Shown here: piece by piece, positions 1 to 64,000 of the stretch | How positions within the stretch are numbered: position 1 is the first letter of the stretch | Layout of the letters: each line of letters opens with the position of its first letter | Source of the DNA: Natrarchaeobius halalkaliphilus | GTDB taxonomy: Archaea > Halobacteriota > Halobacteria > Halobacteriales > Natrialbaceae | DNA length: 64,000 bases | Direction: 5' to 3' | Assembly: GCF_003841485.1 (NCBI RefSeq) | Contig: NZ_REFY01000005.1 | Location: 186,001 to 250,000, forward strand | Program-made: the position numbers and the translations under genes | The notes under the pieces: model-generated | The model's input: only the letters and a program-made list of their open reading frames with translations | Database searches by the model: none | Told to the model about the DNA's origin: nothing

Positions 1-179
1 CGATACCACGCGTTCGCGCGGTGAAAAAGACTTGTAGAGAGGGACCGACTGCGAGCCGAATCCACGCGGACCGTCGCGATCGATCCGACACCGATCGCCA
101 GGGCGGAACGCGACTCCAGTGACGACGGGTGCTCAACCGTTCGCGTCGAACGTTCGAAAATCAAAAACGATCGAACCGA
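1..179. other. Non-coding left edge
   Basis: No reading frame here has haloarchaeal coding character. The stretch lies downstream of the permease gene that ends at 180. I see no clear terminator or repeat. Confidence 0.5.
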
Positions 180-995
180 TCAGAAGCCAGCGCGGTCGAC
201 GTCCCACCAGATGAGCCGATCGTATATTTTGCCCATCAACCAGGGCAGGGTAACGCCGAGAAGCATGAGGACGAGCACGACGCTGATGACGCCCTCGAGG
301 CGGAACGATGCGCTCCACTGCTGAATGAGTCCACCGAGACCGGTCACGGCGACAATAATCTCGACCAGCACCAGTCCACGGACGGCACGTCCGATACCCA
401 TTCGGAGTCCGGCAAGGATGTACGGAATCTCGTAGGGGAGAACGACGTTCTTCAGCGTGTAGAGTCGACTTGCGTTGAACGACTCCGCGACCTCGAGCAG
501 TCCCGCAGGAGTCGTTCGAGCCCCTTCGAAGGAGTTGATCACGATCGGGAAGAACGCGAACAGGAAACAGATCGCGACGCGGATCCGAATCCCGGTTCCG
601 AACCAGACGATCAGCGCCGGAACGATCGCTGCGTAGGGAACGACGTAGATGGCGTTGACGTAGGGATCGAGCAACTCCTCGATCGTTCGGTTGACGCCCA
701 TCAGGATACCCATCGGGATGCCGACGAGCGTGGCCATGAAGAACCCGATAAAGATCGCGTACAGTGCGTCCCAGAGGGCCTCTAGCAGTCCTTCTTCAGC
801 GACCTGTACGTACAGTGCGTCTGCGATCATCGGGACCGACGGTATCCGGTCGCTCGGATACCCGAGGTAGGCGAACAACGAATAGAGCGCCAGCAAGAAG
901 ACGCCGAAGCCCGCTTGCAGGATGATCTGGTGGTTTCGGTCGTCCATCGATAACGTCAGCTGCTGTCGGAGCGAGGATTCGTCTGCTGTTGCCAT
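180..995 (-). CDS. ABC transporter permease, TauC/SsuC type
   Basis: This is a membrane permease of the binding-protein-dependent family that moves sulfonates, taurine, nitrate or aromatic acids. The 271-residue protein has about six hydrophobic segments. The EAA-type cytoplasmic loop is near residues 160-190 (AESFNASRLYTLKNVVLP followed by a G-L-R-x-G-x-G stretch). It is the distal gene of a minus-strand operon (ATPase, UbiD, zinc ribbon, permease, permease) and its start overlaps the stop of the preceding permease by one base. With the paralogous permease and the ATPase at 3355-4149 it should form one importer. The substrate is not shown by the sequence; an aromatic or other carboxylate is inferred from the embedded UbiD. 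Confidence 0.9.
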   Translation of the reverse strand: MATADESSLRQQLTLSMDDRNHQIILQAGFGVFLLALYSLFAYLGYPSDRIPSVPMIADALYVQVAEEGLLEALWDALYAIFIGFFMATLVGIPMGILMGVNRTIEELLDPYVNAIYVVPYAAIVPALIVWFGTGIRIRVAICFLFAFFPIVINSFEGARTTPAGLLEVAESFNASRLYTLKNVVLPYEIPYILAGLRMGIGRAVRGLVLVEIIVAVTGLGGLIQQWSASFRLEGVISVVLVLMLLGVTLPWLMGKIYDRLIWWDVDRAGF

Positions 996-1831
996 TATTT
1001 CTCAGCCTCCCAGTCGATGATCTGTTTTTCGAGTAGCTGGATGAGCCTCGTCAGGATGATGCTTACGAGCATCAACAACAGGACGATCGATAACACACCG
1101 CTGACGCGGAAGACGTCCGCCCACGAGCGGATGATGCCACCCAGGTTGACGAACTCGATCAGGATCTCTGCCAGGATCATCCCGTTGACTGCACGTCCCA
1201 TCCCGAGACGGAGCCCCGCAGTGATGTACGGTAAGTCGTGTGGAAAGATCACGTGTCGAACGGTGTAGTACTTGCTCGCCCCGAAGGATTCGCTGACCTC
1301 GAGTAACCCCTCGGGAGTCGTCTTGACACCTTCGTACGTATCGATGAGAATCTCGAACACACAGAAGAGGAAGACGATGAAGACACGAACCTCGAAGGTC
1401 GGGCCGCCGATCAGAATGAAGATCGGCACCATAGCCGAGATCGGCGCGACGTACATCGCGTTGATGTACGGATTGAGCATCACGTCGAGGTGGCGGTTGA
1501 TCCCCATCGCCAGACCCAGCGGTACCCCGACGAGAACCGCGAGGATATAGCCGAGGAACATGGTTCCCATACTGTTCATGAACGCGCCGACGAGGTCGTC
1601 CTCGCGGAACTGCGTGACCAGCGACTCGAAGATCAACTCGAGACCCGGGAAGAGGTAATCGGGTTGGCCTCTCGCGTAGAGGTCCCAGATCGTGAGTCCG
1701 ACGAACACCGCGAACAGCCGGATGAGAAGGCCTCTGTTTCGCTCGAACCACGTTCCAGCCAGACGCGATTTTACGCTCATAAGAGCGTTTTCCCACTTCG
1801 TCCGAACGGAATTTAATGATTTTGTGGACAT
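995..1831 (-). CDS. ABC transporter permease, TauC/SsuC type (second subunit)
   Basis: Paralogue of the permease at 180-995, with matching transmembrane layout and the same EAA loop (SESFGASKYYTVRHVIFP). The frame is open further upstream. I place the start at the ATG at 1831 (MSTKSLNS) because it lies only 1 base beyond the stop of the small zinc-ribbon gene at 1833, and the extra N-terminal residues would only be a frame-shifted reading of that gene. The two non-identical permeases probably form a heterodimer with the shared ATPase dimer. Confidence 0.88.
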   Translation of the reverse strand: MSTKSLNSVRTKWENALMSVKSRLAGTWFERNRGLLIRLFAVFVGLTIWDLYARGQPDYLFPGLELIFESLVTQFREDDLVGAFMNSMGTMFLGYILAVLVGVPLGLAMGINRHLDVMLNPYINAMYVAPISAMVPIFILIGGPTFEVRVFIVFLFCVFEILIDTYEGVKTTPEGLLEVSESFGASKYYTVRHVIFPHDLPYITAGLRLGMGRAVNGMILAEILIEFVNLGGIIRSWADVFRVSGVLSIVLLLMLVSIILTRLIQLLEKQIIDWEAEK

Positions 1832-1832
1832 A

Positions 1833-1982
1833 TCATTCAACGATTCGTGCTGCGTCTGTATCGAGGAACTCCGCCCCGCAGGTGGGACAGAGTAGTTCGG
1901 TACCACTGTTTCGAAGCTCTCCATGGTGTGCATGGAAGAGCTCGCTACATTCGGGACATTCGGCCCAGAATATTCGTGCCAT
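1833..1982 (-). CDS. 49-residue zinc-ribbon protein between UbiD and permease genes
   Basis: The reading frame starts with ATG at 1982, two bases after the UbiD stop, and ends 1 base before the next permease start, so it is translationally embedded in the operon. It reads MARIFWAECPEC at the N terminus and holds two CxxC pairs (Cys9/Cys12 and Cys32/Cys35) with His17, His19 and His20 between them, as in a rubredoxin-like zinc ribbon. Small CxxC proteins can be accessory subunits or metallochaperones. A role as a partner of the adjacent UbiD decarboxylase is an inference from position only. Too short for most gene callers. Confidence 0.75.
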   Translation of the reverse strand: MARIFWAECPECSELFHAHHGELRNSGTELLCPTCGAEFLDTDAARIVE

Positions 1983-1984
1983 TG

Positions 1985-3358
1985 TCAATCGAGGTATTCT
2001 GTTAGCGTCATTCGTTCGAGTGCATCCTCGGGGATGTCTAACACCGGTGGATACTGTTCGTCAACGGGTTTGGTCGCATCTATTATAATTTTTGATGTTG
2101 CGACCTCGCCGCGAACGCTCGGATCGAGCGTGTTACCCTTGACACCGTTGATGATGTCGATATCTTCGTCGGCCCGGACGCGGGTCGACTGCGCCCAGAG
2201 GACCTCTTCTTCGTCGAACGCATCGACGTCCTCGTCGACGACGACGACGTGCTTGATGAAATCCGAACTCGCGAGCGCCTGTAATGCGGCGTGTTTCGCT
2301 TCGCCTTCGGTCGTCTGCTCGAGGCTTACGTAACAGCGAAATCGGCCACAGCCCGAACTCGGTAAGTGAACCTGCTCGACGCTCGGAACGCGACCCTGGA
2401 TGTCGTTGTAGATTCCCCCCTCTTTGGGAACGCCACCGAGTGTTGCGACGTCTTTGTGGCCGACGAACACGTGCTGAAAAATCGGATCGGACCGACAGAC
2501 GACGTTCTTGACCTCGACGACGGGTTTGAGGCGCTGTGGTCCGTAGTAACCCGGGAACTCCCCGAACGGAGCTTCGGTTTCTCGAACCTCCGGAAGGACC
2601 TCCGCCTCGACGATGACCTCGGCGTCGGCCGGAACGAGGAACTCGTCGCCCCAGGTCTTCGAGGGCGTCAACCGGAGCGGGTCTCCGAACATGCCGCCGA
2701 TTACGTCGTACTCGTCGACTTCGAACCCCGCGAGCGTCAGCGCGCCGAGATAGTAGCTCGGGTGATGTCCGATCGTAACCGCCATTCGGGTCCGTTCGCC
2801 GCGATCCTCGTTGGTCTTGTAAATACGGAAATTATGCCGCGGGGACATGTGAATCCCCATCTCCTCACCCCCCTTGACCATGTTGCGGAGGAACGCGACG
2901 TTGTACACCCCCGATTCGGGGTCTTTCATCGTCGGGGTCATATTGATGTACGGCGCGGGGTCGAGGCGGTGATGGCGAACGACCGGAAGGTGCGTCAGGT
3001 CCGGTACGGCGTCTTCCATGACCGGCGCATCGTCGGTATCGACCACGACGGGCTCCTGTCGGTTCGTCTCGCGCCGACCGTACTCGAGGCTCGTCTCCAT
3101 GCGCCACTCGTCGGTCGACAGGTCGAGCGCCTGTGCGATCCGACGACGGTCCGCAAACACGTTACTGATAAGCCGGAAGTCGGTCTCCCGCCCCTCGATA
3201 TCTGTCGGGTTCTCGAAGAGAACGGCCGGATACCGATCTTCGTTCTCGAGGTTCTGGAGGATCGCCGTGACGTCGAATTCAGCGGGGTTGACCGACTTCG
3301 AGACGCGCTCCAGTTGCGAATCCGGAAGCGTCTCGAGATACGACCGGAGGTCTCTCAT
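1985..3358 (-). CDS. UbiD-family prenyl-FMN-dependent decarboxylase
   Basis: Non-oxidative decarboxylase or carboxylase of the UbiD/Fdc family, which uses prenylated FMN made by UbiX (a ubiX gene lies at 26614). The 457-residue length fits. Residues 262-273 contain the family motif EAPFGEFPGYYG, so Glu262 and Glu267 correspond to the catalytic and cofactor-binding glutamate pair of Fdc1 (Glu277/Glu282). Arg158 in the VAFLRNM stretch fits the conserved cofactor arginine. It overlaps the upstream ATPase stop by 4 bases (ATGA), and the small zinc ribbon and two permeases follow. Being inside a transporter operon, it probably acts on the imported acid; the acid itself cannot be named. Confidence 0.9.
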   Translation of the reverse strand: MRDLRSYLETLPDSQLERVSKSVNPAEFDVTAILQNLENEDRYPAVLFENPTDIEGRETDFRLISNVFADRRRIAQALDLSTDEWRMETSLEYGRRETNRQEPVVVDTDDAPVMEDAVPDLTHLPVVRHHRLDPAPYINMTPTMKDPESGVYNVAFLRNMVKGGEEMGIHMSPRHNFRIYKTNEDRGERTRMAVTIGHHPSYYLGALTLAGFEVDEYDVIGGMFGDPLRLTPSKTWGDEFLVPADAEVIVEAEVLPEVRETEAPFGEFPGYYGPQRLKPVVEVKNVVCRSDPIFQHVFVGHKDVATLGGVPKEGGIYNDIQGRVPSVEQVHLPSSGCGRFRCYVSLEQTTEGEAKHAALQALASSDFIKHVVVVDEDVDAFDEEEVLWAQSTRVRADEDIDIINGVKGNTLDPSVRGEVATSKIIIDATKPVDEQYPPVLDIPEDALERMTLTEYLD

Positions 3359-4149
3359 TGAGCGACCTCAGTTTCCTCCTCGGCTTTGAGGCCGAGCCGT
3401 TCGCGGAGGAGTTGTTCGATATCCGCGAATCGGTCGTCGTTTTCGATCTCGACGCGGCGTTTCCAGCGAGGTCGTTCGAAGGGAATCTCGATGTCCTCGA
3501 CGATCGAACTCGGTTTCGTCCCCATGACGAGCACCCGGTCCGCGAGGAAGATCGATTCGCGAATGTCGTGCGTGACGAAGACGACGGTCTTCTTTTCTTG
3601 TTCCCACAGCTGGAGGAGCTGTGTCTGCATCTTGTCTTTCGTCTGGGCGTCGAGTGCACCGAACGGTTCGTCCATCAGGATGACCTCCGGGTCGACACAC
3701 AGCGCTCGCGCGAGCCCGACGCGCTGTTGCATCCCGCCGGACAGTTCGGAGGGGTAGCTTTCTTCGAAGCCGTCGAGTCCGACTCGGTCGATCCAGGTCT
3801 GGGCTCGCTCTCGACGCGTCGACTTGTCCACGCCGAGAATCTCGAGGCCGAGTTCGACGTTCTCGAGGGTCGTCCGCCAGGGGAACAGTTCGAAGTTCTG
3901 GAACACGAGCGCCGCTTCGGGCGTCGGTTCGGTAATGACGGTGTCTCCGATTCGGATCTCGCCTTCCGACGGATCGACGAGCCCGTCCATCATCTTCATC
4001 AGCGTCGTCTTTCCACAGCCGGAGGGACCCAGAATGCAGACGAATTCTTTTTCGGGTATCGAGATGGAGATATCGTCGAGAACGTGAACAGCTTCCTCAC
4101 CGTTCCCGTATGTTTTTGACACTCGGTCGACTGTGATTGACTTTGGCAT
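3355..4149 (-). CDS. ABC transporter ATPase, TauB/SsuB type
   Basis: Nucleotide-binding subunit of the importer formed with the two permeases downstream. The 264 residues carry Walker A GPSGCGKT (41-48), Q-loop Gln84, signature LSGGMQQ (136-142), Walker B VILMDEP (about 156-162) and the H-loop histidine in FVTHD. It is the first gene of the minus-strand operon, with a TATA-like TTTAAA 30-35 bp upstream of its ATG. There is no binding-protein gene in the operon; the two SBP genes at 11089 and 27320 are the likely partners. Confidence 0.92.
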   Translation of the reverse strand: MPKSITVDRVSKTYGNGEEAVHVLDDISISIPEKEFVCILGPSGCGKTTLMKMMDGLVDPSEGEIRIGDTVITEPTPEAALVFQNFELFPWRTTLENVELGLEILGVDKSTRRERAQTWIDRVGLDGFEESYPSELSGGMQQRVGLARALCVDPEVILMDEPFGALDAQTKDKMQTQLLQLWEQEKKTVVFVTHDIRESIFLADRVLVMGTKPSSIVEDIEIPFERPRWKRRVEIENDDRFADIEQLLRERLGLKAEEETEVAQ

Positions 4150-4387
4150 AGTTCGGACCGTGATTGTTCAGATGAGGATTTAAACCTTTGGAGATGCCAG
4201 TGGAGTTATAGGATTACTATCAGAAACGGTCGCGTTGTGGAGGGGGTCATCGGTGTGGATCGTTTCAGTTGACGCACGTGGCTCGAAAGCGGTGAGATTT
4301 GGCAGTCGAGCGGTCAGTGTCGAACCGACAACGGTCAAGCGGCGGGCATTACATAATACCTAAGTCGGGGTCGGTCGGTGTATCGAC
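4150..4387. promoter_or_regulatory. Divergent promoter region (importer/UbiD operon and aldehyde dehydrogenase)
   Basis: Gene-free stretch between divergent genes. On the minus strand TTTAAA at 4179-4184 lies 30-35 bp before the ATPase ATG, the spacing of a leaderless haloarchaeal transcript. On the plus strand an AT-rich TTACATAATA at 4349-4358 lies 30-39 bp before the aldehyde dehydrogenase ATG. No convincing operator palindrome was seen. Confidence 0.6.
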
Positions 4388-5812
4388 ATGGATATACCGA
4401 ACGAGTGGGGACTTCGTATCGGCGGGACGGAACAGTTTCGGTCGAACACGTTCGAGGTGGCGAATCCAGCGACGGACGAACGACTCTCGACCGTTGCCGA
4501 CGCCTCGGCCGAGGACGCAACGCGGGCGATCGAAACAGCTTCGACAGCGTTCGAAACGTGGAGCGAGTGGGACGCGAGCGAACGGGGGCGTCTCCTTTCG
4601 CGAATCAGCGAGCGAATTCGCGACGATGTAGATGCGATCGCAACGCTCGAGACGCTCGAGGTCGGTCGGCCGCTCGATCACTCGAGACAGCGGGTGGAAG
4701 CTGCCGCATCGTTTTTCGAATACTACGCCGGACTCGCGGACAAAATCGAAGGGGACACCATCGACGTCCCCGGCGATCGACTCAATTACACGATTCGTGA
4801 ACCGCTCGGGGTAACCGGTCATATTATTCCGTGGAACTCGCCGATACTCCTCGGGTCGCGGAGCATTGCGCCGGCGCTCGTCTGCGGTAACACGGTCGTT
4901 GCGAAACCGTCACCGGAAGCGCCGATGACGATCCTGCGGCTCGCGGCGATCTGTGAGGAGGCCGGTCTCCCGGCGGGAACGATCAACGTCGTTCCGGACG
5001 CTGACGCCGCGGCTGGAAAGGCTATCACGAGCGATTCGCGAGTCGCTGGCGTGAGCTTTACAGGATCGCCGGACGGGGGCAAACACGTGATGAAGTCCGC
5101 GGCGGAACACGTCTCACACGTGGATCTCGAACTGGGTGGAAACACGCCGTGCGTAGTGTTTCCGGACGCCGACATCGAGAAGGTCGCCTCCGAGGTCGTC
5201 GATTGCTACCACAACGCCGGACAGATCTGCTACACCATCTCTCGATTTTTCGTTCACGGGGAGGTTTATTCCGAGTTCGCAGACGCGCTCGTCCAGGAAA
5301 TCGAGGCGCTCGCCATCGGTCCCTGGACCGAAGAACCGGACGTCGGCCCGGTGATCTCGGCGGAATCCCAACGACGGATTGATCAGTACGTTACCGAAGC
5401 CGAAGAAAACGGCGCACGAATCCTGGCGGGCGGAACGGTTCCACGGGAAACCGGACACTTTTACGAACCGACGCTCGTGGACGGCGTCTCCGACAGCGAC
5501 TCGATCGTCTGTGACGAGCTGTTCGGCCCCGTCAAGACGCTCCACGAGTTTTCGGACGAAGCCGAGGTCGTCCGACGTGCAAACGACACCGTCTACGGGC
5601 TGTACGCGGTCGTCTACACGAAAGACATCGATCGAGCGCACCGCCTCGCGGGGGCGATGGAAGCCGGTGCGGTCGCGGTCAACGAGTTCCCGCTCGTATT
5701 CGTCCAGACGCCGTTCGGCGGCTACAAAGAGAGCGGGATTGGTCGAACCAAGGGACGGCACGCGATCGAGAACTTCACGCAGGTCAAAAACGTCACGATC
5801 GGACTCGAGTAG
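4388..5812 (+). CDS. NAD(P)-dependent aldehyde dehydrogenase
   Basis: Oxidises an aldehyde to the acid with NAD(P)+. The 474-residue protein has all key residues: Asn150 in HIIPWN, the glycine motif FTGSPDGG (about 224-231), catalytic base Glu248 in DLELGG and nucleophile Cys281 in NAGQICYT. The C-terminal TPFGGYKESGIGR motif is intact. The ATG at 4388 fits the TATA box upstream. It is divergent from the UbiD-containing operon and convergent with the thiamine-diphosphate enzyme, so it may oxidise the aldehyde that enzyme releases from a 2-keto acid. That link is inferred; the substrate is unknown. Confidence 0.93.
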   Translation: MDIPNEWGLRIGGTEQFRSNTFEVANPATDERLSTVADASAEDATRAIETASTAFETWSEWDASERGRLLSRISERIRDDVDAIATLETLEVGRPLDHSRQRVEAAASFFEYYAGLADKIEGDTIDVPGDRLNYTIREPLGVTGHIIPWNSPILLGSRSIAPALVCGNTVVAKPSPEAPMTILRLAAICEEAGLPAGTINVVPDADAAAGKAITSDSRVAGVSFTGSPDGGKHVMKSAAEHVSHVDLELGGNTPCVVFPDADIEKVASEVVDCYHNAGQICYTISRFFVHGEVYSEFADALVQEIEALAIGPWTEEPDVGPVISAESQRRIDQYVTEAEENGARILAGGTVPRETGHFYEPTLVDGVSDSDSIVCDELFGPVKTLHEFSDEAEVVRRANDTVYGLYAVVYTKDIDRAHRLAGAMEAGAVAVNEFPLVFVQTPFGGYKESGIGRTKGRHAIENFTQVKNVTIGLE

Positions 5813-5865
5813 TCGAGATCGATCGAATCGAGACGACTGTCGAACAGCAACCCGCGCCGGATCGG

Positions 5866-7584
5866 TTATGCAGACGGGTCGTCCACGTGGACGTCGAGGA
5901 TCGCCGGTCGACCTTCGTCCATCGCCGCGACCGCCTCGTCGAGTGCGGCGATCAGGGCGTCCTCGTCGTCGACGGTCGCCGTGTAGGCGTCGACGACGGT
6001 GGCAGCCGCGGGAAGGTCGGGCGCGGGATCGAACGTCCGTTCGCGCAGACCCTCCGTGGCAACCGATCCGTCCGGATACTGGCTCAACGTTGCCGACTGG
6101 ACCGCGCGCCAGCCGCCGTTGTTGTAGATGACGGTGAGCGTCGGCGCGTTCATCGACGCCGAGAGCCACGCCGTCACCGTGGGATGGGAAAACAGATACG
6201 AGCCGTCACCGACCAGCGAAAGGACCCTCGAGTCAGGTTGGGCCAGTTTCGCACCGACCGCGGCACTGCCGGCCCATCCGAGTCCAGCGCCACCTTTCCA
6301 AAAGTGCCCACCCTCGGTCGTGACGTCGAGATGTTCGAGGATCGCCGTCTGTGAGGTGACCGCGTCTTCGATGGCGATGGTGTCCGATTCGACGACGTGG
6401 TTCAGGGCGTCCGAGAGAACTTCCGGCGTGAGCAGCCCTTCGTCACGATGGCTCGAGAGCGTCTCGTTAGCACGGTCTCTGCGGTTGCTGGCCGTCGTTT
6501 CCCACGCCTCCTGTCCGCTCGAAGGCGCGTCGACGTGTTCCGTCAATGCGGCCATCGTCGCGGCCGAGTCCGCCTCGAGTCGGAGGTCGACTCTGAAGTT
6601 CCAGGACGGATACTGTGCCTTCGTCGGGTCCGAATCGAACTGGATCACGGGGACGTCCGCGGGCGGATGGCCGTTCGCGGGAATCCACGGGATGTCGACC
6701 GCCGCCAGCAGGATCAGGTCGGCAGTCTCGAAGACGTCGTTCGGCGTGAATCCGAGATGAAGGGGATGATCGCGCGGGAAACAGATCCGCGTCGGTGCGT
6801 GCTCGACGACGCCAGCGCCGGTGGCCTCAGCGAACTCGACGAGTGCGTCGGGGTCGGCGTTCTGACTCGTGATAACGACCGGGTTCGAGGCGTCCTCGAG
6901 ACGTCCGCCGAGTTCCTCGAGCATCTCGTCGGTCGGCCGCGAGGGCTGCGATCGTTCGATCGTTCGTGCGGGTTGATCGGGGGCGTCGAAGCGCGCCTCG
7001 AGCGCTTCTCGCGTTGCCGTGAGGTACACCGGACCGCTGGGATCGGCCGTCGCTCGCTCGAGACCGCGCGCAACGATCGAATCCGGATCCGCTGGCGGTT
7101 TGTACTCTCCCGTCCAGCGACAGTACTCGCGGACGATCCCCGGCTGGTCGAAGACGTCCTGTTGATAGTGGACGACGTGTTCTCTCGATCCGAGATACCC
7201 CGAATCGGTCACCGGAGCGAGCCCGGAGATAACGAAAACGGGAACGTTCGCGCGGTGAGCGTTGTGCATCGCTCCACCCAGGTTTTGCGTGCCGACGTCG
7301 ACGTGAACGAGCACCGCCTGTGGCTCACCACTCACGGCCGCGTAGCCGTGTGCGGCGCTCATCGCGACGTACTCGTGGGGACAGAGGACGATCTCCGGAA
7401 TCGACGTCTCTTCCCCCCGAGCGCGGATTCGACTGATCGCTTCGATCAACGGGGTGTGATCCGTCCCGAGGTTCGAAAACAGATATTCGACGCCGTGGTC
7501 GGCAAGCGACTCGAGCAGCGCCTCGCCGCTGGTGACGAGGTCGGTGTTCTCGATATCCTCCGCTGGCAGGTCAGGAAGCTCCAT
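5866..7584 (-). CDS. Thiamine-diphosphate-dependent decarboxylase/acetolactate synthase-like enzyme
   Basis: Member of the pyruvate oxidase/acetolactate synthase/benzoylformate decarboxylase superfamily. The N-terminal domain has the ThDP-activating Glu71 (LCPHEYVAM). The C-terminal domain has the cofactor motif GDG at about 459-461, closed by IYNNGGW. I use the ATG at 7584 rather than the GTG at 7602, because an AT-rich TATA-like ACATTATGC near 7606-7614 gives leaderless spacing to 7584. A 2-keto-acid decarboxylase working with the convergent aldehyde dehydrogenase is plausible. Sequence alone does not separate decarboxylase from carboligase. Confidence 0.88.
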   Translation of the reverse strand: MELPDLPAEDIENTDLVTSGEALLESLADHGVEYLFSNLGTDHTPLIEAISRIRARGEETSIPEIVLCPHEYVAMSAAHGYAAVSGEPQAVLVHVDVGTQNLGGAMHNAHRANVPVFVISGLAPVTDSGYLGSREHVVHYQQDVFDQPGIVREYCRWTGEYKPPADPDSIVARGLERATADPSGPVYLTATREALEARFDAPDQPARTIERSQPSRPTDEMLEELGGRLEDASNPVVITSQNADPDALVEFAEATGAGVVEHAPTRICFPRDHPLHLGFTPNDVFETADLILLAAVDIPWIPANGHPPADVPVIQFDSDPTKAQYPSWNFRVDLRLEADSAATMAALTEHVDAPSSGQEAWETTASNRRDRANETLSSHRDEGLLTPEVLSDALNHVVESDTIAIEDAVTSQTAILEHLDVTTEGGHFWKGGAGLGWAGSAAVGAKLAQPDSRVLSLVGDGSYLFSHPTVTAWLSASMNAPTLTVIYNNGGWRAVQSATLSQYPDGSVATEGLRERTFDPAPDLPAAATVVDAYTATVDDEDALIAALDEAVAAMDEGRPAILDVHVDDPSA

Positions 7585-7826
7585 ATTCGACACTCGAAGC
7601 ACTCATGCATAATGTTTTGTGTATCGTGAACGGACGATCCATCCCATCCCGGATACACTTACTTAGGGTGTGTTACGCCCGACGACGAGTGTTCCCGTTC
7701 GCACGCTGTCCGAGATCCTGTCAATCAGTGGTCTGATAATCGAAAGACGGCTAAAACCGTTCTAGAGCCGTCCGAGACGTCCCGACAATACTTTGAGCAT
7801 AAAAAAGTCCTGATACATGTCGGTAG

Positions 7827-7836
7827 CTTTATATCT
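7827..7836 (+). promoter_or_regulatory. TATA box for the amidohydrolase-Rieske-MFS operon
   Basis: CTTTATATCT lies 24-33 bp upstream of the ATG at 7860, the standard spacing for a leaderless haloarchaeal mRNA. The rest of 7585-7834 shows no gene. Confidence 0.6.
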
Positions 7837-7859
7837 CCTGTCGATAAAGAATAGTTCGC

Positions 7860-8990
7860 ATGTCCGTTATCGACTCAGAGCGATTCCCGCTCACCGACGA
7901 AATGGAGGAGGCGTTCGTCGTGGACGTCGACTTCCACTTCAGGGCTCCAGTCGACCGACTGATGCCCTACATGGATAGTGCGGTAGTGAAACGAAACCTC
8001 GACATCACCGGATATCCGCCGACGTCGTGTTACTGGTTCCCCGGCTACTCGACGCCCCGAGGTGCCGGCGGACTCGAGGCTCACGGCGAACTCGAGACCG
8101 GCGAGGACATCGTCGAAGTGATGGAAGCCCTCGGAATCGACATGCCCATCCTGACACCGGGGTACAACAAGCTGCCCGACTCCCAGAACGTCGTGATGAA
8201 AAACGAGATTTCGCGGGCCTATAACGACTATCTCGTCGACGACGTGCTTCCGACGCACGAAAACATCAAGGCGGTTGCTCTGATGCAACAGTGGGAACCG
8301 GAGACGGCCGTCGAGGAAATCAAACGCGTGGGTGACGAAGAAGATATCGTCGGCATGTACGGCTTCTTCGGACACTACGATCTGCTGGGTCAGCCGAAGT
8401 ACGACCAGGTGTTCGAGGAACTCGTCGCCCGAGACCTGCCACTCGCACTTCACGGCGGCGGCACCGCCAACTGGCCCCAGAAAGATCTGATCGGAAACTC
8501 GCTTCGGACGTGGTCCGAGGCGTACGGACTCGTCCACCCGTGTCGCGCCATGATGATGGCTGGAAACATGATCATGACCGGCGTTTTCGATAAGTACCCG
8601 GAACTGCAGGTCGTCATGATCGAAGGCGGCGTCAACTGGGTCCCGTTCGTCTCGGAGCGTCTGGACGAGATGTACAACGACCACCCGGAGGATATCCAGA
8701 TGACCGAACGGATGCACCGGATGGGACAGGAGTACCTCGACAAACAGCCCAGTGAGTATCTAGAGGAGAACTTCTCGTTCTCGAGTCAGCCGATGAACAT
8801 TCCGAACAAGACGTCGAACTTCGAGGCCATGCTCGACATGACCAACGCGTCGAATTCGTTGATGTTCGCGACCGACTTCCCACATTACACGGTCGAACTT
8901 CACAACTGGGTCCTCGAGTCGCCGGCCATCGACGACGAGCTCGCAGAGCGAATCCTCCACGAGAACGCTGAGAGTGTCTTCAGGATATGA
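7860..8990 (+). CDS. Amidohydrolase-2/ACMSD-fold metal enzyme (module 1)
   Basis: TIM-barrel metal enzyme of the amidohydrolase-related family that includes ACMSD and gamma-resorcylate decarboxylases and LigJ/LigW-type enzymes. Visible ligand candidates are the D-x-D-F-H strand at residues 22-26, His198 (ALHGGG), His226, Glu255 and the C-terminal ATDFPH with Asp339 and His342. The canonical HxH is D-x-H here, as in many members. The stop overlaps the start of a Rieske ferredoxin gene by 4 bases (ATGA). A hydrolase or decarboxylase needs no electrons, so the coupling suggests a redox role; see findings. Substrate unknown. Confidence 0.85.
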   Translation: MSVIDSERFPLTDEMEEAFVVDVDFHFRAPVDRLMPYMDSAVVKRNLDITGYPPTSCYWFPGYSTPRGAGGLEAHGELETGEDIVEVMEALGIDMPILTPGYNKLPDSQNVVMKNEISRAYNDYLVDDVLPTHENIKAVALMQQWEPETAVEEIKRVGDEEDIVGMYGFFGHYDLLGQPKYDQVFEELVARDLPLALHGGGTANWPQKDLIGNSLRTWSEAYGLVHPCRAMMMAGNMIMTGVFDKYPELQVVMIEGGVNWVPFVSERLDEMYNDHPEDIQMTERMHRMGQEYLDKQPSEYLEENFSFSSQPMNIPNKTSNFEAMLDMTNASNSLMFATDFPHYTVELHNWVLESPAIDDELAERILHENAESVFRI

Positions 8991-9316
8991 CGGAACACGT
9001 TGTCGCTGCTGCTGACGAGATCCCTCAGGGGAAAGGGAAAGCCGTCGAAGTCGATGGGTTGCCGATCGCCGTCTTCAACGTCGAAGGGGAGTACTACGCG
9101 ATCTCCAACCGATGCGTGCACATGGGTGGTCCGCTCGGACAGGGTATCCTTCACTCTGATCTCCCGACCGTCGATTCCGAGCGGACGTCGGTTCACTGCC
9201 CGTGGCACTACTGGGAGTTCGACCTCGAGACCGGTCGAAGCGTCGTAAACGAAAAGACCGGCCTCCGAACGTTCGACGTCGCCGTCGAGGACGAGCAAGT
9301 CGTTATCGACCTGTGA
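8987..9316 (+). CDS. Stand-alone Rieske [2Fe-2S] ferredoxin (module 1)
   Basis: A 109-residue Rieske protein with cluster boxes CVHMGGPL (Cys43, His45) and CPWHYWEF (Cys71, His74), with no transmembrane or oxygenase domain. It resembles the small ferredoxins that feed Rieske oxygenases or NirD-like subunits. It is coupled by an ATGA overlap to the amidohydrolase-fold gene upstream and by a GTGA overlap to the MFS gene downstream. It presumably passes single electrons to a partner oxidoreductase, with the coupled upstream enzyme the first candidate. Confidence 0.93.
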   Translation: MTEHVVAAADEIPQGKGKAVEVDGLPIAVFNVEGEYYAISNRCVHMGGPLGQGILHSDLPTVDSERTSVHCPWHYWEFDLETGRSVVNEKTGLRTFDVAVEDEQVVIDL

Positions 9317-10536
9317 GCGAGCACGCGAGCGTACGGCCGAACGACGGTTCGGACGGACGGGCGGGCGTCGTCGTGGCGATGTGGCTGTTGACCACGATCG
9401 GATACGCGTACATCATCGTTCCGACGAGCGTCCTCCCCGTCATCCAGGAGTCGTTGCTGATCGGCCCGCTCGCCGCGAGCGTTATTCTGAGCATCACGCT
9501 GGCTGCACAGTCGATCTCGAACGTTCCGGTCGGTGCATTACTGGACCGAATGGATAATCTCCACGTGCTCGGCTGGGCGACCGTCGGTCTCGTTATCGCC
9601 GGTCTCTGGGGGTGGTACGCCGCAGCTTCGGGCGATTACTGGTCACTCCTTGGCTCCCGCGGTCTCGGTGGTGTCGTGACGGTCGTCATGTGGACCGTCG
9701 GCGTCAACGTGACGACCGGGCTCTACCAGTTCGATCGGCGCGCCACGGCGATCGGGTTCTTCACCACCAGTGCACCCGCCGGGTTCGCCCTCGGACAGTT
9801 CACGGGACCCGTCGTGGCCAACAGCTTCGGCTGGGAGAGTACGTTCGCGTTCTACAGCATCGTCGCCGGCGCGACGTTCGGCTTCGTCGTGATCGCGAGC
9901 GCCCGCTGCTCGAGTCCGACGACGCCGGAAACACCGGTTCCGACGCTGGACGAGGTTCGTGCGGTACTCGGTAACGACAGCGTCTGGCTGATCGCTATCC
10001 TCGCCGGGATCTCGTTTTCGGCGTTTTTCGTCCTCACCAACTGGATGCCGAGCTATCTCGTCGACGAATACGGGCTGTCGCTGATTCACAGCGGCTTCTT
10101 CGTGGCGCTTTTTCCCGCGGTCGGCATCGCGTCACGCTGGGGTGGTGGATTTATCTCCGACGCCTGGTTTGCCGGTCGTCGACGTCCCGTCGTCTTCTGG
10201 TCGTTCCTGATTTCGACGCCGACGTTCGTGGTCCTCGCAGTCGTCAGGGAGCCGTTTACGACGGTGTTGACGCTTTGCCTGGCAGGTATCTCGATTCAGC
10301 TCGGGATCGGCGTCTTCTTCGCGTATGCACGTGAAGTCGCTGACGCGTCCGTCTCCGCGACGGCGGTGTCGATAACGAGTGCCGTTGCCGTGGCCGGTGC
10401 GACGGTCGGTCCGGTGATCACCGGCGCGCTGTTCGAACTGTCCGGCACCTATGCGAGCGTCTTCGTGTACGTCATCTTGCTCTCGGCAGCCGGCGTGGCC
10501 CTCTCGTATAAGGCACCGGAACCTAGCGTCGCTTGA
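9313..10536 (+). CDS. MFS transporter
   Basis: Major facilitator with about twelve hydrophobic segments. The frame is open from 9202, but the earlier part is the shadow of the Rieske gene. The GTG at 9313 overlapping the Rieske stop (GTGA) is the natural start and gives 407 residues. The inter-helix motif between TM2 and TM3 is seen as GALLDRMDN. Its position in the operon points to uptake or efflux of the substrate of the amidohydrolase-Rieske pair. Confidence 0.88.
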   Translation: MSEHASVRPNDGSDGRAGVVVAMWLLTTIGYAYIIVPTSVLPVIQESLLIGPLAASVILSITLAAQSISNVPVGALLDRMDNLHVLGWATVGLVIAGLWGWYAAASGDYWSLLGSRGLGGVVTVVMWTVGVNVTTGLYQFDRRATAIGFFTTSAPAGFALGQFTGPVVANSFGWESTFAFYSIVAGATFGFVVIASARCSSPTTPETPVPTLDEVRAVLGNDSVWLIAILAGISFSAFFVLTNWMPSYLVDEYGLSLIHSGFFVALFPAVGIASRWGGGFISDAWFAGRRRPVVFWSFLISTPTFVVLAVVREPFTTVLTLCLAGISIQLGIGVFFAYAREVADASVSATAVSITSAVAVAGATVGPVITGALFELSGTYASVFVYVILLSAAGVALSYKAPEPSVA

Positions 10537-10548
10537 GACCGGCTGCTG

Positions 10549-10634
10549 TGATACGGACTGCTGTAACTCATTTCCGGCGCAACCGCGACCCGTCCTTCGG
10601 TTGCGCCGGTAAACCGTTACAGCAGACCGTATGA
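10549..10634. repeat. Long palindromic intergenic repeat, copy 1
   Basis: Outer arms at 10549-10567 and 10616-10634 (GATACGGACTGCTGTAAC against its near complement) enclose perfect inner arms CCGGCGCAACC at 10574-10584 and GGTTGCGCCGG at 10599-10609. The whole could fold into an interrupted hairpin. Homologous copies are at 24652-24736 and 16915-16996, with a degenerate one at 20628-20705. Confidence 0.8.
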
Positions 10635-10753
10635 GTTGTTTTTCAGTGAGACCGCGACCGTTCGGCGGCTGGGCCAGCAAATCGGAACAACGGACAACTC
10701 CCCATTCGAGAGGTAGTCAGACGATATAAGGGCCTCCAGCGAAACGCACTCGT

Positions 10754-10915
10754 ATGGAAGAACCCGGTGACCCGTTTCACTGTCCTCACTGTGACGAAGC
10801 TCACACCGTCAAAGAAGACGAAGAGGGATTTTCCGCCACCGTTGAGTTCAGGAAGCTGTTCGTCGAGTGCCCGACGTACGACGGCGTCATCGTCTGGGCA
10901 ACGGTGTCAGAGTGA
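10754..10915 (+). CDS. 53-residue CxxC small protein
   Basis: Short acidic reading frame (starts MEEPGDPFHCPHCDEAH) with a CPHC pair at residues 10-13 and a third cysteine at about residue 39, resembling the abundant haloarchaeal small zinc-finger proteins. A TATA-like GATATAAG at 10724-10731 lies 23-30 bp upstream of its ATG, which supports expression. It stands alone between the repeat and the SBP gene. Function unknown. Confidence 0.6.
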   Translation: MEEPGDPFHCPHCDEAHTVKEDEEGFSATVEFRKLFVECPTYDGVIVWATVSE

Positions 10916-11088
10916 ACGCAAGCGAGGGACCGGCCGAAGGATCACTCGTGTCAGTACAGAGTGACTCGAGGGAAGCCACGTTCCCGATCGGGGCGGAATG
11001 AACCGTTCGATCGTCCGATTGTCGCAGTTGATATTCACTCCCACACATAAGAAAGACTTAAGTGTTCATCCTACACCATTGTTTGTGT

Positions 11089-12168
11089 ATGCCTCGTAAG
11101 AGCAGTAGACGGAACGTGCTGACAGCTGTCGGCGCAGGATTGACGGTCGGGATCGCCGGATGTGCTGGCGACGACAACGGCAACGGCAACGGCAATGGAA
11201 CTGGGAACGGGAACGGCAACGGAACTGGAAACGGGAACGGCAACGGCAACGGTGACGACGACGTGCTGCCGGATACGCTCCGTATCGGCCACCCGGGACC
11301 GACGCGGCCGACGTACGCGGCACCACCGTACTCGCACTTCCTCGACGAGATGGAAGCGCGCGGCGTGACGGTCGAGCCGGTAACGTTCGACGGCTTCGGG
11401 CCGATGATCGCGGGAATGATCTCCGAGGACGTCGAGATCGGCTACGTGACGCCGCCGTCGCTCGCGAACGCGATCGCGGAAGGGTTCCCGGTCAGCTCGT
11501 TCATGGAGCTCTCCCAGGCGTTCAGCCAGCAAGTCTGTACCGCACCCGGTATCGACAGCTGGGACGAGATCGAAGGCGAGACGTTCATCCTCCACTCACC
11601 GAGTTCGTTCTCCGCCATGGTCGGCCGTAGCGCCGTCGAGGCCAACCTGGGCGACCCCGAAGCCGTCGAGTACCAGTACATCGCCGGAACGCCGAACCGG
11701 ATCGCCGCGATCGAGGCCGGTGAAGGGGTCGCGACGACCGCCTTCCTCGCAGGCGTTCTCGACGCCGAAGAAGAGGGTATCGTCCAGCACTTCTCGAACC
11801 CGAACGACGACTTCGACCACATGACCCTTGCGACCTGGGCGACGCTCGACGAAAACCTCGATCAGAACGAGGCGATGCACCAGGAGATCGTCGACGTGAT
11901 GCTCGAGTCCTACGAGGACATGTACGACCGAGACATCGCAGAGCTCGTCGAATATATCCAGACCGCGCCGACCGACTTCCCGGATTACGGCGAAGAAGTC
12001 TGGAGCGAAACGCTCGAGACGGCGCGAGAGGACGAGATGTGGAACACCGATCTCAGTGAGCACATCACCGACGAGAAGTTCCAGACGTCACTCGAACTCG
12101 CAGACCGTGCCGACCTGCTCGAGGAGATGCCGGACGTCGACGACCTCGTCGATCGGCGCTTCCTGTAG
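11089..12168 (+). CDS. Tat-exported lipoprotein substrate-binding protein (first paralogue)
   Basis: Extracellular solute-binding protein of the NMT1/TauA-like type. The ATG at 11089 gives a signal with SRRNVLTAV (twin arginine) and a lipobox ending GIAGC. A low-complexity Gly/Asn/Thr linker of about 25 residues, typical of haloarchaeal lipoproteins, follows. The mature part begins LRIGHPGP. It is clearly paralogous to the protein at 27320 (shared DTLRIG, the SLxNAIxEGFP motif and the GTxNRxxALEAGE motif). It is probably a binding subunit for the TauBC-like importer at 180-4149, because no other permease of this class is in the window. Confidence 0.9.
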   Translation: MPRKSSRRNVLTAVGAGLTVGIAGCAGDDNGNGNGNGTGNGNGNGTGNGNGNGNGDDDVLPDTLRIGHPGPTRPTYAAPPYSHFLDEMEARGVTVEPVTFDGFGPMIAGMISEDVEIGYVTPPSLANAIAEGFPVSSFMELSQAFSQQVCTAPGIDSWDEIEGETFILHSPSSFSAMVGRSAVEANLGDPEAVEYQYIAGTPNRIAAIEAGEGVATTAFLAGVLDAEEEGIVQHFSNPNDDFDHMTLATWATLDENLDQNEAMHQEIVDVMLESYEDMYDRDIAELVEYIQTAPTDFPDYGEEVWSETLETAREDEMWNTDLSEHITDEKFQTSLELADRADLLEEMPDVDDLVDRRFL

Positions 12169-12258
12169 TCAGCCTTTTTCGGTCAGTTTCGCGGCAACAT
12201 CTTCAAAAGAGTCCGCATTAATAATCAAATATAAGTCGTCGGAGCGTCGTTCAACGGT

Positions 12259-13317
12259 ATGGACGGGTACGAAGTCGTCGATGCGGACGCACATTACTTC
12301 GAAACGCTCGATCACATCGCACCGTATCTCGACGAGCCCTGGAAGACGCGACTCTCACAGAAGATCGACAGCCCGCAGTCGTCTATCTACCCGACGAGTA
12401 GTGGCGATCGAAACGTCTTCGGACGGATCGCTCGAGACGAACTGTCGCTTTCGGACATGACTCCCGAGGACATTCCGATGATCATGGATCACCTCGACGT
12501 CGACAAGACGATCATCCTCTCACAGAAGATGCTCTCGTTCGGTCGAATCAAAGGTGACGACGAACGGCCGGTCATCCTCGCAAACGGCTACGTCGACTAC
12601 ATGCTCGACAAGGTCGTCGATCCGGACGAGGGCGTCTACACGATGATTCCCGCGCCGTACCAGGATCCCCAGGCTGCAGCGGATCTGATCCACCGGGTTG
12701 GCGACGAAGACGGTATCTGTGGCGTCTGTCTCGTGACGCCCGGTGCGGAACCGCCGATGGGCAATCGGCGGTACGACGTCATCTACGAAGCAGCCCAGAA
12801 GGAGGGGCTCGCGCTGAACTTCCACGCCGGCGGTGGCGGGCTGGACGAGTTCCACATCAAGGGGTACGAGAAGTTCATCGAGACGCACACCCTCGGATTC
12901 CTCATGAACAACATGGCTCAGCTCACGAGCGTCGTCGTTCAGGGCGTTCCCGAGAAGTTCCCCGACCTCGAGATCGCGTTCCAGGAGTCGGGTATCTTCT
13001 GGGTACCGCTCATGATGCGGCGACTCGACGCCGAGTACCTCAAACGCCCGTCCGAGGCACCGCTGCTCGAGAAGCGACCGAGCGAGTACATCAAGGAGTT
13101 CTACTACGGCATTCAGCCACTCGAAGTTCCGGAGAACGAAGCGGAACTCGAGGGCGTCATCGAGACGATCGGCGGCGCGAGTCAGCTCATGTACGCCTCC
13201 GATTATCCCCACTGGGATTACGATCTGCCGGAGGTCATCTCGGAGCGACCGTTCCTCTCCGACGACGAGAAAGCGCGCATTCTGAGCGGAACGGCCAACG
13301 AGGTGTTCGGCCTGTGA
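12259..13317 (+). CDS. Amidohydrolase-2/ACMSD-fold metal enzyme (module 2)
   Basis: Second amidohydrolase-fold protein (352 residues). Candidate metal ligands are D-A-D-A-H at 8-12, His189 (NFHAGGG), His210, Glu243 and Asp315/His318 (YASDYPH). It keeps the general architecture of module 1 but is clearly diverged. A TATA-like AAATATAAG lies about 30 bp before the ATG. The stop overlaps the GTG of a Rieske ferredoxin gene (GTGA), the same arrangement as at 8987. Possible activities include decarboxylase, hydratase or metal-dependent oxygenase; the sequence does not decide. Confidence 0.85.
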   Translation: MDGYEVVDADAHYFETLDHIAPYLDEPWKTRLSQKIDSPQSSIYPTSSGDRNVFGRIARDELSLSDMTPEDIPMIMDHLDVDKTIILSQKMLSFGRIKGDDERPVILANGYVDYMLDKVVDPDEGVYTMIPAPYQDPQAAADLIHRVGDEDGICGVCLVTPGAEPPMGNRRYDVIYEAAQKEGLALNFHAGGGGLDEFHIKGYEKFIETHTLGFLMNNMAQLTSVVVQGVPEKFPDLEIAFQESGIFWVPLMMRRLDAEYLKRPSEAPLLEKRPSEYIKEFYYGIQPLEVPENEAELEGVIETIGGASQLMYASDYPHWDYDLPEVISERPFLSDDEKARILSGTANEVFGL

Positions 13318-13679
13318 GCGAGCGAGTCCGTGCTGGAACGGTAGGCGATCTCGGCCCCGGTGAGCGAACGGTCGTGACGGTAGACGACGAGCCCGTCGGC
13401 GTCCTCAACGTCGAGGGCGACTACTACGCGGTCCAGAACACCTGCGAACACATGGGTGGCCCCGTCTGTTCGGGGCGCGTGCAAGGAAAACTGGTTGCGG
13501 AGTTTACCGAGCCGGGTCAGCGTCCGGAAGAGGACTTCTCCGACGACAAAACCATCGCCTGTCCGTGGCACGGCTGGGAGTACGAACTCGAGACCGGCGA
13601 CCACATCGGTGACGACCGGATCTCTCTCGAAACGTACGACGTGACCGTCGAGGACGGGGTCGTCTACGTCGAATCGTAG
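13314..13679 (+). CDS. Stand-alone Rieske [2Fe-2S] ferredoxin (module 2)
   Basis: A 121-residue Rieske protein starting at a GTG that overlaps the amidohydrolase stop. Boxes are CEHMGGP (Cys44, His46) and CPWHGWEY (Cys83, His86), with an insertion of about 12 residues between the boxes relative to the module 1 ferredoxin. It has no membrane anchor and no catalytic domain. It is expected to be the electron donor for the protein coupled to it or for another oxygenase in the island. Confidence 0.92.
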   Translation: MSERVRAGTVGDLGPGERTVVTVDDEPVGVLNVEGDYYAVQNTCEHMGGPVCSGRVQGKLVAEFTEPGQRPEEDFSDDKTIACPWHGWEYELETGDHIGDDRISLETYDVTVEDGVVYVES

Positions 13680-13778
13680 GTCGGTCATCGGACCCGGAAT
13701 CAATTGGGGAAGGCGACCGCGCGAGGAGCCGGCCGATTCGGCGAAAGTTCTTATTATCAGGCCGACGAGTTGGTAGCT

Positions 13779-14564
13779 ATGCGTCTTCGAAATCGAACGG
13801 TCGTCGTCACCGGTGCGAGCAACGGCCTCGGAAAGGCGATCGCCACGGCTTGCACCGAAGAGGGTGCGCGAGTCGTCTGTGCGTCGCGATCGGCCGAGAA
13901 ACTCGACGCGCTGGCAGCGGACCTCACCGAGCGCACGGACGAGGGAAACGCGGTCGCGGTTCCGACCGACGTCCGCTCGTGGGACGACGTCCGGTCGCTC
14001 GTCGCGGAGACGACCGACCGCTTCGGTGGAATCGACGTCTTCGTCAACAACGCTGGAATTACCCAGTTGAACGTCGCCGGCGAGCCGTCCTACCGTCCGG
14101 TGTCGGACGTCCCGGTCGACGCCTGGGACGCGATCCTCGAGACGAACCTTCGCGGACCGTTCCTCTGTTCGAAAGCCGCCCTTCCCGGAATGAAAGCGCG
14201 CGGTTCCGGGCGGCTGATTCACGTCTCGTCGGGCCACGGTCTCCGTGCCCGGGCGAATCGATCGCCGTACGTGGCCTCGAAGTTCGGCCTCGAGGGGCTA
14301 CACGAGACGCTCACCCGAGAACTCGAGGAAACGGAGATCGATTCGATCGCGCTTCGACCGCCAAACGGCGGCGTCTACACCGAGCGAAAGGGGGAAAACG
14401 AAACGACGAAAGAGACGTATCGACACGAGAGCCCGACCGTCATCTCGGAGACGGCGGTTCGTCTCGCCGCCGACGAGGGCGAACACGGCGGACGATACGT
14501 CGCGAACGCTGACGGCGACAGTTACAGTACGTACACGACCGGCGACGATCCGCGAACGGAGTAA
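13779..14564 (+). CDS. Short-chain dehydrogenase/reductase
   Basis: NAD(P)-dependent SDR with a Rossmann motif TGASNGLG, NNAG and the catalytic YVASK, preceded by the Ser of VSSGHG. I take the ATG at 13779 (MRLRNRT), because a TATA-like CTTATTATC lies about 28 bp upstream. The longer frame adds 25 residues without SDR similarity. It follows the second amidohydrolase-Rieske pair and may oxidise an alcohol or dihydrodiol intermediate. Confidence 0.9.
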   Translation: MRLRNRTVVVTGASNGLGKAIATACTEEGARVVCASRSAEKLDALAADLTERTDEGNAVAVPTDVRSWDDVRSLVAETTDRFGGIDVFVNNAGITQLNVAGEPSYRPVSDVPVDAWDAILETNLRGPFLCSKAALPGMKARGSGRLIHVSSGHGLRARANRSPYVASKFGLEGLHETLTRELEETEIDSIALRPPNGGVYTERKGENETTKETYRHESPTVISETAVRLAADEGEHGGRYVANADGDSYSTYTTGDDPRTE

Positions 14565-14627
14565 TCGTCACGCGTGGTGGCGTCGTTACGTGGGGAAAAA
14601 CGCTCCGGCGTTCGAGCCGCCGTCGAG

Positions 14628-16112
14628 TTACCAGATACCCTCGAGCGCCGATTCGTACTCTTCGATCCGTTCTTCAGACGGCGATTGCGTGACTGCGGAG
14701 ACGATCGCCATCAGGATGAACTGCGTCACCAGGAGCGGAACGAACGGGTGGAAGCCCATCGTGATCGACTCGGGTAGTGGGCCGAACTCGAAGAGCCAGA
14801 GGCCGGCGAATCCGTAGATGAGGCCGACGTAGACGGCTTCTTTCGTCGACCAGCGCCAGTAAAAGGCGGCGGCCAGCGGGATGAACATCATCCCGTAGCC
14901 CGCGAACGCGAACGTTGCGGTGTCGACGATGGTATCGGTCGTGAGCAGTGCTCCGACGTACGCGAGCCCGAATATCACAACGAGGAACACTCGTGCGTAC
15001 CAGACGGCTTGTTTGTCCGTCACGCCCTCGAAGAACTCGGAGACGACGTCTTCGGTGAAGAACGTACTCATGGTGAGCACCTGACCGTCGATGCTCGACA
15101 TCATCGCCGCGAGGATGCCGGCCAGGGCGATTCCGATGACCCACCAGGGCATGAACTCGAACACCATCGTCGGCAGGATGAAGTCGGGATTGTCGATGTC
15201 CGGAATTGCGGCGATTCCCCAGAAGCCGATCATCACGGCCGGTACCCAGGCGAGAACGATGGCGATCGGGTACAACAGCGACGTCTGGCGGAGCGTCGTC
15301 ACCGAACGGGCCGTCATGTAGCGAATCACCAGGTGTGGAAACATGAAGCCGCCAATGGCGACGATGATCCCCTGTGAAAACCACATTCGTGGCGCGTACG
15401 GCGGGATACCCGCCCTGTCGAGGAGAGCTCCGTCGTTGATCTCACCGACCGACTGGGTCGCACTCGAGAAGCCACCGAGACGAAGCCCGATGTACGCGAA
15501 CAGTCCGAGCAGGACGACCAGGAACACCATCCCCTGGAACGTGTTTGTCCAGCCAGTTCCACGCATTCCACCGGGGTAGACGTACAGTCCGACGACGACG
15601 ATGACGGTCAGTGCACCGAGCCAGTACGGGACCAGTCCTTCGGTAAGCGCCTCGAAGACGATTCCGCCACCCTGAACGCCGACGAGGATGTACGGAATCG
15701 TCCAGATAGTGAACATCAGCATGAACACCAGGCCGAGGTACTTCGCTTCCCAGCGGTGGTTGGCGATCTGACCGGGGGTGATGTGACCGAACCGTTTCCC
15801 GACGATCCAGATTCGGTACCCGAACGTCATCAACAGAACCGGGAAGATGAACGCGAACAGGGCAACGAAGAACCCGAGCGCACCCGCACCGGTTCCGTAG
15901 GCCAATCCGGGAGCGCCGATCATGACGACGGCCGTCATGTTCGTCGCGAACAGCGCGAACAACAACACGACCGTTCCGAACGACCGATCCGCCATCAGGA
16001 AGTCCTCACGCGAGGAACCAGTCGCTCGAGCGGCGATCGTTCCGACGCCCAGAACGACGAGCAGGTACGCGACGGTGATGGCGAGAACAACGACGTTTTC
16101 GGTCGAAACCAT
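14628..16112 (-). CDS. Sodium:solute symporter (SSS family)
   Basis: A 494-residue carrier with about 13 hydrophobic segments, starting with an extracellular N-terminal helix and a conserved region (ATNMTAVVMIGAPGLAYGTG) typical of SSS carriers such as pantothenate, proline or acetate permeases. Its ATG overlaps the stop of the small membrane protein at 16112, forming a two-subunit PanF/YhdT-like arrangement. It is likely a Na+-driven uptake system for an organic acid used by the island; substrate not assignable. Confidence 0.92.
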   Translation of the reverse strand: MVSTENVVVLAITVAYLLVVLGVGTIAARATGSSREDFLMADRSFGTVVLLFALFATNMTAVVMIGAPGLAYGTGAGALGFFVALFAFIFPVLLMTFGYRIWIVGKRFGHITPGQIANHRWEAKYLGLVFMLMFTIWTIPYILVGVQGGGIVFEALTEGLVPYWLGALTVIVVVGLYVYPGGMRGTGWTNTFQGMVFLVVLLGLFAYIGLRLGGFSSATQSVGEINDGALLDRAGIPPYAPRMWFSQGIIVAIGGFMFPHLVIRYMTARSVTTLRQTSLLYPIAIVLAWVPAVMIGFWGIAAIPDIDNPDFILPTMVFEFMPWWVIGIALAGILAAMMSSIDGQVLTMSTFFTEDVVSEFFEGVTDKQAVWYARVFLVVIFGLAYVGALLTTDTIVDTATFAFAGYGMMFIPLAAAFYWRWSTKEAVYVGLIYGFAGLWLFEFGPLPESITMGFHPFVPLLVTQFILMAIVSAVTQSPSEERIEEYESALEGIW

Positions 16113-16402
16113 TACTGTTCACCCCCGGCGGGTTTCGCTTCCGACTCGTCGGATTCGATCGTCGGTTCGTGTTCTTCCGGCGGTTCAGGTGCCATCCGGT
16201 ACATCGCGTACAGGACGACCACACCAGAGAGAATCAGGGTAACGTCGTACGCCAACTGGAGTGGTACCCAGCCAAACACCAGCGTCGACGTCGACATCAA
16301 CCCTAACAGTTCGCTCTGATGGAGTGGAATCATGATGAGGACACCCAGTAACAGTATCGCGCGAGGGACTGTCTGTGGGTACCAGAAACTGCCCTTGAGC
16401 AT
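16112..16402 (-). CDS. DUF3311/YhdT-like small membrane subunit of the SSS carrier
   Basis: About 96 residues, two hydrophobic helices and an acidic C-terminal tail. Small proteins of this kind precede SSS permeases in many haloarchaea. I choose the ATG at 16402 (MLKGSFWY) over the one at 16426, because a TATA-like TTAAAG stretch near 16428-16437 would lie inside or too close to the longer start. Stop and next start overlap (TAATG). Confidence 0.75.
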   Translation of the reverse strand: MLKGSFWYPQTVPRAILLLGVLIMIPLHQSELLGLMSTSTLVFGWVPLQLAYDVTLILSGVVVLYAMYRMAPEPPEEHEPTIESDESEAKPAGGEQ

Positions 16403-16533
16403 GTCAACCGATATTGAAACGGACATTAGTTAAAGATTTCCCCTCGAAACGGCGCTAACGTTTCGAAACGTAGTCGTTTGACCGTATCCTACGGGCGAAT
16501 GTACCAGTAGTAATTATTATTGGACGAGATCTA

Positions 16534-16902
16534 CTATCGAGGTTCCGTTTCGAACCTCGCCCCCGGTGCATCACCGAGCGTGACCGTCACGTTCTTGAAT
16601 TGAGTGTAGTGATCGACGACTTGCTGTCCCTTTTCACGACCCAGACTGCTCTCCTTGTAGCCGCCGGACGGTGCCTCCGGTGCTATTTGTGACGACAGTA
16701 GTGCCGGCTGCGAGCGCCGGTGCGATCGATTGCGCCGCGAGCAACGTCGGTGAAATCCAGGGAATAATGTGGCCGGATCGGCCACGGAAAACGTTCCGGT
16801 CCCGTCGATCCACTCACCGCGTACGTATGCATCGTACGGATCGTCGTCACCGAATACCCGTGCACCCGCGATCAAGAGACGGTCGTGTCGAACCTGACGG
16901 AC
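16534..16902 (-). pseudogene. Decayed aldehyde dehydrogenase (two internal deletions and a frameshift)
   Basis: Three pieces of one ALDH lie in order. The N-terminal piece is near 16768-16902 (GEWIDGTGTFSVADPAT). A middle piece of about 16675-16770 reads in another frame as GHIIPWISPTLLAAQSIAPA and runs on to a VVT stretch. The C-terminal piece covers about 16534-16680 (SGGYKESSLGREKG). Compared with the intact ALDHs in this window, about 115 residues are missing between the first two pieces and most of the catalytic half between the last two, including the nucleophilic Cys. It abuts palindromic repeat copy 3. Confidence 0.8.
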
Positions 16903-16914
16903 AACGGTTCCATC

Positions 16915-16996
16915 GGACGGATTCCTGTGAGTGATTTCCGTACAATCGCGCCCCGTCTTGGGGTTGTACCGGTAAATCATTACAGCGGGCCGCATC
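16915..16996. repeat. Long palindromic intergenic repeat, copy 3
   Basis: Diverged copy of the element at 10549-10634. Aligned blocks are ACGGATTCCTGTGAGTGATTT with one gap-free core, CAATCGCG, TTGTACCGGTAAATCATTAC and AGCGGGCCGCAT. It lies between the ALDH relic and the stop codon of the SDR gene. Confidence 0.65.
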
Positions 16997-17729
16997 AGTA
17001 GTAGGTGACGCCGCCGTCGACGTTGAGCACCTGCCCGGTCATCAGTTCGCTCTCCCCGCCGGCCAGAAACGCGACCGCGTCCGCGATGTGTTCGGGTTCG
17101 ATCGTCTCCTCGAGCGTCTGTCGCGCACGGAGCTGATCCAGATACTCATCGCCCGCCTGCTGTGACGCCTCGGACCAGGTGAACCCCGGCGTGACCGCGT
17201 TCACTCGCACCGGGACGTCACCGAGTTCCGTCGCCATCGCGCGGGTCATTCCGATGATCGCCCCTTTCGACGCGACGTAGTGCAGAAAGCCGGGAACGCC
17301 CGTGTGGACGGTTGCAGAGGCGATATTGACGATACTCGAGCCGGGATCGATGTTTGGCAGCGCAGCCTTGCTCGCGAGGAAAGCACCGGTGACGTTGACG
17401 GACAGCACGTCGTTCCACTCGTCCTCGTCGATCTCGTCGAACCGTTTCTTGTCGTCGACGAGCGGGGCGTAGTACGCGGCGTTGTTGACGAGCGTCGTGA
17501 TCTCGAGTCCGTCCATCGCGGCGGCCATACTCTCGGCGTCGGTCACGTCGCCGGACCGGTACTCCGCCGATCCACCCGCGTCGACTATCGCTTCGACGGT
17601 TTCGGATCCGTCCGCGACGTCGACGACGACGACGTGAGCTCCGTCCGCTGCGAGTCGAACGGAGATCGCTCGCCCGATTCCGTTCGCTCCGCCGGTGACA
17701 ACAGCTGTGCCGTCGATCTGATTCGACAT
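16995..17729 (-). CDS. Short-chain dehydrogenase/reductase
   Basis: SDR of 244 residues with TGGANGIG, the NNAA variant of the NNAG motif, catalytic Ser in NIASA and YVASK. The C terminus LNVDGGVTYY is typical of FabG/2,3-dihydroxy-dehydrogenase-like SDRs. A TATA-like GATTTATTACC lies about 30 bp upstream on the minus strand, back to back with the promoter of the diiron gene at 17857. The stop codon touches the right arm of a palindromic repeat. Substrate unknown. Confidence 0.9.
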   Translation of the reverse strand: MSNQIDGTAVVTGGANGIGRAISVRLAADGAHVVVVDVADGSETVEAIVDAGGSAEYRSGDVTDAESMAAAMDGLEITTLVNNAAYYAPLVDDKKRFDEIDEDEWNDVLSVNVTGAFLASKAALPNIDPGSSIVNIASATVHTGVPGFLHYVASKGAIIGMTRAMATELGDVPVRVNAVTPGFTWSEASQQAGDEYLDQLRARQTLEETIEPEHIADAVAFLAGGESELMTGQVLNVDGGVTYY

Positions 17730-17856
17730 GATGGTATACGCTCACTCCTCGGTAATAAATCGACCGAGTGTACGGAGTCTCCCCGCATATACCGGGTAGC
17801 TCGTGGATCAACCCCATCACAAATTCTTTATTGACGCGGCGCATGTCTTCGTGTGT

Positions 17857-18573
17857 ATGTCTGACACGCAGTCACAGGAAGCCGTCACGTTTCTCAACGA
17901 GACGACGGCGGAGTTCCGAAACGAGATGGGGGAACTGGTCCAGAAGTACTACTCTGACGAGTACTTCGACGAGATCGGCGGTCCGGAGGCGGTTGTCCAC
18001 CAGGTCGTCCCCGATCTGGCGTGGCGTGAGTGGTTCAACGGGGCGATGATCCCCGCGCGACAGATGCACTACGTCTTCGAGCAGGGGGATCCGTACTACC
18101 GCGACCGGGACATCATCGTCGGACTGTCAGAGCAGATCCGAGACGAGGTCAAACACGCGAACACGCTCGCGAACATCTCGCGGCGTTTCGGCGTCGACAT
18201 GGATTTCGCACAGTGGGACCAGTGGCTGGACGAGGACGTCGCCGAGGCGCTCGTCGCCCAGCACCAGGCTGCGATGGCCCCCGAATACGAGGGGCCGCAG
18301 TACTCGGCGGTCGGAATGCAGTGTTCCACCGAGATCATCGCAGTCCACACGCTTCACCGGATGGCCAACTACATGGAATCCTCGTATCCGAACGCCGCAG
18401 ACCAGATGCGTGAGATCGCGAACGACGAGGACGACCACGTCCACGTCGGTCGGATGATCGTCGAGCGGTTCTCGACGCCGGAGGACATCCCCGTGCTGCG
18501 GGAGATTACCGAGACCAAGCGCGAACGGATCGAAAACATGTTGCGAACGCGCTACGAGAGGACGATGGAATGA
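17857..18573 (+). CDS. Ferritin-like diiron protein with two ExxH motifs, probable single-subunit oxygenase
   Basis: A 238-residue helical acidic protein. It has Glu58, E97-V-K-H100, Glu159 and E191-D-D-H194, the spacing expected for the four-helix carboxylate-bridged diiron site of the ferritin/R2/PaaA class. The ATG at 17857 follows a TATA-like TTCTTTATT at 29 bp. The gene overlaps an 85-residue acidic protein by 4 bases and is followed by an acyl-AMP ligase; a ferredoxin + GNAT cassette lies beyond. This parallels the PaaABC group at 30679-34695. It is therefore a candidate O2-activating hydroxylase or epoxidase on a CoA thioester; that is inference. Confidence 0.7.
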   Translation: MSDTQSQEAVTFLNETTAEFRNEMGELVQKYYSDEYFDEIGGPEAVVHQVVPDLAWREWFNGAMIPARQMHYVFEQGDPYYRDRDIIVGLSEQIRDEVKHANTLANISRRFGVDMDFAQWDQWLDEDVAEALVAQHQAAMAPEYEGPQYSAVGMQCSTEIIAVHTLHRMANYMESSYPNAADQMREIANDEDDHVHVGRMIVERFSTPEDIPVLREITETKRERIENMLRTRYERTME

Positions 18574-18827
18574 CCGACGCACAGGCACCCGAACCGGCGT
18601 CGGACGACGCCCACAAGCGGATCACCGAGGAGACCCGGATCGACATCAGTCAGCCCCTCGACATCGACGAGATGTTCCTGGAGGCGATGGCCGACACCGA
18701 CCTGTTGCACTTCGAGTACGACGATGACGACGACGTCATCGCTCGCTGTGAGATCGATCCACGAGTTCTTCGAAGTGCGATGTTTCTGTACTCCTCGATG
18801 GAACGAACCCCCCACGACTGGCGGTAG
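18570..18827 (+). CDS. Acidic 85-residue protein coupled to the diiron gene
   Basis: Not recognised. The start overlaps the diiron gene stop (ATGA). The sequence is strongly acidic with a run of five Asp near residue 53 (FEYDDDDDV) and no Cys pair or membrane helix. The tight coupling suggests an obligate partner of the diiron protein, perhaps an effector like PaaB or the small coupling proteins of bacterial diiron monooxygenases. That role is a guess from position. Confidence 0.65.
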   Translation: MTDAQAPEPASDDAHKRITEETRIDISQPLDIDEMFLEAMADTDLLHFEYDDDDDVIARCEIDPRVLRSAMFLYSSMERTPHDWR

Positions 18828-18917
18828 TCGTACGCACTCTGCGGATCGGCGTCGCCGTTCGACTCGGCGACGGATTTGCTTAGGTTTATTATGCCGAACG
18901 AGCATTCCTACACGTAT

Positions 18918-20615
18918 ATGCAAGAGAGCGCATGCACACCGACCACCGACATCGAAGGGTACGTTCCGTTTCCCGACGACCGCTGTCAGGAGTACGTCGA
19001 CGAAGGCTACTGGCGAAACCTCACCTTCCACGACGTCCTCGACAGAGCGGCCACCGAAACGCCGGAACAGACCGCAGTCATCGGTCCGCACCGAGAGTTG
19101 ACCTACGAAGAACTCGCTGAGAACTCGCGCCAACTGGCGATCAGTCTCGCGACGGAGGCGGGTCTCGAGGAAAACGACTTCGTCGTGTTCCAGTTCCCGA
19201 ACAGCTCCGAGTTCCTCGAGGCGTTCTTCGCGTGCTCTCGAATCGGGGTTATCCCCGTTATGCTCCTGCCGCGACACCGCGAGGCGGAAGCGCGCCACGT
19301 CCTCGATCTGACGGAGGCGAAAGCCGTCTTCGCCGCGGGTGACCGATATCAGCTCGGGTTCGATCACGTCTCCCTGCTCGACGATGTCGGTGACGAGTTC
19401 GACCACCTCACCCACCGGTTCGCCGTCGTCGACGACGAGGAGACGCTCCCGGAGGGATGGACTTCCTTCGACGCGGCGCGAGACGGCGACCTCGGTTCGG
19501 AACCGTCAGTTGATCTCGAGGATATCGACGTGAACCCGTCCAATCCGGGCGTGTTGTTGCTGTCGGGCGGAACCACCGGCATGCCAAAGGGGATCCCGCG
19601 AACGTACAACGACTACGTCTTCCAGTGGGAGTACATGGCAAAAGTGGCGAACGTCCAGTCGGACTGGGTCGCGTTCCCGAGCGTTCCGATCGGTCACAAC
19701 GCCTCGTTGAACTGCGTCATCGGCGCGGCGATCTGGGCCGGCGCGACGATCGCCGTCGAACCGGTGCTCAAACCCGACGCGCTGATGTCTCTGATCGAAC
19801 GGCACGGCGGCAGCTACTCGCTGCCGATCCCGACCCAGCTGATCGATATCCTCGAGCATCCGGATCTCGAGGAGTACGACCTGTCGTCGCTCGAAGTGCT
19901 CGTCAGCGGCGGACAGAAAGTTCGCCCGAAAGCGGTGTACGAGTTCGTCGATCGGTGGGATATCGGCTTCTGTAACATCTTCGGGATGGCCGAGGGGCCG
20001 CTTATCTGTACCCGCCCGGAGGACGACGTCGACGATCAGGCACACACCGTCGGCCGGCCGATCGCCCCCGACGCGGACGAGGTCCGAATCGTCGACGAAG
20101 CACGCGAAGAGGAAGTTACACGAGGCGACGCCGGCGAGCTGTCGGTTCGCGGTCCCGGGTTCTTCACGGGCTACCTGCGCCACGCAGAGGAGAACGACGA
20201 GAACTTCGACGACGACGGCTGGTTCTACACGGAGGACGTCCTCGCGCTGAACGACGACGGAAACTACGAGGTGTACGGACGGCTCAAGGATACGATCATC
20301 CGCGGCGGAGAGAACATCTACGCACCCGGTCTCGAGGACGTTATTATCGAACACGAGAAAGTCGAGAACGTCGCAGTCATCGGAATCCCCGACGACCGAC
20401 TCGGAGAGCGTGTCGGCGCGTACATCGAACTCGTCGACGGGTACGACTCGCTCACCGTCGACGAGATGGGCGAGTACCTCAAGGGTCAGGGGATCGCCGT
20501 GTTCAAACGACCGGAGCGAATCGAGATCGTCAACGAATTGCCCCGGACCGAAGTCGGAAAGATCTCGAAGGCGGACCTCCGTGACGATATCGTCAAGCGG
20601 CTCGAGTCGGAGTAA
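18918..20615 (+). CDS. Acyl-AMP/CoA ligase, EntE/benzoate-CoA ligase-like
   Basis: ATP-dependent adenylating enzyme that activates a carboxylic acid. The 565-residue protein opens with VPFPDDRCQEYVDEGYW, characteristic of aryl-acid ligases of the 2,3-dihydroxybenzoate-AMP type. It has the P-loop-like LLLSGGTTGMPKGIPRT, the YGRLKDTIIRGGENIYA hinge and the C-terminal catalytic Lys in EVGKISK. ATGs at 18891 and 18918 are possible; a TATA-like GGTTTATTATG near 18883 favours 18918. It most likely makes the CoA thioester processed by the diiron system next to it. Confidence 0.88.
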   Translation: MQESACTPTTDIEGYVPFPDDRCQEYVDEGYWRNLTFHDVLDRAATETPEQTAVIGPHRELTYEELAENSRQLAISLATEAGLEENDFVVFQFPNSSEFLEAFFACSRIGVIPVMLLPRHREAEARHVLDLTEAKAVFAAGDRYQLGFDHVSLLDDVGDEFDHLTHRFAVVDDEETLPEGWTSFDAARDGDLGSEPSVDLEDIDVNPSNPGVLLLSGGTTGMPKGIPRTYNDYVFQWEYMAKVANVQSDWVAFPSVPIGHNASLNCVIGAAIWAGATIAVEPVLKPDALMSLIERHGGSYSLPIPTQLIDILEHPDLEEYDLSSLEVLVSGGQKVRPKAVYEFVDRWDIGFCNIFGMAEGPLICTRPEDDVDDQAHTVGRPIAPDADEVRIVDEAREEEVTRGDAGELSVRGPGFFTGYLRHAEENDENFDDDGWFYTEDVLALNDDGNYEVYGRLKDTIIRGGENIYAPGLEDVIIEHEKVENVAVIGIPDDRLGERVGAYIELVDGYDSLTVDEMGEYLKGQGIAVFKRPERIEIVNELPRTEVGKISKADLRDDIVKRLESE

Positions 20616-20627
20616 CACCCGTTATTC

Positions 20628-20705
20628 TCGGACGGGTTCCGGTGTCTGACATCGGTGCAATCGCGACCGCCGTGAAGCCGTGTCGGTACTGGCGGAAAAC
20701 AGTCG
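20628..20705. repeat. Possible degenerate copy of the palindromic repeat
   Basis: Shares TCGGACGGxTTCC with copy 3 and GCAATCGCGACC with copy 1 at matching relative positions, but the outer right arm is eroded. It lies between convergent genes. Confidence 0.3.
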
Positions 20706-20707
20706 TT

Positions 20708-20989
20708 TCAGGGCGTCTCGTCCGAATAGATTTCGAGATCGGATAACGGGGTCGCGACGCAGGTGAGTATATACCCCTCTTCTTTTTCGCTTTCCGTAAG
20801 CATCATCGCGTCGCCCTGTTCGACCTCACCTTCGGCCCGAACGGTGCAGATTCCACAGTGGCCCATTCGACACTGGTACTGGAGGTCGAGGCCGTGTTTT
20901 TCGGCGGCATCGAGAATGCTATCGTTCGAATCCTCGCTCATCGTGAACGTGATGTCCTCGTTGACGAAGTGGATCGTGTGTTCCGTCAT
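20708..20989 (-). CDS. Plant-type [2Fe-2S] ferredoxin (cassette 1)
   Basis: 93 residues with the plant-type cluster motif CRMGHCGIC (first three cysteines) and a fourth Cys in ILTCVATP. The sequence is most like the C-terminal ferredoxin domain of PaaE and related ring-hydroxylase reductases, but it lacks the FAD/NAD(P)H domains. Its start overlaps the GNAT stop (ATGA). It is paralogous over the full length to the protein at 30679. It probably carries electrons to the diiron protein at 17857; the reductase must be encoded elsewhere. Confidence 0.92.
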   Translation of the reverse strand: MTEHTIHFVNEDITFTMSEDSNDSILDAAEKHGLDLQYQCRMGHCGICTVRAEGEVEQGDAMMLTESEKEEGYILTCVATPLSDLEIYSDETP

Positions 20990-21480
20990 CGAGCGCTTCC
21001 CTCACCTTCGTACGTCGTTTCGACCCGATCGAGGCCGTACTCCCTGTAGAGATCGACGAGCGAATCGTTGCTCGTGAGGACGTTGACGCGGTAAAACGGC
21101 AGGTCGTGTTCGTCCGTGAACCAGCGTTCGGCCTCCTCGAGCAGATCCTCTTCGATGCCGTTGCCCCGGTGTTCCGTCCGGACGTGGTGGCCGAAGACGG
21201 CCCCGTGTTGAGAGAGTTGAAAGATCGGATGAGCGCCCATGATTCGGACTTCGATGACGCCGAGCAGTCCGTCGACCTCCTCGGAGTCGGCGACGTGGAC
21301 CGCCGCTCTCGAGCTGTCGGTCATCTTCCCCAGAAAGTAGTTGCGCCACTGTTCGCCCGCGTCGTCTTTGTGCTGATAACGCTCGTCAGCCGTCGAGAGC
21401 GTATCCGAGTACTCATACCAGAGGTCGAGAATGTCGTCCGCATCGTCGGGGCGTGCATGGCGAATCGTGTATTCGTTCAT
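20986..21480 (-). CDS. GNAT-fold acetyltransferase-like protein (cassette 1)
   Basis: GNAT fold of 164 residues from the ATG at 21480 (MNEYTIRH). The longer frame adds 33 residues with no homology to its paralogue. The acetyl-CoA-binding motif is near HHVRTEHRGNGI. It is coupled to the ferredoxin gene by a 4-base overlap and is paralogous to the protein at 30962. Why a GNAT should be fixed to a ferredoxin is unknown. Acylation of an oxygenase subunit, or use of the fold to bind the CoA substrate, are both possible. Confidence 0.85.
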   Translation of the reverse strand: MNEYTIRHARPDDADDILDLWYEYSDTLSTADERYQHKDDAGEQWRNYFLGKMTDSSRAAVHVADSEEVDGLLGVIEVRIMGAHPIFQLSQHGAVFGHHVRTEHRGNGIEEDLLEEAERWFTDEHDLPFYRVNVLTSNDSLVDLYREYGLDRVETTYEGEGSAR

Positions 21481-21827
21481 GAGTGAGTATTGAGCAGGGT
21501 AGCAAAGTCGCTTTCGGGACGCTGGGCAGGACCGACCGTTCGGACGATCACCGTCGGATCGGATCGTCGACGAGCGCACGTGACGGCACCCACGACGGCC
21601 CCGGAAGAACGGGGACGACGATCACGATCGAGGAGTCGCCCGCAGTGATCGATACCGTTCGGTCCGGTCCGAGTGGCGGCTATCGCATCAACTGAAACGA
21701 CGCTATCCACCATCACCACCATATCTGGTGAGCGGCCGTTTATAATTTCTGGTGGATCAACCCCACGAAGCGGCGTCGACAGCCGTCCAGCGGTATGTTT
21801 TTGATGGCCCCTGTCGTTTTCGTGGAT

Positions 21828-22610
21828 ATGCGGATTCAGACCAACGGTATCGAAGTGGAGTGTCGCGTCGAAGGGCGCGGACGAACCGTCGTCCTCGTTC
21901 ACGGACTCGGGAGCACCCTGAGCACGTGGGAAGGTGTCGCACAGTCGCTGTCGTCGTCGTACCAGGTCGTCAGGTTCGACCTCCGTGGCAGCGGTCGGAG
22001 CGACGTTCCCGACGGTCCCTACGACCTCGAGACGTGGGTCGACGACATCGACGGCATTCTCGCGGAGCTCGACGTCGAAACGGCACACTTCGTCGGACAT
22101 TCGCTCGGAAGCATTATCAGCATGAGATACGCCCTCGAACATCCCGACGCCGTGAGCTCGCTGTCGCTGGCCGCTGCAGGCCCGGGAATGCCCGAGGAGA
22201 AGGTTTCGGAGGCTCAAACGGTCGTCGACGCGATCGAATCCGACGGCATGGAGGCCCACGCCGATACCGAGGTCGAAGAGTCGCTGTCGCCGCACACGAG
22301 AGAGACCCGACCCGAACTGGCCGGGCTCTATCGAGACCTGATCCTGAACAACGATCCCGACGGGTACGTGGCCTCGATGCGGGGTCTGATGAACGCTGAT
22401 CTCCGGGGCGACCTCGCGGATGTCCCCGTTCCGACGCTGTTGATCGCCGCCGAAAACGACGTCGTGACGCCGCCCGTCGCCTCGTTCATCATCTCAGATC
22501 GGATCCCGGACTCAGAGGTGACCGTGTTGCAACACGCAGGACACATGGCTCAGTTAGAAACGCCCGCTGAACTCGCCCGAAGCGTTCACGACTTCATCGC
22601 AAACCAGTAA
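21828..22610 (+). CDS. Alpha/beta hydrolase
   Basis: 260-residue hydrolase from the ATG at 21828 (MRIQTNGIEV); upstream in-frame ATGs at 21795 and 21804 add a stretch not typical of the family. The oxyanion strand is LVHGLGS, the nucleophile elbow GHSLGS, the acid is likely Asp in ENDVVTPP, and the histidine is in QHAGHMAQLE. It resembles 3-oxoadipate enol-lactonase and MhpC-like C-C hydrolases. In this context it may hydrolyse a lactone or ring-cleavage product. Confidence 0.88.
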   Translation: MRIQTNGIEVECRVEGRGRTVVLVHGLGSTLSTWEGVAQSLSSSYQVVRFDLRGSGRSDVPDGPYDLETWVDDIDGILAELDVETAHFVGHSLGSIISMRYALEHPDAVSSLSLAAAGPGMPEEKVSEAQTVVDAIESDGMEAHADTEVEESLSPHTRETRPELAGLYRDLILNNDPDGYVASMRGLMNADLRGDLADVPVPTLLIAAENDVVTPPVASFIISDRIPDSEVTVLQHAGHMAQLETPAELARSVHDFIANQ

Positions 22611-22817
22611 CGCTCGTGCGGCGGCGCATGCTACCGAAGTAACCACTTGTAGTTACTCCGAGACGCTCAGTTCGGTCGGGTTCTGGGGAGTTCCCAAACG
22701 AGGATATCCACCCAGCTCGTCGATTTCGGTGAGAAGAGCCGACGTTCTCTCTGGAGTAGTCACCCATCGGTGTCAACGACAAACGTTAAGAGACAGCCGC
22801 GGTTTTGCTAGCCTAGC

Positions 22818-24275
22818 ATGACCTACGACGGTCCAACAGCGTTGTATATCGGCGGGAACTGGGTCCCGGCAGCCGACGACGAAACGATCGAGACGGTCGA
22901 TCCGGCGACAGAAGACGCCTACGCATCGGTCGCCTGCGCCGGCGAGTCGGATATCGACGACGCGGTCGCAGCGGCCGAAGAGGCGGCAGATCGAGACGCC
23001 GAGTGGCGGTCGATCGGGCCGAGCGAACGCGGGCAGTATCTGTCCGCCATGGCGGACGAAATCGAGGAGATGAAAGACGAGATCGTTCTCGTCGAGTCCC
23101 ACGATAACGGCAAAACGCCGTTCGAGGCCACCCTCGACGTCGACATGGTGATCGACACGTTTCGGTACTACGCCGGCTTTACGGACAAGATCCACGGCGA
23201 GACGATTCCGGTTCCGGGCTCGAGAGTCGATTATACGCGACGCGAGCCGATCGGCGTCACCGGTCACATCTCTCCGTGGAACTATCCGTTCCAGCTCGCC
23301 GGACGAAGCGTCGCGCCCGCGCTTGCGTGTGGGAACTCGGTCGTACTCAAACCCTCGAGTACGACGCCGCTATCTGCCCTGTACTACGCGAAGGCCGCGG
23401 ACGCCGTCGGTCTTCCTCCCGGCGTGTTGAACGTGGTTCCCGGCTCCGGTCGAAACGCGGGAACGGCGCTTGCGACTCACGAGGACGTCGACCACGTCGC
23501 GTTCACCGGCAGCACCGGCGTCGGAAAGTCGATCATGGAGTACGCCGCCGAAGACGTCTCCGGCGTTACCCTCGAACTCGGCGGAAAAGGACCCAACATC
23601 GTCTTCGAGGACGCGGACCTCGAGGCGGCAGCGAAGGGATGTCACTACGGGATCTTCATGAACGCGGGACAGATGTGCTGGGCCGGCTCCCGGCTGCTCG
23701 TCCACGAATCGGTTCACGACGAAGTCGTCGATCGGGTCGTCGAACGCGCCCAGGCGACGCCGCTGGGAAGCGGCATCGACGACGACGGCAGAATGGGTCC
23801 ACTCGTGAACGAATCCCACCGCGACGACGTCCTCGAGTACATCGAAACCGGGGTCTCCGAGGGGGCGACGATCGCCTGTGGCGGCGGCGTTCCCGAGGAC
23901 AGGTCGACGGGGTACTACGTGGAACCGACCGTGTTCACGGACGTCACCAACGAGATGACGATCGCTCGAGCAGAAATCTTCGGTCCGGTGCTCTCCGTGA
24001 TCCCGTTCTCGGATCGCCAAGAGGCACTCGACATCGCGAACGATTCGCTGTACGGTCTGATGGCCGGCGTCTGGACGAAAAACATCGACGTCGCCCACGA
24101 CACGGCCGAGCGACTCGAGTACGGCATGGTCAGCGTAAACGAGTATCCCGTCACGTTCCCGCAGACGCCCTTCGGTGGCTACAAAGAGAGCGGGTTCGGT
24201 CGAGAGCAGGGAGCCGAAGCCATTCGAGAGTACACCCAGGTCAAGAACGTCAATATCAACGTCGACACTCGGTAG
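22818..24275 (+). CDS. NAD(P)-dependent aldehyde dehydrogenase, betaine-aldehyde dehydrogenase-like
   Basis: 485 residues with Asn155 (ISPWNYPF), GSTGVGKS, Glu253 (TLELGGKGP) and catalytic Cys287 (NAGQMCWAG). The C terminus is TPFGGYKESGFGREQG. A TATA-like CGTTAAGAG lies about 30 bp upstream. It is a complete, probably active paralogue of the ALDH at 4388 and of the relic at 16534. It probably oxidises an aldehyde intermediate of the island; the exact substrate is unknown. Confidence 0.93.
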   Translation: MTYDGPTALYIGGNWVPAADDETIETVDPATEDAYASVACAGESDIDDAVAAAEEAADRDAEWRSIGPSERGQYLSAMADEIEEMKDEIVLVESHDNGKTPFEATLDVDMVIDTFRYYAGFTDKIHGETIPVPGSRVDYTRREPIGVTGHISPWNYPFQLAGRSVAPALACGNSVVLKPSSTTPLSALYYAKAADAVGLPPGVLNVVPGSGRNAGTALATHEDVDHVAFTGSTGVGKSIMEYAAEDVSGVTLELGGKGPNIVFEDADLEAAAKGCHYGIFMNAGQMCWAGSRLLVHESVHDEVVDRVVERAQATPLGSGIDDDGRMGPLVNESHRDDVLEYIETGVSEGATIACGGGVPEDRSTGYYVEPTVFTDVTNEMTIARAEIFGPVLSVIPFSDRQEALDIANDSLYGLMAGVWTKNIDVAHDTAERLEYGMVSVNEYPVTFPQTPFGGYKESGFGREQGAEAIREYTQVKNVNINVDTR

Positions 24276-24330
24276 AACGCTCACCGAACGCGAACGATTA
24301 AGTGAGTGATCCGCCAATCCGAACGCGTAC

Positions 24331-24654
24331 ATGTACAAGGCAGTGTTCATGCTCTCTCGAGCGGCCGACCTCACGCAGGAGGAGTTCGTCGAGTACTGGG
24401 AAACCAAGCACGCACCCATCGCAACCGAGATTCCAAACCTCGAGCGATACGCCATCTGTCCGGCCACCGATCCGGAGAAATCGCCTCACGACGGAATGGC
24501 AGAACTGGCCTTCGAGTCCGAAGACGACCTCTACGCGGCGCTCGATTCTGACGAGTTCGGCCGGGTCCAACGTGACGCCGGTGAGTTCAGCGATCCGGAC
24601 TCCGTCGAGTTCATGATCGTCGACGAGCGAGCGCAGACGGAGACTGACGACTGA
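24331..24654 (+). CDS. EthD-family dimeric alpha/beta barrel protein
   Basis: 107-residue protein with the EthD signature around EEFVEYWETKHAPIA and a YA-x-C strand. EthD-like proteins occur with monooxygenases and polyketide cyclases, and some catalyse decarboxylation or dehydration of small aromatics. The TATA-like GATTAAGTG is about 33 bp upstream. The TGA stop overlaps the left arm of palindromic repeat copy 2, so the repeat may serve as its terminator. Confidence 0.82.
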   Translation: MYKAVFMLSRAADLTQEEFVEYWETKHAPIATEIPNLERYAICPATDPEKSPHDGMAELAFESEDDLYAALDSDEFGRVQRDAGEFSDPDSVEFMIVDERAQTETDD

Positions 24655-24736
24655 TACGGTTTGCTGTGACTTTTTCCGGGGCGACCGCAGGACAGCTCGC
24701 GGTCGCCCCGGTAACGACTTACAGTAGACCGTATGA
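24652..24736. repeat. Long palindromic intergenic repeat, copy 2
   Basis: Outer arms TGATACGGTTTGCTGTGAC (24652-24670) and TTACAGTAGACCGTATGA (24719-24736) enclose perfect 13-bp inner arms CCGGGGCGACCGC (24676-24688) and their complement (24699-24711). The inner arm sequences differ from copy 1 but stay complementary, so pairing is conserved. Confidence 0.85.
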
Positions 24737-24924
24737 GACGGGTTTCCGTAGCGGAATATCGGTTCCTAGCACCGATGCGGGGTATCGGTTTCGAATTCGC
24801 CGGAACTGACTCACAACAGACCGTCTGCGGAAGGAATCGATTCGCAATCGGCCGGGCCTGTGAACGGTCCGGAGACTCCGATTTCCAAAGCTATATCATA
24901 CTTGCTATCTCATTGCACATCAGT

Positions 24925-26487
24925 ATGGCACGAGAAGACACTGGCCACGATCTTCGAAACTGGATCGATCGGGTTGAAGACATCGGCTCGTTAAAGCGGA
25001 TCGACAGCGAGGTAGACTGGGACGAGGAGATGGGTGCGATCACCTACATCTCCCACAAAAAAGAGGGCGCACCGGCGCTCTTGTTCGAGAACATCAAGGA
25101 TTATCCCGAGAACTATCGCGTCCTGTTCAACATCTTTTCCTCGAGTACCGAGCGTCTCGCGCTGACGATGAAGGAGGATCCGGGCCTTGGCGAGCGCGAA
25201 CTGATCCAGAAGGCCCGGTCGAAACTGACCGCCAGAGAGGAGCCGAAACCGGTCGACAAGGCAGATGCTCCGGTGCTCGAAAACACGGATCGCGGTGAGG
25301 ATATCGATCTCTGGAAGTTCCCCGTTCCGAAGATGTGGCCGGGCGACGGCGGCCGGTTCATCGGAACCGCCGATCTGACGATCACACGAAACCCGGACAC
25401 TGGCGAACTCAACATGGGGACCTATCGCCAGATGATCCACAACGAAAACCAGACCGGTCTGTTCACCTCACCCGGGAAGGACCTGCGCTTGCACCTGCAA
25501 AAGCAGTGGAAGAAAGGCGAACCCCTCGAGGTCGTCGCCGTCTACGGCGTGTTGCCCGAACTGTTCCTCGCCTCTCAACTGACGTTCGGTGAGGACGTCT
25601 CCGAACTCGAGATCGCGGGCGGAATCCGAGACAGCCCGATCGAGACGGTCGAAGGGGAGATCACCGACCTGCCGATCCCCGCGAACGCCGAGATCGCCGT
25701 CGAAGGGAAGATGTATCCCGGCGAAAGAAAAATGGAGGGCCCCTTCGGGGAGTTCACCGGTTACTACGGCCGACCGGAAGACGACGCGGAGGTCAACACG
25801 GTCGAAGCCGTCCACTACCGTGACGATCCGATCCTGACGTGCGCGCTGATGGCGGACTACCCCGGCTGTGACATCAACCTGACTTACAGCGTCGGTCGAT
25901 CGGCGCGGATCTGGAACGACCTCGATTCACTCGGCGTCCCCGGCGTCAAAAGCGTCTACGCACATCCGGCAGGAGCCTCGGGGATGTCGATGACCGTCGT
26001 CTCGATCGAACAGCAGTACGCCGGCCACGCCAAGCAGGCGGCGACGCTCGCCGCCCAGTGTCCCGGCGGTGCGTACTTCAGCAAGTTCATCGTCGTCGTC
26101 GACGAGGACGTCAATCCGGCGGACACCAATCAGGTCATCTGGGCGATGGCAACCCGCTGGGACGCCGAGCGACACACCGACATGCTCACCGACACCTGGA
26201 GTACGCCGCTCGATCCGTCTCGGAATCCGGCCGACGAGCGACCGTACGGCTCCCAGCTCATCATCGACGCGACGAAAGAGCACAAGTACATGGACGAGTT
26301 CCCACCGCGGACCGCAGTCCGCGAGGAGATGTACGACGAGGTCGTCGATCGCTGGGACGAACTCGGATTCGATTACGATGCGCCGAGCCTGCCGATCTTC
26401 TACGACGAGACCGGCGGCTTCGACGACGACGATCCCGATCTCGAGGAGGGAGCCAGCGGGGACGATGACGGTCACATGACGATGTAG
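24925..26487 (+). CDS. UbiD-family prenyl-FMN-dependent decarboxylase (second)
   Basis: 520-residue decarboxylase starting at ATG 24925, supported by TATA-like GCTATATCAT about 33 bp upstream. The frame is open to 24733, but that part runs into the palindromic repeat. The family motif EGPFGEFTGYYG begins at residue 271, giving the glutamate pair Glu271/Glu276; the cofactor Arg168 is in MGTYRQM. It is followed 126 bp later by ubiX, its cofactor source. More similar to canonical UbiD than the one at 1985. Substrate is likely an aromatic or alpha,beta-unsaturated acid. Confidence 0.93.
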   Translation: MAREDTGHDLRNWIDRVEDIGSLKRIDSEVDWDEEMGAITYISHKKEGAPALLFENIKDYPENYRVLFNIFSSSTERLALTMKEDPGLGERELIQKARSKLTAREEPKPVDKADAPVLENTDRGEDIDLWKFPVPKMWPGDGGRFIGTADLTITRNPDTGELNMGTYRQMIHNENQTGLFTSPGKDLRLHLQKQWKKGEPLEVVAVYGVLPELFLASQLTFGEDVSELEIAGGIRDSPIETVEGEITDLPIPANAEIAVEGKMYPGERKMEGPFGEFTGYYGRPEDDAEVNTVEAVHYRDDPILTCALMADYPGCDINLTYSVGRSARIWNDLDSLGVPGVKSVYAHPAGASGMSMTVVSIEQQYAGHAKQAATLAAQCPGGAYFSKFIVVVDEDVNPADTNQVIWAMATRWDAERHTDMLTDTWSTPLDPSRNPADERPYGSQLIIDATKEHKYMDEFPPRTAVREEMYDEVVDRWDELGFDYDAPSLPIFYDETGGFDDDDPDLEEGASGDDDGHMTM

Positions 26488-26613
26488 CGCTCGCCTTCCG
26501 AACACCACTACCACTGTCTGTCAATCCTAGTTCGTCGTGGGCGGCGTCCACGATGGTCACCGCCGTCCTCGCTGTCACAAGGTATAATTAGATGCCCACA
26601 GAACCGTCTACGT

Positions 26614-27195
26614 GTGCCAAAACGTATCGTCATCGGAATGACCGGGGCAACCGGTCAAATCTACGGGATCAGAGCGCTCCAGCTCCTGCAAGAGACGGAG
26701 TACGAGGTTCACCTCATCCTCTCGAATGCGGGCAAAATAAACGTCACACAGGAGGCGGACTACGAGGTCAGCGAGGTAACCGACCTCGCGGACGTCGTCC
26801 ACGACGTCAAGAACATCGGGGCCGAGACGGCGAGCGGATCGTTTCAAACTGAAGGGATGCTCATCGCTCCCTGTTCGATGAAGACGCTATCGAACATCGC
26901 CCACGGCAGTTCCGGCGATCTCATCACGCGGAGCGCCGACGTCGCACTGAAAGAACGCCGACCGCTCGTCCTCATGCCCCGAGAGAAGCCGTTCAACAGG
27001 ATCCACCTGAAGAACATGCTCGAGGTTACCGACGCCGGAGCCATCGTCTTTCCGCCGTTCCCGTCGTTCTATCAGGGGCCGATGAATCTGGATGACATGA
27101 TAACGCGAACGACCGCCCGGGCCCTCTCTCAACTATCCGTTCGGATCGAAGTCGACGAGTGGGAAGGGCTCGATTCGACGAACGAAACTCAGTGA
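26614..27195 (+). CDS. ubiX: UbiX-type flavin prenyltransferase
   Basis: Makes prenylated FMN from FMNH2 and dimethylallyl (mono)phosphate, the cofactor of UbiD enzymes. The N terminus IVIGMTGATGQIYG is the UbiX flavin loop; EGMLIAPCSMKTLSNIAHG and the PREKPFN segment are also typical. 193 residues fits the family. The start is GTG at 26614, with a TATA-like GTATAATTA 25-33 bp upstream. It is the only ubiX in the window, so it must serve both UbiDs here. Confidence 0.94.
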   Translation: MPKRIVIGMTGATGQIYGIRALQLLQETEYEVHLILSNAGKINVTQEADYEVSEVTDLADVVHDVKNIGAETASGSFQTEGMLIAPCSMKTLSNIAHGSSGDLITRSADVALKERRPLVLMPREKPFNRIHLKNMLEVTDAGAIVFPPFPSFYQGPMNLDDMITRTTARALSQLSVRIEVDEWEGLDSTNETQ

Positions 27196-27319
27196 CGAAC
27201 GTATAGAGACCGACGTGCGATTTGTATCCGACTCGTTTTCAGTTAATATACGATCCGAGAGCGGTGTTGGTACCAGGTATACTTTTATATATCACAGACA
27301 ATCATCTACTTGACTCGTA

Positions 27320-28402
27320 ATGAGACGTAGATCGTTCATCAAAGCAAGCGGTGCAGTAGGTACCGGGTTAGTGATCGCAGGCTGTACTGGCGACGGGAAC
27401 GGCGACGGAAACGGAACCGACGACGGAAACGGAACCGGCAATGGCAACGGGAATGGTAACGGAGACGATACCGGGAACGACGACCTCGAGATGCCCGATA
27501 CGATCCGCATCGGGACGCCGTCGCCCGACGCCCCCACCTGGGAGATGAGTTCGCATCCAGGGCTACAGTACGCCCTCGAGGATCGAGGTCACGATACCGA
27601 CCTCACTCGTGAGCAGTTCACCGGCTTTACCGGAATGGCGGCGGCGTTCGTCTCCGACGAGGCCGATATGGGGTACATGGGCCTCTCCTCGCTAATCAAC
27701 GCGATCGAAGAGGGGTTCCCGCTCGTTGGCTTTGCGGGCTACATCAACGAGTACGTGTTCCCGGTCGTCGTGTCCTCGGACATCGACGGGTGGGAGGACC
27801 TCCGTGGCGGCGACGTCGCGATTCACGACCCGGATTCGATCTCGACGCCGTCCGCACAGATCACGATCAGAGAGGAACTCGGGTCGATCGACGACGTCAA
27901 CTACCGAAGTATTCTGGGAACGACGAACCGGCTTTCCGCACTCGAAGCCGGCGAGGTCGACGGGGCGGCGGTCTTCGACTCCGGGGCCTACCAGGCCGAA
28001 GCAGAAGGCTACGGACAGGTACTGTCGCATCCGACCGAATACGACGTTCTCAACCAGCAGACGGTCGCGCTGTGGGTGACGCTCGAGGAGAACTTAGAAG
28101 AGAACCCGGAGGTCTACGGAGAGATCGCGGACTGTCTCCGACAGGGCCACGGCGAACTCTACGAACGCGACGGGGACGAAGTACTCGACGACGCGCTCGC
28201 GAGCGGGATCTACCCCGACTTCGATCGAGAAAATCACCAGCAGTCGTTCGAGATCATCAGGGAAGCCGAGCTCTGGCCCGACGGGATCGACATCACCGAA
28301 GAAGAACTCGAGCGGTCGCTCGACGTTCTGGAAGCGACGGGACTCATCGACGAGGACCGACGGCTGTCCCGTGACGAGGTCTTCGACGACCGATTCGTCT
28401 GA
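27320..28402 (+). CDS. Tat-exported lipoprotein substrate-binding protein (second paralogue)
   Basis: Paralogue of the SBP at 11089. The signal MRRRSFIKASG is a full twin-arginine motif, the lipobox ends VIAGC, and a Gly/Asn/Asp linker of about 35 residues follows. The mature part begins DTIRIGTPSPD. A strong TATA region (ACTTTTATATATC) lies about 30-40 bp upstream. It probably loads the same TauBC-like importer with a second substrate. Confidence 0.9.
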   Translation: MRRRSFIKASGAVGTGLVIAGCTGDGNGDGNGTDDGNGTGNGNGNGNGDDTGNDDLEMPDTIRIGTPSPDAPTWEMSSHPGLQYALEDRGHDTDLTREQFTGFTGMAAAFVSDEADMGYMGLSSLINAIEEGFPLVGFAGYINEYVFPVVVSSDIDGWEDLRGGDVAIHDPDSISTPSAQITIREELGSIDDVNYRSILGTTNRLSALEAGEVDGAAVFDSGAYQAEAEGYGQVLSHPTEYDVLNQQTVALWVTLEENLEENPEVYGEIADCLRQGHGELYERDGDEVLDDALASGIYPDFDRENHQQSFEIIREAELWPDGIDITEEELERSLDVLEATGLIDEDRRLSRDEVFDDRFV

Positions 28403-28571
28403 TCGGGAACCGATTCAGGACGGATCGAACACCGCTATCGAACGGACGAAAAACGGAGGACAGCGCCACGATCGAAAGCGATCCCAGATGAAGACACGAC
28501 ATACGAATCGGCCGACGAATCCGGCCAGCACCGACCGATCGGATGCGCCGGCAGCAGCGTCGCCGCTCATC

Positions 28572-28579
28572 GGAGGTGA
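28572..28579 (+). promoter_or_regulatory. Strong Shine-Dalgarno before the GTG of the riboflavin-kinase fusion gene
   Basis: GGAGGTGA lies 6 bp before the GTG at 28586. Such a full motif is unusual in this window, where most starts are leaderless or coupled. It fixes this GTG as the start and implies translation from an internal position of a longer transcript, probably from the SBP gene. Confidence 0.65.
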
Positions 28580-28585
28580 CCGCTC

Positions 28586-29521
28586 GTGAACGGTCGAGTC
28601 ACGTCCGGGGAGGGACAGGCACGAGGGTTCATCGAAGCCGCGAGTGAACTCCTCACCGACGCGCTCGGCTTTCGCCCCTATCCCGGAACGCTCAACCTCG
28701 AGAACGCCGGCCGACTCGAGTCGCTCTCCGCCGAGAGACATCCGATACCGGGGGACGACCACTGCGAGGGAATCGTTACGCGTTCGTGCCGGATCGGCGG
28801 GCTTCGGGGGGCCGTCGTCGAGCCCATCGTTCCGAACTACCCCGACGAGAAAACCGAACTGGTCGCCCCGGTTCGCATCCGGTCGGTGTTCGATCTGGCG
28901 GACGGTTCCGAAGTCGATCTGACGGCTGCCGACCGGTGTGACGGGGCGTGGAACCCGACGATCGACGGTCGATCGATCGATGCGTTCGACGGCGTCGTCT
29001 TCGATCTCGACAAGACGCTTCTCACGCTCGACGTCGACTGGCCGGCCGTCCACCGCGACGTCGAAGCGCTCCTCGAGTCGGTTCTCGAGAAGCCACTGCC
29101 CACCTACACGAGGCTCGAGGTCTTCGAACTGGCAGCGAAGGCCGGCCGGAGCGACGAGCTCGAGTCGCTACTCGCGGATCGCGAGCGAGCGGGGGCACGA
29201 ACGGCGAACTCCCGCCCACTGCTGGACGTCGTCGCGGATCTCGACTGCCCCGTCGGGATCTGTACGGCCAACGCCGAACGGGCCGCGGAGATCGCTCTCG
29301 AGCGATTCGGCGCGCTGGGCGACGTGGACGCGATCGTCGGTCGCGATACGCTGGCACAAGACAAACCGCATCCACGGACGCTGCTCGAGGTCGTTCGAAC
29401 CCTGAACGTCGCCCCCGGAAACGTACTGTACGTCGGTGACGAAGAGACCGATGCGGAACTCGCCGTCGCTGCGGAGACGTCGTACGCACATCCCGATCAG
29501 TTTCGGGGAGACGGTGTCTGA
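28586..29521 (+). CDS. CTP-dependent riboflavin kinase fused to HAD phosphatase
   Basis: Two domains in 311 residues. Residues 1-118 match the archaeal CTP-dependent riboflavin kinase: GRVTSGEGQ, LGFRPYPGTLNL at 28-38 and APVRIRSVFDLADG at 94-107, which line up with the M. jannaschii enzyme. Residues 132-310 are a HAD phosphatase with motif I VFDLDKT (Asp140, Asp142), a motif II Thr in ICTAN, the QDKPHP lysine and motif IV VGDEETD. The kinase makes FMN, the substrate of UbiX, two genes upstream. The HAD domain may act on a phosphorylated precursor. Roles inferred from domains and context. Confidence 0.82.
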   Translation: MNGRVTSGEGQARGFIEAASELLTDALGFRPYPGTLNLENAGRLESLSAERHPIPGDDHCEGIVTRSCRIGGLRGAVVEPIVPNYPDEKTELVAPVRIRSVFDLADGSEVDLTAADRCDGAWNPTIDGRSIDAFDGVVFDLDKTLLTLDVDWPAVHRDVEALLESVLEKPLPTYTRLEVFELAAKAGRSDELESLLADRERAGARTANSRPLLDVVADLDCPVGICTANAERAAEIALERFGALGDVDAIVGRDTLAQDKPHPRTLLEVVRTLNVAPGNVLYVGDEETDAELAVAAETSYAHPDQFRGDGV

Positions 29522-29681
29522 GGGCGAGCGGTATCCGCCAGACGATGGTTGAGACCGATCAATGCCCGTCAGAAGATGGTCGAGCATCCAGTAACGGGAT
29601 CGACACGTAACGAGGAAAACCGTCGAGGGAGGCCGATGAGTGACAGCTCGCTCGAGACCGATGATAGCTCGCGAGCGGTGG

Positions 29682-30473
29682 TTACTCGCCCGAGAACTCG
29701 GCGCTTCGCTTCTCTCTGAACGCTGCAATTCCTTCCGCGTGATCTTCGCTGGCACCCAGAATCGCGTTCGCTCGAGCTTCGTTCTCGAGTGCTTCGTCGA
29801 ACGTCGCGTTCACGCCCTCGTGAAGCAACTGCTTCGAGAGGCCGTGTGCTCGGGTCGGTCCGTCGCGCAATCGATCGACGAGATCGGAAAGGGTGTCGTC
29901 GAGTTCCGATTCGGGAACCGCGTAATTCACCAATCCGAGTTCTTCGGCTTCGGTCCCGTCGACGGGGCGTCCGGTCATGACGAGTTCCTTTGCGACGCAG
30001 AGGCTGGTGTTCTGGGGGAGGAGATACGAACCGCCGCAATCGATCGAAAGCCCGACGTTCTTGAACCCCTCGATGAGTCGTGCGTCTTCGGTTGCAACGA
30101 TCATGTCACAGGCGAGTGCGAGGTTCGCACCTGCGCCGATAGCATCGCCCTGTAGCCGACAGACGACCGGTTTCTCGAGGTCGACGAGCGCCCTGATCGG
30201 TCGATGAATACCCTGCGTGATGTAGTCGAGACGCTCGATCGGCGTGACGTCGTCGTCGAGTAACGTCCCGAGTTTCTTCACGTCGCCACCGCCACAGAAA
30301 ACGTCTCCCGTCGCTCGTAAGACGAGGACGCGGACGTCGTCGTCCACCGCGGCTTCCTCGACGTAGTCGACGAGCGCGTCGATCACGGATTCGTTCATCG
30401 CGTTTCGTGCATCCGGTCGATCGAGGACGAGTTCGGCAACGCCGTCGTCTACGGAGTATTGTACGTCGGACAT
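29682..30473 (-). CDS. Enoyl-CoA hydratase/isomerase (crotonase family)
   Basis: 263-residue crotonase with the N-terminal LVLDRPDARNAMN and the oxyanion-hole region FCGGGDVKKL. The position of the usual second Glu (hydratase) lies in a GGSYLLPQ segment, as in PaaG/PaaF-like isomerases and hydratases. A TATA-like GCTTTAATGG is about 27 bp upstream on the minus strand. It fits ring opening or beta-oxidation of the CoA esters from the PaaABC system that follows. Confidence 0.9.
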   Translation of the reverse strand: MSDVQYSVDDGVAELVLDRPDARNAMNESVIDALVDYVEEAAVDDDVRVLVLRATGDVFCGGGDVKKLGTLLDDDVTPIERLDYITQGIHRPIRALVDLEKPVVCRLQGDAIGAGANLALACDMIVATEDARLIEGFKNVGLSIDCGGSYLLPQNTSLCVAKELVMTGRPVDGTEAEELGLVNYAVPESELDDTLSDLVDRLRDGPTRAHGLSKQLLHEGVNATFDEALENEARANAILGASEDHAEGIAAFREKRSAEFSGE

Positions 30474-30678
30474 ACCTGACGTATCGTCTACTCGTCCATT
30501 AAAGCTAGCGGTACGGATGCAACGTCCGCGATACTCGGGAAACTCGGTATCTGAACGCGGTGTTTAACACACGCTTAGTGTGTGTAAGAGGACGTCGAAC
30601 GACGGGTGAACGACGGAGCATAAACGACAAAATCGACGACAGAAACGGGACGATACGAACCGACGAGGGCGACGTCGA

Positions 30679-30960
30679 TTACGGCGTGTCGTCCGGATGA
30701 AGCTCGACGTCCGAACACGGGGTTGCCACACAGGTGAGGATATAGCCGTCGGCCTCCTCGTTCGGTGTGAGCATCATCGCGTCCTCCTGGGAGATCTCGC
30801 CGGAGGCGTGCATGGCACAGATGCCACAGTGGCCCATCCGGCACTGATACGGAAGGTCCAGGCCGTACTTCTCGGCGGCGTCGAGGATGCTTTCGTTTCC
30901 GTCTTCGGACATCTCGAACTCGATGTCCCTGGACGGAATCTCGATCGAGTGGTCGGTCAT
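30679..30960 (-). CDS. Plant-type [2Fe-2S] ferredoxin (cassette 2)
   Basis: 93-residue paralogue of the ferredoxin at 20708, sharing ESILDAAEK, YQCRMGHCGIC and GYILTCVATP. It is the ferredoxin part of a PaaE-type reductase without the flavin domain. It starts 2 bases after the GNAT stop. Its neighbours are the assembly factor, thioesterase and PaaABC genes, so electron transfer to the PaaA diiron centre is the obvious role. Confidence 0.93.
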   Translation of the reverse strand: MTDHSIEIPSRDIEFEMSEDGNESILDAAEKYGLDLPYQCRMGHCGICAMHASGEISQEDAMMLTPNEEADGYILTCVATPCSDVELHPDDTP

Positions 30961-30961
30961 A

Positions 30962-31444
30962 CTACAGCGATGCCTCGTAGGTGTACTCGATCTGCTCCAG
31001 GCCGTACTCGTCGTAGATATCCTTCAGGTAGTCGTTCTGTGCGAGGACGTTTACGCGGTAGAACGGCAAGTCTTTTTCGTCGGTAAACCACTGTTCTGCA
31101 GCCTCGAGAAGCGACTCTTCGATACCGTTGCCCTGGTACTCGTCTCGGACGTGATGGCCGAACACCATCCCGTGTTGAGTGAGTTGGAAAATCGGGTGTG
31201 AGCCCATGATCCGCACTTCGATCACGCCGAGCAATCCGTCGGCTTCCTCGGAATCAGCGACGAGGATCGCGGCCTTCGAGGAGTTGACCATCTGGTTCAG
31301 GAAGTAGTTCCGCCACTGCTCGCCGGCCTCGTCTTTGTGCGTATACCGGTCGTCGATGTCCGATAGCTGATCGGAGTACTCATACCAGAGATCGAGGATG
31401 TCGTCGGCGTCCTCTTCCGTCGCGAACGTTATCTCGTAGTTCAT
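30962..31444 (-). CDS. GNAT-fold acetyltransferase-like protein (cassette 2)
   Basis: 160-residue paralogue of the GNAT at 20986, very similar along the whole length (shared DILDLWYEYSD, GEQWRNYFL, GVIEVRIMG and HPIFQL). CoA-binding motif HHVRDEYQGNGI. It is fixed to the ferredoxin gene as in cassette 1, next to the second diiron oxygenase. Its function in ring degradation is unknown. Confidence 0.87.
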   Translation of the reverse strand: MNYEITFATEEDADDILDLWYEYSDQLSDIDDRYTHKDEAGEQWRNYFLNQMVNSSKAAILVADSEEADGLLGVIEVRIMGSHPIFQLTQHGMVFGHHVRDEYQGNGIEESLLEAAEQWFTDEKDLPFYRVNVLAQNDYLKDIYDEYGLEQIEYTYEASL

Positions 31445-31540
31445 ACGGAACGGTTGGTATCCGAGTACAAAGTGATTTCGGGACTCGAGCGGAACGAAAA
31501 GACGCCACAGGGGGATCGAACGGATACACCGCGTTCCGTC

Positions 31541-31870
31541 TCAAACCGAAATACCGAGCGACTGGAGTTGCTGTTTGCCGGCTTCGGTCATCTTGTCTTT
31601 CGTCCAGACCGGATCCCAGACGATATCGACGTCGACGCTTTCGACGTCCGACAGTTCGAGCAGGCGTTCTTCGACTTCCTCGACCATGAGCTGAGCGGCG
31701 GGACAGCCCATCGCGGTGAGCGTCATGTCCACGTCGACGTGGCCGTCGTCGTGTGTGACCTCGTAGATGAGTCCGAGATCCACGATGCTGATCGGAAGTT
31801 CTGGGTCGGTGACGTCTTCGAGTGCTGTGCGACACTGCTCGGCAGTGGACGCCGCTTCGCTGTGTGCCAT
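31541..31870 (-). CDS. MIP18/DUF59 iron-sulfur assembly protein, PaaD N-terminal-domain equivalent
   Basis: 109 residues with DPELPISIVDLGLI, the MGCP motif (TAMGCPAAQ) and DIVWDPVWT, all typical of the MIP18 family and of the first domain of PaaD/PaaJ. PaaD is needed to mature the phenylacetyl-CoA epoxidase. In bacteria PaaD also has a C-terminal zinc ribbon; here that ribbon is a separate gene at 34516. A good TATA (GGTATATTATC) lies about 23-33 bp upstream. Confidence 0.88.
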   Translation of the reverse strand: MAHSEAASTAEQCRTALEDVTDPELPISIVDLGLIYEVTHDDGHVDVDMTLTAMGCPAAQLMVEEVEERLLELSDVESVDVDIVWDPVWTKDKMTEAGKQQLQSLGISV

Positions 31871-31936
31871 TGCCAGATCGTAAGTGTGTGTCGATAATAT
31901 ACCTTCGGGTGAACTCGCAGCCGGCGGGACCTGCGA

Positions 31937-32350
31937 TCACTCCCAGACGTACGCTTCGAGGGCGTCCCGGAACGTCGCCGGAATCTCGACGGTCGTTCCG
32001 GGCTCTCGAGTCGAGAGACAGACCCTCGTCAGTTCGATCTCGAAGGCCTCGTAGTCGTGAGTGGTGTTTCGTGCGACCGCACGGACGTCGAACGATTTGG
32101 TTCCGATCGAGTCGACGCCGACCCGAACGGCGACTTCATCACCGAGTTCGATCGGGCCGCGAAAGTCGCCTTCGGCGTGGGCGATCGGAAAGAGGACCCC
32201 GAGTTCCTCGTCGAGACGCGGAATCGTGTATCCCATCTCCGCGAACCACTCCTCTTCCGTGACGTGCACGTAGTTGAACAGCCGGCCGTAAAACACGCGA
32301 CCAGCGTAATCGATGTCCTCGAATCTGGCCGTAATCGTGTGTGTGAACAT
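31937..32350 (-). CDS. Hot-dog acyl-CoA thioesterase, 4-hydroxybenzoyl-CoA thioesterase/YbgC type
   Basis: 137-residue single hot-dog domain from the ATG at 32350 (MFTHTITARF). It carries EDIDYAGRVFYGRLFNYVHVTEEE in segments that match the catalytic region of 4-hydroxybenzoyl-CoA thioesterase (Asp in the DxDxxGxV-like motif). PaaI/PaaY-like thioesterases relieve CoA trapping by dead-end epoxide products. It is divergent from paaA. Confidence 0.87.
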   Translation of the reverse strand: MFTHTITARFEDIDYAGRVFYGRLFNYVHVTEEEWFAEMGYTIPRLDEELGVLFPIAHAEGDFRGPIELGDEVAVRVGVDSIGTKSFDVRAVARNTTHDYEAFEIELTRVCLSTREPGTTVEIPATFRDALEAYVWE

Positions 32351-32526
32351 CGTTCGAGGATTACGCCGCGCTGTGATGAACCTTGCGACCGAGAGCAGGC
32401 ACGGAACGCGGACGGCCACGCCGGGGGTCGGACGTTTCCCGAGGTCGGTCGGGTCCGAATCGCCTGTGGAGTATCAATCGTTGTGGATGGTACAGGGGGC
32501 TTGCATTCTTAGCAAGAACTATAGTG

Positions 32527-33453
32527 ATGCAGCCACGAGTATATGATGATATGGGCGTCGTAGAACGTCAGTTAGAGGAGCTTAAATCGGAGTGTAAAGC
32601 CGACGATGATGTCGTCGTAAGCCGTGTCTCCCGTGGCGAGACGATCGAGACGATCGAGGAGATGAGTCCGAACTACCTCGAGACGCTGGTCGAGTTCATG
32701 CTCACGCAACACGACACGGAGATCATGAGCGCGTGTGCGTACCACCCCGCAGCCACGCAGAAAGCGCCGACGCTGGACGCGAAGATCTCCGGCAGCGCCG
32801 TCGTTCAGGACGAGGTCGGCCACGCGAACCTGGGATATCGCGTCCTCTCGGACCTCGGGTTCGACAAGGAGGCGCTCATGTACGAGCGCGATCCCAAGGA
32901 GTGGCGGAACATGCGCGTGTTCGACGAGCCGTTCGAGAACTTCGCCGAGTTCGCCTGCGGTGTCGGGTTTTACGACCGGGCCGGCACGATCCAGATCGGT
33001 GACATCGAGGAGAACTGTTCGTTCGGTCCGTGGCGACGCTACGAGCGAAAGGTCGTCGCTGAAGAAGGGTTCCACAAACGACTCGGAGACATGTGGTTCA
33101 AGCGGCTCGGAAGCGGCACGCCCGAACAGCAACAGGCGCTTCAGGACGCCGTCGACAAGATGTTCCCCAAGGCGATCGCGTTCCTCGGTCACCCCGAGAA
33201 CGAAGGGAAGGCGATCCAGCAGATTCGCGAGTACAGCCTCCGGAAGGGGACGAACCACGAACACCGCCAGGAGTGGCTCAGGCAGGTCTACGAGACGTTC
33301 GATTCACTCGAGGTCGATATTCCGATCGGCTACGACGAGAGCGAAGACGAGTACGACGTCACGTTCGACATGGACTGGAAGGGCGTCTACAGCGAGTGGA
33401 AAGAATCGCCGGGTCCGGTTGACCACATCCAGACCGTCCAGGGTGTCGCATGA
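32527..33453 (+). CDS. paaA: Phenylacetyl-CoA 1,2-epoxidase catalytic subunit PaaA
   Basis: 308-residue diiron subunit that epoxidises the ring of phenylacetyl-CoA or a related aryl-CoA. The diiron motifs are E96-V-G-H99 (VQDEVGHANLG) and E180-G-F-H183 (EEGFHKRLG), with further Glu at about 65 and 174. The ATG at 32527 (MQPRVYDDMG) is chosen; the longer frame is not conserved in type. It is followed with 4-base overlaps by paaB and paaC. Confidence 0.93.
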   Translation: MQPRVYDDMGVVERQLEELKSECKADDDVVVSRVSRGETIETIEEMSPNYLETLVEFMLTQHDTEIMSACAYHPAATQKAPTLDAKISGSAVVQDEVGHANLGYRVLSDLGFDKEALMYERDPKEWRNMRVFDEPFENFAEFACGVGFYDRAGTIQIGDIEENCSFGPWRRYERKVVAEEGFHKRLGDMWFKRLGSGTPEQQQALQDAVDKMFPKAIAFLGHPENEGKAIQQIREYSLRKGTNHEHRQEWLRQVYETFDSLEVDIPIGYDESEDEYDVTFDMDWKGVYSEWKESPGPVDHIQTVQGVA

Positions 33454-33722
33454 AAGGGAAACGCACGTACGAGGTGCTCGCGCGAATCAACGCCGGCGAA
33501 CCGCTCCAGTCGATCGGGAGCGTCGACGCCTCGAGCGACGAGTTCGCAAAGCAGTACGCAGAGATGTTCTACGACGAAGAAGACTGGGAGGTCCTCTTCG
33601 TCGTCGACCGCAAGGACATCCTCAAGGTTAGCGGAGATCCGGGTCACGAGTACAAGGACGTCGGTGGGGAGATCGACGATGGAGCCGTCGGCTTCGTCAA
33701 ACGAGCGGGTGGTACCCAATGA
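33450..33722 (+). CDS. paaB: Phenylacetyl-CoA epoxidase subunit PaaB
   Basis: 90-residue non-catalytic bridge subunit of the epoxidase. Recognised by the start TYEVLARINAGEPLQSIGSV and the YAEMFYDEEDWEVLFVV stretch. It overlaps paaA and paaC by 4 bases each (ATGA), so the three subunits are co-translated. Confidence 0.9.
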   Translation: MKGKRTYEVLARINAGEPLQSIGSVDASSDEFAKQYAEMFYDEEDWEVLFVVDRKDILKVSGDPGHEYKDVGGEIDDGAVGFVKRAGGTQ

Positions 33723-34516
33723 GTACTGACTCAGCAGTCTCGACCGAAGCGCGCGACGCCGCATACGACCTCGCAGTGGTCCTCGCCGATACGGAGTTCA
33801 TCAGCGCCCACCGGTACTCGGAATGGGGGATGCTCGGCGCACCCAGCATCGAAGAGGACATCGCGCTGTCGTCAGTGATCCAAGACGAGCTCGGTCACGG
33901 ACGTGCCGCCTACAAGGCGGCGGCCGATCTTGGTGAGACGTCAGTCGACGATCTCCTCTACGAGCGGTCGGTCGACGAGTGGCGGAGCCCGACGGTCCTC
34001 GATAGCCAGTTGGACAACTGGGCCGAGATCGTGGCTTCGCTCGCCGTGCTCGATTACGCGACCGTTCTCGTCTACGAGAACTTACAGAACAGCTCGGTCG
34101 ACGAGCTTTCGGGCATTGCAGAGAAGGTTCTCCAGGAAGAATCACAGCACATCCAGCACGGTCACGTCTGGCTGGGTGTCTTCGCTGACGAGAGCGAAGG
34201 CGAGTATCCCAAAGAAGAGCTACAGGCAGCGCTCGATTCGTTCGTTCCACAGGTCGCCCAGTGGCTCGGACGCAACGACGGCAATGACGTCCTCCTCGAG
34301 GCAGGCGTGTTCGAGCGGTCGAACGAACAAATGCGCGAGGAGTTCCTCTCGGACATCTCGTCCCTGCTCGAGTCCCACGGGTACGACGTTCCAGACGTCG
34401 ACCTCGAATGGGACGAGTGGGACGATCAGAGCCGACGACCATCACCACCGGAGTCTACGTTCGAAGAGACCGTCGACGAAGTGACGGGACGTCAACACAG
34501 GTACCTCGCAGGATAA
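33719..34516 (+). CDS. paaC: Phenylacetyl-CoA epoxidase subunit PaaC
   Basis: 265-residue ferritin-like structural subunit that pairs with PaaA. It contains E57-L-G-H60 and E141-S-Q-H144, so both ExxH motifs of the helical fold are present. The C terminus is strongly acidic with DLEWDEWDD. Its last base is the first base of the zinc-ribbon gene start (taATG), so the four genes form one operon. Confidence 0.9.
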   Translation: MSTDSAVSTEARDAAYDLAVVLADTEFISAHRYSEWGMLGAPSIEEDIALSSVIQDELGHGRAAYKAAADLGETSVDDLLYERSVDEWRSPTVLDSQLDNWAEIVASLAVLDYATVLVYENLQNSSVDELSGIAEKVLQEESQHIQHGHVWLGVFADESEGEYPKEELQAALDSFVPQVAQWLGRNDGNDVLLEAGVFERSNEQMREEFLSDISSLLESHGYDVPDVDLEWDEWDDQSRRPSPPESTFEETVDEVTGRQHRYLAG

Positions 34517-34695
34517 TGTCAGAGAACACGACTCGCTCTCGCGTCACGAACCAACAGGCAGACGGTGCCGAGTGTCCGTACTGTGGGAGCACCGAAACGT
34601 CCCTCGAGAACGCGTTCGGCAGCACGATACTTAAGTCGCAATATCACTGCGACGAATGTATGAACGTGTTCGAACATATAAAGTGGGAAACATAG
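34516..34695 (+). CDS. Stand-alone zinc-ribbon equivalent of the PaaD C-terminal domain
   Basis: 59 residues with CPYCGS (Cys19-type pair), FGSTILKSQYHC and CDEC, the same order as in the C-terminal ribbon of bacterial PaaD (CPxCGS, FGST, then the second CxxC). The start is fused to the paaC stop. With the MIP18 protein at 31541 it reconstitutes a two-piece PaaD. Confidence 0.85.
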   Translation: MSENTTRSRVTNQQADGAECPYCGSTETSLENAFGSTILKSQYHCDECMNVFEHIKWET

Positions 34696-34992
34696 TCTGA
34701 GTTCGAAATAGCGAACCCACACACCGCTATACCTTGCTATACCACCAATTATTGGAGTGTTATCCGTGAATTCTTCGATAGTTCGGGGATAAACCACATG
34801 ACCAATTCATGGCGCGTATCATATACGACCCCAATAATACCGATTCATTGACAGTCATATTTGCTGGCAGAAATTGGTCTCCCGGAAGCGTCGGAGTCAC
34901 GGAAAGCCGTACCGTCCGCTCGCGAATCGCTTCACAATATTCAGCCATAGGCGGGACCAGATTTATGTGTGTGTACGGCGAACTTCCGTCCG
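34696..34992. other. AT-richer intergenic region before rdfA
   Basis: Between the paa operon and rdfA. It is clearly less GC-rich than the surroundings at about 34700-34860. An open frame at 34809-35042 overlaps rdfA in another frame and is not believed. A TATA-like GATTTATGTG lies about 30 bp before the rdfA ATG at 34993. Confidence 0.5.
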
Positions 34993-35724
34993 ATGAACGA
35001 CGCGGACTGTTGCAAAGTCGGTACGCTTATCGGCAAGTATGATCTCGATTCGCCGCGAACAGCAGACGATTCTCTCGACGACTATCTCCTCTCTCGATGG
35101 CTCGGAGACGACGAGACGCAGTCTGTTGGCTACAGAACACTCACCGAGTGGTTCAACAAGCGGCTCCTGAAGAAAGCGTACGACGGCACCGGACGGAGCG
35201 CGATGGGGAACAGACTCGAAAGCGACTACGAAGCACTCACTGACGACGGGCTCGTGAAGATGGACACGATCGACGACCTCGAGGCCGACGGCATCGACGC
35301 CGAGGCGGTGCTCGACGATATGATCTCCTGGAGCACGATGCGAAATCACCTCAACGAGTGTCTCGACGAGAAAAAAGAGCGAGCGGAGGCCGAGACAAAC
35401 TGGGAGCTGACGAGCGTCGAAATCGCCTGCGATCAGACAAAACAGAAGGTCGAAAGCGCGCTGAACTCGCTCGTCTCGAAGGGAAAAATCGATGACGAGC
35501 AGGACCCGGACGTCGAGATAACGGTTCAGCTGTGCTGTACCAAGTGTCCGACTCGAGTGCCGTTCGACGTCGCGATGAACCGCGGATACGTGTGCGCCGA
35601 TCACCGCGCCGAGACGGAAGAAAAGGAGCAAGCCGTTATTCAGGTGAACGACCGCGACTCGGAAGAGACGTTCTATTGGGCGACGTCCGTTCCCCGCCAA
35701 CAGATGCCGTCGTTCGGCGTCTAA
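34993..35724 (+). CDS. rdfA: Rod-determining factor RdfA homologue
   Basis: 243 residues. The start MNDADCCKVGTLIGKYDL and the helix-turn-helix-like middle (TSVEIACDQTKQKVESALNSL) match haloarchaeal RdfA, which promotes rod shape in Haloferax. The C-terminal part has a CCTKC pair, a VCADH segment and an unusual C terminus ending PSFGV. In Haloferax, rdfA lies close to an SMC-like gene; here an SMC-like gene is 6 kb downstream, separated by a peptide ABC operon. Family assignment from memory of the N-terminal signature. Confidence 0.75.
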   Translation: MNDADCCKVGTLIGKYDLDSPRTADDSLDDYLLSRWLGDDETQSVGYRTLTEWFNKRLLKKAYDGTGRSAMGNRLESDYEALTDDGLVKMDTIDDLEADGIDAEAVLDDMISWSTMRNHLNECLDEKKERAEAETNWELTSVEIACDQTKQKVESALNSLVSKGKIDDEQDPDVEITVQLCCTKCPTRVPFDVAMNRGYVCADHRAETEEKEQAVIQVNDRDSEETFYWATSVPRQQMPSFGV

Positions 35725-35782
35725 GACGAGATCGAAATTACCTCTCGAATCGCTCGAATACGACGAATCCGTTCGGCAGTCA

Positions 35783-37941
35783 CTATCGCGATCGAACGCT
35801 CGAGTCGGCGCCATCGGACGGATCCGGACTCGAGTTCCGGTCGGCCACCTCGGTTGCGACGTGACAGGTCGATCGAACGGCACCGACGCGGACGGTCGGA
35901 GGGTCATCGGTCTCACACATCGGCTCCGCCCTCGGACAGCGACTGGCGAACGGACAGCCGGGTGAGCGCTCGAGCGGACTCGGTGGGTCACCCTCCAGTG
36001 GGCGAGCCGTCCGCGTTCCATCTATCGACGGGATCGCGTCGTACAATGCCTCGGTGTACGGATGGCCGGGGCGTTCGGACACCACCTCGGCTGGGCCTCG
36101 TTCCATCACCCGTCCGAGGTACATGACGAGTACGCGATCTGCGAGGTGCGTGACAACGTCGAGATGGTGTGAGATGACGATAACGGCCATCCCGAGACGA
36201 TCCTGCATTTTCATCAGGAGATTGAGAACCTTCGCTCGGATCGAGACGTCGAGACCGCTGACGGGTTCGTCGAGAACGATCAATCGAGGCGAGAGAGCGA
36301 TCGCGCGGGCGATCGTGACGCGCTGGAGCTGTCCGCCCGAAAGCTGATGTGCGTACCGATCTGCGTACTCGGCATGAAGATCGACGAGGTCGAGTAGCTC
36401 CGCGACGCGGCGTTGACAGCGATCGTCGTCCCATCCCGACTCACGAAGCGGCTCAGTGATCGCTTCCTGTGCCGTCAGGCGTGGGTTGATGCTCGAGCGT
36501 GCGTTCTGGAAGACGACGCCGACATCGGTTAGCTGCTCGTGGGTGCGCTCGTCGACGGTTCCGACGGTCGTTCCATCGAGGCGCACCTCACCATCGGTCG
36601 GCTCACACAACCCCGTGAGCAATCGGGCAAGCGTCGACTTCCCGCTCGCACTCTCACCGACGATTCCGACCGTCTCACCGGACTGGACCGCGAGATCGAC
36701 ACCGTCGACCGCCCGAAGCAGTCGCGGCCCATTCCACAGACGATCGAGCATCGAATCGGTCGTATCAAACGCTTTCGACACGCTCTCGAGTTCGACGACG
36801 GGGCCAGTGGGGGTCTCGTCCGTCTCGCCGTCGAACGCCGGCGATGGGTCCCGTTCGACCCTCAACGAGGCGGCCGCGGACGGCGTCTCGCGACAGCCGG
36901 ATCGGTCGAGCGTTCGACGAACGCGTTCTCTCTCGCCGCAGGCGACGCGGTGTCCGTCCTCGATGTCGACGGTCGGAGGATCGGTCGTCCGACACTCCGG
37001 AGTCGCGTGCTCACAGCGCGAGGCGAACGAGCACCCGGGTTCGGGACCGACCCGATCGTGAACGGTTCCGTCGATCGTCGGCAATCGTGATCGACGAGGA
37101 CTGTCCTGAATCAGACAGTCGAGCAGCCCTCGCGTGTACGGATGAGACGGGTCCTCGAGCACCCGATCGGTCGGTCCGGCTTCCACGACCGCTCCCCCGT
37201 AGAGGACCACGACGCGGTCACAGGTTTCGGCAACGACGCCGAGGTCGTGGGTGATCATCACCACCGCGGTGTCGAACGCCTCGCGGACGTCCCGTATTCG
37301 CGCCAGAATCTGTGCCTGCGTGGTTGTGTCGAGTGCGGTCGTCGGCTCGTCAGCCAGCAGAAGTCTCGGCGTCCCAGCCAGCGCGATCGCCAACATCACT
37401 CGCTGGCGCATTCCGCCGGAGAACTCGTGCGGATAGTCGTCGACCCGGTTTTCCGCATCCGCGATCCCGACCCGTTCCATCAGCGCCACCGCCCGTTCGC
37501 GGTATCCGGTCCACTCGGGTCGGCTGCGAAACGGTGGCATCCCCAGATACTCGAGCAACGATGGCTGGACGGCGATCCGCGAGCGTGCAGCGATTCGGCT
37601 ATCTGTTCACCGACGGAAAATACGGGGTTCAACGCGGTATCCGGGTCCTGAAATACCATCGAAAGCGACGTTCCGCGGAGCCTACGCCTGGTTTCGGGGC
37701 TCGCCTCGGTCAGTTCGGTCCCGTCGAACGTGATCGAACCGCCGACGATTTTGCCCGGGGACTCGAGACCGATAATCGATCTGGCGGTGACGGATTTTCC
37801 GCTTCCACTCTCACCGACGAGCCCGACGATTTCACCCTCTTCGACGCTGAATGAGGCACCGTCGACCGCGCGGACGGTCCCCTCGGACGTTCGAAAGTGC
37901 GTCTGTAGATTCTCGACCGAAAGGAGCGGGTCGGCCGTCAC
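35783..37941 (-). pseudogene. Tandem dipeptide ABC ATPase (DppD-DppF fusion) with a frameshift
   Basis: Two ATPase domains in one gene. The first starts at ATG 37941 ([12 protein letters not shown]) with Walker A GESGSGKS, then continues in a different frame from about 37558 ([10 protein letters not shown]) with signature FSGGMRQR and Walker B LLLADEP. The second has GESASGKS, LSGGQLQR and LIVLDEP. Each has a C-terminal oligopeptide-type Cys-rich motif (CSFASRC, CPFASRC). The frame changes once between about 37552 and 37607, equivalent to a 1-base deletion. Either the first ATPase is inactivated or the base call is wrong; everything else looks intact. Confidence 0.8.
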
Positions 37942-37943
37942 GA

Positions 37944-38846
37944 TCAGATCTCCTCCAGTTGCGATCGCTGGCGCGGATCGAGCACGTCCCGCAGCCCGTC
38001 ACCCAGCAGGTTGAATCCCAGAACGGTAAGAACGATGGCGACTCCCGGTGCGTTGACGATCCACCACGCACTTCGGAGATAGTCGCGCCCTCCGGCGATC
38101 ATCGTCCCCCACTCGGGCGCGGGGGGTTGGGCACCGAGTCCGATAAACGAGAGGCCCGCAGTCGCCAGCACCACCGTACCGAGGTTCAGCGTCGCGAGGA
38201 CGATCACCGTACCGAGAACGTTCGGAAGCAGGTGGCGTCGTGCGATCCGAGAGGTGGGCGTTCCAGCCAGTTTCGCGGCCTCGACGTACTCGCGTTCCGC
38301 GACCGAAAGAACGGTTGCGCGAACGACGCGGGCGTAGGTCGCCCAGCCGACGACGGCCAGTGCAAGCATGACGTTGCGCAGACTCGGTCCGAGGATACCC
38401 GCGACGACCAGTGCGAGAACGAGGCCCGGAAACGCAAGCTGAACATCGACCAGGCGCATCAGAAGTTCGTCGACCCAGCCACCGACGTAGCCCGCGAGCA
38501 GGCCAACGCCCGTCCCGACGACGACGCGGATCGTCGTTACCGCCAGTGCGATTCCGAGCGAAACCCGTGCGCCGTAGACCAGTCGAGTCAGGACGTCTCG
38601 ACCGAGCCGGTCGGTGCCGAGCGGATGGATCGGTGACGGCGACTGCAATCGGTTGGCGAGGTTCTGGGCTGTCGGATCGTACGGCGTCACGAGCGGACCG
38701 ACGATCGCAACGGTGGCGATCCCCGTAACGAGCAACACACCGACGAGCGTGAGGGGATTGTAACGCAGTTCGGAGACGACGATCTCGCGACCCGTCTTAC
38801 TCGGTGAGGAAGGATCAGTGGTCGACGTTCGAGTCTCGGAGTTCAC
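37944..38846 (-). CDS. Dipeptide/nickel-type ABC permease, DppC
   Basis: 300-residue permease with a long hydrophilic N terminus, the periplasmic [19 protein letters not shown] motif diagnostic of DppC/OppC, and the EAA loop ([16 protein letters not shown]). It overlaps the DppB gene by 4 bases and precedes the ATPase gene by 2 bases. Imports peptides or a related solute. Confidence 0.92.
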
Positions 38847-39793
38847 GTGCCGACACCTCCGAGGCGGATTCGTGGATCGAGATACCGGTACGAGAGATCG
38901 ACCAGTAGATTGGTCAGCACAAACGAAACCGCCGTAACGAGAACGACGCCCTGGACGACCGGATAATCCCGCGCGAAGATCGAATCCACGAGAAGGGTTC
39001 CGAGACCCGGCCGCTGAAACACGATCTCGACGACGACGGCCCCGTTCAAGACGAACCCGAATTGGAGGGCGACGACGGTGATGACCGGGAGCAACGCGTT
39101 CCGAAAGGCGTGTTTGTAGACGACGATCCGTTCCGACAATCCCTTCGCCCGGGTAACGTCGAGGTACTCCCGGTCGAGTTCCGCGAGCATCGACGTGCGG
39201 ACGAGCCGCGCGATGATGGCGGCCACGCCCGTGCCGAGGGTGACAGCCGGCAAGACGAGATGTGCGAGGCCACCGCTTCCGGAGACGGGAAACAGTCCGA
39301 GATGGAGCGAGAATCCGATAATGAGGAGATAGCCGAGCCAGAAATTCGGCATCGAAACGCCGACGAGAGCTCCGAACTGGCAGACGACGTCGAGACGTCC
39401 TCCCCGGTGGACCGCGCTCAACACGCCCGTCGGTATCGCGATGAGAAGCGCGATAGCCATGGCCGCAATCGCGAGCTCGACGGTCGCCGGCGCGTGCTGG
39501 ACGATCATCCCGTTCACCGACCGATCGCTGTAATACGACTGACCGAGATCGGCCTGGAGCGCGTCTCCGACCCAGTTAACGTACTGGTGCGGGATCGGTT
39601 CGTTCAGTCCGTGTTCGGCACGGAAGGCTTCGATTGCCTCCTGAGACGGCTGCTGGTCGGTCTGCTGTGAGAGGATGGTCTCCGCCGGATCGCCCGGAGT
39701 GAGGTAGATCAACCCGAACGTGAGGACGGAGACGCCCACGAGGACGACGGCGGCAGACATCAACCGATAGCCGAGATAGTTCGTGGAGATCAC
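38843..39793 (-). CDS. Dipeptide/nickel-type ABC permease, DppB
   Basis: 316-residue permease with the DppB start (RLMSAAVVLVGVSVLTFGL then TPGDPAETIL) and the EAA loop RAKGLSERIVVYKHAFRNALLP. It follows the binding-protein gene after 43 bp. Functional pairing with DppC at 37944 is certain from order and overlap. Confidence 0.93.
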   Translation of the reverse strand: MISTNYLGYRLMSAAVVLVGVSVLTFGLIYLTPGDPAETILSQQTDQQPSQEAIEAFRAEHGLNEPIPHQYVNWVGDALQADLGQSYYSDRSVNGMIVQHAPATVELAIAAMAIALLIAIPTGVLSAVHRGGRLDVVCQFGALVGVSMPNFWLGYLLIIGFSLHLGLFPVSGSGGLAHLVLPAVTLGTGVAAIIARLVRTSMLAELDREYLDVTRAKGLSERIVVYKHAFRNALLPVITVVALQFGFVLNGAVVVEIVFQRPGLGTLLVDSIFARDYPVVQGVVLVTAVSFVLTNLLVDLSYRYLDPRIRLGGVGT

Positions 39794-39836
39794 GGTCCGG
39801 TGGTCTCCACGAAATCGGGAACTCGACGATCGTCGG

Positions 39837-41471
39837 TCATCGCTCCTCCCTCGAGAGATCGGACCAGTCGACCATCTTGTCGATGGGGTGGGGATCGATC
39901 CCCTCGATTTCGGTGCGTGCGGCGATAACGTGAACTACGTGACATATGGGGAGACAAACGGCTTCCTCGACGAGTCGATGTTGGGCGTCACGATAGGCCG
40001 TCGCCGTGGTTTCGGCGTTCCGTGACTGGTAGGCGGTTTCGATCAGTTCGTCGACCGCTTTGCCGGGATTGGAGACGCCGGTTCCCTCGGCTTCGAACAG
40101 CTGAGCGTTGCTGACCCCCTCGGAGTGAAAGTTCTCGAACATGATGTAATCGGCCGCAGCGCTGTTTGATCCCGACGTCTGGAGGCCGAGGTGGGCGTTT
40201 CCCGCCTGGACGTACTCGTTGTAGGAGCCGGGGTCGACGACGGTGATGTCCGTCTCGACGCCGATTTCGGTGAACGCTCCCGCAACGGCTTCCGCGATCA
40301 GTTCGCCGCTGACGACGCTCGCGTTGACGGCGAGCACCAGCGGTTCGCCGTCGTAGTCCGATTGCTCGACCAGCTCGCGAGCGCGATCGAGGTCGCGGTC
40401 GTACGTCCGTAGCCCATCGTGGGCGCTCCAGTGAACGATCGGTGAGATGGGACCGCGCGCTGGATCGTCGATCCCTTCGAGGACGGTATCGACGAGTTCG
40501 GACTGGGAGACGGCGTAGTTGAGCGCTCGGCGTAATCGAGCGTCGTCGGTCGGCGGCCGATACAGGTTACACGGGAGGAACATCGTCCGTGACGACTGCT
40601 GGGTGAGCACCGACAGGGAGGGATCGTCCCGCATCGGTTCGACCCTGTTTCGAGGAGGATTGAAGATCACGTCGACGTCGTCGGACTCGAGCGAGAGCGC
40701 ACGGGTACTCGGATCCTCGATCACCTCGAACGAGAGGGGAACCTCGACGCCGTCCTGCCAGTAGTCCGCAAACGGGCTCGTCTCGACCGTGCTACCGCGG
40801 TCGACCGCCTCGATCGTGAGCGGTCCCGTCCCGATCGTTCCCAGATCGTCGGCGGTACTGTCAGGGTGCTGGACGCAGATCATGTTGTGTGCGATCGTGC
40901 CAGGAAAGGCGGGGAACGGCTCCGTATTGGTGAACTCGACGGTGTACTCGTCGACCGCGACCACGTTCTCGGGCTCGAGGTGCAGCCAGCCCGAGACGAA
41001 CTGACCCCGTTCGAAGAGGCGTTCGAACGACCAGACGACGTCCGTCGCGGTCATTTCCTCGCCGTTGTGAAAGGAGACGTTCTCGCGCAGCGTAACCGAC
41101 CAGGTCGTCTCGTCGACGGCCTCCCACCCGGTGGCGAGCCACGGTGTCGGCTCCATCGACTCGGTCGCCCAGATCAGCGGTTCGACGACCTTCGTGAAAT
41201 ACGGTGTTACGTAGCCGTAGGTGTCCCACGAGTCGGCAGTCGGGTCGTCTTCGAGTGCGATAGAGACGGACGAGTTGTCGTCCGGCCGGCCGGACGAATC
41301 AGAGAGACAGCCTCCGACAGCCGCCACACCACCACTGACCGCGCCTGCGAGCATCGACCGTCGAGAGAGCATTGGCTTCGACCGAACCGAACGGGGATCT
41401 GTCGGCGAACGCGGCTGGTTCGATGACGGGGCTGTACGATCGTCGTGAAGAGTCGTCGGGACCAATTTCAT
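39837..41471 (-). CDS. Dipeptide-type ABC substrate-binding lipoprotein (SBP_bac_5)
   Basis: Extracellular binding protein of family 5. A twin-arginine signal SRRSMLAGAVSG is followed by a GGC lipobox (AAVGGC). The SBP_5 signature SFHNGEEMTATDVVWSFERL is near residue 145. The ATG at 41471 gives an n-region of about 33 residues before SRR; the internal ATG at 41372 (MLSRRS) is an equally plausible start giving 511 residues. First gene of the operon. Confidence 0.9.
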   Translation of the reverse strand: MKLVPTTLHDDRTAPSSNQPRSPTDPRSVRSKPMLSRRSMLAGAVSGGVAAVGGCLSDSSGRPDDNSSVSIALEDDPTADSWDTYGYVTPYFTKVVEPLIWATESMEPTPWLATGWEAVDETTWSVTLRENVSFHNGEEMTATDVVWSFERLFERGQFVSGWLHLEPENVVAVDEYTVEFTNTEPFPAFPGTIAHNMICVQHPDSTADDLGTIGTGPLTIEAVDRGSTVETSPFADYWQDGVEVPLSFEVIEDPSTRALSLESDDVDVIFNPPRNRVEPMRDDPSLSVLTQQSSRTMFLPCNLYRPPTDDARLRRALNYAVSQSELVDTVLEGIDDPARGPISPIVHWSAHDGLRTYDRDLDRARELVEQSDYDGEPLVLAVNASVVSGELIAEAVAGAFTEIGVETDITVVDPGSYNEYVQAGNAHLGLQTSGSNSAAADYIMFENFHSEGVSNAQLFEAEGTGVSNPGKAVDELIETAYQSRNAETTATAYRDAQHRLVEEAVCLPICHVVHVIAARTEIEGIDPHPIDKMVDWSDLSREER

Positions 41472-41679
41472 ACAAGTTGAATTTAGTTACTGAAATCTAG
41501 TTTGTTAATATTGCGATTCGATTCCGCCGGTCGGTCGCCGTCGAACCGATGTCTCGGGACGAACCAGCGACCAGACGGGCGAGTACGACCAGCAGCCGGT
41601 ACAGCCGACTGCTGGCGACGACGGCGATCAGGACACCCACAGACCGCACATTTATGCGAGTCGACACTCGACTGAACGT

Positions 41680-43461
41680 ATGAGCTGGACGCTGAATATC
41701 GATCATATTGCAGGTATTCTGGACGGAAGCGCGGAAATCGAACCGGGGTTGAACGCGGTGAGAGCCGAGAATTGGCAGGGAAAATCGAGTTTCATCATGG
41801 CCGTCGAAGCCGCGATGGGAACGAAAACGCCGCTGACCGAGAACGCCTCGTCGGGCGAAGTCGTCCTCGAGACCGGATCGGAGGAGATATCGGTCTCGTT
41901 TGCCGAACGGAACGGAGCCGTCACCAGACAGGGGACACCGTATCTCGAGAGCGAGTACGATCGAACCTGTGCGGAGCTGTACGCGTTTCTCGACGAGTCG
42001 AATCCGATCCGACGGGCCGTGCGAAACGAAGAGAACCTAGAAGAGCTGCTGACGAAGCCGCTCGATCTCGAGAATATCGACAACCAGATCGCCGAGTTGA
42101 AAGCCGAACGGAACGCGGTCGAATCCGAGCTGGCTCAGGCGAAATCGGCGGCCAAAGAGTTGGTTTCGGCCGAAGAAGAGCTCACGAGACTCGAGGACGA
42201 ACTGGCCTCACTCGAGGACGAACGAGAGGGACTTTCCGAACCCGACACGAACGATGTCGGCCGCGACGACCTGAGCGACGCGCGGACGGAACGGGAGACC
42301 CTCCGCAGTCAGATCGACAGGATCGAATCGAGCATCGGTCGGATCGAAGGAAAGCTCGACGAACAGCGAGCCGAACGCGACGAACTCGAACTCCCCGCGG
42401 AGGAATCACCGGAAACGGACGTACAAGAGCTTCAAGAGCGCCTCCAGCAGACGAGGACCGACATCGAACTCCTGCGGTCGGTCTACACGGCGAACAAGCG
42501 GGTGCTCGACGAGAACCGGCTCGAACTCCTCGCTGACGTCGACCGGGGGATTCTCGACGACGCGTTCGACTGCTGGGTCTGTGGCGGAACGACCGACGAG
42601 GAAGCGGTCGAACACTCCCTCGAACTGTTGCAGTACCGGATCACCGAACTTCAGGACGACGCAGCCGAGCTAGAAGAGCGAGTTCGGACCGTCGAACAGG
42701 CACGTACCGAGCGGAGAAAGGCACAGCGTCGAGCGAAAACGCTCGACTCCGAGATCGAATCGCTCGAGACGAAACTCGCGGATCGTCGGGACACGCTCGA
42801 GCAAAAGCGAGAATCACTCGAGTCGACGGAGGGCCGTATCGAAGAACTCCAGGAGTCCGTGACCGAAACGGAAGACAGGGTCACGGAACTCGAAAGCGAA
42901 ATCAAATACACGAAATCGAAGATTTCGGACACCGAGGACCGAATCGAGACGCTCGAGAACCGGGCCGACCAGCGATCGACGCTCGAGGACGAACGCGAGT
43001 CGCTGTCTGAAGAGATCGCCCAGCTCAGGTCCCGGAGAGAGGAGATGAAAGCGAAGACGCGAGAAGCGTTCAGCGAGTCCATCAGCGACATCATCGACCG
43101 CTTCGATACCAGCTACGAGAGCGCGCGACTGACGTCGGCGTTCGATCTGGTCGTCGCCCGAGACGGCCGCGAAGTCTCGCTCGAAGCGTTGAGCGAGGGC
43201 GAAGTCGTCCTGCTGGGTCTCGTCGCCGCACTCGCGGGGTACGAGGCCTACGACGTCGACGAGCGCGTTCCCGTCATCTTGGTCGACAGCCTCGGCGGGC
43301 TGACCGACAAGAACCTCCACCTCCTCGTCGAATACCTGCGCGAACGCAGCGAACGAGTCGTCTGTACGGCCTATCCCGAACAGTCGTCGTTCGACGGCAG
43401 CGAGATCGATCCGACCTCGTGGACGGTCGTCTCCGACGAGTCGGTCCGGATCGAGCCCTGA
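41680..43461 (+). CDS. Archaea-specific SMC-related (Sph-like) coiled-coil ATPase
   Basis: 593 residues. The N-terminal head has a Walker A variant ENWQGKSSF (about 30-38). Two long coiled coils (about 130-265 and 310-480) flank a hook CWVCGG at 298-303, resembling the Rad50 zinc hook. The C-terminal head has signature LSEGEVVLL and Walker B VPVILVDSLGG. The start MSWTLNIDHIAGI is the hallmark of this haloarchaeal group. TATA-like CATTTATGC is about 30 bp upstream. Likely acts in chromosome structure or cell shape with RdfA; inference from family context. Confidence 0.85.
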   Translation: MSWTLNIDHIAGILDGSAEIEPGLNAVRAENWQGKSSFIMAVEAAMGTKTPLTENASSGEVVLETGSEEISVSFAERNGAVTRQGTPYLESEYDRTCAELYAFLDESNPIRRAVRNEENLEELLTKPLDLENIDNQIAELKAERNAVESELAQAKSAAKELVSAEEELTRLEDELASLEDEREGLSEPDTNDVGRDDLSDARTERETLRSQIDRIESSIGRIEGKLDEQRAERDELELPAEESPETDVQELQERLQQTRTDIELLRSVYTANKRVLDENRLELLADVDRGILDDAFDCWVCGGTTDEEAVEHSLELLQYRITELQDDAAELEERVRTVEQARTERRKAQRRAKTLDSEIESLETKLADRRDTLEQKRESLESTEGRIEELQESVTETEDRVTELESEIKYTKSKISDTEDRIETLENRADQRSTLEDERESLSEEIAQLRSRREEMKAKTREAFSESISDIIDRFDTSYESARLTSAFDLVVARDGREVSLEALSEGEVVLLGLVAALAGYEAYDVDERVPVILVDSLGGLTDKNLHLLVEYLRERSERVVCTAYPEQSSFDGSEIDPTSWTVVSDESVRIEP

Positions 43462-43610
43462 CGGTGGATTCGCCTCGCGGTTGAGCTGCAATCGAGGGCA
43501 CTAACCCTCTTTTGCTCACGGCTTCGCCGTTCGAACGGTCCGTGAAACCGGGTTCGATGCGAGCGAACGTATCGGAGAAGAACCGGATTGGAAATCGATC
43601 GGTGAGCGGA

Positions 43611-44057
43611 TCAGTTGTCGAACGTCATTCCGTATCCCCACTCCTCGAGTTCCAGTTCCACCTCGTCGAGGTGCTCGAGTCCGACCTTGACGAGCGCCTC
43701 CCGGAGATCGGTCAGGGAAACGTCGTCGTCGAAGCGATCCTCGAGCTCCCGAAGGACATCGCGCTCTGCACCCTTCGTCTCCTCGTGGAGGAACAGGGGG
43801 ACGCGGTCGCGACCGTCCTGGACGCCGTCGCGTCGAAACTTGTAGGGGATCCGTATCTGTGGCTGATCGGCGGATCGAGACGTTCCGACCGGACTCGAGG
43901 ACCCGGCGTTCGCGTCGGTCGACTCGGTCGGCTCGACCGTATCGGCCGTGACACCGTCGCTCGAGTCACGCTCTGAGGGTGGGTCGGCGTCCGGGTTCGA
44001 CGTGGTCGCGTCGTCGGCGAACGGATCCTCACCCGCGCCCTCTTTCATGCCAGTCAT
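43611..44057 (-). CDS. Acidic partition-operon partner downstream of parA
   Basis: 148 residues; the start (ATG 44057) overlaps the parA stop. The first 80 residues are low-complexity Ser/Thr/Asp. The C-terminal half is structured (RIPYKFRRDGVQDGRDRVPL, then an acidic helical tail). It has no recognisable ParB nuclease or HTH. Proteins like this accompany ParA on haloarchaeal replicons and could be the centromere binder for the repeat array at 44940. Not proven. Confidence 0.7.
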   Translation of the reverse strand: MTGMKEGAGEDPFADDATTSNPDADPPSERDSSDGVTADTVEPTESTDANAGSSSPVGTSRSADQPQIRIPYKFRRDGVQDGRDRVPLFLHEETKGAERDVLRELEDRFDDDVSLTDLREALVKVGLEHLDEVELELEEWGYGMTFDN

Positions 44058-44929
44058 GCAGAAACCACCTCGGGTTCGAGTTCGCCGGGTTCGGGTGGGT
44101 TCGGAGCCTCGAGATCGACCGACGATTCCAGGTGGCGCGCGATGCGGTCGAACTGGGCGAGCGTCTCGAGTTCGTACTCGCGTCGACGCTCGCGATGGTC
44201 GCGGACGTACCGAAACGCAGAGCACTGTTGCATCCAACAGCCCTCCATCAGCGACGCGCGTTCACCGATAACCTCCGGAACGGGGTACTCGATCTCGTCG
44301 AGGATCGTTCGCTGGTCCCGCGTGTTCTTGAACCCGATCGGGATCGCGGCGAGGACGCCGACTTCGACGTCGAGTTGGTCCTCGAGTCCGGCGACGAGCG
44401 ATTCCAGTCCCTCGACTGCGGCTCTGCCTTTCGCGCTCGGTTCGACGGGAATCGCGAGCGACCGCGTGGCGTGGATCGCGTTGTAGAGATGGGGTCCTTC
44501 GGTCGCCGGCGGGTCACAGATGAGGACGTCGTAGGTTTCGGGGACGCCGGCCTCCCGGAGAACGCGGAGCAACTGGGCGTGCATGCCGAACGCTTCGCCC
44601 ATCGCTTCGGCCTGGTCTTTCTCTCGCTGGAGGTACTCGGTGAGATCGGAGAGCATGTTGTGTTCGGGGACGATGTCGACTCCCTCGACGGTGCGAACGA
44701 GATCGTCGAACTCGCCTTTCGGTCGACGGATCATGTGCCGCACCAGATTGTCGACCGACTCCGTTCGATCGTCGTCGACGCCGAAGAGGCGCGAGAGGTC
44801 CCCGTCCTGAGGGTCGAGCGGGATAACGAGGGGTTTGAGCCCCGCTCGAGCGTGTGCAACGGCCAGATTCGCCGCCGTCGTCGTCTTCCCGACACCGCCA
44901 GCCTCGCTGTACGTCGAGTACGCTAACAT
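44054..44929 (-). CDS. parA: ParA/Soj-family partition ATPase
   Basis: 292 residues from the ATG at 44929 (MLAYSTYSEAGGVGKTT). Upstream residues of the longer frame belong to the repeat region. Walker A GGVGKTT is present, but the signature lysine of the deviant motif (KGGxGKT) is Ala here. Switch and DxD-type motifs are seen in LDPQDGDLSRLFG and LICDPPATEG. The repeat array begins 11 bp upstream of its start. Confidence 0.9.
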   Translation of the reverse strand: MLAYSTYSEAGGVGKTTTAANLAVAHARAGLKPLVIPLDPQDGDLSRLFGVDDDRTESVDNLVRHMIRRPKGEFDDLVRTVEGVDIVPEHNMLSDLTEYLQREKDQAEAMGEAFGMHAQLLRVLREAGVPETYDVLICDPPATEGPHLYNAIHATRSLAIPVEPSAKGRAAVEGLESLVAGLEDQLDVEVGVLAAIPIGFKNTRDQRTILDEIEYPVPEVIGERASLMEGCWMQQCSAFRYVRDHRERRREYELETLAQFDRIARHLESSVDLEAPNPPEPGELEPEVVSA

Positions 44930-44939
44930 ACCCACACCA

Positions 44940-45199
44940 TGAACATCACCCATCTTGAAAGTTCGTAACCCACATTCAGTACACAAACAACCACACCACA
45001 GTAACTACAACAAGTAATTAACATTGTTCATGAATACACTGAATGAACATCATCCATGAACACACGAGATGGATACGAACAATGAACACACAGGGGTACC
45101 ACACAGAGTGAACAGTAAGGATGAATAGCAATCACGAACAGCACCTGTGAACAACTCCCATGAACAACACCGATGAACGGAGTTCGAGAACACCACACA
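44940..45199. repeat. 13-bp-period tandem array upstream of parA, candidate centromere (parS)
   Basis: From 44940 units recur every 13 bp with consensus TGAACANCACNNA. Clear units start at 44940, 45044, 45057, 45083, 45109, 45148 and 45161 (all TGAACA). One-mismatch units start at 45031 and 45122 (TGAATA), 45135 (CGAACA), 45174 (TGAACG) and 45187 (AGAACA). Weaker ones lie in register at 45018, 45070 and 45096. About 20 units in 260 bp, AT-rich against its neighbours, with no open frame. The location next to parA is that of iteron-type centromeres. Confidence 0.85.
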
Positions 45200-45264
45200 G
45201 TGGGCTCGAAAACGAAGAGAAGAGCGCTCGGAACAACACGGGAACACCCGCCGATCGATGACCG

Positions 45265-47103
45265 TCAGTCCGGACACTCACACGACACGCCCGTCACCTC
45301 GAAACGGGCCCCGCCCAGTTCGCTCCGCGTGACGTCGATCTCCCAGTCGTGGGCGCGAACGATCTGGTCGACGCTGGCCAGTCCGAACCCGGTTCCGGAT
45401 TCTTTCGTCGAGTAACCAGGTTCGAACACGTCGTCGTCGGCGTCGTCGGGAATCCCCGGACCGTCGTCGCTCACGTAGAACCCATCCGACAGCGTTCCGA
45501 CGACGACCGCGGTGTCGGGACCGCCGTGTTCGACCGCGTTCGAGAACAGGTTCTCGAGCAGTCGCTTGAGTGCGAAGTAATCCGCGCGGACGACGGTCGA
45601 CCGGTCGACCGACACCGAGAGTCGAGACAGACCGAGCGTCGCCTCGAGGTCCTCGACGACGTCGCGAAACTCGATGGGGGTCTCGTCGCCGGCGAGGCGT
45701 CGTCCCCGTAACAGGCCGGTGACGTCGTCGATCAGTTCCTCAGCTCGTTCGAGCGCGTGTTCGACCTGATCGAACTGCTCGTCGCCGCCGATTTCGCGAG
45801 CCAATTCGAGTCGTCCGCGCGCCACGCTGATGGGGCCCTGCAGATCGTGGGCCAGGACCGATGCGAGAAGGTCGAGCTGTTCGTCGGTGGCACGATCGGT
45901 CGGAAGGGGTGTGGGCCCCTCGTCGAGAGAGCGTGACGTCCGCTCGCTTCCCGACGGACAGGAGCGACCGACGCCGACAACCGCTCGAAGGTCGCCGCCC
46001 GACTCGACCGGAACGGCGCTGAGTTCGTACGAATCTGTCCCGTTTCCGGTCCCGAGTGACGTCTCGAGCGTGACAGGAATTCGCCGGGCTGCGACGTCCT
46101 CGAAGAGACGCTGAACGCGCGGTTGGGCCTCGCCGTCGAACAGTTCCGACGGAGTGGAAAACTCGATCTCGTCCGAACTTTGACCGGTTACGTTCTCGAG
46201 GTGGTCGTTCCACCGAACGCATCGCAGATCGGGATCGAAGACGTAGAACAGCTCCTCGAGTTCGTCGAAAGCGCTGATCAGAACCTGCGGGTCGAGAGGG
46301 GGCACGTGTTCTCGATCGGGTTCCGAAGAGAGCTCGCGAACGACACAGACGTGACCGCCGTCTACCATCTGCGTCAGCGTCAGCGACTCCGGAATGCGCT
46401 CGTCGTGTTTCGTGAGACCGACTGATCGGCCGGACCAGGAACCGGTTTCCTCGAGCAACGGAAGGATCTCCTCGTCGAAGCGGATCGCTTCGTCGTCGGG
46501 ATAGAGGGTTTTCCAGTGGCTCCCGAGGAGTTCATTCGGATCGTGGTCGTAAATCTCGGCGTACGCTCGGTTGACGTACTGGTAGGTCCCGTCCCGACCG
46601 AGAATGCCGATCCCCTCGTCGGCCGACTCCATCGCCTGAAACCCGCGGTAGACCTCCTGTTCGGCGCGGCGTTTGCCCACCGCGTGTTCGATCCGGTTCG
46701 TCAACACGGTGTACTGATCCGTTCCGGTTTCCTTCTGGAAGTATTCGGTGACGCCCGCAGAGATCGCCTCGCTGGCGATTTCCTCGCTTCCCTTGCCGGT
46801 AAAGAGGATAAACGGGAGGTTCGGGTGGCTGTCGCGAACGGTATCGAGAAACTCGAGTCCGCTGGTTTCTGGCATATCGTAGTCGCTTACGATACAGTCG
46901 ATGTCCTCGGTCGACAACGTATCGAGACCCGCGTCGACGCTCGTTTCCGTCGTGACGGAGAATCGGTCTGTTTCGCGCTCGAGAAAGGTCGCGGCTAGTT
47001 CGACCAGCTGAGAGTCGTCGTCGACGTGTAGAACCCTGATCGGTTCGGACGCGGAAACGAAATCGCCGTGTCTGGAGAGCCGCTCTCCGCCGGACGGGCT
47101 CAT
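45265..47103 (-). CDS. Hybrid sensor histidine kinase with N-terminal receiver domain
   Basis: 612 residues. Order: receiver domain (RVLHVDDDSQ; phospho-acceptor Asp in IVSDYDMP near residue 74; switch Lys in QKETG), PAS domain (about 155-255), second PAS-like segment (about 270-380), HisKA with LAHDLQGPISVARG and HATPase with NAVEHGG, DDGPGIPDD and GTGFGLA. The cytoplasmic REC-PAS-PAS-HK layout is common in haloarchaea. No cognate output regulator is adjacent; the signal is unknown. Confidence 0.92.
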   Translation of the reverse strand: MSPSGGERLSRHGDFVSASEPIRVLHVDDDSQLVELAATFLERETDRFSVTTETSVDAGLDTLSTEDIDCIVSDYDMPETSGLEFLDTVRDSHPNLPFILFTGKGSEEIASEAISAGVTEYFQKETGTDQYTVLTNRIEHAVGKRRAEQEVYRGFQAMESADEGIGILGRDGTYQYVNRAYAEIYDHDPNELLGSHWKTLYPDDEAIRFDEEILPLLEETGSWSGRSVGLTKHDERIPESLTLTQMVDGGHVCVVRELSSEPDREHVPPLDPQVLISAFDELEELFYVFDPDLRCVRWNDHLENVTGQSSDEIEFSTPSELFDGEAQPRVQRLFEDVAARRIPVTLETSLGTGNGTDSYELSAVPVESGGDLRAVVGVGRSCPSGSERTSRSLDEGPTPLPTDRATDEQLDLLASVLAHDLQGPISVARGRLELAREIGGDEQFDQVEHALERAEELIDDVTGLLRGRRLAGDETPIEFRDVVEDLEATLGLSRLSVSVDRSTVVRADYFALKRLLENLFSNAVEHGGPDTAVVVGTLSDGFYVSDDGPGIPDDADDDVFEPGYSTKESGTGFGLASVDQIVRAHDWEIDVTRSELGGARFEVTGVSCECPD

Positions 47104-47233
47104 GAGTAGTATTGTAAGCTATTGCCAGATAACCTTACTGGGCGGGCGGTTCGTCGCGGTGGAAACCGTCGCGTCGGGGACTGTCCCGTCTCGACCGGAC
47201 GAATTAAGCGACCGGACACCGGATTCTCAACGG

Positions 47234-47794
47234 ATGGGACACCACACATTCGATCCCTCTCGAGCGGACAAACTCGAGCGGCCCGGCCGACGGTTTCGGT
47301 TCCTCTCGGCCGAGGAGTTACGGTGGGCGCTCGATCTCGACGCGAGCGATCGGGTCGCTGATCTCGGAAGCGGAACGGGGTTCTACACCGACGTGATCGC
47401 CTCGCAGGCAGACACGGTCTACGCGGTCGATCTCCAGCCGGAGATGCACGAGTACTATCGGGAAAAAGGCGTTCCAGAATCCGTCGAACTGGTCACGACG
47501 GGGGTGGGAGACCTGCCGTTCGACGACGGCACGATCGACGTCGCCTTCTCGACGATGACCTACCACGAGTTCGCGAGCGCGGACGCGCTGGCGGAGATCC
47601 ACCGGGTGCTCGAGTCGGGTGGCCGGTTCGTTATCGTCGACTGGGCGGCGACCGGCCCCGGAGAGAGCGGGCCGCCACTCGCGGAGCGATACGGCGCCGA
47701 CGAGATCGCAGACGCCCTGCGCGAGGCGGAGTTTTCGATCGAGCACGTCGCCGTTCGATCGGAAACCGTTCTGGTGATCGCGACGGCCGAATAG
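47234..47794 (+). CDS. Class I SAM-dependent methyltransferase
   Basis: 186 residues from the ATG at 47234 (MGHHTFDPSRADKLE). Motif I VADLGSGTGFYT, then AVDLQPEMHEYY, motif at DLPFDDGTIDVAFSTMTYHE and GGRFVIVDW, as in UbiE/ArsM-like Methyltransf_11 proteins. The longer upstream frame lacks similarity. Divergent from the histidine kinase. Substrate unknown. Confidence 0.88.
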   Translation: MGHHTFDPSRADKLERPGRRFRFLSAEELRWALDLDASDRVADLGSGTGFYTDVIASQADTVYAVDLQPEMHEYYREKGVPESVELVTTGVGDLPFDDGTIDVAFSTMTYHEFASADALAEIHRVLESGGRFVIVDWAATGPGESGPPLAERYGADEIADALREAEFSIEHVAVRSETVLVIATAE

Positions 47795-47881
47795 GAGAGC
47801 GAGCTGACTGGAACAGTAATTTGTACGTCGTTACCGTCGAGCCGGGGCGATCCGTCCGACTGGTAAGGAAAACGGACCAGT

Positions 47882-48208
47882 TCAGACGCCGGGAATCGGT
47901 GATAGCGTGATCGCGAAGATCCCGCGCTCGAGTAGTTCGCGTTTCGTCTCGAGCCAGAGACCGCCCAGGACGAGCATCGTCACGTAGTAGCCGGCACCGA
48001 GCAGTGCGAGCGGAATCGGCCCGACGTAGGCCCACGCGCTGGTGATCACGGCCAGACTTCCCTCGGGTTCGACGCCGGCCGGAAGCGGCAGCGCCCGAAA
48101 GTGAACCGCGGTGAGGAAGACGCTCGCCCCCCAGCCGACCACTGCGAGTGCTATACTTTGAAAATCAAAGTAATTGTGCAGAAGCGCTGAAAGTCGAGTT
48201 AAAGTCAA
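47882..48208 (-). CDS. Short cysteine-free VKOR-like membrane protein
   Basis: 108 residues, about three hydrophobic helices. The segment AWAYVGPIPLALLGAGYY and AVHFRALPL look like the first half of vitamin-K-epoxide-reductase (VKOR) family proteins, which oxidise DsbA/thioredoxin partners. Both loop cysteines and the entire C-terminal half with the CxxC are missing; the protein has no cysteine at all. It lies after a thioredoxin gene and a shrunken thioredoxin reductase. Either a relic or a reused scaffold. Confidence 0.55.
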   Translation of the reverse strand: MTLTRLSALLHNYFDFQSIALAVVGWGASVFLTAVHFRALPLPAGVEPEGSLAVITSAWAYVGPIPLALLGAGYYVTMLVLGGLWLETKRELLERGIFAITLSPIPGV

Positions 48209-48221
48209 TCAACGGGAGTAG

Positions 48222-48506
48222 CTAGTCGCTTGCACTCGGTTCGGCAAGGGCGACAGCCGTCGAAGCCGACTCGTTGTCGAGCCAGTTTTCGGCGTCGAAT
48301 GCGGCCACGCTTCCGGTTCCGGCGGCCGTGACCGTCTGGCGGTACGCCGAATCCACGACGTCGCCCGCACCGAAGCGTTCGGGCTGCTCTTTGCCCCGTT
48401 GGATGAGTTCCATCCCGCCGGCTCCCTCGGGAAAGTCGAGATAGTTCTCGACGTCGGTCGTGTCGGTGGCGTCGCCCACATCGTTCGGGTCGGTCCCGTC
48501 GCTCAT
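48222..48506 (-). CDS. Miniature thioredoxin-reductase derivative (in-frame deletion)
   Basis: 94-residue open frame made of two pieces of thioredoxin reductase joined in frame. The first, [13 protein letters not shown] and [18 protein letters not shown], corresponds to the region around residues 50-85 of TrxB. The second, [18 protein letters not shown] and AAFDAENWL, is the C-terminal FAD-contacting helix. The NADPH domain, most of the FAD domain and the redox CxxC are gone, and no Cys remains. It overlaps the upstream thioredoxin stop by 4 bases (ATGA), so it is still translated with it. Likely non-enzymatic. Confidence 0.7.
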
Positions 48507-48862
48507 TCAGTGTATCCCTCGATGAGACTCCGGAGCCTGTCCGCCGGCAGCGCGCCGGTGTGCTGTTCGACCTGCTCACCGCCCGCAAAGAGCGCAAGCG
48601 TCGGGACGCCGCGGACGCCGTAGGCCCCCGCGAGTTGCTGGTGGTCGTCGACGTCGACTTTCGCGATGAGGGCGTCCGTTTCGCCCGCGAGACCGTCGAG
48701 GACGGGCTCGAGCATCTGGCACGGACCACACCACGTCGCAAAGAAGTCCACGAGGACGACATCGTTGTCCGCTATGAGTTCCTCGAGGTGATCCTCTCCC
48801 TCGACGTGGACCGGCCTATCGGTCGACTGTCCCGGCGATCCGCTGTGTGCATCAGTCGTCAT
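48503..48862 (-). CDS. Thioredoxin
   Basis: 119 residues from the ATG at 48862 (MTTDAHSGS) with active site WCGPC (44-48) in [12 protein letters not shown] and the cis-proline in [10 protein letters not shown]. The upstream frame is longer but the region contains a TATA-like ACATTTAACTT about 23-33 bp before this ATG. Operator site A is about 20 bp further up. First gene of the operon with the mini-TrxR and VKOR-like genes. Confidence 0.92.
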
Positions 48863-48904
48863 CAACCGTACGTACGGGCCGCACGAAGTTAAATGTGTTG
48901 TGTG

Positions 48905-48916
48905 TATTGTGCAATA
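48905..48916. promoter_or_regulatory. Candidate operator TATTGTGCAATA (site A)
   Basis: Arms GTATTG and CAATAC around a 2-bp centre at 48904-48917, about 20 bp upstream of the TATA box of the thioredoxin gene on the minus strand. The same motif recurs at 51704, 55809, 60581 and 60738. A related half-site TATTGTAC is at 49131, just before the second thioredoxin gene. Confidence 0.5.
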
Positions 48917-49156
48917 CAAAACTTGTCGAGATCGCGCTCGAGATGCGACGATGCGAGGACGACAGCCCGAAACCGGGGGCGACCGAAAGGGATAGTGACA
49001 GGGCAGGCCCGAATAAACTGCCGTATAACGAAACGTGTGCGTCGAGTGCGAATCGGAACGGAAAGAAGGAGCGTCCGCGGGATGGTCGAACGGCCGAGGG
49101 AGGTAAAATAACGCGAGCCGCTCCAGCCCGTATTGTACTCCACTTGCACAATTGTT

Positions 49157-49624
49157 ATGATGGCTGCGGACGTACCGGAAGGTATGGCCGATTCGACGAC
49201 CGACGAACGAGATCGGATCCGCGAGCAAAAGAAACGGGAACTCCGCGAACGCCTCGAGAACGGCATCGACACGGCGGACACGGATGGGATGACGAGCGCC
49301 GAGACTCCGGCGGAGCCGATCGAAATCGACGGCCAGAGCCACCTCGAGGCGGTGGTCGACTCACATTCAGTGGTCCTGGTCGACTGCTACGCCGACTGGT
49401 GTGGTCCGTGCCAGATGCTCGAGCCGACGATCGACGCAGTGGCGGCAGAAACCGACGCCGCCGTGGCGAAAGTCGACGTCGACGCACACCAGCGCCTGGC
49501 CCAGCAATTGGGTGCCCGCGGCGTTCCGACGCTGATCTTGTACGCCGACGGCGAGGCGGTCGACAGACGGGTGGGCGCACAGGACAGGGCAACGCTCGAG
49601 TCGCTCATCGACCGCCACAGTTGA
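49157..49624 (+). CDS. Thioredoxin with charged N-terminal extension
   Basis: About 155 residues with WCGPC in [12 protein letters not shown] and cis-Pro in ARGVPTLILY. Start choice is uncertain: ATGs at 49157/49160 fit a TATA-like GTATTGTAC 26 bp upstream, while the ATG at 49184 gives MADSTTDERD. The N-terminal extension (IREQKKRELRERL) is a basic/acidic helix, found in other haloarchaeal thioredoxins. Divergent from the thioredoxin at 48503. Confidence 0.85.
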   Translation: MMAADVPEGMADSTTDERDRIREQKKRELRERLENGIDTADTDGMTSAETPAEPIEIDGQSHLEAVVDSHSVVLVDCYADWCGPCQMLEPTIDAVAAETDAAVAKVDVDAHQRLAQQLGARGVPTLILYADGEAVDRRVGAQDRATLESLIDRHS

Positions 49625-49672
49625 GGGGGCCCATCGCGACGAACAGGCCGGTATCGACGACGTGGAGCGCGC

Positions 49673-50272
49673 TCACGCGTCGTCGGCAGCGTCACGATCG
49701 TCAGCGTGGAGCGCGTCGAGCGACGCTCCCGACTCCTCAATCTCGTAGTACTCGTGGACGACGGGACGAAGCGCCTGGAGAATAATCTCTGCGGCCAGCG
49801 GCGAAATGGTGAGATCATCAGCCATCAGACGATGGGTCACCTCGCCGCGTTCGCGGGCGACCGCGTAGGTGAGCGCCGTCGCGAGGCCGGAGACGCCGTG
49901 GCGATCGATGTAGGTGTCGATGTCGGCGTCCATCTTGCGGCGGCCGACCGCGTCGATCAGCGCCGGCGTGATCGTGTACTCGCGGTCTCCAGCGGTCGTC
50001 GTCACGGTCAGGTCGATCTCGCGGGCGGCGTACCGCCGGGGTTGCTCGTCGTGGGTGACCTCGACGACGCCGGCGTCGACGAGCCGGTTGACGTAGCTGT
50101 AGGCCGTTCCCTGTGCGAGGTCGATATCGTCCATCACATCCTGGACGGCCGCGCCGTCCTCACGAGCGAGGTTCGTGTAGAGCCGGGCTAGCCGGGGTTC
50201 TTCCAGCAGGTCCGCGACCGAGAGGAAATCGCGGACGACGTCGCCATCAGCCTGATTCGAGGTGCGTGACAT
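49673..50272 (-). CDS. Winged-helix transcriptional regulator
   Basis: 199-residue ArsR/MarR-like winged-helix protein. The N-terminal DNA-binding region covers about 20-85 (EEPRLARLYTNLARED, then GTAYSYVNRLVDAGVVEV). The C-terminal helical half has no metal motif. It resembles a common haloarchaeal family of unknown ligand. It is convergent with the second thioredoxin and may control local redox genes. Confidence 0.75.
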   Translation of the reverse strand: MSRTSNQADGDVVRDFLSVADLLEEPRLARLYTNLAREDGAAVQDVMDDIDLAQGTAYSYVNRLVDAGVVEVTHDEQPRRYAAREIDLTVTTTAGDREYTITPALIDAVGRRKMDADIDTYIDRHGVSGLATALTYAVARERGEVTHRLMADDLTISPLAAEIILQALRPVVHEYYEIEESGASLDALHADDRDAADDA

Positions 50273-50631
50273 GGCCGTCTCAATTACAGTTTACAGTGAA
50301 ACAGTACAGAGTGTTTGGGTCAGTCCTCCGACGAGCGACCGACCGAAGACCTATTCCCGCTGTTACGGTGCTCAGAACCGATCCAAGCGGACGCATCTGC
50401 GGTGGCACCCAGCTCGGTGAGCGAATTGGTGAGCGTCATCGGTTCGGGAAGTCGTTGATCGATTTACGGACCTCGCAGCTGTCCGAACAGAACCGACCAG
50501 CGCATCCAGCTCGCTCACGAGCGCGTACCGAACAATTCGGCAGTCAGCACGCGTTTCGGTTACTCGGTATCAGCCCGACCGGAGCGGACGAGTCCCAGTA
50601 GGGTTTTGTACCGAGAAATGCAGTGACAGAT
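50273..50631. other. Intergenic region without a supported gene
   Basis: 360 bp between divergent regulator and UspA genes. On the minus strand a short segment near 50470-50515 reads CAGRFCSDSC followed by a stop, which looks like a zinc-finger fragment but has no start codon. Nothing else seen. Confidence 0.4.
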
Positions 50632-51066
50632 ATGAGCACGCACGTCCTCGTTCCCATCGATCGGTCGGAATGCTCGACGCGAGCACTCGAGTTCGCCCTG
50701 AAGACGTACTCCGAAAAGCGGATCACGGCGATCACCGTCACAGATCCAAGCGACGTTTACGACACGCCCGCCTTCGAGAGTACGAGCGCCAGAAGTACCG
50801 AACAACGCCGTCAGAAACACGAACGGCGAGCACGGACCGTCCTCGAGGACGCCCGAGAGCTGGCGACCGACGCCGGGATCGATCTCGAAACCGACCACGT
50901 GATCGGTGGCGTCTCGAAGACGATCATCGACTACGCCGACGAACACGACGTCGATCACATCGTCGTCGGCAGTCACGGCCGAACCGGTGCGAGTCGGATT
51001 TTACTCGGGAGCATCGCAGAAACCGTCGCACGTCGGTCGCCGGTCCCGGTTACGATCGTGCGATGA
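50632..51066 (+). CDS. Universal stress protein UspA
   Basis: 144 residues with the ATP-binding signature GSHGRTGASRILLGS near the C terminus and LVPIDRSECS at the N terminus. An alternative GTG start is at 50623. Single Usp domain, cytoplasmic; role in stress signalling not specific. Confidence 0.9.
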   Translation: MSTHVLVPIDRSECSTRALEFALKTYSEKRITAITVTDPSDVYDTPAFESTSARSTEQRRQKHERRARTVLEDARELATDAGIDLETDHVIGGVSKTIIDYADEHDVDHIVVGSHGRTGASRILLGSIAETVARRSPVPVTIVR

Positions 51067-51248
51067 TGAGAAACGATGTGGAAGGGGTGGCATAGAACCC
51101 GTCTCGCATCCTCTATCGAGAGATTTCCCGTGTTGATTTGTAAAGTGCGAATTTCGGGTCTCGGTGATCGTATTGCCTGGAAATATTTCGCTCGAAAACT
51201 ATTGTATAACGGCCTGTATCGAACGAAAGTACCGACAGAGTTCCAACG

Positions 51249-51656
51249 CTACCGACCGTCGACGGCGACCGTTCCGTCGTCGACCTGCTGATACTTGTCC
51301 TCGAACTCGTGGATCAGCTGTCCCATCTTCGCGTACCAGTCGTTTAACATCCGCTGCATATCGTTCGCGATCTGGGAGGGATCGGTCGGATAGTAAACGT
51401 GGTAGTAGCCACCCTGATCGTAGTTGATCTGTTCTTTCTGGATGAATCCACTCTGGAGTAGTCGCTGGATCGCACGGTAGGCGGTCGATCGTTCCCGATC
51501 GACCCGTTCTGCGACCTCGTCGATCGTGAGCGGGCCATCGCTTTCGACCATCGCGCGGTAGCAGTCCTTATCGAGCTGTTTGAGTCCGTGAATGCACTCG
51601 AGCAGGCCCTCACACTGCATGTCCTGCTGGAGTTGTTCCGCCATCGAGTCAGCCAT
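51249..51656 (-). CDS. TrmB/MarR-like winged-helix regulator, candidate master of the sulfur regulon
   Basis: 135 residues from the ATG at 51656 (MADSMAEQL). The winged helix lies at about 35-80 (DGPLTIDEVAERVDRERSTAYRAIQRLLQSG), followed by a C-terminal helix that could dimerise. Cys15 in MQCEG is near a redox-sensitive context. A TATA-like CTTATATCGG is about 30 bp upstream, and the motif TATTGTACAAAC is a further ~20 bp up (51704), as at site A. It is therefore a good candidate for the factor that binds this motif; inferred. Confidence 0.75.
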   Translation of the reverse strand: MADSMAEQLQQDMQCEGLLECIHGLKQLDKDCYRAMVESDGPLTIDEVAERVDRERSTAYRAIQRLLQSGFIQKEQINYDQGGYYHVYYPTDPSQIANDMQRMLNDWYAKMGQLIHEFEDKYQQVDDGTVAVDGR

Positions 51657-51703
51657 AGTCTTATCGTCGACTAGACGGCGAGCCGATATAAGGGTTGTGT
51701 GTG

Positions 51704-51715
51704 TATTGTACAAAC
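51704..51715. promoter_or_regulatory. Candidate operator TATTGTACAAAC (site C)
   Basis: Left arm identical to site A (GTATTG), right arm with two mismatches. About 20 bp upstream of the TATA box of the winged-helix gene, consistent with autoregulation. Confidence 0.45.
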
Positions 51716-51818
51716 TTGCTGAGCCGATCTCGAGACGAGTGCTGGGACGCTGTTGTACGACCGGAGGTGCCGAAAAATATCCGTCCTCGAGATGCGGGAC
51801 TCGAGTCCGGTGAATCGT

Positions 51819-52517
51819 TCACTCTCCGTCTTTCCACTCGCCCGCTTCCGTCTTGCGAAACTCCTCTTTGGCTTCGCGCTCGTGTGGCCACAGAATAATC
51901 ACGAGGAGTACTCCGTAGAACGCGCCGACGGCAGCGAGGACAACGGCGCCCGGAACCGTACCGATGGACGCGGCGTCGGGAAGGCTCTCGCCGGGCATAA
52001 ACGCCGTTACGCGGAACAGCCACGAGAGGCACAACACGCTCAACAGCGCGAAGTAGATTCGCCGGAGCCTGTTCGAGACCGCCTCGAAGATCGTGATCTT
52101 GAGCGTCGGACGCCGGTAGTCGTCTCCGAGTTCGGTCCGCCAGTCGGCATGTTCGACGCCCGTGGACGGATCGAGCGCGTTCGCGAGCACGTTCTGCTGG
52201 AACAGGCGAACGCGCGACCGATAGACGTCGTAATTCCGATATCGACGGGCTTCGATCCAGAGAAACATCCCGACGGCGATCACGCCGACGAGGATGACGT
52301 AGTGGGGATTATCGGGACTCGAGAACGCCCACGTCAGAATCGCGGCCATGATCGTGACGCTCCAGGTCGTCGTCTGATCGAGCCTCGAGCGCCAGGTCGT
52401 TTCGCGGTCGAGCTCTCCGCGATACGCGTCCCCGAGGACCGAACTCAGGTCCGTGGTATCGCGATTCAGTTCGCGCCCCAGTTCGGTCCGAGTTAGCTCG
52501 TCGGTGTCTTCGGGCAT
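51819..52517 (-). CDS. DUF2270 membrane protein
   Basis: 232 residues with four hydrophobic segments, a long acidic N terminus and the family regions WIEARRYRNYDVYRSRVR and LANALDP. Conserved in haloarchaea and a few bacteria; function unknown. Confidence 0.85.
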   Translation of the reverse strand: MPEDTDELTRTELGRELNRDTTDLSSVLGDAYRGELDRETTWRSRLDQTTTWSVTIMAAILTWAFSSPDNPHYVILVGVIAVGMFLWIEARRYRNYDVYRSRVRLFQQNVLANALDPSTGVEHADWRTELGDDYRRPTLKITIFEAVSNRLRRIYFALLSVLCLSWLFRVTAFMPGESLPDAASIGTVPGAVVLAAVGAFYGVLLVIILWPHEREAKEEFRKTEAGEWKDGE

Positions 52518-52859
52518 CGTTCGGGGAACGCTTCGTCGTCCAGAGAGAAATAACGCGCCGAGAGGAGCGTCGGAAAGTGCGGGCGCGATAGAGCGAAACG
52601 ACGGGGTCGAAAGCGTCCAGTCGCTCGAATTCGTCCGCGTCGGTATCGATACTGCGAGCTGTACGGCCGCGCAAGGGTCTGAGTCAATCGAAGAGAGGCC
52701 GCGATCGGTTCCTTCCGAGACAGAATAGTCAAAACTGAACTAATGAAGTCAATAGAGTGAGGAGTAGCAACGATAGTTCTCGAATTGTGGCCATAATTCA
52801 CCCAGCCCGGATAGAAGAAGAACAAATGTTATACAGCCTCGCTTCGAATCGATCAGTAT
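52518..52859. other. Intergenic region between DUF2270 and a regulator gene
   Basis: 342 bp without a credible frame. A TATA-like ATGTTATAC near 52827 precedes the ATG at 52860 by about 30 bp. Confidence 0.45.
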
Positions 52860-53378
52860 ATGCCCCAGTTCGAACTGAGCAGCAGTCAGCGAACGATGCT
52901 CTCGTCTCTCGTCAATACCGCCCAGTCAGAAGGGGCTCCCGTTCCCGCGAAGGCGATCGCATCCGCGATCGATCGCGAACCCGGAACCGTTCGCAACCAG
53001 ATGTCGACGCTGATCGATCTCGGTCTCGTCGAGGGGATCCCCGGTCCGAACGGTGGCTACAGACCGACGGAAACCGCCGCCGAAGCCCTCGGTCGGGAAT
53101 CAGTCGACGATCCGACGATGGCGATTATGACTCGCGAGTTCGACCGCGTCTCCGCGCTCGTCGACGACATCGCGTTTACGAACGTTCACCATCCGACGAC
53201 CTGCCGGGCGCGAATTCAGTTTCAGGAATCCATCCGGGGGCTCGAGGAAGGTGACGCGATCGCGATCGGTGCGACGCCCAACGCCGAGTTGCTCCTCGCC
53301 GGCGTCATCGAAGCGATCGAACCCGGACGAAATCGAATCCTGCTCGACATCTCACAGCTCGAGGCCTCGTCGCTCTGA
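52860..53378 (+). CDS. Rrf2-like winged-helix regulator with C-terminal sensor domain
   Basis: 172 residues. Residues 1-70 are a winged helix (KAIASAIDREPGTVRNQM) ending in the Rrf2-type wing GPNGGYRPT. The C-terminal half (about 95-170) is an alpha/beta domain with no Fe-S cysteines, so sensing through an Fe-S cluster is unlikely. It overlaps the convergent dioxygenase-like gene by 27 bp at the 3' ends. Confidence 0.75.
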   Translation: MPQFELSSSQRTMLSSLVNTAQSEGAPVPAKAIASAIDREPGTVRNQMSTLIDLGLVEGIPGPNGGYRPTETAAEALGRESVDDPTMAIMTREFDRVSALVDDIAFTNVHHPTTCRARIQFQESIRGLEEGDAIAIGATPNAELLLAGVIEAIEPGRNRILLDISQLEASSL

Positions 53379-54224
53379 GCGCGACGGCTCCGCTCGAAAC
53401 CGAACCGCGATTTCATCGGGATCGAGAACCTCGAAACCGTCGGAACGACCGCTAACCGTCGCCGCTGTACGCTCGAGTCGACGGCGGACCGTCGACAGCG
53501 ACTCCTCGTCGGGAACGACGAGTTCGAACCACGCCAGTCCCCGACCGCCCGCCGGACTCGACCGATCGTTCCACGCGTTCACGCCGAGGTGGTGATGGTA
53601 GTCCCCGGCCGCGAGAAACACCGCCGAGCCGACGTCCGTCTGGACGCACAATCCGATCGTGTCGACGTAGAACGCCCGAGTGGCCTCGAGCGACGAGACC
53701 TCGAGGTGGACGTGTCCGACCGTCGTTCCGGCGGGCATCCGTGCGGACCCGGACGACTCCGCGGCGACGTCCTCGAGGTCGAGCGGAACGGTTCCGATCC
53801 GCACCCTGCCGTCGTCCGTCCGCGGCCAGCGGCCGGCTGGACGGTCGCAGTAGATCTCGACGCCGTTTCCCTCCGGGTCGGTCACGTAGAGCGCCTCGCT
53901 GACGTGGTGGTCGGAGGCCCCGTCGAGCCGCCAGCGATCCCGGATCCGCTCGAGTGCGTCACCGAGTGAGGCGCGAGACGGGACCGAGAACGCGGTGTGA
54001 AAGAGTCCCGCCTGCTCTCGGGTGCGCGGTGATGCCTCCTCGTCGCGATTCAAGACGAGCAGCGGCGTCCCGTCGACGCCGAGCGTCGCCGTCGTTTCGC
54101 CGGCGCTCAAGAGCGCCAGACCGACGACGTCCCGGTAGAACTCGATCGGTTCCTCGAGGGACTCAACGAGCAAGGCAGTGCGTCCGACCCGCGTTCCCTC
54201 CGGGAGAGAAGCTGCATCAGTCAT
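53352..54224 (-). CDS. VOC-family two-domain protein, catechol 2,3-dioxygenase-like (CatE type)
   Basis: 290 residues from the ATG at 54224 with two vicinal-oxygen-chelate halves (VGRTALLVESLEEPIEFYRD and VGHVHLEVSSLEATRAFYVD). Candidate metal ligands are His in LFHTAF, Glu in VEIYCDRPAGRW, His in GHVHLEV and Glu at WFELVV. CatE-like proteins of Bacillus and haloarchaea have this layout. Ring-cleavage activity is possible but unproven; it lies outside the catabolic island. Confidence 0.82.
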   Translation of the reverse strand: MTDAASLPEGTRVGRTALLVESLEEPIEFYRDVVGLALLSAGETTATLGVDGTPLLVLNRDEEASPRTREQAGLFHTAFSVPSRASLGDALERIRDRWRLDGASDHHVSEALYVTDPEGNGVEIYCDRPAGRWPRTDDGRVRIGTVPLDLEDVAAESSGSARMPAGTTVGHVHLEVSSLEATRAFYVDTIGLCVQTDVGSAVFLAAGDYHHHLGVNAWNDRSSPAGGRGLAWFELVVPDEESLSTVRRRLERTAATVSGRSDGFEVLDPDEIAVRFRAEPSRSERRGLEL

Positions 54225-54538
54225 GGCCATCGGCGCCGAACTCGAGGGTCGACACGACGTCGGGAACGTCGGGGTGTGCTCGCATCATACCGCCGAAAAG
54301 GATGGCTACCCAGTAAAAGCCGTCGAGAAATCCGTCGGACCGGTGTGAGCGGTGTCTCCTCGGGGGCCGGCTCCGTGGAGGAACGCGTCAGGTCTCGAGT
54401 CGACGGCGAGCCGCCAGTCGGTTACGACGCGAACTGGGGAGCATTCCTTCCTCTCCGTCTCCATCGAAAGCCGAGAGCGCGAGGATAACGGCGACGATGA
54501 TGATGAGCATCACGCCGGATCACTCGCGATGGCTGCGC
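54225..54538. other. Intergenic region with a doubtful short membrane peptide frame
   Basis: On the minus strand, ATG at 54510 to stop at 54388 encodes 40 residues starting MLIIIVAVILALSAFDGDGE, a single hydrophobic helix followed by a basic tail. It is directly downstream of the exporter gene. No homologue is recognised and it may be spurious. Confidence 0.3.
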
Positions 54539-55561
54539 TCAATCGTTACCACCGACCGTCGCGGCCGGCGACGTCCCGTTCGCTCGAACCGCCTGTGCGC
54601 CGTAATAGAAGATCATGGTCGTGACGAACGCCGAGGAGCCGACGAGCAACACGAAGCTGATCGTATCGAGTGTCGGGATCTCGAGCCACGTCGCGAGTTC
54701 ACCGAGAGCCACGGCCGTACTCGCGAGCAACAACATCACGCCGAAGTAGATGGTGACGTCGTTCTCGTCGATGTAGGCCGTCGCGGCGGAGCCGATGCGA
54801 GCGCCGAGTGCGCTCCCGGCGAGCAAGGCCGTCACGATACCGAGATCGATGACGCCACCCAACCCGTAGGTGAACGCGCCGACGGCACCGGACATCAGCG
54901 CACCGAAAAGGCTGGTTCCGACGGCGGCAGCGAGCGGGACTCCGACGAGGTAGTATATCGCGGGCATACGAATGAATCCACCGCCGACGCCGAGGAAGCC
55001 GGAGACGAGCCCAACGCCGCCACCGACGCCGGAGATCGTCCACATCGAGGCCTCGCTGCCGTCCGTCAACGTCACCATCGGCGGAACGTCGTACGATTTG
55101 ATCTTCGTTGCGATCGCGGGGATCTCGTCGTCAGCGTGGTCTGTACCCGTCGAGCCCTCATCCTGCGTGAGCGCGCTTCGAACGAACACCAGCCCGATCG
55201 CTGCGAGCAACAGCACGTAGGCGACGCCGACGACCAGTTCGGCCCGACCGAGCGCCTCGAGGAAGAACACGACGTACTTCCCCGCCTCGATACCGAGGGC
55301 GATCCCGACGAACATCAACGCGCCGAGTTTGTAATCGACTTGCCCGACGTCGTGGTGTTTCATCGTCGCGATCACGGCCGTCCCGAAGACGAACGCCATC
55401 GAACTACCGATCGCTACCGGGGCCGGGTAACCGAGGATCAACAGCGCGGGAGTGACGAGAAACGATCCACCCATCCCGAAGAAGCCGAAGAAGACTCCGA
55501 CCATGAAGCCGAAGCTGACGAACAACACCAGGAACTCGACTCCCAATCCGAGCAGTTCCAT
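54539..55561 (-). CDS. TauE/SafE-family sulfite/organosulfonate exporter
   Basis: 340 residues with eight hydrophobic segments and the duplicated GxGGGF-type motifs (FGMGGSFLVTPALL and LGVGGGFIRMPAIYYL). Family members move sulfite, sulfoacetate or related anions. A short hydrophobic gene (55565) starts the operon, 3 bases upstream. It fits the sulfur-handling genes that follow to the right. Confidence 0.9.
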   Translation of the reverse strand: MELLGLGVEFLVLFVSFGFMVGVFFGFFGMGGSFLVTPALLILGYPAPVAIGSSMAFVFGTAVIATMKHHDVGQVDYKLGALMFVGIALGIEAGKYVVFFLEALGRAELVVGVAYVLLLAAIGLVFVRSALTQDEGSTGTDHADDEIPAIATKIKSYDVPPMVTLTDGSEASMWTISGVGGGVGLVSGFLGVGGGFIRMPAIYYLVGVPLAAAVGTSLFGALMSGAVGAFTYGLGGVIDLGIVTALLAGSALGARIGSAATAYIDENDVTIYFGVMLLLASTAVALGELATWLEIPTLDTISFVLLVGSSAFVTTMIFYYGAQAVRANGTSPAATVGGND

Positions 55562-55564
55562 AGA

Positions 55565-55714
55565 TTACGTGTTTGCGATCGTTTCGATCACCGACGGTGC
55601 GACGATGCGTTCGACAGCGGCGTAACTGGCGTAGAACGCGATCGCCTCGAAGAGGACGACCCCGACGAGCAGTGCTGCCTGTGCCGGTGGCGAGAGAGCC
55701 ACGGCGTCGATCAC
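55565..55714 (-). CDS. 49-residue single-helix membrane protein before the TauE gene
   Basis: GTG start at 55714, stop 55565. Reads (M)IDAVALSPPAQAALLVGVV then FEAIAFYASYAAVERIVAPS. One hydrophobic helix followed by an amphipathic C terminus. I recall a haloarchaeal DUF (DUF7512-like) of this size and pattern next to TauE genes. The spacing of 3 bp to the exporter start suggests a small subunit. Operator site D lies about 95 bp upstream. Confidence 0.65.
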   Translation of the reverse strand: MIDAVALSPPAQAALLVGVVLFEAIAFYASYAAVERIVAPSVIETIANT

Positions 55715-55808
55715 GAGGACCACCCTCGTTTCGAGTTCGATCGTGTGTGGATCATGGATTGTTCCTCGAGAGAAACTAGTCGGAGAGTGCGTATAACGCT
55801 TTTGGGAT

Positions 55809-55820
55809 TATAGCACAATA
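55809..55820. promoter_or_regulatory. Candidate operator TATTGTGCTATA (site D, minus strand)
   Basis: About 20 bp upstream of a TATA-like GTTATACGC (about 55790-55800, minus strand) that would drive the small membrane protein-TauE operon. This is the same relative position as sites A and C. Confidence 0.45.
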
Positions 55821-56036
55821 TTACTGCAGAGAATCCGACGGCTATCCAACGGAAATATTCCCATAAGTTATCGGAAGATAGCGGGGTCAAATGGACGGTT
55901 CGTCGACCGGGAACGCGCGCGGCTCGTACCGGATCATCGGTTCAGCACTGTGATAGGTACTCGGCAGTCGGCGTATGCCCTACATCTATATTGGACTACC
56001 CCAACAATATTATACCGTCGGATACGTATCACACGT

Positions 56037-56882
56037 ATGAAAGCGGTCTGTGCAACCGACCTCTCGGCAGCCAGTGAGGCCACCATCGAGAGCGAGACCT
56101 GCCTCGAGTGTCTCGGCCGCGTCGGCGTCGACGAGATGCACCTGGTAACGGTGATCCCGTCCAACGTCCACGCGGGGATGCCCGGAATGGACTTCGAAGG
56201 CCGACGCCAGCGAGCGCTCGAGCGCTATCGCGGCGTCATCGAATCGGCCGGATTCGACGTCGAAACACACGTCGTCCGGGGGACGCCCCACCGACGGATC
56301 ACGGGTATCGCCACGACCGTCGGAGCGGGGATCACGATCGTCGGTTCGCGAGGGAAGAGCCCGCTCGAAAACCGCGTTATCGGTTCGACGGCACGAAACC
56401 TCGCTCGGACGACCGAGACCCCGCTGCTGGTCAACCGGATCGAACGCGAAGCCGAGAATCCAGATGTCGTCAGAGAGCACCTCTTCCAGCGAATGCTGTA
56501 CGCCACCGACTTCTCTGAGAACGCCGATCGAGCGTTCGAGGCGTTTTCGTACCTCCGCCACGCGACCCGGGAGACGACGCTGATTCACGTCGAGACGCCG
56601 AAAGATCCCGGGCTTAGAGAGGGCGAGAACCCGGAAAATCGGCTCGGGGAACTGGCAGCGCAGCTCGAGGAGTGGGGTATCGAGACCCGGACCGAACTCC
56701 GACGGGGCGATCCGGCCGACGAAATTCTCGGCGCGGAAACGACGTACGAACCGACGGCGATCCTCGTCGGCTCGCGTGGCCACAGTCGGCTCCGACGACT
56801 ACTGCTCGGCAGCGTTTCGGAGGATATCGTGGCTCGGGCCGATAGCAACGTGCTGTTGATCCCGCCATCGCGAACCGCCTAG
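56037..56882 (+). CDS. Tandem-domain universal stress protein
   Basis: 281 residues, two Usp domains. The first (1-145) has GSRGKSPLENRVIGSTA. The second (about 155-281) begins MLYATDFSENADRAFEAFSYL and ends with GSRGHSRLRRLLLGSVSE. Start at ATG 56037 (MKAVCATDLS). Not recognisably linked to sulfur metabolism except by position. Confidence 0.9.
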   Translation: MKAVCATDLSAASEATIESETCLECLGRVGVDEMHLVTVIPSNVHAGMPGMDFEGRRQRALERYRGVIESAGFDVETHVVRGTPHRRITGIATTVGAGITIVGSRGKSPLENRVIGSTARNLARTTETPLLVNRIEREAENPDVVREHLFQRMLYATDFSENADRAFEAFSYLRHATRETTLIHVETPKDPGLREGENPENRLGELAAQLEEWGIETRTELRRGDPADEILGAETTYEPTAILVGSRGHSRLRRLLLGSVSEDIVARADSNVLLIPPSRTA

Positions 56883-57088
56883 ATCGGTTTTTCCGATCCG
56901 ACGGTCCGATCGAAGCGGGAAGACCGTCCCCAATCCGGCCGTCACACCGTCCGTGAACGCGACCACGTGACTCGAGTGGGAGCGGATGCGACCGTCAGCT
57001 CGGTCGGTTTCGATAATTGTCAGATCCGTAGAATTCCACGATTCGTTAACTACGCGGTGAGTATACTTTCGTACGAGGAGAACTCACC

Positions 57089-57676
57089 ATGGCAACCAAA
57101 CCCCGACCGGTAGAACAAACGCTCGAATCGACACTGATCGGACGCACCGTCTCGTTCAACTACTCCGAGACGTGGGTCGCGTACTCGATATTCGGTCTCC
57201 GTCTCGTGATGGCCTGGGTGTTCCTCCAGGCGGGCCTCGCGAAGTGGGCGGACGGCGGCTGGGGAGATCCGCTCGCGTGGTCGTCCACGGACTTTCTGAA
57301 CAACGTCGTTGCTGAGACCAACCCGCTCTACGAGCTGTTCCTCTGGTTCGACAGCTACGCCGCGATCGTCGATCCGCTGGTCATCGTCGGGCAGATACTG
57401 ATCGGACTCGCGCTCCTGTTCGGAATCGGCTTTCGGTTCGCAGCGCTGATGGGTGCGATACAGATGCTGTTCTTCTGGACCGCAGCGTGGAACGCCGGAC
57501 TCCTCGCGGGATTCCCCGTCGAAAACGGGTTCTTCATCGACAGTTCGTTCGTCTACATGCTCTTGCTGTTCGGCCTCGCCGCATGGGGTGCCGGACGACT
57601 CGCGGGAATCGACGCGACGCTCGAGGAAACGGCCCTCGTTCGCGAGAACCCGTGGCTCCGATACCTGCTCGGGTGA
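57089..57676 (+). CDS. DoxX/DoxD-family membrane protein (thiosulfate:quinone oxidoreductase-like subunit)
   Basis: 195 residues with four hydrophobic helices, RLVMAWVFLQAGLAKWADGGW at the first helix and GIGFRFAALMGAIQML in the second half, as in the DoxD subunit of archaeal thiosulfate:quinone oxidoreductase and in DoxX proteins. Electron transfer from sulfur compounds to quinone would suit the neighbours. DoxA is not present in the window, so the assignment is at family level only. Confidence 0.8.
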   Translation: MATKPRPVEQTLESTLIGRTVSFNYSETWVAYSIFGLRLVMAWVFLQAGLAKWADGGWGDPLAWSSTDFLNNVVAETNPLYELFLWFDSYAAIVDPLVIVGQILIGLALLFGIGFRFAALMGAIQMLFFWTAAWNAGLLAGFPVENGFFIDSSFVYMLLLFGLAAWGAGRLAGIDATLEETALVRENPWLRYLLG

Positions 57677-57742
57677 GGACCGCCGAACCGAGTACCGAGC
57701 CGTCTCAGCGGTAAGTCGAGGATGACGTCGAGGCGTCGCTGC

Positions 57743-58192
57743 TTAGTCGATCGAGCCAGGAGTACCGTCGGCTACTGGCGAATCGGCGGTAGCAGTTGCT
57801 GATTCACGACGACGGCGTGCGAACGTCCGAAGCGAGAGCACCAGGATAGCCGCGCCGAGGAGACGAACGGCGGTGGTGAAGCCGTCCGTCCAGGTGACCG
57901 AGTCGGACCGCTCGTAACCGATCGATGCAGCGAAATCCAGATACTGCTTCGGAAACGCAAGGGCGGCGAGTCCGGCGACGCCAGCGACGTTCATCAGCCA
58001 GGCGTACGCTCTCCCACCGGCCAGAGTGGCCACCACGTAGACGATTCCCTCCGCTCGTATCGCCGGGACGATCCACGACTTTGCGGTACACTCGTCGGGA
58101 TTCTCGAGGGCGACTTCCTCGTAGACCTCGAGAACGCGCTCCGGAAACAGTGCCAGTACGACGCCCAGCGGGCCGAACAGGGCTCGTGCCAT
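57743..58192 (-). CDS. Uncharacterised haloarchaeal membrane protein
   Basis: 149 residues with three hydrophobic segments (MARALFGPLGVVLALFP, AYAWLMNVAGVAGLAALAF and a C-terminal helix) and a basic then acidic tail. Single Cys (DECTAKS). Not recognised. Last gene of the YeeE/YedE operon (58235-59312), separated by 42 bp. Confidence 0.7.
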   Translation of the reverse strand: MARALFGPLGVVLALFPERVLEVYEEVALENPDECTAKSWIVPAIRAEGIVYVVATLAGGRAYAWLMNVAGVAGLAALAFPKQYLDFAASIGYERSDSVTWTDGFTTAVRLLGAAILVLSLRTFARRRRESATATADSPVADGTPGSID

Positions 58193-58234
58193 GGGCGTCG
58201 GTTAGTTCGTACGAAAGATAATCGTATCGCTAGT

Positions 58235-58699
58235 TCAGCGATCACTGACGTTCGTACCGCCGGACACTGCCGCCGACCGTTGGCTGCGCCAGTACCCCTG
58301 GAAGTACGCACCGACGAACATCCCCACGAGCGCCCACAGGATCGTCACGTTTCCGACGCCGAGGCTGGCGTAGGCTGCGCCGGGACAGATCCCCGACAGC
58401 CCCCAGCCGACCCCGAAGACGGCACCGCCGATCAGGACGTTGCGGTCGAACGACTTCAGCCGCCGGCCGTAGGTGTCGCCCGTCAGCGGGGCCCGATCGA
58501 ACAGCCGCGGCACCACTGCGAAGGCGATCCCGGTGACGGCCGCCGCACCGCCCATGACGAACAACAGCCCGAAGTCCTCGAACTGCAGGAACTGCAACAC
58601 GACCTCGGGACGGGCCATGTGACTGAAGCCAAGGCCGAAGCCGAAGAGCAGACCGCCGACGAATATCAGCGGCATGAACAGGGGATGACGTCCCCTCAC
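58235..58699 (-). CDS. YeeE/YedE-family sulfur transporter half (short form)
   Basis: 154 residues with four hydrophobic helices and the conserved cysteine motif WGLSGICPGAAYA. Full YeeE (thiosulfate uptake) has two such halves; here the second is a separate gene at 58755. Together they likely import thiosulfate or a related sulfane compound for TusA/DsrE handling. Confidence 0.88.
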   Translation of the reverse strand: MRGRHPLFMPLIFVGGLLFGFGLGFSHMARPEVVLQFLQFEDFGLLFVMGGAAAVTGIAFAVVPRLFDRAPLTGDTYGRRLKSFDRNVLIGGAVFGVGWGLSGICPGAAYASLGVGNVTILWALVGMFVGAYFQGYWRSQRSAAVSGGTNVSDR

Positions 58700-58754
58700 G
58701 GGCCCTCACCTCCCCGTTCGCGTTTCCGAGATTCTCGCCCGGGAATCCCGCTCA

Positions 58755-59312
58755 TCACGGGCTCACCCCGAGCGCCATCACGACCTGAGCCGTCCCGATC
58801 GCGACGACCAGGAACGTGATCACGCCGACGATCGACGTCTTCGAAGCCGAGCCGACGCCACAGACGCCGTGGCCCGACGTACAGCCCTTGCCGATTCGAG
58901 TGCCGATACCGACGAGGACGCCGCCGAGGAACAGCCGCCAGGGCTGGACGTCCGTCAGCCAGATCGTCAGGCCGCCGACCTCGCGGAGTTCGCCGGTCGT
59001 CCCCGACTGGTAGAGCCCGCTCGAGATCAGTCCGGACTGGAACGTCAGCGCGTAGACCGCCGCGCCGGCGACGATACCGAGCGTGAAGACGACCCGCCAG
59101 TCCCGCGAACGCCGGTAGCGCTCGAACCGAGACTGATCCGAAACGTACGACAGCGTCGACTCGAGGAACGTACTCGCGCCGGCGGGGATGGCGGTGCCGA
59201 GGTAGATCACGACCGCGCCGAGACCGACGAGCACTCCCCCCACGGCATAGCGGCTGATTCCCACGGGAAAGAGCGTCTCGTACAGCGCCGGATCGATGAG
59301 TTCAGTGGCCAT
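58755..59312 (-). CDS. YeeE/YedE-family sulfur transporter half (long form)
   Basis: 185 residues with the motif GIGTRIGKGCTSGHGVCGVG carrying the two conserved cysteines of YeeE-like carriers. Preceded by a long N-terminal region with extra helices. Pairs with the short half at 58235. Its start is 18 bp downstream of the rhodanese-MBL stop, so the three are one operon. Confidence 0.9.
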   Translation of the reverse strand: MATELIDPALYETLFPVGISRYAVGGVLVGLGAVVIYLGTAIPAGASTFLESTLSYVSDQSRFERYRRSRDWRVVFTLGIVAGAAVYALTFQSGLISSGLYQSGTTGELREVGGLTIWLTDVQPWRLFLGGVLVGIGTRIGKGCTSGHGVCGVGSASKTSIVGVITFLVVAIGTAQVVMALGVSP

Positions 59313-59329
59313 GGTGGGGAGTGGCGTGA

Positions 59330-60523
59330 TCAGTCACCGGCCAGCGACTCCTGGCTGGCGGCGCAGTTGTTCGGACCGAGCTCGAGTTCGAACGCGTCGC
59401 CGTCGTCGACTTCTTTCCGACCGAGGTTCGTGGCGATGATGTCCTCGTAGTTGGCCGGTCGCGGCGGCATATCGGAGAGGATCACGTCGACGAACTCGTC
59501 TTCGTCCATCGTCAGCGGCGCCATCTCGTCGCGAAGCTGGCCGATCGAGGCTGTATAGGTGCCGTCGTCTGCGGGTTCGGCCGCGTCGCTGAAGTGAGCA
59601 CCGCCGACGAGCGTCTCGTCGGGCAACGAAAGGACGCGATCCTGGAGCGAGCCGTACAGATGGCTCGCGGCGTCTGGCGCGCCGTCGTCGCCCCCCTCCA
59701 GGTCGGGACGGGCGACGCTCTCGACGAAGAGGCCGTCACCGGTTGCGAGCAGGGAGCCGTCGACGAGGTAGGAAGTCATTCCGGAGGTGTGACCGGGCGT
59801 AGAAACCGTCTCGATAGACACGTCACCGACCTGGAGCACCTCGCCATCCGAAGCGAGCGTCAGCTCGTCGGCGTAGGTGACCCCACGTTCGACGGCGGCG
59901 TCGGGAATCACACCGTCGACGCCCTCCGCGGCGAGATTTCGTACGCCCGAGATGTGATCCGCGTGGATGTGCGTATCGATCGCGTATTTGAGGTCGACGC
60001 CGCGTTCCTCGGCGTCCTCGAAATATCGTTCGGTGAACGTCCGCAACGGATCGATGACGGCGGCCTCGCCGTCGTCGACGACGAGGTAGCCGAGACAGCC
60101 GGAGGACGGACGCTGGTACTGATACAGCGTACCCGCACCGTCGTAGCGCTCGACCTCGACGGCCTCGTAAATCCGGGCCCAGCCGTTCATTCCATCCTCG
60201 AGATGGTGGACGTCGTAGCCGCACTCTTTGAGTGATCCGGCAACGAACTCGCTTGCGCCGCCTTTCGCACAGAGAACCGTAATTTCAGTATCGTCCGGAA
60301 TCCGCACAAGAACGTCGTCGTCGATCTCCTCGTCGAGGAATTCGAAGTAGGGGACGTTGATCGACTCGACGGTCGGACCGTCGATTCGCCACTCTTCGTA
60401 ATCGGACCCCATTCGCGAATCGAGCAGGGCAACGTCCTCTCCCGCGTCAATACGAGCTTTCAGCTCGGTAGGAGTCACCGACTCAATTTTCACGTCCGAT
60501 GTCGGAAAGTCCATTTCGTCCAT
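59330..60523 (-). CDS. Rhodanese-metallo-beta-lactamase fusion, persulfide dioxygenase-like
   Basis: 397 residues from the ATG at 60523 (MDEMDFPTS). Rhodanese domain (about 10-110) with active-site Cys in VLCAKGGAS, then metallo-beta-lactamase domain with THIHADH (His-x-His-x-Asp-His) and the TPGHTSG and GDGLFVE ligands, as in ETHE1/CstB persulfide dioxygenases. Likely oxidises persulfides to sulfite or thiosulfate, which TauE and YeeE then move. The frame extends further upstream into the AT-rich region; that part is ignored because a TATA-like ACTCTTAAG is about 35 bp before this ATG. Confidence 0.88.
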   Translation of the reverse strand: MDEMDFPTSDVKIESVTPTELKARIDAGEDVALLDSRMGSDYEEWRIDGPTVESINVPYFEFLDEEIDDDVLVRIPDDTEITVLCAKGGASEFVAGSLKECGYDVHHLEDGMNGWARIYEAVEVERYDGAGTLYQYQRPSSGCLGYLVVDDGEAAVIDPLRTFTERYFEDAEERGVDLKYAIDTHIHADHISGVRNLAAEGVDGVIPDAAVERGVTYADELTLASDGEVLQVGDVSIETVSTPGHTSGMTSYLVDGSLLATGDGLFVESVARPDLEGGDDGAPDAASHLYGSLQDRVLSLPDETLVGGAHFSDAAEPADDGTYTASIGQLRDEMAPLTMDEDEFVDVILSDMPPRPANYEDIIATNLGRKEVDDGDAFELELGPNNCAASQESLAGD

Positions 60524-60580
60524 GGTGTACACTGACCAGTATCGTCTCCGTACACTTAAGAGTTCTCGTAGTATTTCCCT

Positions 60581-60592
60581 TACTACACAATA
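60581..60592. promoter_or_regulatory. Candidate operator TATTGTGTAGTA (site E, minus strand)
   Basis: Upstream of the rhodanese-MBL operon, about 25-30 bp beyond its TATA-like box. Matches the site consensus TATTGTRYAATA at 11 of 12 positions. Confidence 0.45.
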
Positions 60593-60737
60593 TAGAATGA
60601 AGAGTGGTTTGGTGGAATAGTTGGAGGAGGCCACTATCGTACGATATAGAGTGGGACGATCGGGCCATCTAGTCCGTTCGTCAACCGGATGTTCGAGTCG
60701 AGTGCAATAATCGGCATCCTTTTATACTGCCAGACTA

Positions 60738-60749
60738 TATTGTGTAATA
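60738..60749. promoter_or_regulatory. Candidate operator TATTGTGTAATA (site F)
   Basis: Perfect match to the consensus TATTGTRYAATA, 29 bp before the TusA ATG. It overlaps or follows a possible TATA box (TTTTATACTG near 60719), so it is placed where a repressor could block transcription. Confidence 0.5.
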
Positions 60750-60777
60750 GCTCCAATACAGAGCACCAATATCGATC

Positions 60778-61023
60778 ATGAGTTCGGAATACCAGATCAC
60801 CGAGACGCTCGACGTGAAAGGACAGTCCTGCCCGATGCCAATCGTCAAAACCAAGCAAGCGATCGACGACCTCGAGGCCGGAGACGTACTCGAGGTCGTC
60901 GCGACCGACTCGGGGAGTATGAGCGACATTCGGGGGTGGGCCAAGGGAACCGACGGCGCTTCGCTCCTCGAGCAGGTCGAAGGGGACGACGTGTACATCC
61001 ACTACGTCAAAAAGACGGCATAA
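60778..61023 (+). CDS. TusA-family sulfur carrier
   Basis: 81 residues with the active CPMP motif (GQSCPMPIVKTKQA) in which the Cys forms a persulfide. Passes sulfane sulfur in the cytoplasm. It is followed two bases later by the DsrE-like gene, a common pair. Divergent from the persulfide dioxygenase operon, with operators E and F between. Confidence 0.93.
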   Translation: MSSEYQITETLDVKGQSCPMPIVKTKQAIDDLEAGDVLEVVATDSGSMSDIRGWAKGTDGASLLEQVEGDDVYIHYVKKTA

Positions 61024-61024
61024 G

Positions 61025-61603
61025 ATGAGCACCGACACCCTCTCGACGGCCGACGACGGAGAGTCGATGGGCGAAGCGGAACTCGAGGCTCGCGTCGACG
61101 CGTTAGAGGAGACGGTCGCCGCGCTCGAAAGCGACGACGACGACCAGAAAAAGCTGACCATCGTCGCGACACAGGGCAGCTTCGACATGGCGTACCCACC
61201 CCTGATACTCGCGAGTACCGCGGCCGCATTCGGCTGGGAGGTCATCGTCTTCCACACCTTCTGGGGCCTCGATATCCTCCACGAGGAACGCTCGAGAGAT
61301 CTCAAGCTGAGCGCGGTCGGCAACCCGAACATGCCGATGCCGAACGCACTCGCTGCGCTCCCGGGAATGGACGCGATGGCGACGCGAATGATGCGAAAGA
61401 AAATCGACGAGAACGGAACCGCCACGATCGAAGAGCTGATCGATCTCTCGCTCGAGCAGGGCGTCGACCTGCAGGCCTGTCAGATGACCATCGAACTGAT
61501 GGGATACGACGAAGAAGACTTCTACGATGGTGTCACGACCGGGGTCGGTGCGGCGACCGCACTTCAGCACATGGCAGAATCCGACATCCAGCTGCTGGTC
61601 TGA
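61025..61603 (+). CDS. DsrE/DsrF/DsrH-like (DsrE2-type) sulfur-handling protein
   Basis: 192 residues. N-terminal acidic coiled coil (EARVDALEETVAALESDDDD), then the DsrE2 fold beginning KLTIVATQGSFDMAYPPL with a hydrophobic segment, the MPMPNALAALPGM region, and conserved Cys in LQACQMTIELMGY. DsrE2 proteins bind membrane and accept sulfur from TusA. Same operon as tusA. Confidence 0.9.
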   Translation: MSTDTLSTADDGESMGEAELEARVDALEETVAALESDDDDQKKLTIVATQGSFDMAYPPLILASTAAAFGWEVIVFHTFWGLDILHEERSRDLKLSAVGNPNMPMPNALAALPGMDAMATRMMRKKIDENGTATIEELIDLSLEQGVDLQACQMTIELMGYDEEDFYDGVTTGVGAATALQHMAESDIQLLV

Positions 61604-62192
61604 GATGTCCAACGAACACCACACGGCGTCGGTGTCGTCGACCATCAGGTGATCGAGAGTGACCGAAACGAAAATACACCGTACGATCACGAGCGAAGAA
61701 TCGTCGATCGTGATCAATCAACCAATCAAACGGTACGGGCGCTGACCATGTCGAGGCATGCCGAACTGGGTACCCACGTTTCACATCGCACTTCGCTCTG
61801 GACCGTACCGGAGGTGTACGAATGGTTCGACGAACGAGAAGGGAAAGTGACGGCAGGCCTTCTTCCATCCCAAATAGACAATATCCCGATATAACTACTA
61901 ATATAAATTTCTTCTGCTACAATGTAAGTGGATGGAAATCTTCGAAAGGTCATCGGTTATCGGTGGTATTCAACGGCCAAACCGGTTCCTGACGGTGTTG
62001 GCAGAAACGTGGATTGCGACTCGGATTTCTCGAAGAGATAGGTTACAATCCGATACACATGAAAATAGCACACGAGACGGGATATTCTACTGCTCTGCTG
62101 GAAGTGTCGAAAAGGTGAATCTATTTCTCCCTCGGAAAATATATCATATTTTTCTTATTATTATTTAAATGGTACTATGGTGTTAGGGCATG
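61604..62192. other. AT-rich intergenic region with one possible leaderless small gene
   Basis: 589 bp. The right half is much more AT-rich. A frame at 61932-62168 (78 residues, MEIFERSSVIGGIQRPNRF) has a TATA-like AATATAAATT about 26-34 bp upstream and ends near a T-rich stretch (TTTTTCTTATTATTATTTAA) that could terminate transcripts. It has no recognisable homology and non-haloarchaeal composition, so it is not called as a gene. A frame at 61649-61894 is also unconvincing. Confidence 0.4.
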
Positions 62193-63302
62193 TCACGGAG
62201 TGTTCCAGGTCGTCCGTCCAGTATCGTCGGAAAACTCATCACGTGCTTCGGCAACCAACGAGAGGAGTTCGAACGCGATTCCAGCGGCGAGACAACCGGA
62301 CTTACCGGTATCATCGTATGGTGGGCTGAGCTCGACGAGATCCGCACCGACGATGTTCGTTCCCCGGATACCGCGGAGGAAGTCCCGAACTTCCCGCCCC
62401 GTTAGTCCGAACGGTTCCGGAAGCGTGGTTCCGGGCATGACGCCACAGTCGAATACGTCCGTGTCGACCGTGACGTAACACGGACCGTCACCGACGACGC
62501 GACGCGCCTCTTCAGCGATCGCCTGGGGACCCGCATCCTGAAACTCCGTGGCTTCGACGACTCGCATTCCAGTCTCGTGAGAGAAATCGTTGCTGAGAAG
62601 AACCCGACCGCGAACACCGATCTGGATCGTTCGTTCGGGATCGATCACGCCCTCGGTTACCGCGTTAGTGACGAGGTTCGCATCGGTGACGCCGGCACCG
62701 TGATACTCGCCGGCTCGAGTGTCGGGGTGTGCGTCCAGGTGAATCAAACCAAGCGGTTCGTCCCTGCCGAGGGCGCGCAGAATCGGATACGTTATCGTGT
62801 GCTCCCCCCCGACAGTCAGCGGTGTGACGTCGGCATCGTCGAACTCCACGTACCGTTCGTACAGTTCCTCGACGTTCGCGCTCAGGTCGTAGGGATCGTC
62901 GGTAAACCGGACGTCGCCCCAGTCGCTGACGCTGCAACGTTCGAACGGGTTGACGCCCGTCTCGGGGTTAGCGGGACCGTGATTCTGCGACCATCGACGG
63001 AGTTCGCGCGGCCCGAGGCGCGAACCCGTTCGCTCGTTCGGCGTGCCGATATCCATCGGCACGCCAACGCAAGCCAGATCGACCGTGGAAAGGTCGCGAT
63101 TGTGAGGGGCTCTGAACATACCGTTCGTCGAGTGATAGTACCAGACCGGATCGTAGCCGGGTGCAGGACCATCGTCGTCTCGATCGATCGAGGCCTCGAT
63201 GTACGCCTGTTCGGTTTCGGGACGGCCATCGAGGTGTTCCTCGGTGGCCAGTGATCGGTACCGCTCGAGTCGTTCGGGGTCGATATCTCGTGAGTGATCC
63301 AT
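62193..63302 (-). CDS. Ureohydrolase (agmatinase/arginase family)
   Basis: 369 residues, a Mn2+ enzyme that cleaves guanidino compounds to urea. Motifs: GGEHTITYP, HLDAHPDTR (His-x-Asp-Ala-His-x-Asp) and VDTDVFDCGVMPGT (usually SxDxDxxDPxxAPGT; Cys replaces the usual Pro). Length and the N-terminal extension of about 60 residues suggest a haloarchaeal agmatinase-like or guanidinobutyrase-like enzyme; the substrate is not set by sequence. Confidence 0.88.
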   Translation of the reverse strand: MDHSRDIDPERLERYRSLATEEHLDGRPETEQAYIEASIDRDDDGPAPGYDPVWYYHSTNGMFRAPHNRDLSTVDLACVGVPMDIGTPNERTGSRLGPRELRRWSQNHGPANPETGVNPFERCSVSDWGDVRFTDDPYDLSANVEELYERYVEFDDADVTPLTVGGEHTITYPILRALGRDEPLGLIHLDAHPDTRAGEYHGAGVTDANLVTNAVTEGVIDPERTIQIGVRGRVLLSNDFSHETGMRVVEATEFQDAGPQAIAEEARRVVGDGPCYVTVDTDVFDCGVMPGTTLPEPFGLTGREVRDFLRGIRGTNIVGADLVELSPPYDDTGKSGCLAAGIAFELLSLVAEARDEFSDDTGRTTWNTP

Positions 63303-63415
63303 GTATTATCGAAAGGGTTCCGAGTGGGTTACCGACGGCATCTCCTCCGTCTGCGGCGTCTACAGTTGGTCCGTGGCAATGCATATAACTGCCGGTCACG
63401 TGCGGTTCCGTCCCA

Positions 63416-64000
63416 TCAGTCGGAGACGCTGACGTCGACGACGACCGGTCCCTCGGTCGTGACCGCCTCATCGAGCGTGGAATCCAGGTCAGCGAGATCC
63501 TGGACGTGTTCGGCCACTGCACCGTGGCTGCGCGCGTTGGCAGCGATTCCGGGCTCCGGTTCGAAGTCCATTCCGACGTACTCGTGATCGTCGATCGAAC
63601 CCCCATATATCGTCGTCATGCCTTCTTTGAGGATGTGATAGCTCCGATTGTTCGGGACGACGACCGTCACGTCAAGACCGTAGCGAACGGCGGTGTAAAT
63701 CGACTGCGGATAGTACCAGAACGAGCCGTCACCGACGAACCCAACGACTGAACGTGAGTCAGGGTGCTCCGACCACGCGACCGCAGCGCCGAGAGACGCC
63801 GGAAGACCGTATCCCAGTCCCCCGTTTTTGTTCGACAGCCACTGCTCGGGCTGGAAGTCGTATCCCTCGATCAGAGGATACTTGCTCGTGTTACTTTCGT
63901 TGACGACGAACGCGTCCGGTGCCGCGTCACGAAGTGAGTCGACGAGACGGGCTTTCGTTACGTCGGCCGTCGCGGACGCATCGGTCCCGTCGGAATCGCC
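63416..64000 (-). CDS. Thiamine-diphosphate-dependent enzyme, benzoylformate decarboxylase-like (5' end beyond the window)
   Basis: The C-terminal 194 codons lie here. The frame runs without stop from 64000 to TGA at 63416. The ThDP motif GDGSFWYYPQS begins near 63760 and closes at VVVPNNRSYHIL, as in benzoylformate decarboxylase. The C terminus has EGPVVVDVSV. Upstream of the motif, NKNGGLGYGLPASLGAAVAW is typical. A second member of the family, more BFD-like than the one at 5866. It ends 113 bp after the agmatinase start region. Confidence 0.88.
   Translation of the reverse strand, partial: GDSDGTDASATADVTKARLVDSLRDAAPDAFVVNESNTSKYPLIEGYDFQPEQWLSNKNGGLGYGLPASLGAAVAWSEHPDSRSVVGFVGDGSFWYYPQSIYTAVRYGLDVTVVVPNNRSYHILKEGMTTIYGGSIDDHEYVGMDFEPEPGIAANARSHGAVAEHVQDLADLDSTLDEAVTTEGPVVVDVSVSD

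Follow-up and report, generated by a model that had tools for sequence, protein, structure and literature searches.

Two gene pairs of the haloarchaeon Natrarchaeobius halalkaliphilus, each composed of a gene of the PF04909 amidohydrolase family and of a small Rieske ferredoxin gene, very probably encode, in either case, two components of a multicomponent monooxygenase with an amidohydrolase fold (ARO), namely its terminal oxygenase and an electron donor dedicated to it. The second oxygenase, AMH2, is a new member of this known class, and the first one, AMH1, is apparently a conserved haloarchaeal ARO variant undescribed so far, in which a threonine occupies the position of a second-sphere aspartate. 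In the mechanism that we suggest on the basis of homology, the PF04909 barrel would hold a two-metal centre (Fe2 or Mn/Fe) bound by Asp-x-His, His, Glu and Asp-x-x-His, and the Rieske ferredoxin, probably co-translated with the oxygenase, would reduce it one electron at a time. The reduced centre would then, as has been suggested for AibH1H2, activate O2 for the hydroxylation of a small catabolic substrate, while a reductase encoded elsewhere would recharge the Rieske protein.

As enzymes that use O2, AROs have been recognised only recently and have received little study; what determines, at the residue level, whether they bind one metal or two, and Fe or Mn, is a question still to be answered (PMC10811679). 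The relatives of AMH1, hereafter clade A, carry a natural and strongly conserved substitution at the very position where AibH2 was already mutated (D342A). Haloarchaea offer many ready-made oxygenase/Rieske pairs, which allow direct tests of the metal question as well as of what the Rieske donor does. The plasmid records that were examined give these genes no more than the annotation 'amidohydrolase'.

Gene organisation and coupling of the two families

The window, i.e. the whole stretch of 64,000 nucleotides that was analysed, spans positions 186001-250000 of its contig (385 kb; the assembly totals 3.5 Mb); the features discussed are listed in Table 1. The sequence-only reading had reported that a PF04909 gene and a small Rieske gene overlap by 4 bp twice (7860-9316 and 12259-13679), and this was confirmed by the ORFs and by Pfam. 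The overlap is ATGA in the AMH1 pair and GTGA in the AMH2 pair; the Amidohydro_2 (PF04909) E-values are 1e-21 for AMH1 and 6e-26 for AMH2, and those of Rieske (PF00355) are 7e-18 and 1e-15 for the respective partners. The cluster motifs are intact in both ferredoxins (CVH...CPWH and CEH...CPWH), and Pfam detected no oxygenase domain in either of them. Biphenyl and naphthalene dioxygenase ferredoxins are among the closest solved relatives of the AMH1 partner.

Table 1. Features of the window, with positions counted from its first nucleotide.
Feature	Positions	Strand	Basis
UbiD-family decarboxylase, same catabolic region as the pairs	1985..3358	-	domain search
ThDP-dependent decarboxylase/lyase family protein, divergent from AMH1	5866..7602	-	domain search
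AMH1 (PF04909, 376 aa, clade A, predicted 'Thr-type' ARO)	7860..8990	+	ORF list, Pfam, alignment
Thr344 codon (acg) of AMH1, clade-A-specific second-sphere substitution	8889..8891	+	
Stand-alone Rieske [2Fe-2S] ferredoxin, 109 aa, AMH1 partner	8987..9316	+	ORF list, Pfam
NMT1/TauT-type ABC substrate-binding protein, just upstream of AMH2	11062..12168	+	Pfam
AMH2 (PF04909, 352 aa, clade B, canonical Asp-type ARO)	12259..13317	+	ORF list, Pfam, alignment
Stand-alone Rieske [2Fe-2S] ferredoxin, 121 aa, AMH2 partner	13314..13679	+	ORF list, Pfam

The coupling of PF04909 and Rieske genes, which the same reading had proposed to survey in other genomes, is far above chance. A Rieske ORF lies directly 3' of every clade A gene (26/26) and of 30 out of 31 genes of clade B, the relatives of AMH2, a set that takes in the third ARO of this same genome; by contrast, only one of 20 control haloarchaeal PF04909 genes is followed by a Rieske gene, and this case is a mere loose motif match. 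One clade B locus (L057) has no Rieske motif downstream. In clade B, the commonest start of the Rieske gene is a -4 overlap. Moreover, the distances between Rieske proteins follow those between oxygenases, with a Mantel r of 0.85 for clade A and 0.94 for clade B (0/999 permutations as high), correlations that are due in part to shared species history. Among the Rieske proteins, the clade A partners group together in a separate clade (SH-aLRT 99), even in genomes carrying both types; from this and from the co-variation, each oxygenase appears to own a cognate Rieske donor.

At the genome level, eight PF04909 matches were found, three of which have a Rieske gene directly behind them, and just eight Rieske matches occur in the whole 3.5 Mb, three of them directly behind the three ARO genes. 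The third ARO is located outside the window (contig positions 148185-149276), is 68% identical to AMH2 and is followed by its Rieske gene at 149273-149635. This third pair (L018/L019, C5:148185-149635) also shows a 4-bp ATGA overlap and belongs to the same catabolic region as AMH1, from which it is separated by about 45 kb on the upstream side.

Metal ligands, structural matches and the second-sphere position

The metal ligands of AibH2 (D25, H27, H211, E265, D337 and H340) were used as the reference set. By homology, the ligands of AMH1 are D24, H26, H198, E255, D339 and H342, present in all clade A sequences, and those of AMH2 are D10, H12, H189, E243, D315 and H318, without variation among the 21 aligned clade B sequences; in fact, all six AibH2 ligands are kept in every clade A and clade B sequence compared. 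The ligand list of the sequence-only reading for AMH1 needed two corrections, as it wrongly included His226, which varies in clade A, and omitted His342, the sixth ligand by homology. The control haloarchaeal PF04909 proteins (n=7) lack at least three of the six ligands, among which the first Asp and the last His are missing in every case. Their pattern has no Asp-x-x-His and mostly a His at the E265 position, and neither AMH1 nor AMH2 fits it; one distant control protein (L100) aligned poorly. AibH1 is mononuclear despite having all six ligand-type residues, thus these residues alone are no proof of two metals.

When searched by sequence against the PDB, both proteins matched AROs best (8SM7, 8SM9, AibH2, SfbO 8SM6 and 8SM8), ahead of decarboxylases. 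Foldseek searches with AlphaFold models gave the same picture, with AROs first for both proteins, ahead of ACMSD/DHBD-type decarboxylases. The AMH2 model (mean pLDDT 86) aligned to 8SM7 and SfbO with TM 0.84-0.85; the AMH1 model, which is of moderate confidence (mean pLDDT 80, with loops 51-73 and 202-221 below 50), aligned to AROs with TM 0.73-0.77.

These data bear on the possibility that we are dealing with two ordinary hydrolases or decarboxylases containing a single Zn or Mn, with the Rieske protein serving another enzyme. Most characterised PF04909 enzymes are indeed mononuclear hydrolases/decarboxylases (PMC10401708), and decarboxylation chemistry is present in the region with UbiD and ThDP decarboxylases. 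However, the ligand set, the best structure matches, the near-universal Rieske pairing and the co-variation speak against this explanation, and the neighbourhood of the pairs in the window shows neither a Rieske oxygenase alpha subunit nor any other electron acceptor. We regard it as highly improbable, and it was rejected on ligands, structure ranking and pairing.

The two proteins differ at the position of AibH2 D342. In AMH2 this is the acid D320, invariant in clade B, whereas AMH1 has no acid here but Thr344, a point missing from the sequence-only reading. The residue is Thr in 30/30 clade A sequences and Asp in all 36 other catalytic-type AROs compared, with no gaps in the alignment next to the flanking ligands. 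Asp342 of AibH2 holds a water molecule at metal site 2, and the D342A mutation lowers the activity while metals still bind (PMC10401708). An acid at this position was stated to be conserved in binuclear members only: it is a direct ligand in PtmU3 (E313), a second-sphere residue in AibH2 (D342), and it is absent from the mononuclear AibH1 (PMC7782822). The six residues used to select 555 AibH2-like proteins do not include D342 (PMC10401708). We did not find any description of a Thr at this position in the ARO literature, in a search limited to open-licence papers.

Since Thr replaces the second-sphere Asp in AMH1, this enzyme probably departs from canonical AROs in metal content or in the chemistry at site 2. 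How far this difference goes can be suggested only tentatively. Clade A could possibly activate O2 without the second-sphere acid, at a mononuclear or a retuned dinuclear centre, in a reaction unlike the known hydroxylations. A related explanation, likewise no more than possible, which departs from our preferred one for AMH1 only, so that the confidences given to the two overlap, is that AMH2 is a normal ARO and clade A is redox-active and Rieske-fed without being a typical dinuclear hydroxylase, having either one metal or two with a different outcome (desaturation, oxidative cleavage). Thr344 is accompanied by other clade-A-specific residues at barrel-strand ends (F25, N103, W145, F170, W205 and W218), which suggest a reshaped pocket, and the series from PtmU3 to AibH1 described above is also in favour of such atypical chemistry. 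On the other hand, all six ligands are kept in clade A, and AibH2 still loads metals when D342 is mutated to Ala.

Clade A proteins, their distribution and the genomic surroundings

The near relatives found are all from haloarchaea, the closest being in Natrarchaeobius chitinivorans (95% for AMH1), in which both pairs are present in the same order. Clade A is well supported in the tree (97/99), which does not settle its branching order with respect to clade B and the bacterial AROs. Among 247 genomes of the phylum and in one public-genome scan, clade A was found in Halobacteria only; the scan used narrow patterns, therefore its absence outside this group is not proven.

AMH1 and AMH2 are close to each other, about 3.3 kb apart in this genome and about 3.1 kb in N. 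chitinivorans, and the acid corresponding to D342 is missing from AMH1 as well as from AibH1. Both observations would agree with an AibH1-like role of AMH1: it would bind a single metal, have no catalytic function and assemble with the catalytic AMH2 into a heterotetramer of the AibH1H2 type. Several lines of evidence, however, make this very improbable. A separate Rieske gene accompanies each clade A gene, in contrast to the single one shared by aibH1 and aibH2. In six near-complete genomes (G026, G048, G087, G088, G151 and G183), clade A occurs without any Asp-type ARO found; the genome of AMH1 itself does hold Asp-type AROs, namely AMH2 and the third ARO. In addition, clade A combines the invariant Thr with an acid retained four residues after the last His, whereas the AibH1-like protein of locus L021 has no such acid, with H and S at the D342 and +4 positions, and in the tree clade A stands apart from the AibH1-like sequence. 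Since clade A has Rieske genes of its own and is present in genomes where no Asp-type ARO was found, the accessory-subunit model was dismissed as a general explanation; for the same reasons, the Thr-type proteins are probably not helper subunits of the AibH1 kind, and we regard them as independent enzymes.

The surroundings of clade A genes are only in part recurrent. An IclR-type regulator is near 15 of 26 clade A loci (L023-L046), a transporter also recurs, and a FAD/Fe-S dehydrogenase and an Asp/Glu-racemase-like protein are found at seven and five loci, respectively. An attempt to deduce the substrate from these neighbours was dropped, as there are recurring genes but no single recurring pathway.

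In the genome of AMH1, the pairs are surrounded by two UbiD decarboxylases, ThDP enzymes, aldehyde dehydrogenases, NMT1-type binding proteins, and PaaA/PaaC-like and catechol-2,3-dioxygenase-like proteins. These catabolic neighbours suggest that aromatic or related acids are degraded in the region, and they are the sole hint at aromatic substrates. The NMT1/TauT-type binding protein upstream of AMH2 is a probable uptake gene of its catabolic region, and the divergent ThDP-dependent protein a possible pathway partner of AMH1. An AibF-like reductase does not adjoin either pair; one FAD_binding_6 reductase was found in the genome, on another contig.

Three further features of the window deserve mention on their own. 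PaaA-like and PaaC-like proteins at 32383-34516, with scores below the curated phenylacetyl-CoA epoxidase cut-offs, are possibly another diiron oxygenase. An orphan of 256 aa at 17803-18573, with no match in Pfam, NCBIfam or PDB, contains two D/E-rich His motifs (DEVKH and DEDDH) and recalls a helical diiron protein. Finally, a short ORF at 16534-16995 matches only the C-terminal end of aldehyde dehydrogenases and is probably a gene remnant.

Comparison with known amidohydrolase-related oxygenases

The sequence-only reading had supposed Rieske-fed oxygenases of the PtmU3 kind, not annotated as such. The first part is supported by the six ligands, the structure matches to AROs, the pairing and the co-variation, but AROs, the pairing argument and haloarchaeal members have already been published (PMC10811679, PMC10401708); the idea was thus right in kind, but not new. 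AibH1H2 was described together with the Rieske protein AibG and the reductase AibF (Hibi et al., PMC7782822). Powell et al. showed a Mn/Fe centre and listed 555 AibH2-like proteins, haloarchaeal ones included, with a 90% co-occurrence with a small Rieske gene (PMC10401708). Liu et al. introduced the name 'amidohydrolase-related dinuclear oxygenases' for the class, discovered further members via the Rieske pairing and showed redox-active diiron centres for four candidates (PMC10811679). The known ARO reactions include aliphatic C-H hydroxylation and N-dealkylation, and the ring attack supposed in the sequence-only reading is at most a possibility. On haloarchaeal Rieske-amidohydrolase systems and on aromatics in Natrarchaeobius, the literature search returned nothing beyond the ARO papers.

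Bacterial loci examined for comparison show other arrangements. An Asp-type ARO and a Rieske gene are found with a hybrid-cluster NAD(P)-dependent oxidoreductase both in Sinorhizobium meliloti (L111:1280-5708), together with a betaine-aldehyde dehydrogenase, and on a Pseudomonas plasmid (L110:733-5703), together with a choline-binding protein, which suggests a choline-like or quaternary-amine substrate for these two loci. On Neorhizobium (L109:2154-4107) and Phaeobacter (L108:2200-4110) plasmids, unlike the haloarchaeal order, the Rieske gene is upstream of the ARO and separated from it by a small hypothetical gene. A ThDP enzyme as a common partner of the Neorhizobium ARO locus and of the region studied here was considered and dropped: the two ThDP proteins are 23% identical, therefore no orthology is claimed.

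Among the characterised systems, the 2-aminoisobutyrate hydroxylase of Rhodococcus wratislaviensis (AibH1H2-AibG-AibF) has, as here, a PF04909 oxygenase gene adjoining a small Rieske gene, and AibH2 has the six ligands in common with AMH2 (28% identity) and AMH1 (24%). It differs in having two PF04909 subunits per Rieske gene and a linked reductase, against one PF04909 protein per Rieske gene and no linked reductase here, and in Asp342, which is Thr in AMH1. SfbO and the candidate AROs 8SM7, 8SM8 and 8SM9 (PMC10811679) likewise combine PF04909 with a neighbouring Rieske gene and are the best sequence and fold matches; they are bacterial, show 21-30% identity to the proteins described here, and have the second-sphere Asp as AMH2 does, in contrast to the Thr of clade A. 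PtmU3 (6OMP), the diiron hydroxylase of the platensimycin pathway, shares the amidohydrolase fold and is related by sequence (E about 4e-8 to 7e-8), but acts on CoA-bound substrates, is more distant from our proteins than the other AROs, and places the metal ligand Glu313 where AMH1 has Thr344. The ACMSD, dihydroxybenzoate and 5-carboxyvanillate decarboxylases belong to the same Pfam family (PF04909) and have the same barrel, but they are non-redox enzymes and rank below AibH2, SfbO and 8SM7-8SM9 in both sequence and fold searches.

Follow-up and report, generated by a model that had tools for sequence, protein, structure and literature searches.

What is the row of short, evenly spaced boxes that lies directly upstream of a parA gene in the haloarchaeon Natrarchaeobius halalkaliphilus, and what purpose does it serve? 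The boxes belong to a window of 64,000 nucleotides (contig NZ_REFY01000005.1, positions 186,001 to 250,000), to which the positions below refer unless another contig or accession is named. A preliminary description, made from the letters of the window, had read them as a 20-unit array with an exact period of 13 bp, covering the parA promoter and likely forming a new type of haloarchaeal centromere and operator. The period, its occurrence at other loci, the proteins encoded beside it and the competing explanations are considered here in turn.

The array and its operon

The 13-bp period upstream of parA is genuine. Autocorrelation of the intergenic region (44930-45264) gives z = 5.7, 7.45 and 3.5 at lags 13, 26 and 39 respectively, and the highest value produced by 1000 dinucleotide shuffles over 45 lags was z 3.76; the peak on which the preliminary description had staked its case thus exceeds the shuffled controls. 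With up to one mismatch allowed, the box TGAACA occurs 16 times on the + strand of the same region, and 13 of these copies share a single phase (binomial P 1.5e-12). Across the window as a whole, z at lag 13 (z13) reaches at least 3.5 in 2 of 364 segments (350 bp, base shuffles), both of which lie over the array.

Table 1. Coordinates of the array, the parA operon and the adjoining genes in the window
Feature	Position	Strand	Remarks
Archaea-specific SMC-related protein, downstream convergent neighbour	41680..43461	+	NF045487, 449.6 bits (cut-off 300)
Partner, 148 aa, proposed centromere-binding protein	43611..44057	-	Start overlaps parA stop by 4 bp
parA, 291 aa	44054..44929	-	AAA_31 7e-18; Walker A SEAGGVGKT without signature lysine
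Isolated exact TGAACA box, proposed operator position	44940..44945	no strand	Same 13-bp phase; between promoter-like block and parA start
BRE/TATA-like block, putative promoter	44956..44968	-	-39 to -27 from parA ATG; parA sense TTACGAACTTTCA
Core array, proposed centromere	45018..45199	no strand	14 contiguous 13-bp unit positions, 12/14 with at most one mismatch
Receiver/PAS histidine kinase, upstream neighbour	45265..47103	-	Bounds the intergenic region; outside the system

The core array (Table 1) carries its box as TGAACA on the + strand, that is, TGTTCA on the sense strand of parA. Its two outliers differ from TGAACA by two mismatches (45070) and three (45096), and a single inverted exact box is found inside it at 45025. 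Constraint within the 13-bp unit falls on box positions 1-6 and on position 13, positions 7-12 being nearly free, and TRF detects just the most regular segment (45136-45178, period 13, score 51). All 12 box positions given in the preliminary description are TGAACA or one-base variants spaced by exact multiples of 13 bp; a thirteenth box, TTAACA at 45018, had been overlooked. The figure of 20 units was too high because five in-phase slots, from 44953 to 45017, hold no box, the first two of them being occupied by the promoter-like block, so that 14 contiguous positions and the single in-phase box at 44940 take its place. That the array contains no gene agrees with the list of open reading frames, and with parA starting at 44929 the stretch does include the inferred promoter region of that gene.

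A CRISPR array is built of repeats some 25-40 bp long that are almost identical and alternate with unique spacers of comparable length. Such an identity is ruled out for the array by its 13-bp step, its conserved box of 6-7 bp and its lack of a long repeat.

The BRE/TATA-like block is the putative parA promoter. In a position profile of 169 distinct leaders, conservation over the final 60 positions is highest at -33, -30 to -26 and -1, a pattern that would fit a near-leaderless parA transcript.

Judged by its sequence relatives, the parA product is a Soj/ParA-type ATPase: Soj structures are found among its relatives in the PDB, and its match to AAA_31 begins at residue 8, so that no N-terminal DNA-binding extension is present. 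The overlap between the start of the partner gene and the stop of parA is 4 bp in 99 of 107 family loci and 1 bp in six, the two others being left unassigned by the script. The SMC-related gene adjoins this candidate partition operon in convergent orientation. The contig measures 385,578 bases and, as assembled, has a pair of orc1/cdc6 genes some 145 kb from the array, and no tRNA genes were found within the window; together these features would fit a megaplasmid.

The same period across Halobacteria

Further loci were gathered by searching for the partner, which had matches in 77 of 125 genomes of the family; a profile of it matched 186 of the 292 genomes sampled across the class Halobacteria. 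The family supplied 110 loci, from which three without parA and five with fewer than 120 bp upstream were dropped before counting (leaving 102), and nine more were added later, one of them without parA. Other families of the order supplied 72 loci (14 + 58). The resulting 174 loci retain L057 and L180, which have a broken or partial parA match, and the z values compared across loci derive from base shuffles, whereas those of the window autocorrelation derive from dinucleotide shuffles.

Among lags 5 to 45, the strongest is 13, 26 or 39 in 92 of the 102 family loci and in 61 of the 72 loci from other families, which amounts to 153 of 174 upstream regions across the class. The controls yield 28 of 364 window segments, approximately the chance rate of three lags in 41, together with 8 of 179 parA coding starts and 10 of 89 segments located 0.7-1.05 kb upstream. 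A z13 of at least 3.5 is attained at 127 of the 174 loci, as against 2/364, 0/179 and 3/89 in the respective controls. All eight of the later-added loci that have parA show one of the three lags as strongest, though at least two of them duplicate loci already counted. When 176 upstream regions are pooled (L057 and L180 omitted), the six strongest lags between 3 and 79 are 13, 26, 39, 52, 65 and 78, and 99% of the 172 distinct sequences show an excess at lag 13. Named plasmids behave alike: a multiple of 13 is strongest in 13 of 14 from five families, at least four of which, judged by record length, also figure among the 174. Plasmids with the array include Halobacterium pNRC200, Haloquadratum PL100, Haloferax pHME132 and Natronomonas PL131, and the one exception, pHsi204, has lag 9 first and lag 39 second. 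A search for the array at other haloarchaeal parA genes, which the preliminary description had proposed, is therefore strongly positive, and the 13-bp period at the parA/partner operon is a real feature of the class. Literature searches covering open-licence papers listed none that describes the array.

Exceptions to this are 21 of the 174 loci, whose strongest lag falls outside the multiples of 13. Ten of these attain a z13 of at least 3.5 once many narrower windows are scanned, without a control, and the best one is taken; ten stay below that value even there (L046, L049, L056, L057, L111, L173, L189, L208, L213 and L217), and L180 was not scannable. One near tie, L079 (lag 44 first, z13 2.7), was counted as an exception, and its copy L241, which has an identical partner core, has lag 13 first. 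Upstream of its parA, Haloferax mediterranei pHME132 (L119, NZ_CP039142.1:20763-21037) carries a pair of TGAACA arrays separated by about 130 bp. A search of the phylum found the partner in 30 of 294 genomes, 29 of them in the order of the window or nearer and one marginal (8.6e-4), in a sample whose class make-up is not stated; among 50,697 phage records the partner had no match at E 0.01.

The letters of the box vary between loci. Folded at 13 bp, the upstream regions yield box families as diverse as TGTTCA, TCTTAGA, CTAACTAGTTAG, GTAACAG, GTTTCAAAC and ACTG..CAGT. Over the 101 loci with a clear array, median box likeness is 0.75-0.76 for pairs whose partner cores share at least 60% identity; for less similar cores it is 0.35-0.36, set against a null of 0.37 from column-shuffled motifs. 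In a Mantel comparison of box with partner, none of 300 permutations reaches the observed correlation. Most of the box families pair with one predicted partner strand among the rows printed for each class (up to nine): TGTTCA boxes with RDRVPLFL, CTTAG boxes with RAxTVQLHL or RKKTVQLHL, GTAACAG boxes with RDxRIExHL and similar strands, TTTCAAA boxes with RDERLTFFV, and ACTG..CAGT boxes mostly with RDxVHQLFV. The CTAACTAG class has mixed strands, L008 and L011, whose strand is RDRVPLFL, form a separate box cluster, and box class and predicted strand do not correspond one to one. This covariation roughly resembles that of a reader and its site, and joint inheritance would account for part of it.

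Dyad symmetry within the unit, which would be expected if each unit bound one dimer, attains P < 0.05 in only 44 of 116 loci, so that a strict model of one palindrome per unit holds only in part. Odd-centred dyads are enriched across the upstream region with t 9.4, as compared with 3.4 for even-centred ones, and the 172 pooled loci display secondary lags at 4 and 9 and at sums of these with 13, namely 17, 22, 30, 35 and 48, with t values of roughly 9 to 14. The 13-bp unit may accordingly contain a pair of related half-boxes, offset from each other by 4 (or 9) bp.

On five named plasmids chosen for arrays of the TGTTCA type, 24 of 24 matches to a triple of TGAACA boxes at 13-bp steps lie upstream of parA, and a reversed control pattern has 0 matches on the same plasmids. 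The genome of the window holds 11 such triples, ten in the main array and one elsewhere on the same contig. The latter, a mini-array 76 kb from the main array (L227, C5:307435-307476), comprises three direct TGAACA-type boxes at 13-bp steps and one inverted TGTTCA, and is possibly a second binding site.

Systems with like partners seldom share a genome. With partner identity taken as a proxy for box identity, partners at least 60% identical occur in 3 of 47 pairs of systems within one genome, where 8.7 would be expected (P 0.012). Before the nine later matches were added the count was 1 of 33 (P 0.0076), making the fuller count the weaker, and two of the three alike pairs, whose partner cores do not differ at all, may reflect duplication in the assembly. 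Incompatibility acting via the centromere would give such scarcity, as might other causes.

The partner protein and the ParA ATPase

Sequence searches place the partner in no Pfam, NCBIfam or PHROGs family, single members alone giving weak matches, and they return no RHH family. Against the PDB, likewise by sequence, neither an RHH protein nor any related solved structure appears. AlphaFold2 assigns no secondary structure before residue 92, and its confidence is low as far as about residue 80; the N-terminal half is without predicted structure. The C-terminal domain (residues 84-134) is modelled confidently (core model pLDDT 93) as an extended segment followed by three helices; neither partner model contains an assigned strand, and a ribbon would need a dimer. 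Foldseek searches with the partner models give no match at E <= 0.001. VIA-align ranks the RHH domain of F TraM first for both models (Z 4.5 and 5.2, 51 residues, 2.6-2.7 A), although even the Z of 5.2 falls below the level that this program trusts. Next in rank are TCP domains and then antitoxin complexes, including DinJ-YafQ, all of which we take to be RHH or RHH-like. An RHH fold of the C-terminal domain is likely, with weak structural support.

The ATPase departs from its family at a signature residue. The signature lysine of the deviant Walker A motif is presented as a defining feature of ParA ATPases in the part of PMC8262871 that was available. This lysine is absent before GGVGKT at 185 of 185 loci, where Ala (165) or Ser (20) stands in its place, L057 and L180 being omitted from the count. 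The same excerpt records the loss of the signature lysine in carboxysome beta-McdA type 1 (PMC8262871). Because the lysine is absent from every one of these loci, the system is described here as a variant that would function in the manner of type Ib rather than as an ordinary member.

The genome of the window also encodes a paralogous parA with a distant partner of 146 aa (L228, C7:21271-22634). Its leader (about 22690-22780) has lag peaks at 16, 12 and 24 and none at 13, and by eye it contains boxes stepped by 4 bp (of the CCAG/CTAG/TAAA type) that are reminiscent of tetramer-box centromeres. Four other ParA-like genes of this genome, L003-L006, likewise show no 13-bp peak. Since the paralogue with a distant partner lacks the peak, the 13-bp step seems tied to the family of the window partner.

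Known partition systems and competing explanations

A ParA, a small RHH partner and tandem short upstream sites make up the type Ib plan, which is already known (PMC9499535, PMC7308502); the novelty lies in the 13-bp spacing, in the family being haloarchaeal and in a ParA that lacks the signature lysine. The centromere and operator favoured by the preliminary description is the best reading, but calling it a new type went too far. By analogy, the window locus is a candidate for a locus that works like type Ib. It has the ParA-family ATPase without N-terminal DNA-binding extension and the small partner gene downstream of parA, whose product would owe its RHH assignment to the low-Z TraM alignment and has no sequence match. 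An array of short repeats precedes the par genes at the 153 loci counted above, and the missing lysine sets all 185 loci read apart from ordinary type Ib members.

In the portion of PMC9499535 consulted, the delta/omega/parS system of pSM19035 is a type Ib system with an RHH ParB, and its parS sites, each composed of 7-10 contiguous short sites, overlap the promoters of the par genes and bind omega dimers modelled as spiralling round straight DNA. A ParA ATPase, a small partner of RHH type (predicted in the window) and contiguous short sites at par promoters are common to both, but pSM19035 is bacterial and uses 7-bp heptads (WATCACW), whereas the window locus is archaeal and uses 13-bp units (PMC9499535). 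The partner has no sequence relation to RHH families, as judged from family searches and not from omega itself. ParG of TP228, as excerpted, binds its centromere and represses its own operon (PMC7308502). The ParF/ParG/parH system resembles the window locus in its ParA-type motor, its RHH protein with unstructured tails, its centromere array of short, degenerate boxes and its operon repression, features that are partly predicted in the window, and departs from it in having tetramer boxes with AT-rich spacers and no 13-bp step in the account given there (PMC7308502). By eye, the C7 paralogue looks closer to TP228 than the window array does.

Archaeal systems offer further parallels. SegB sites of Sulfolobales are 13-bp palindromes, TCTAGASTCTAGA, scattered over the chromosome, according to the available text of PMC12284271. 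SegAB shares with the window locus an archaeal ParA with an RHH partner (again predicted in the window), a site length of 13 bp and sites upstream of the operon, but its scattered palindromes differ from a tandem array with a TGAACA box (PMC12284271). Inspection of the 14 window units against this site, as published in that text, does not find the SegB-type palindrome TCTAGASTCTAGA in them. Sequence comparison with solved structures found none related to the partner, SegB itself not being among those aligned. AspA/ParB/ParA of pNOB8 is another archaeal plasmid partition system that combines a ParA with a site-specific binder; it has three proteins, and the comparison, drawn from the excerpt of PMC9178275, covers the proteins. 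The TraM RHH domain of the F plasmid (4qpo) gives the best structural alignment of the partner domain, at low Z. TraM belongs to the relaxosome and so differs in role from a partition protein, as the consulted part of PMC12117103 has it.

The position of the array, its conservation across the class, its covariation with the partner and the scarcity of like systems per genome make a combined centromere and operator the best reading. The array is most likely a centromere-like site (parS) and the operator of a plasmid partition operon; the geometric details of its mechanism are held with less confidence. It is unlikely that the array is an operator only, where a repressor would bind cooperatively to autoregulate parA and the partner, with the centromere elsewhere on the replicon. 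One box and the promoter-like block do lie less than 40 bp from the parA start, 28 of 43 near relatives, with ParA identity of 84% or more, keep the boxes in one phase relative to the start codon, as in an operator, and the mini-array on the same contig points the same way. Against this, 14 units seem to exceed what an operator needs, the five named plasmids hold no second array of the TGAACA/13-bp pattern, and known RHH systems, in the accounts consulted, combine both roles (pSM19035, PMC9499535; ParG, PMC7308502).

Replication iterons, whose boxes would bind a replication initiator and whose link to parA would be mere neighbourhood, are a distinctly improbable explanation. On some plasmids (L125, L126 and L129) orc1/cdc6 does lie within a few kb of parA, but the arrays were found via parA and the partner, the box letters track the partner, and the orc1/cdc6 pair on the contig of the window is far from the array. 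Slippage, a neutral tandem duplication of a 13-mer with no bound protein, would yield both the exact period and the direct orientation of the boxes. It is scarcely credible here, where constraint is limited to unit positions 1-6 and 13 with six near-random positions between them, and where the same period recurs with unrelated boxes at one operon across the class.

If the array is both centromere and operator, the partner would bind it as an RHH dimer, one dimer to each 13-bp unit, adjacent and touching, in the way of the omega-parS spiral (PMC9499535) and on a site equal in length to the 13 bp of SegB (PMC12284271). Successive dimers would be turned by about 86 degrees (13 x 360/10.5 = 445.7, i.e. 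85.7 degrees, so that the rotation of 85-90 degrees per site in the preliminary description is arithmetically correct), and the bound dimers would then wind round the DNA. The N-terminal arms of the partner, predicted to be disordered, may recruit and stimulate ParA, which would move the replicon, and partner bound to the promoter-proximal boxes would repress parA and its own gene. The box letters would drift jointly with the DNA-reading strand of the partner and so give rise to incompatibility groups, and the 13-bp step would be held constant by the packing of dimer against dimer. Put more broadly, these loci may represent a haloarchaea-wide centromere class in which the step is conserved (13 bp, about 86 degrees, 4/9-bp substructure) and the letters are free, with a fixed RHH filament, a drifting partner that makes incompatibility groups and a lysine-less ParA that completes its ATPase site otherwise. 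The chances of this wider proposal are about even.

The array offers a candidate haloarchaeal centromere with a simple signature, accompanied by a partner gene that is present in 186 of the 292 sampled genomes of the class. Its presence on pNRC200 and on Haloferax plasmids places it in organisms with genetic tools, so that plasmid incompatibility, plasmid typing and stable vectors in haloarchaea become directly testable. The loci would also supply a ready-made set of protein-DNA pairs that share a geometry and differ in specificity. For the haloarchaea themselves, the array is probably the DNA handle by which large plasmids are inherited at cell division.
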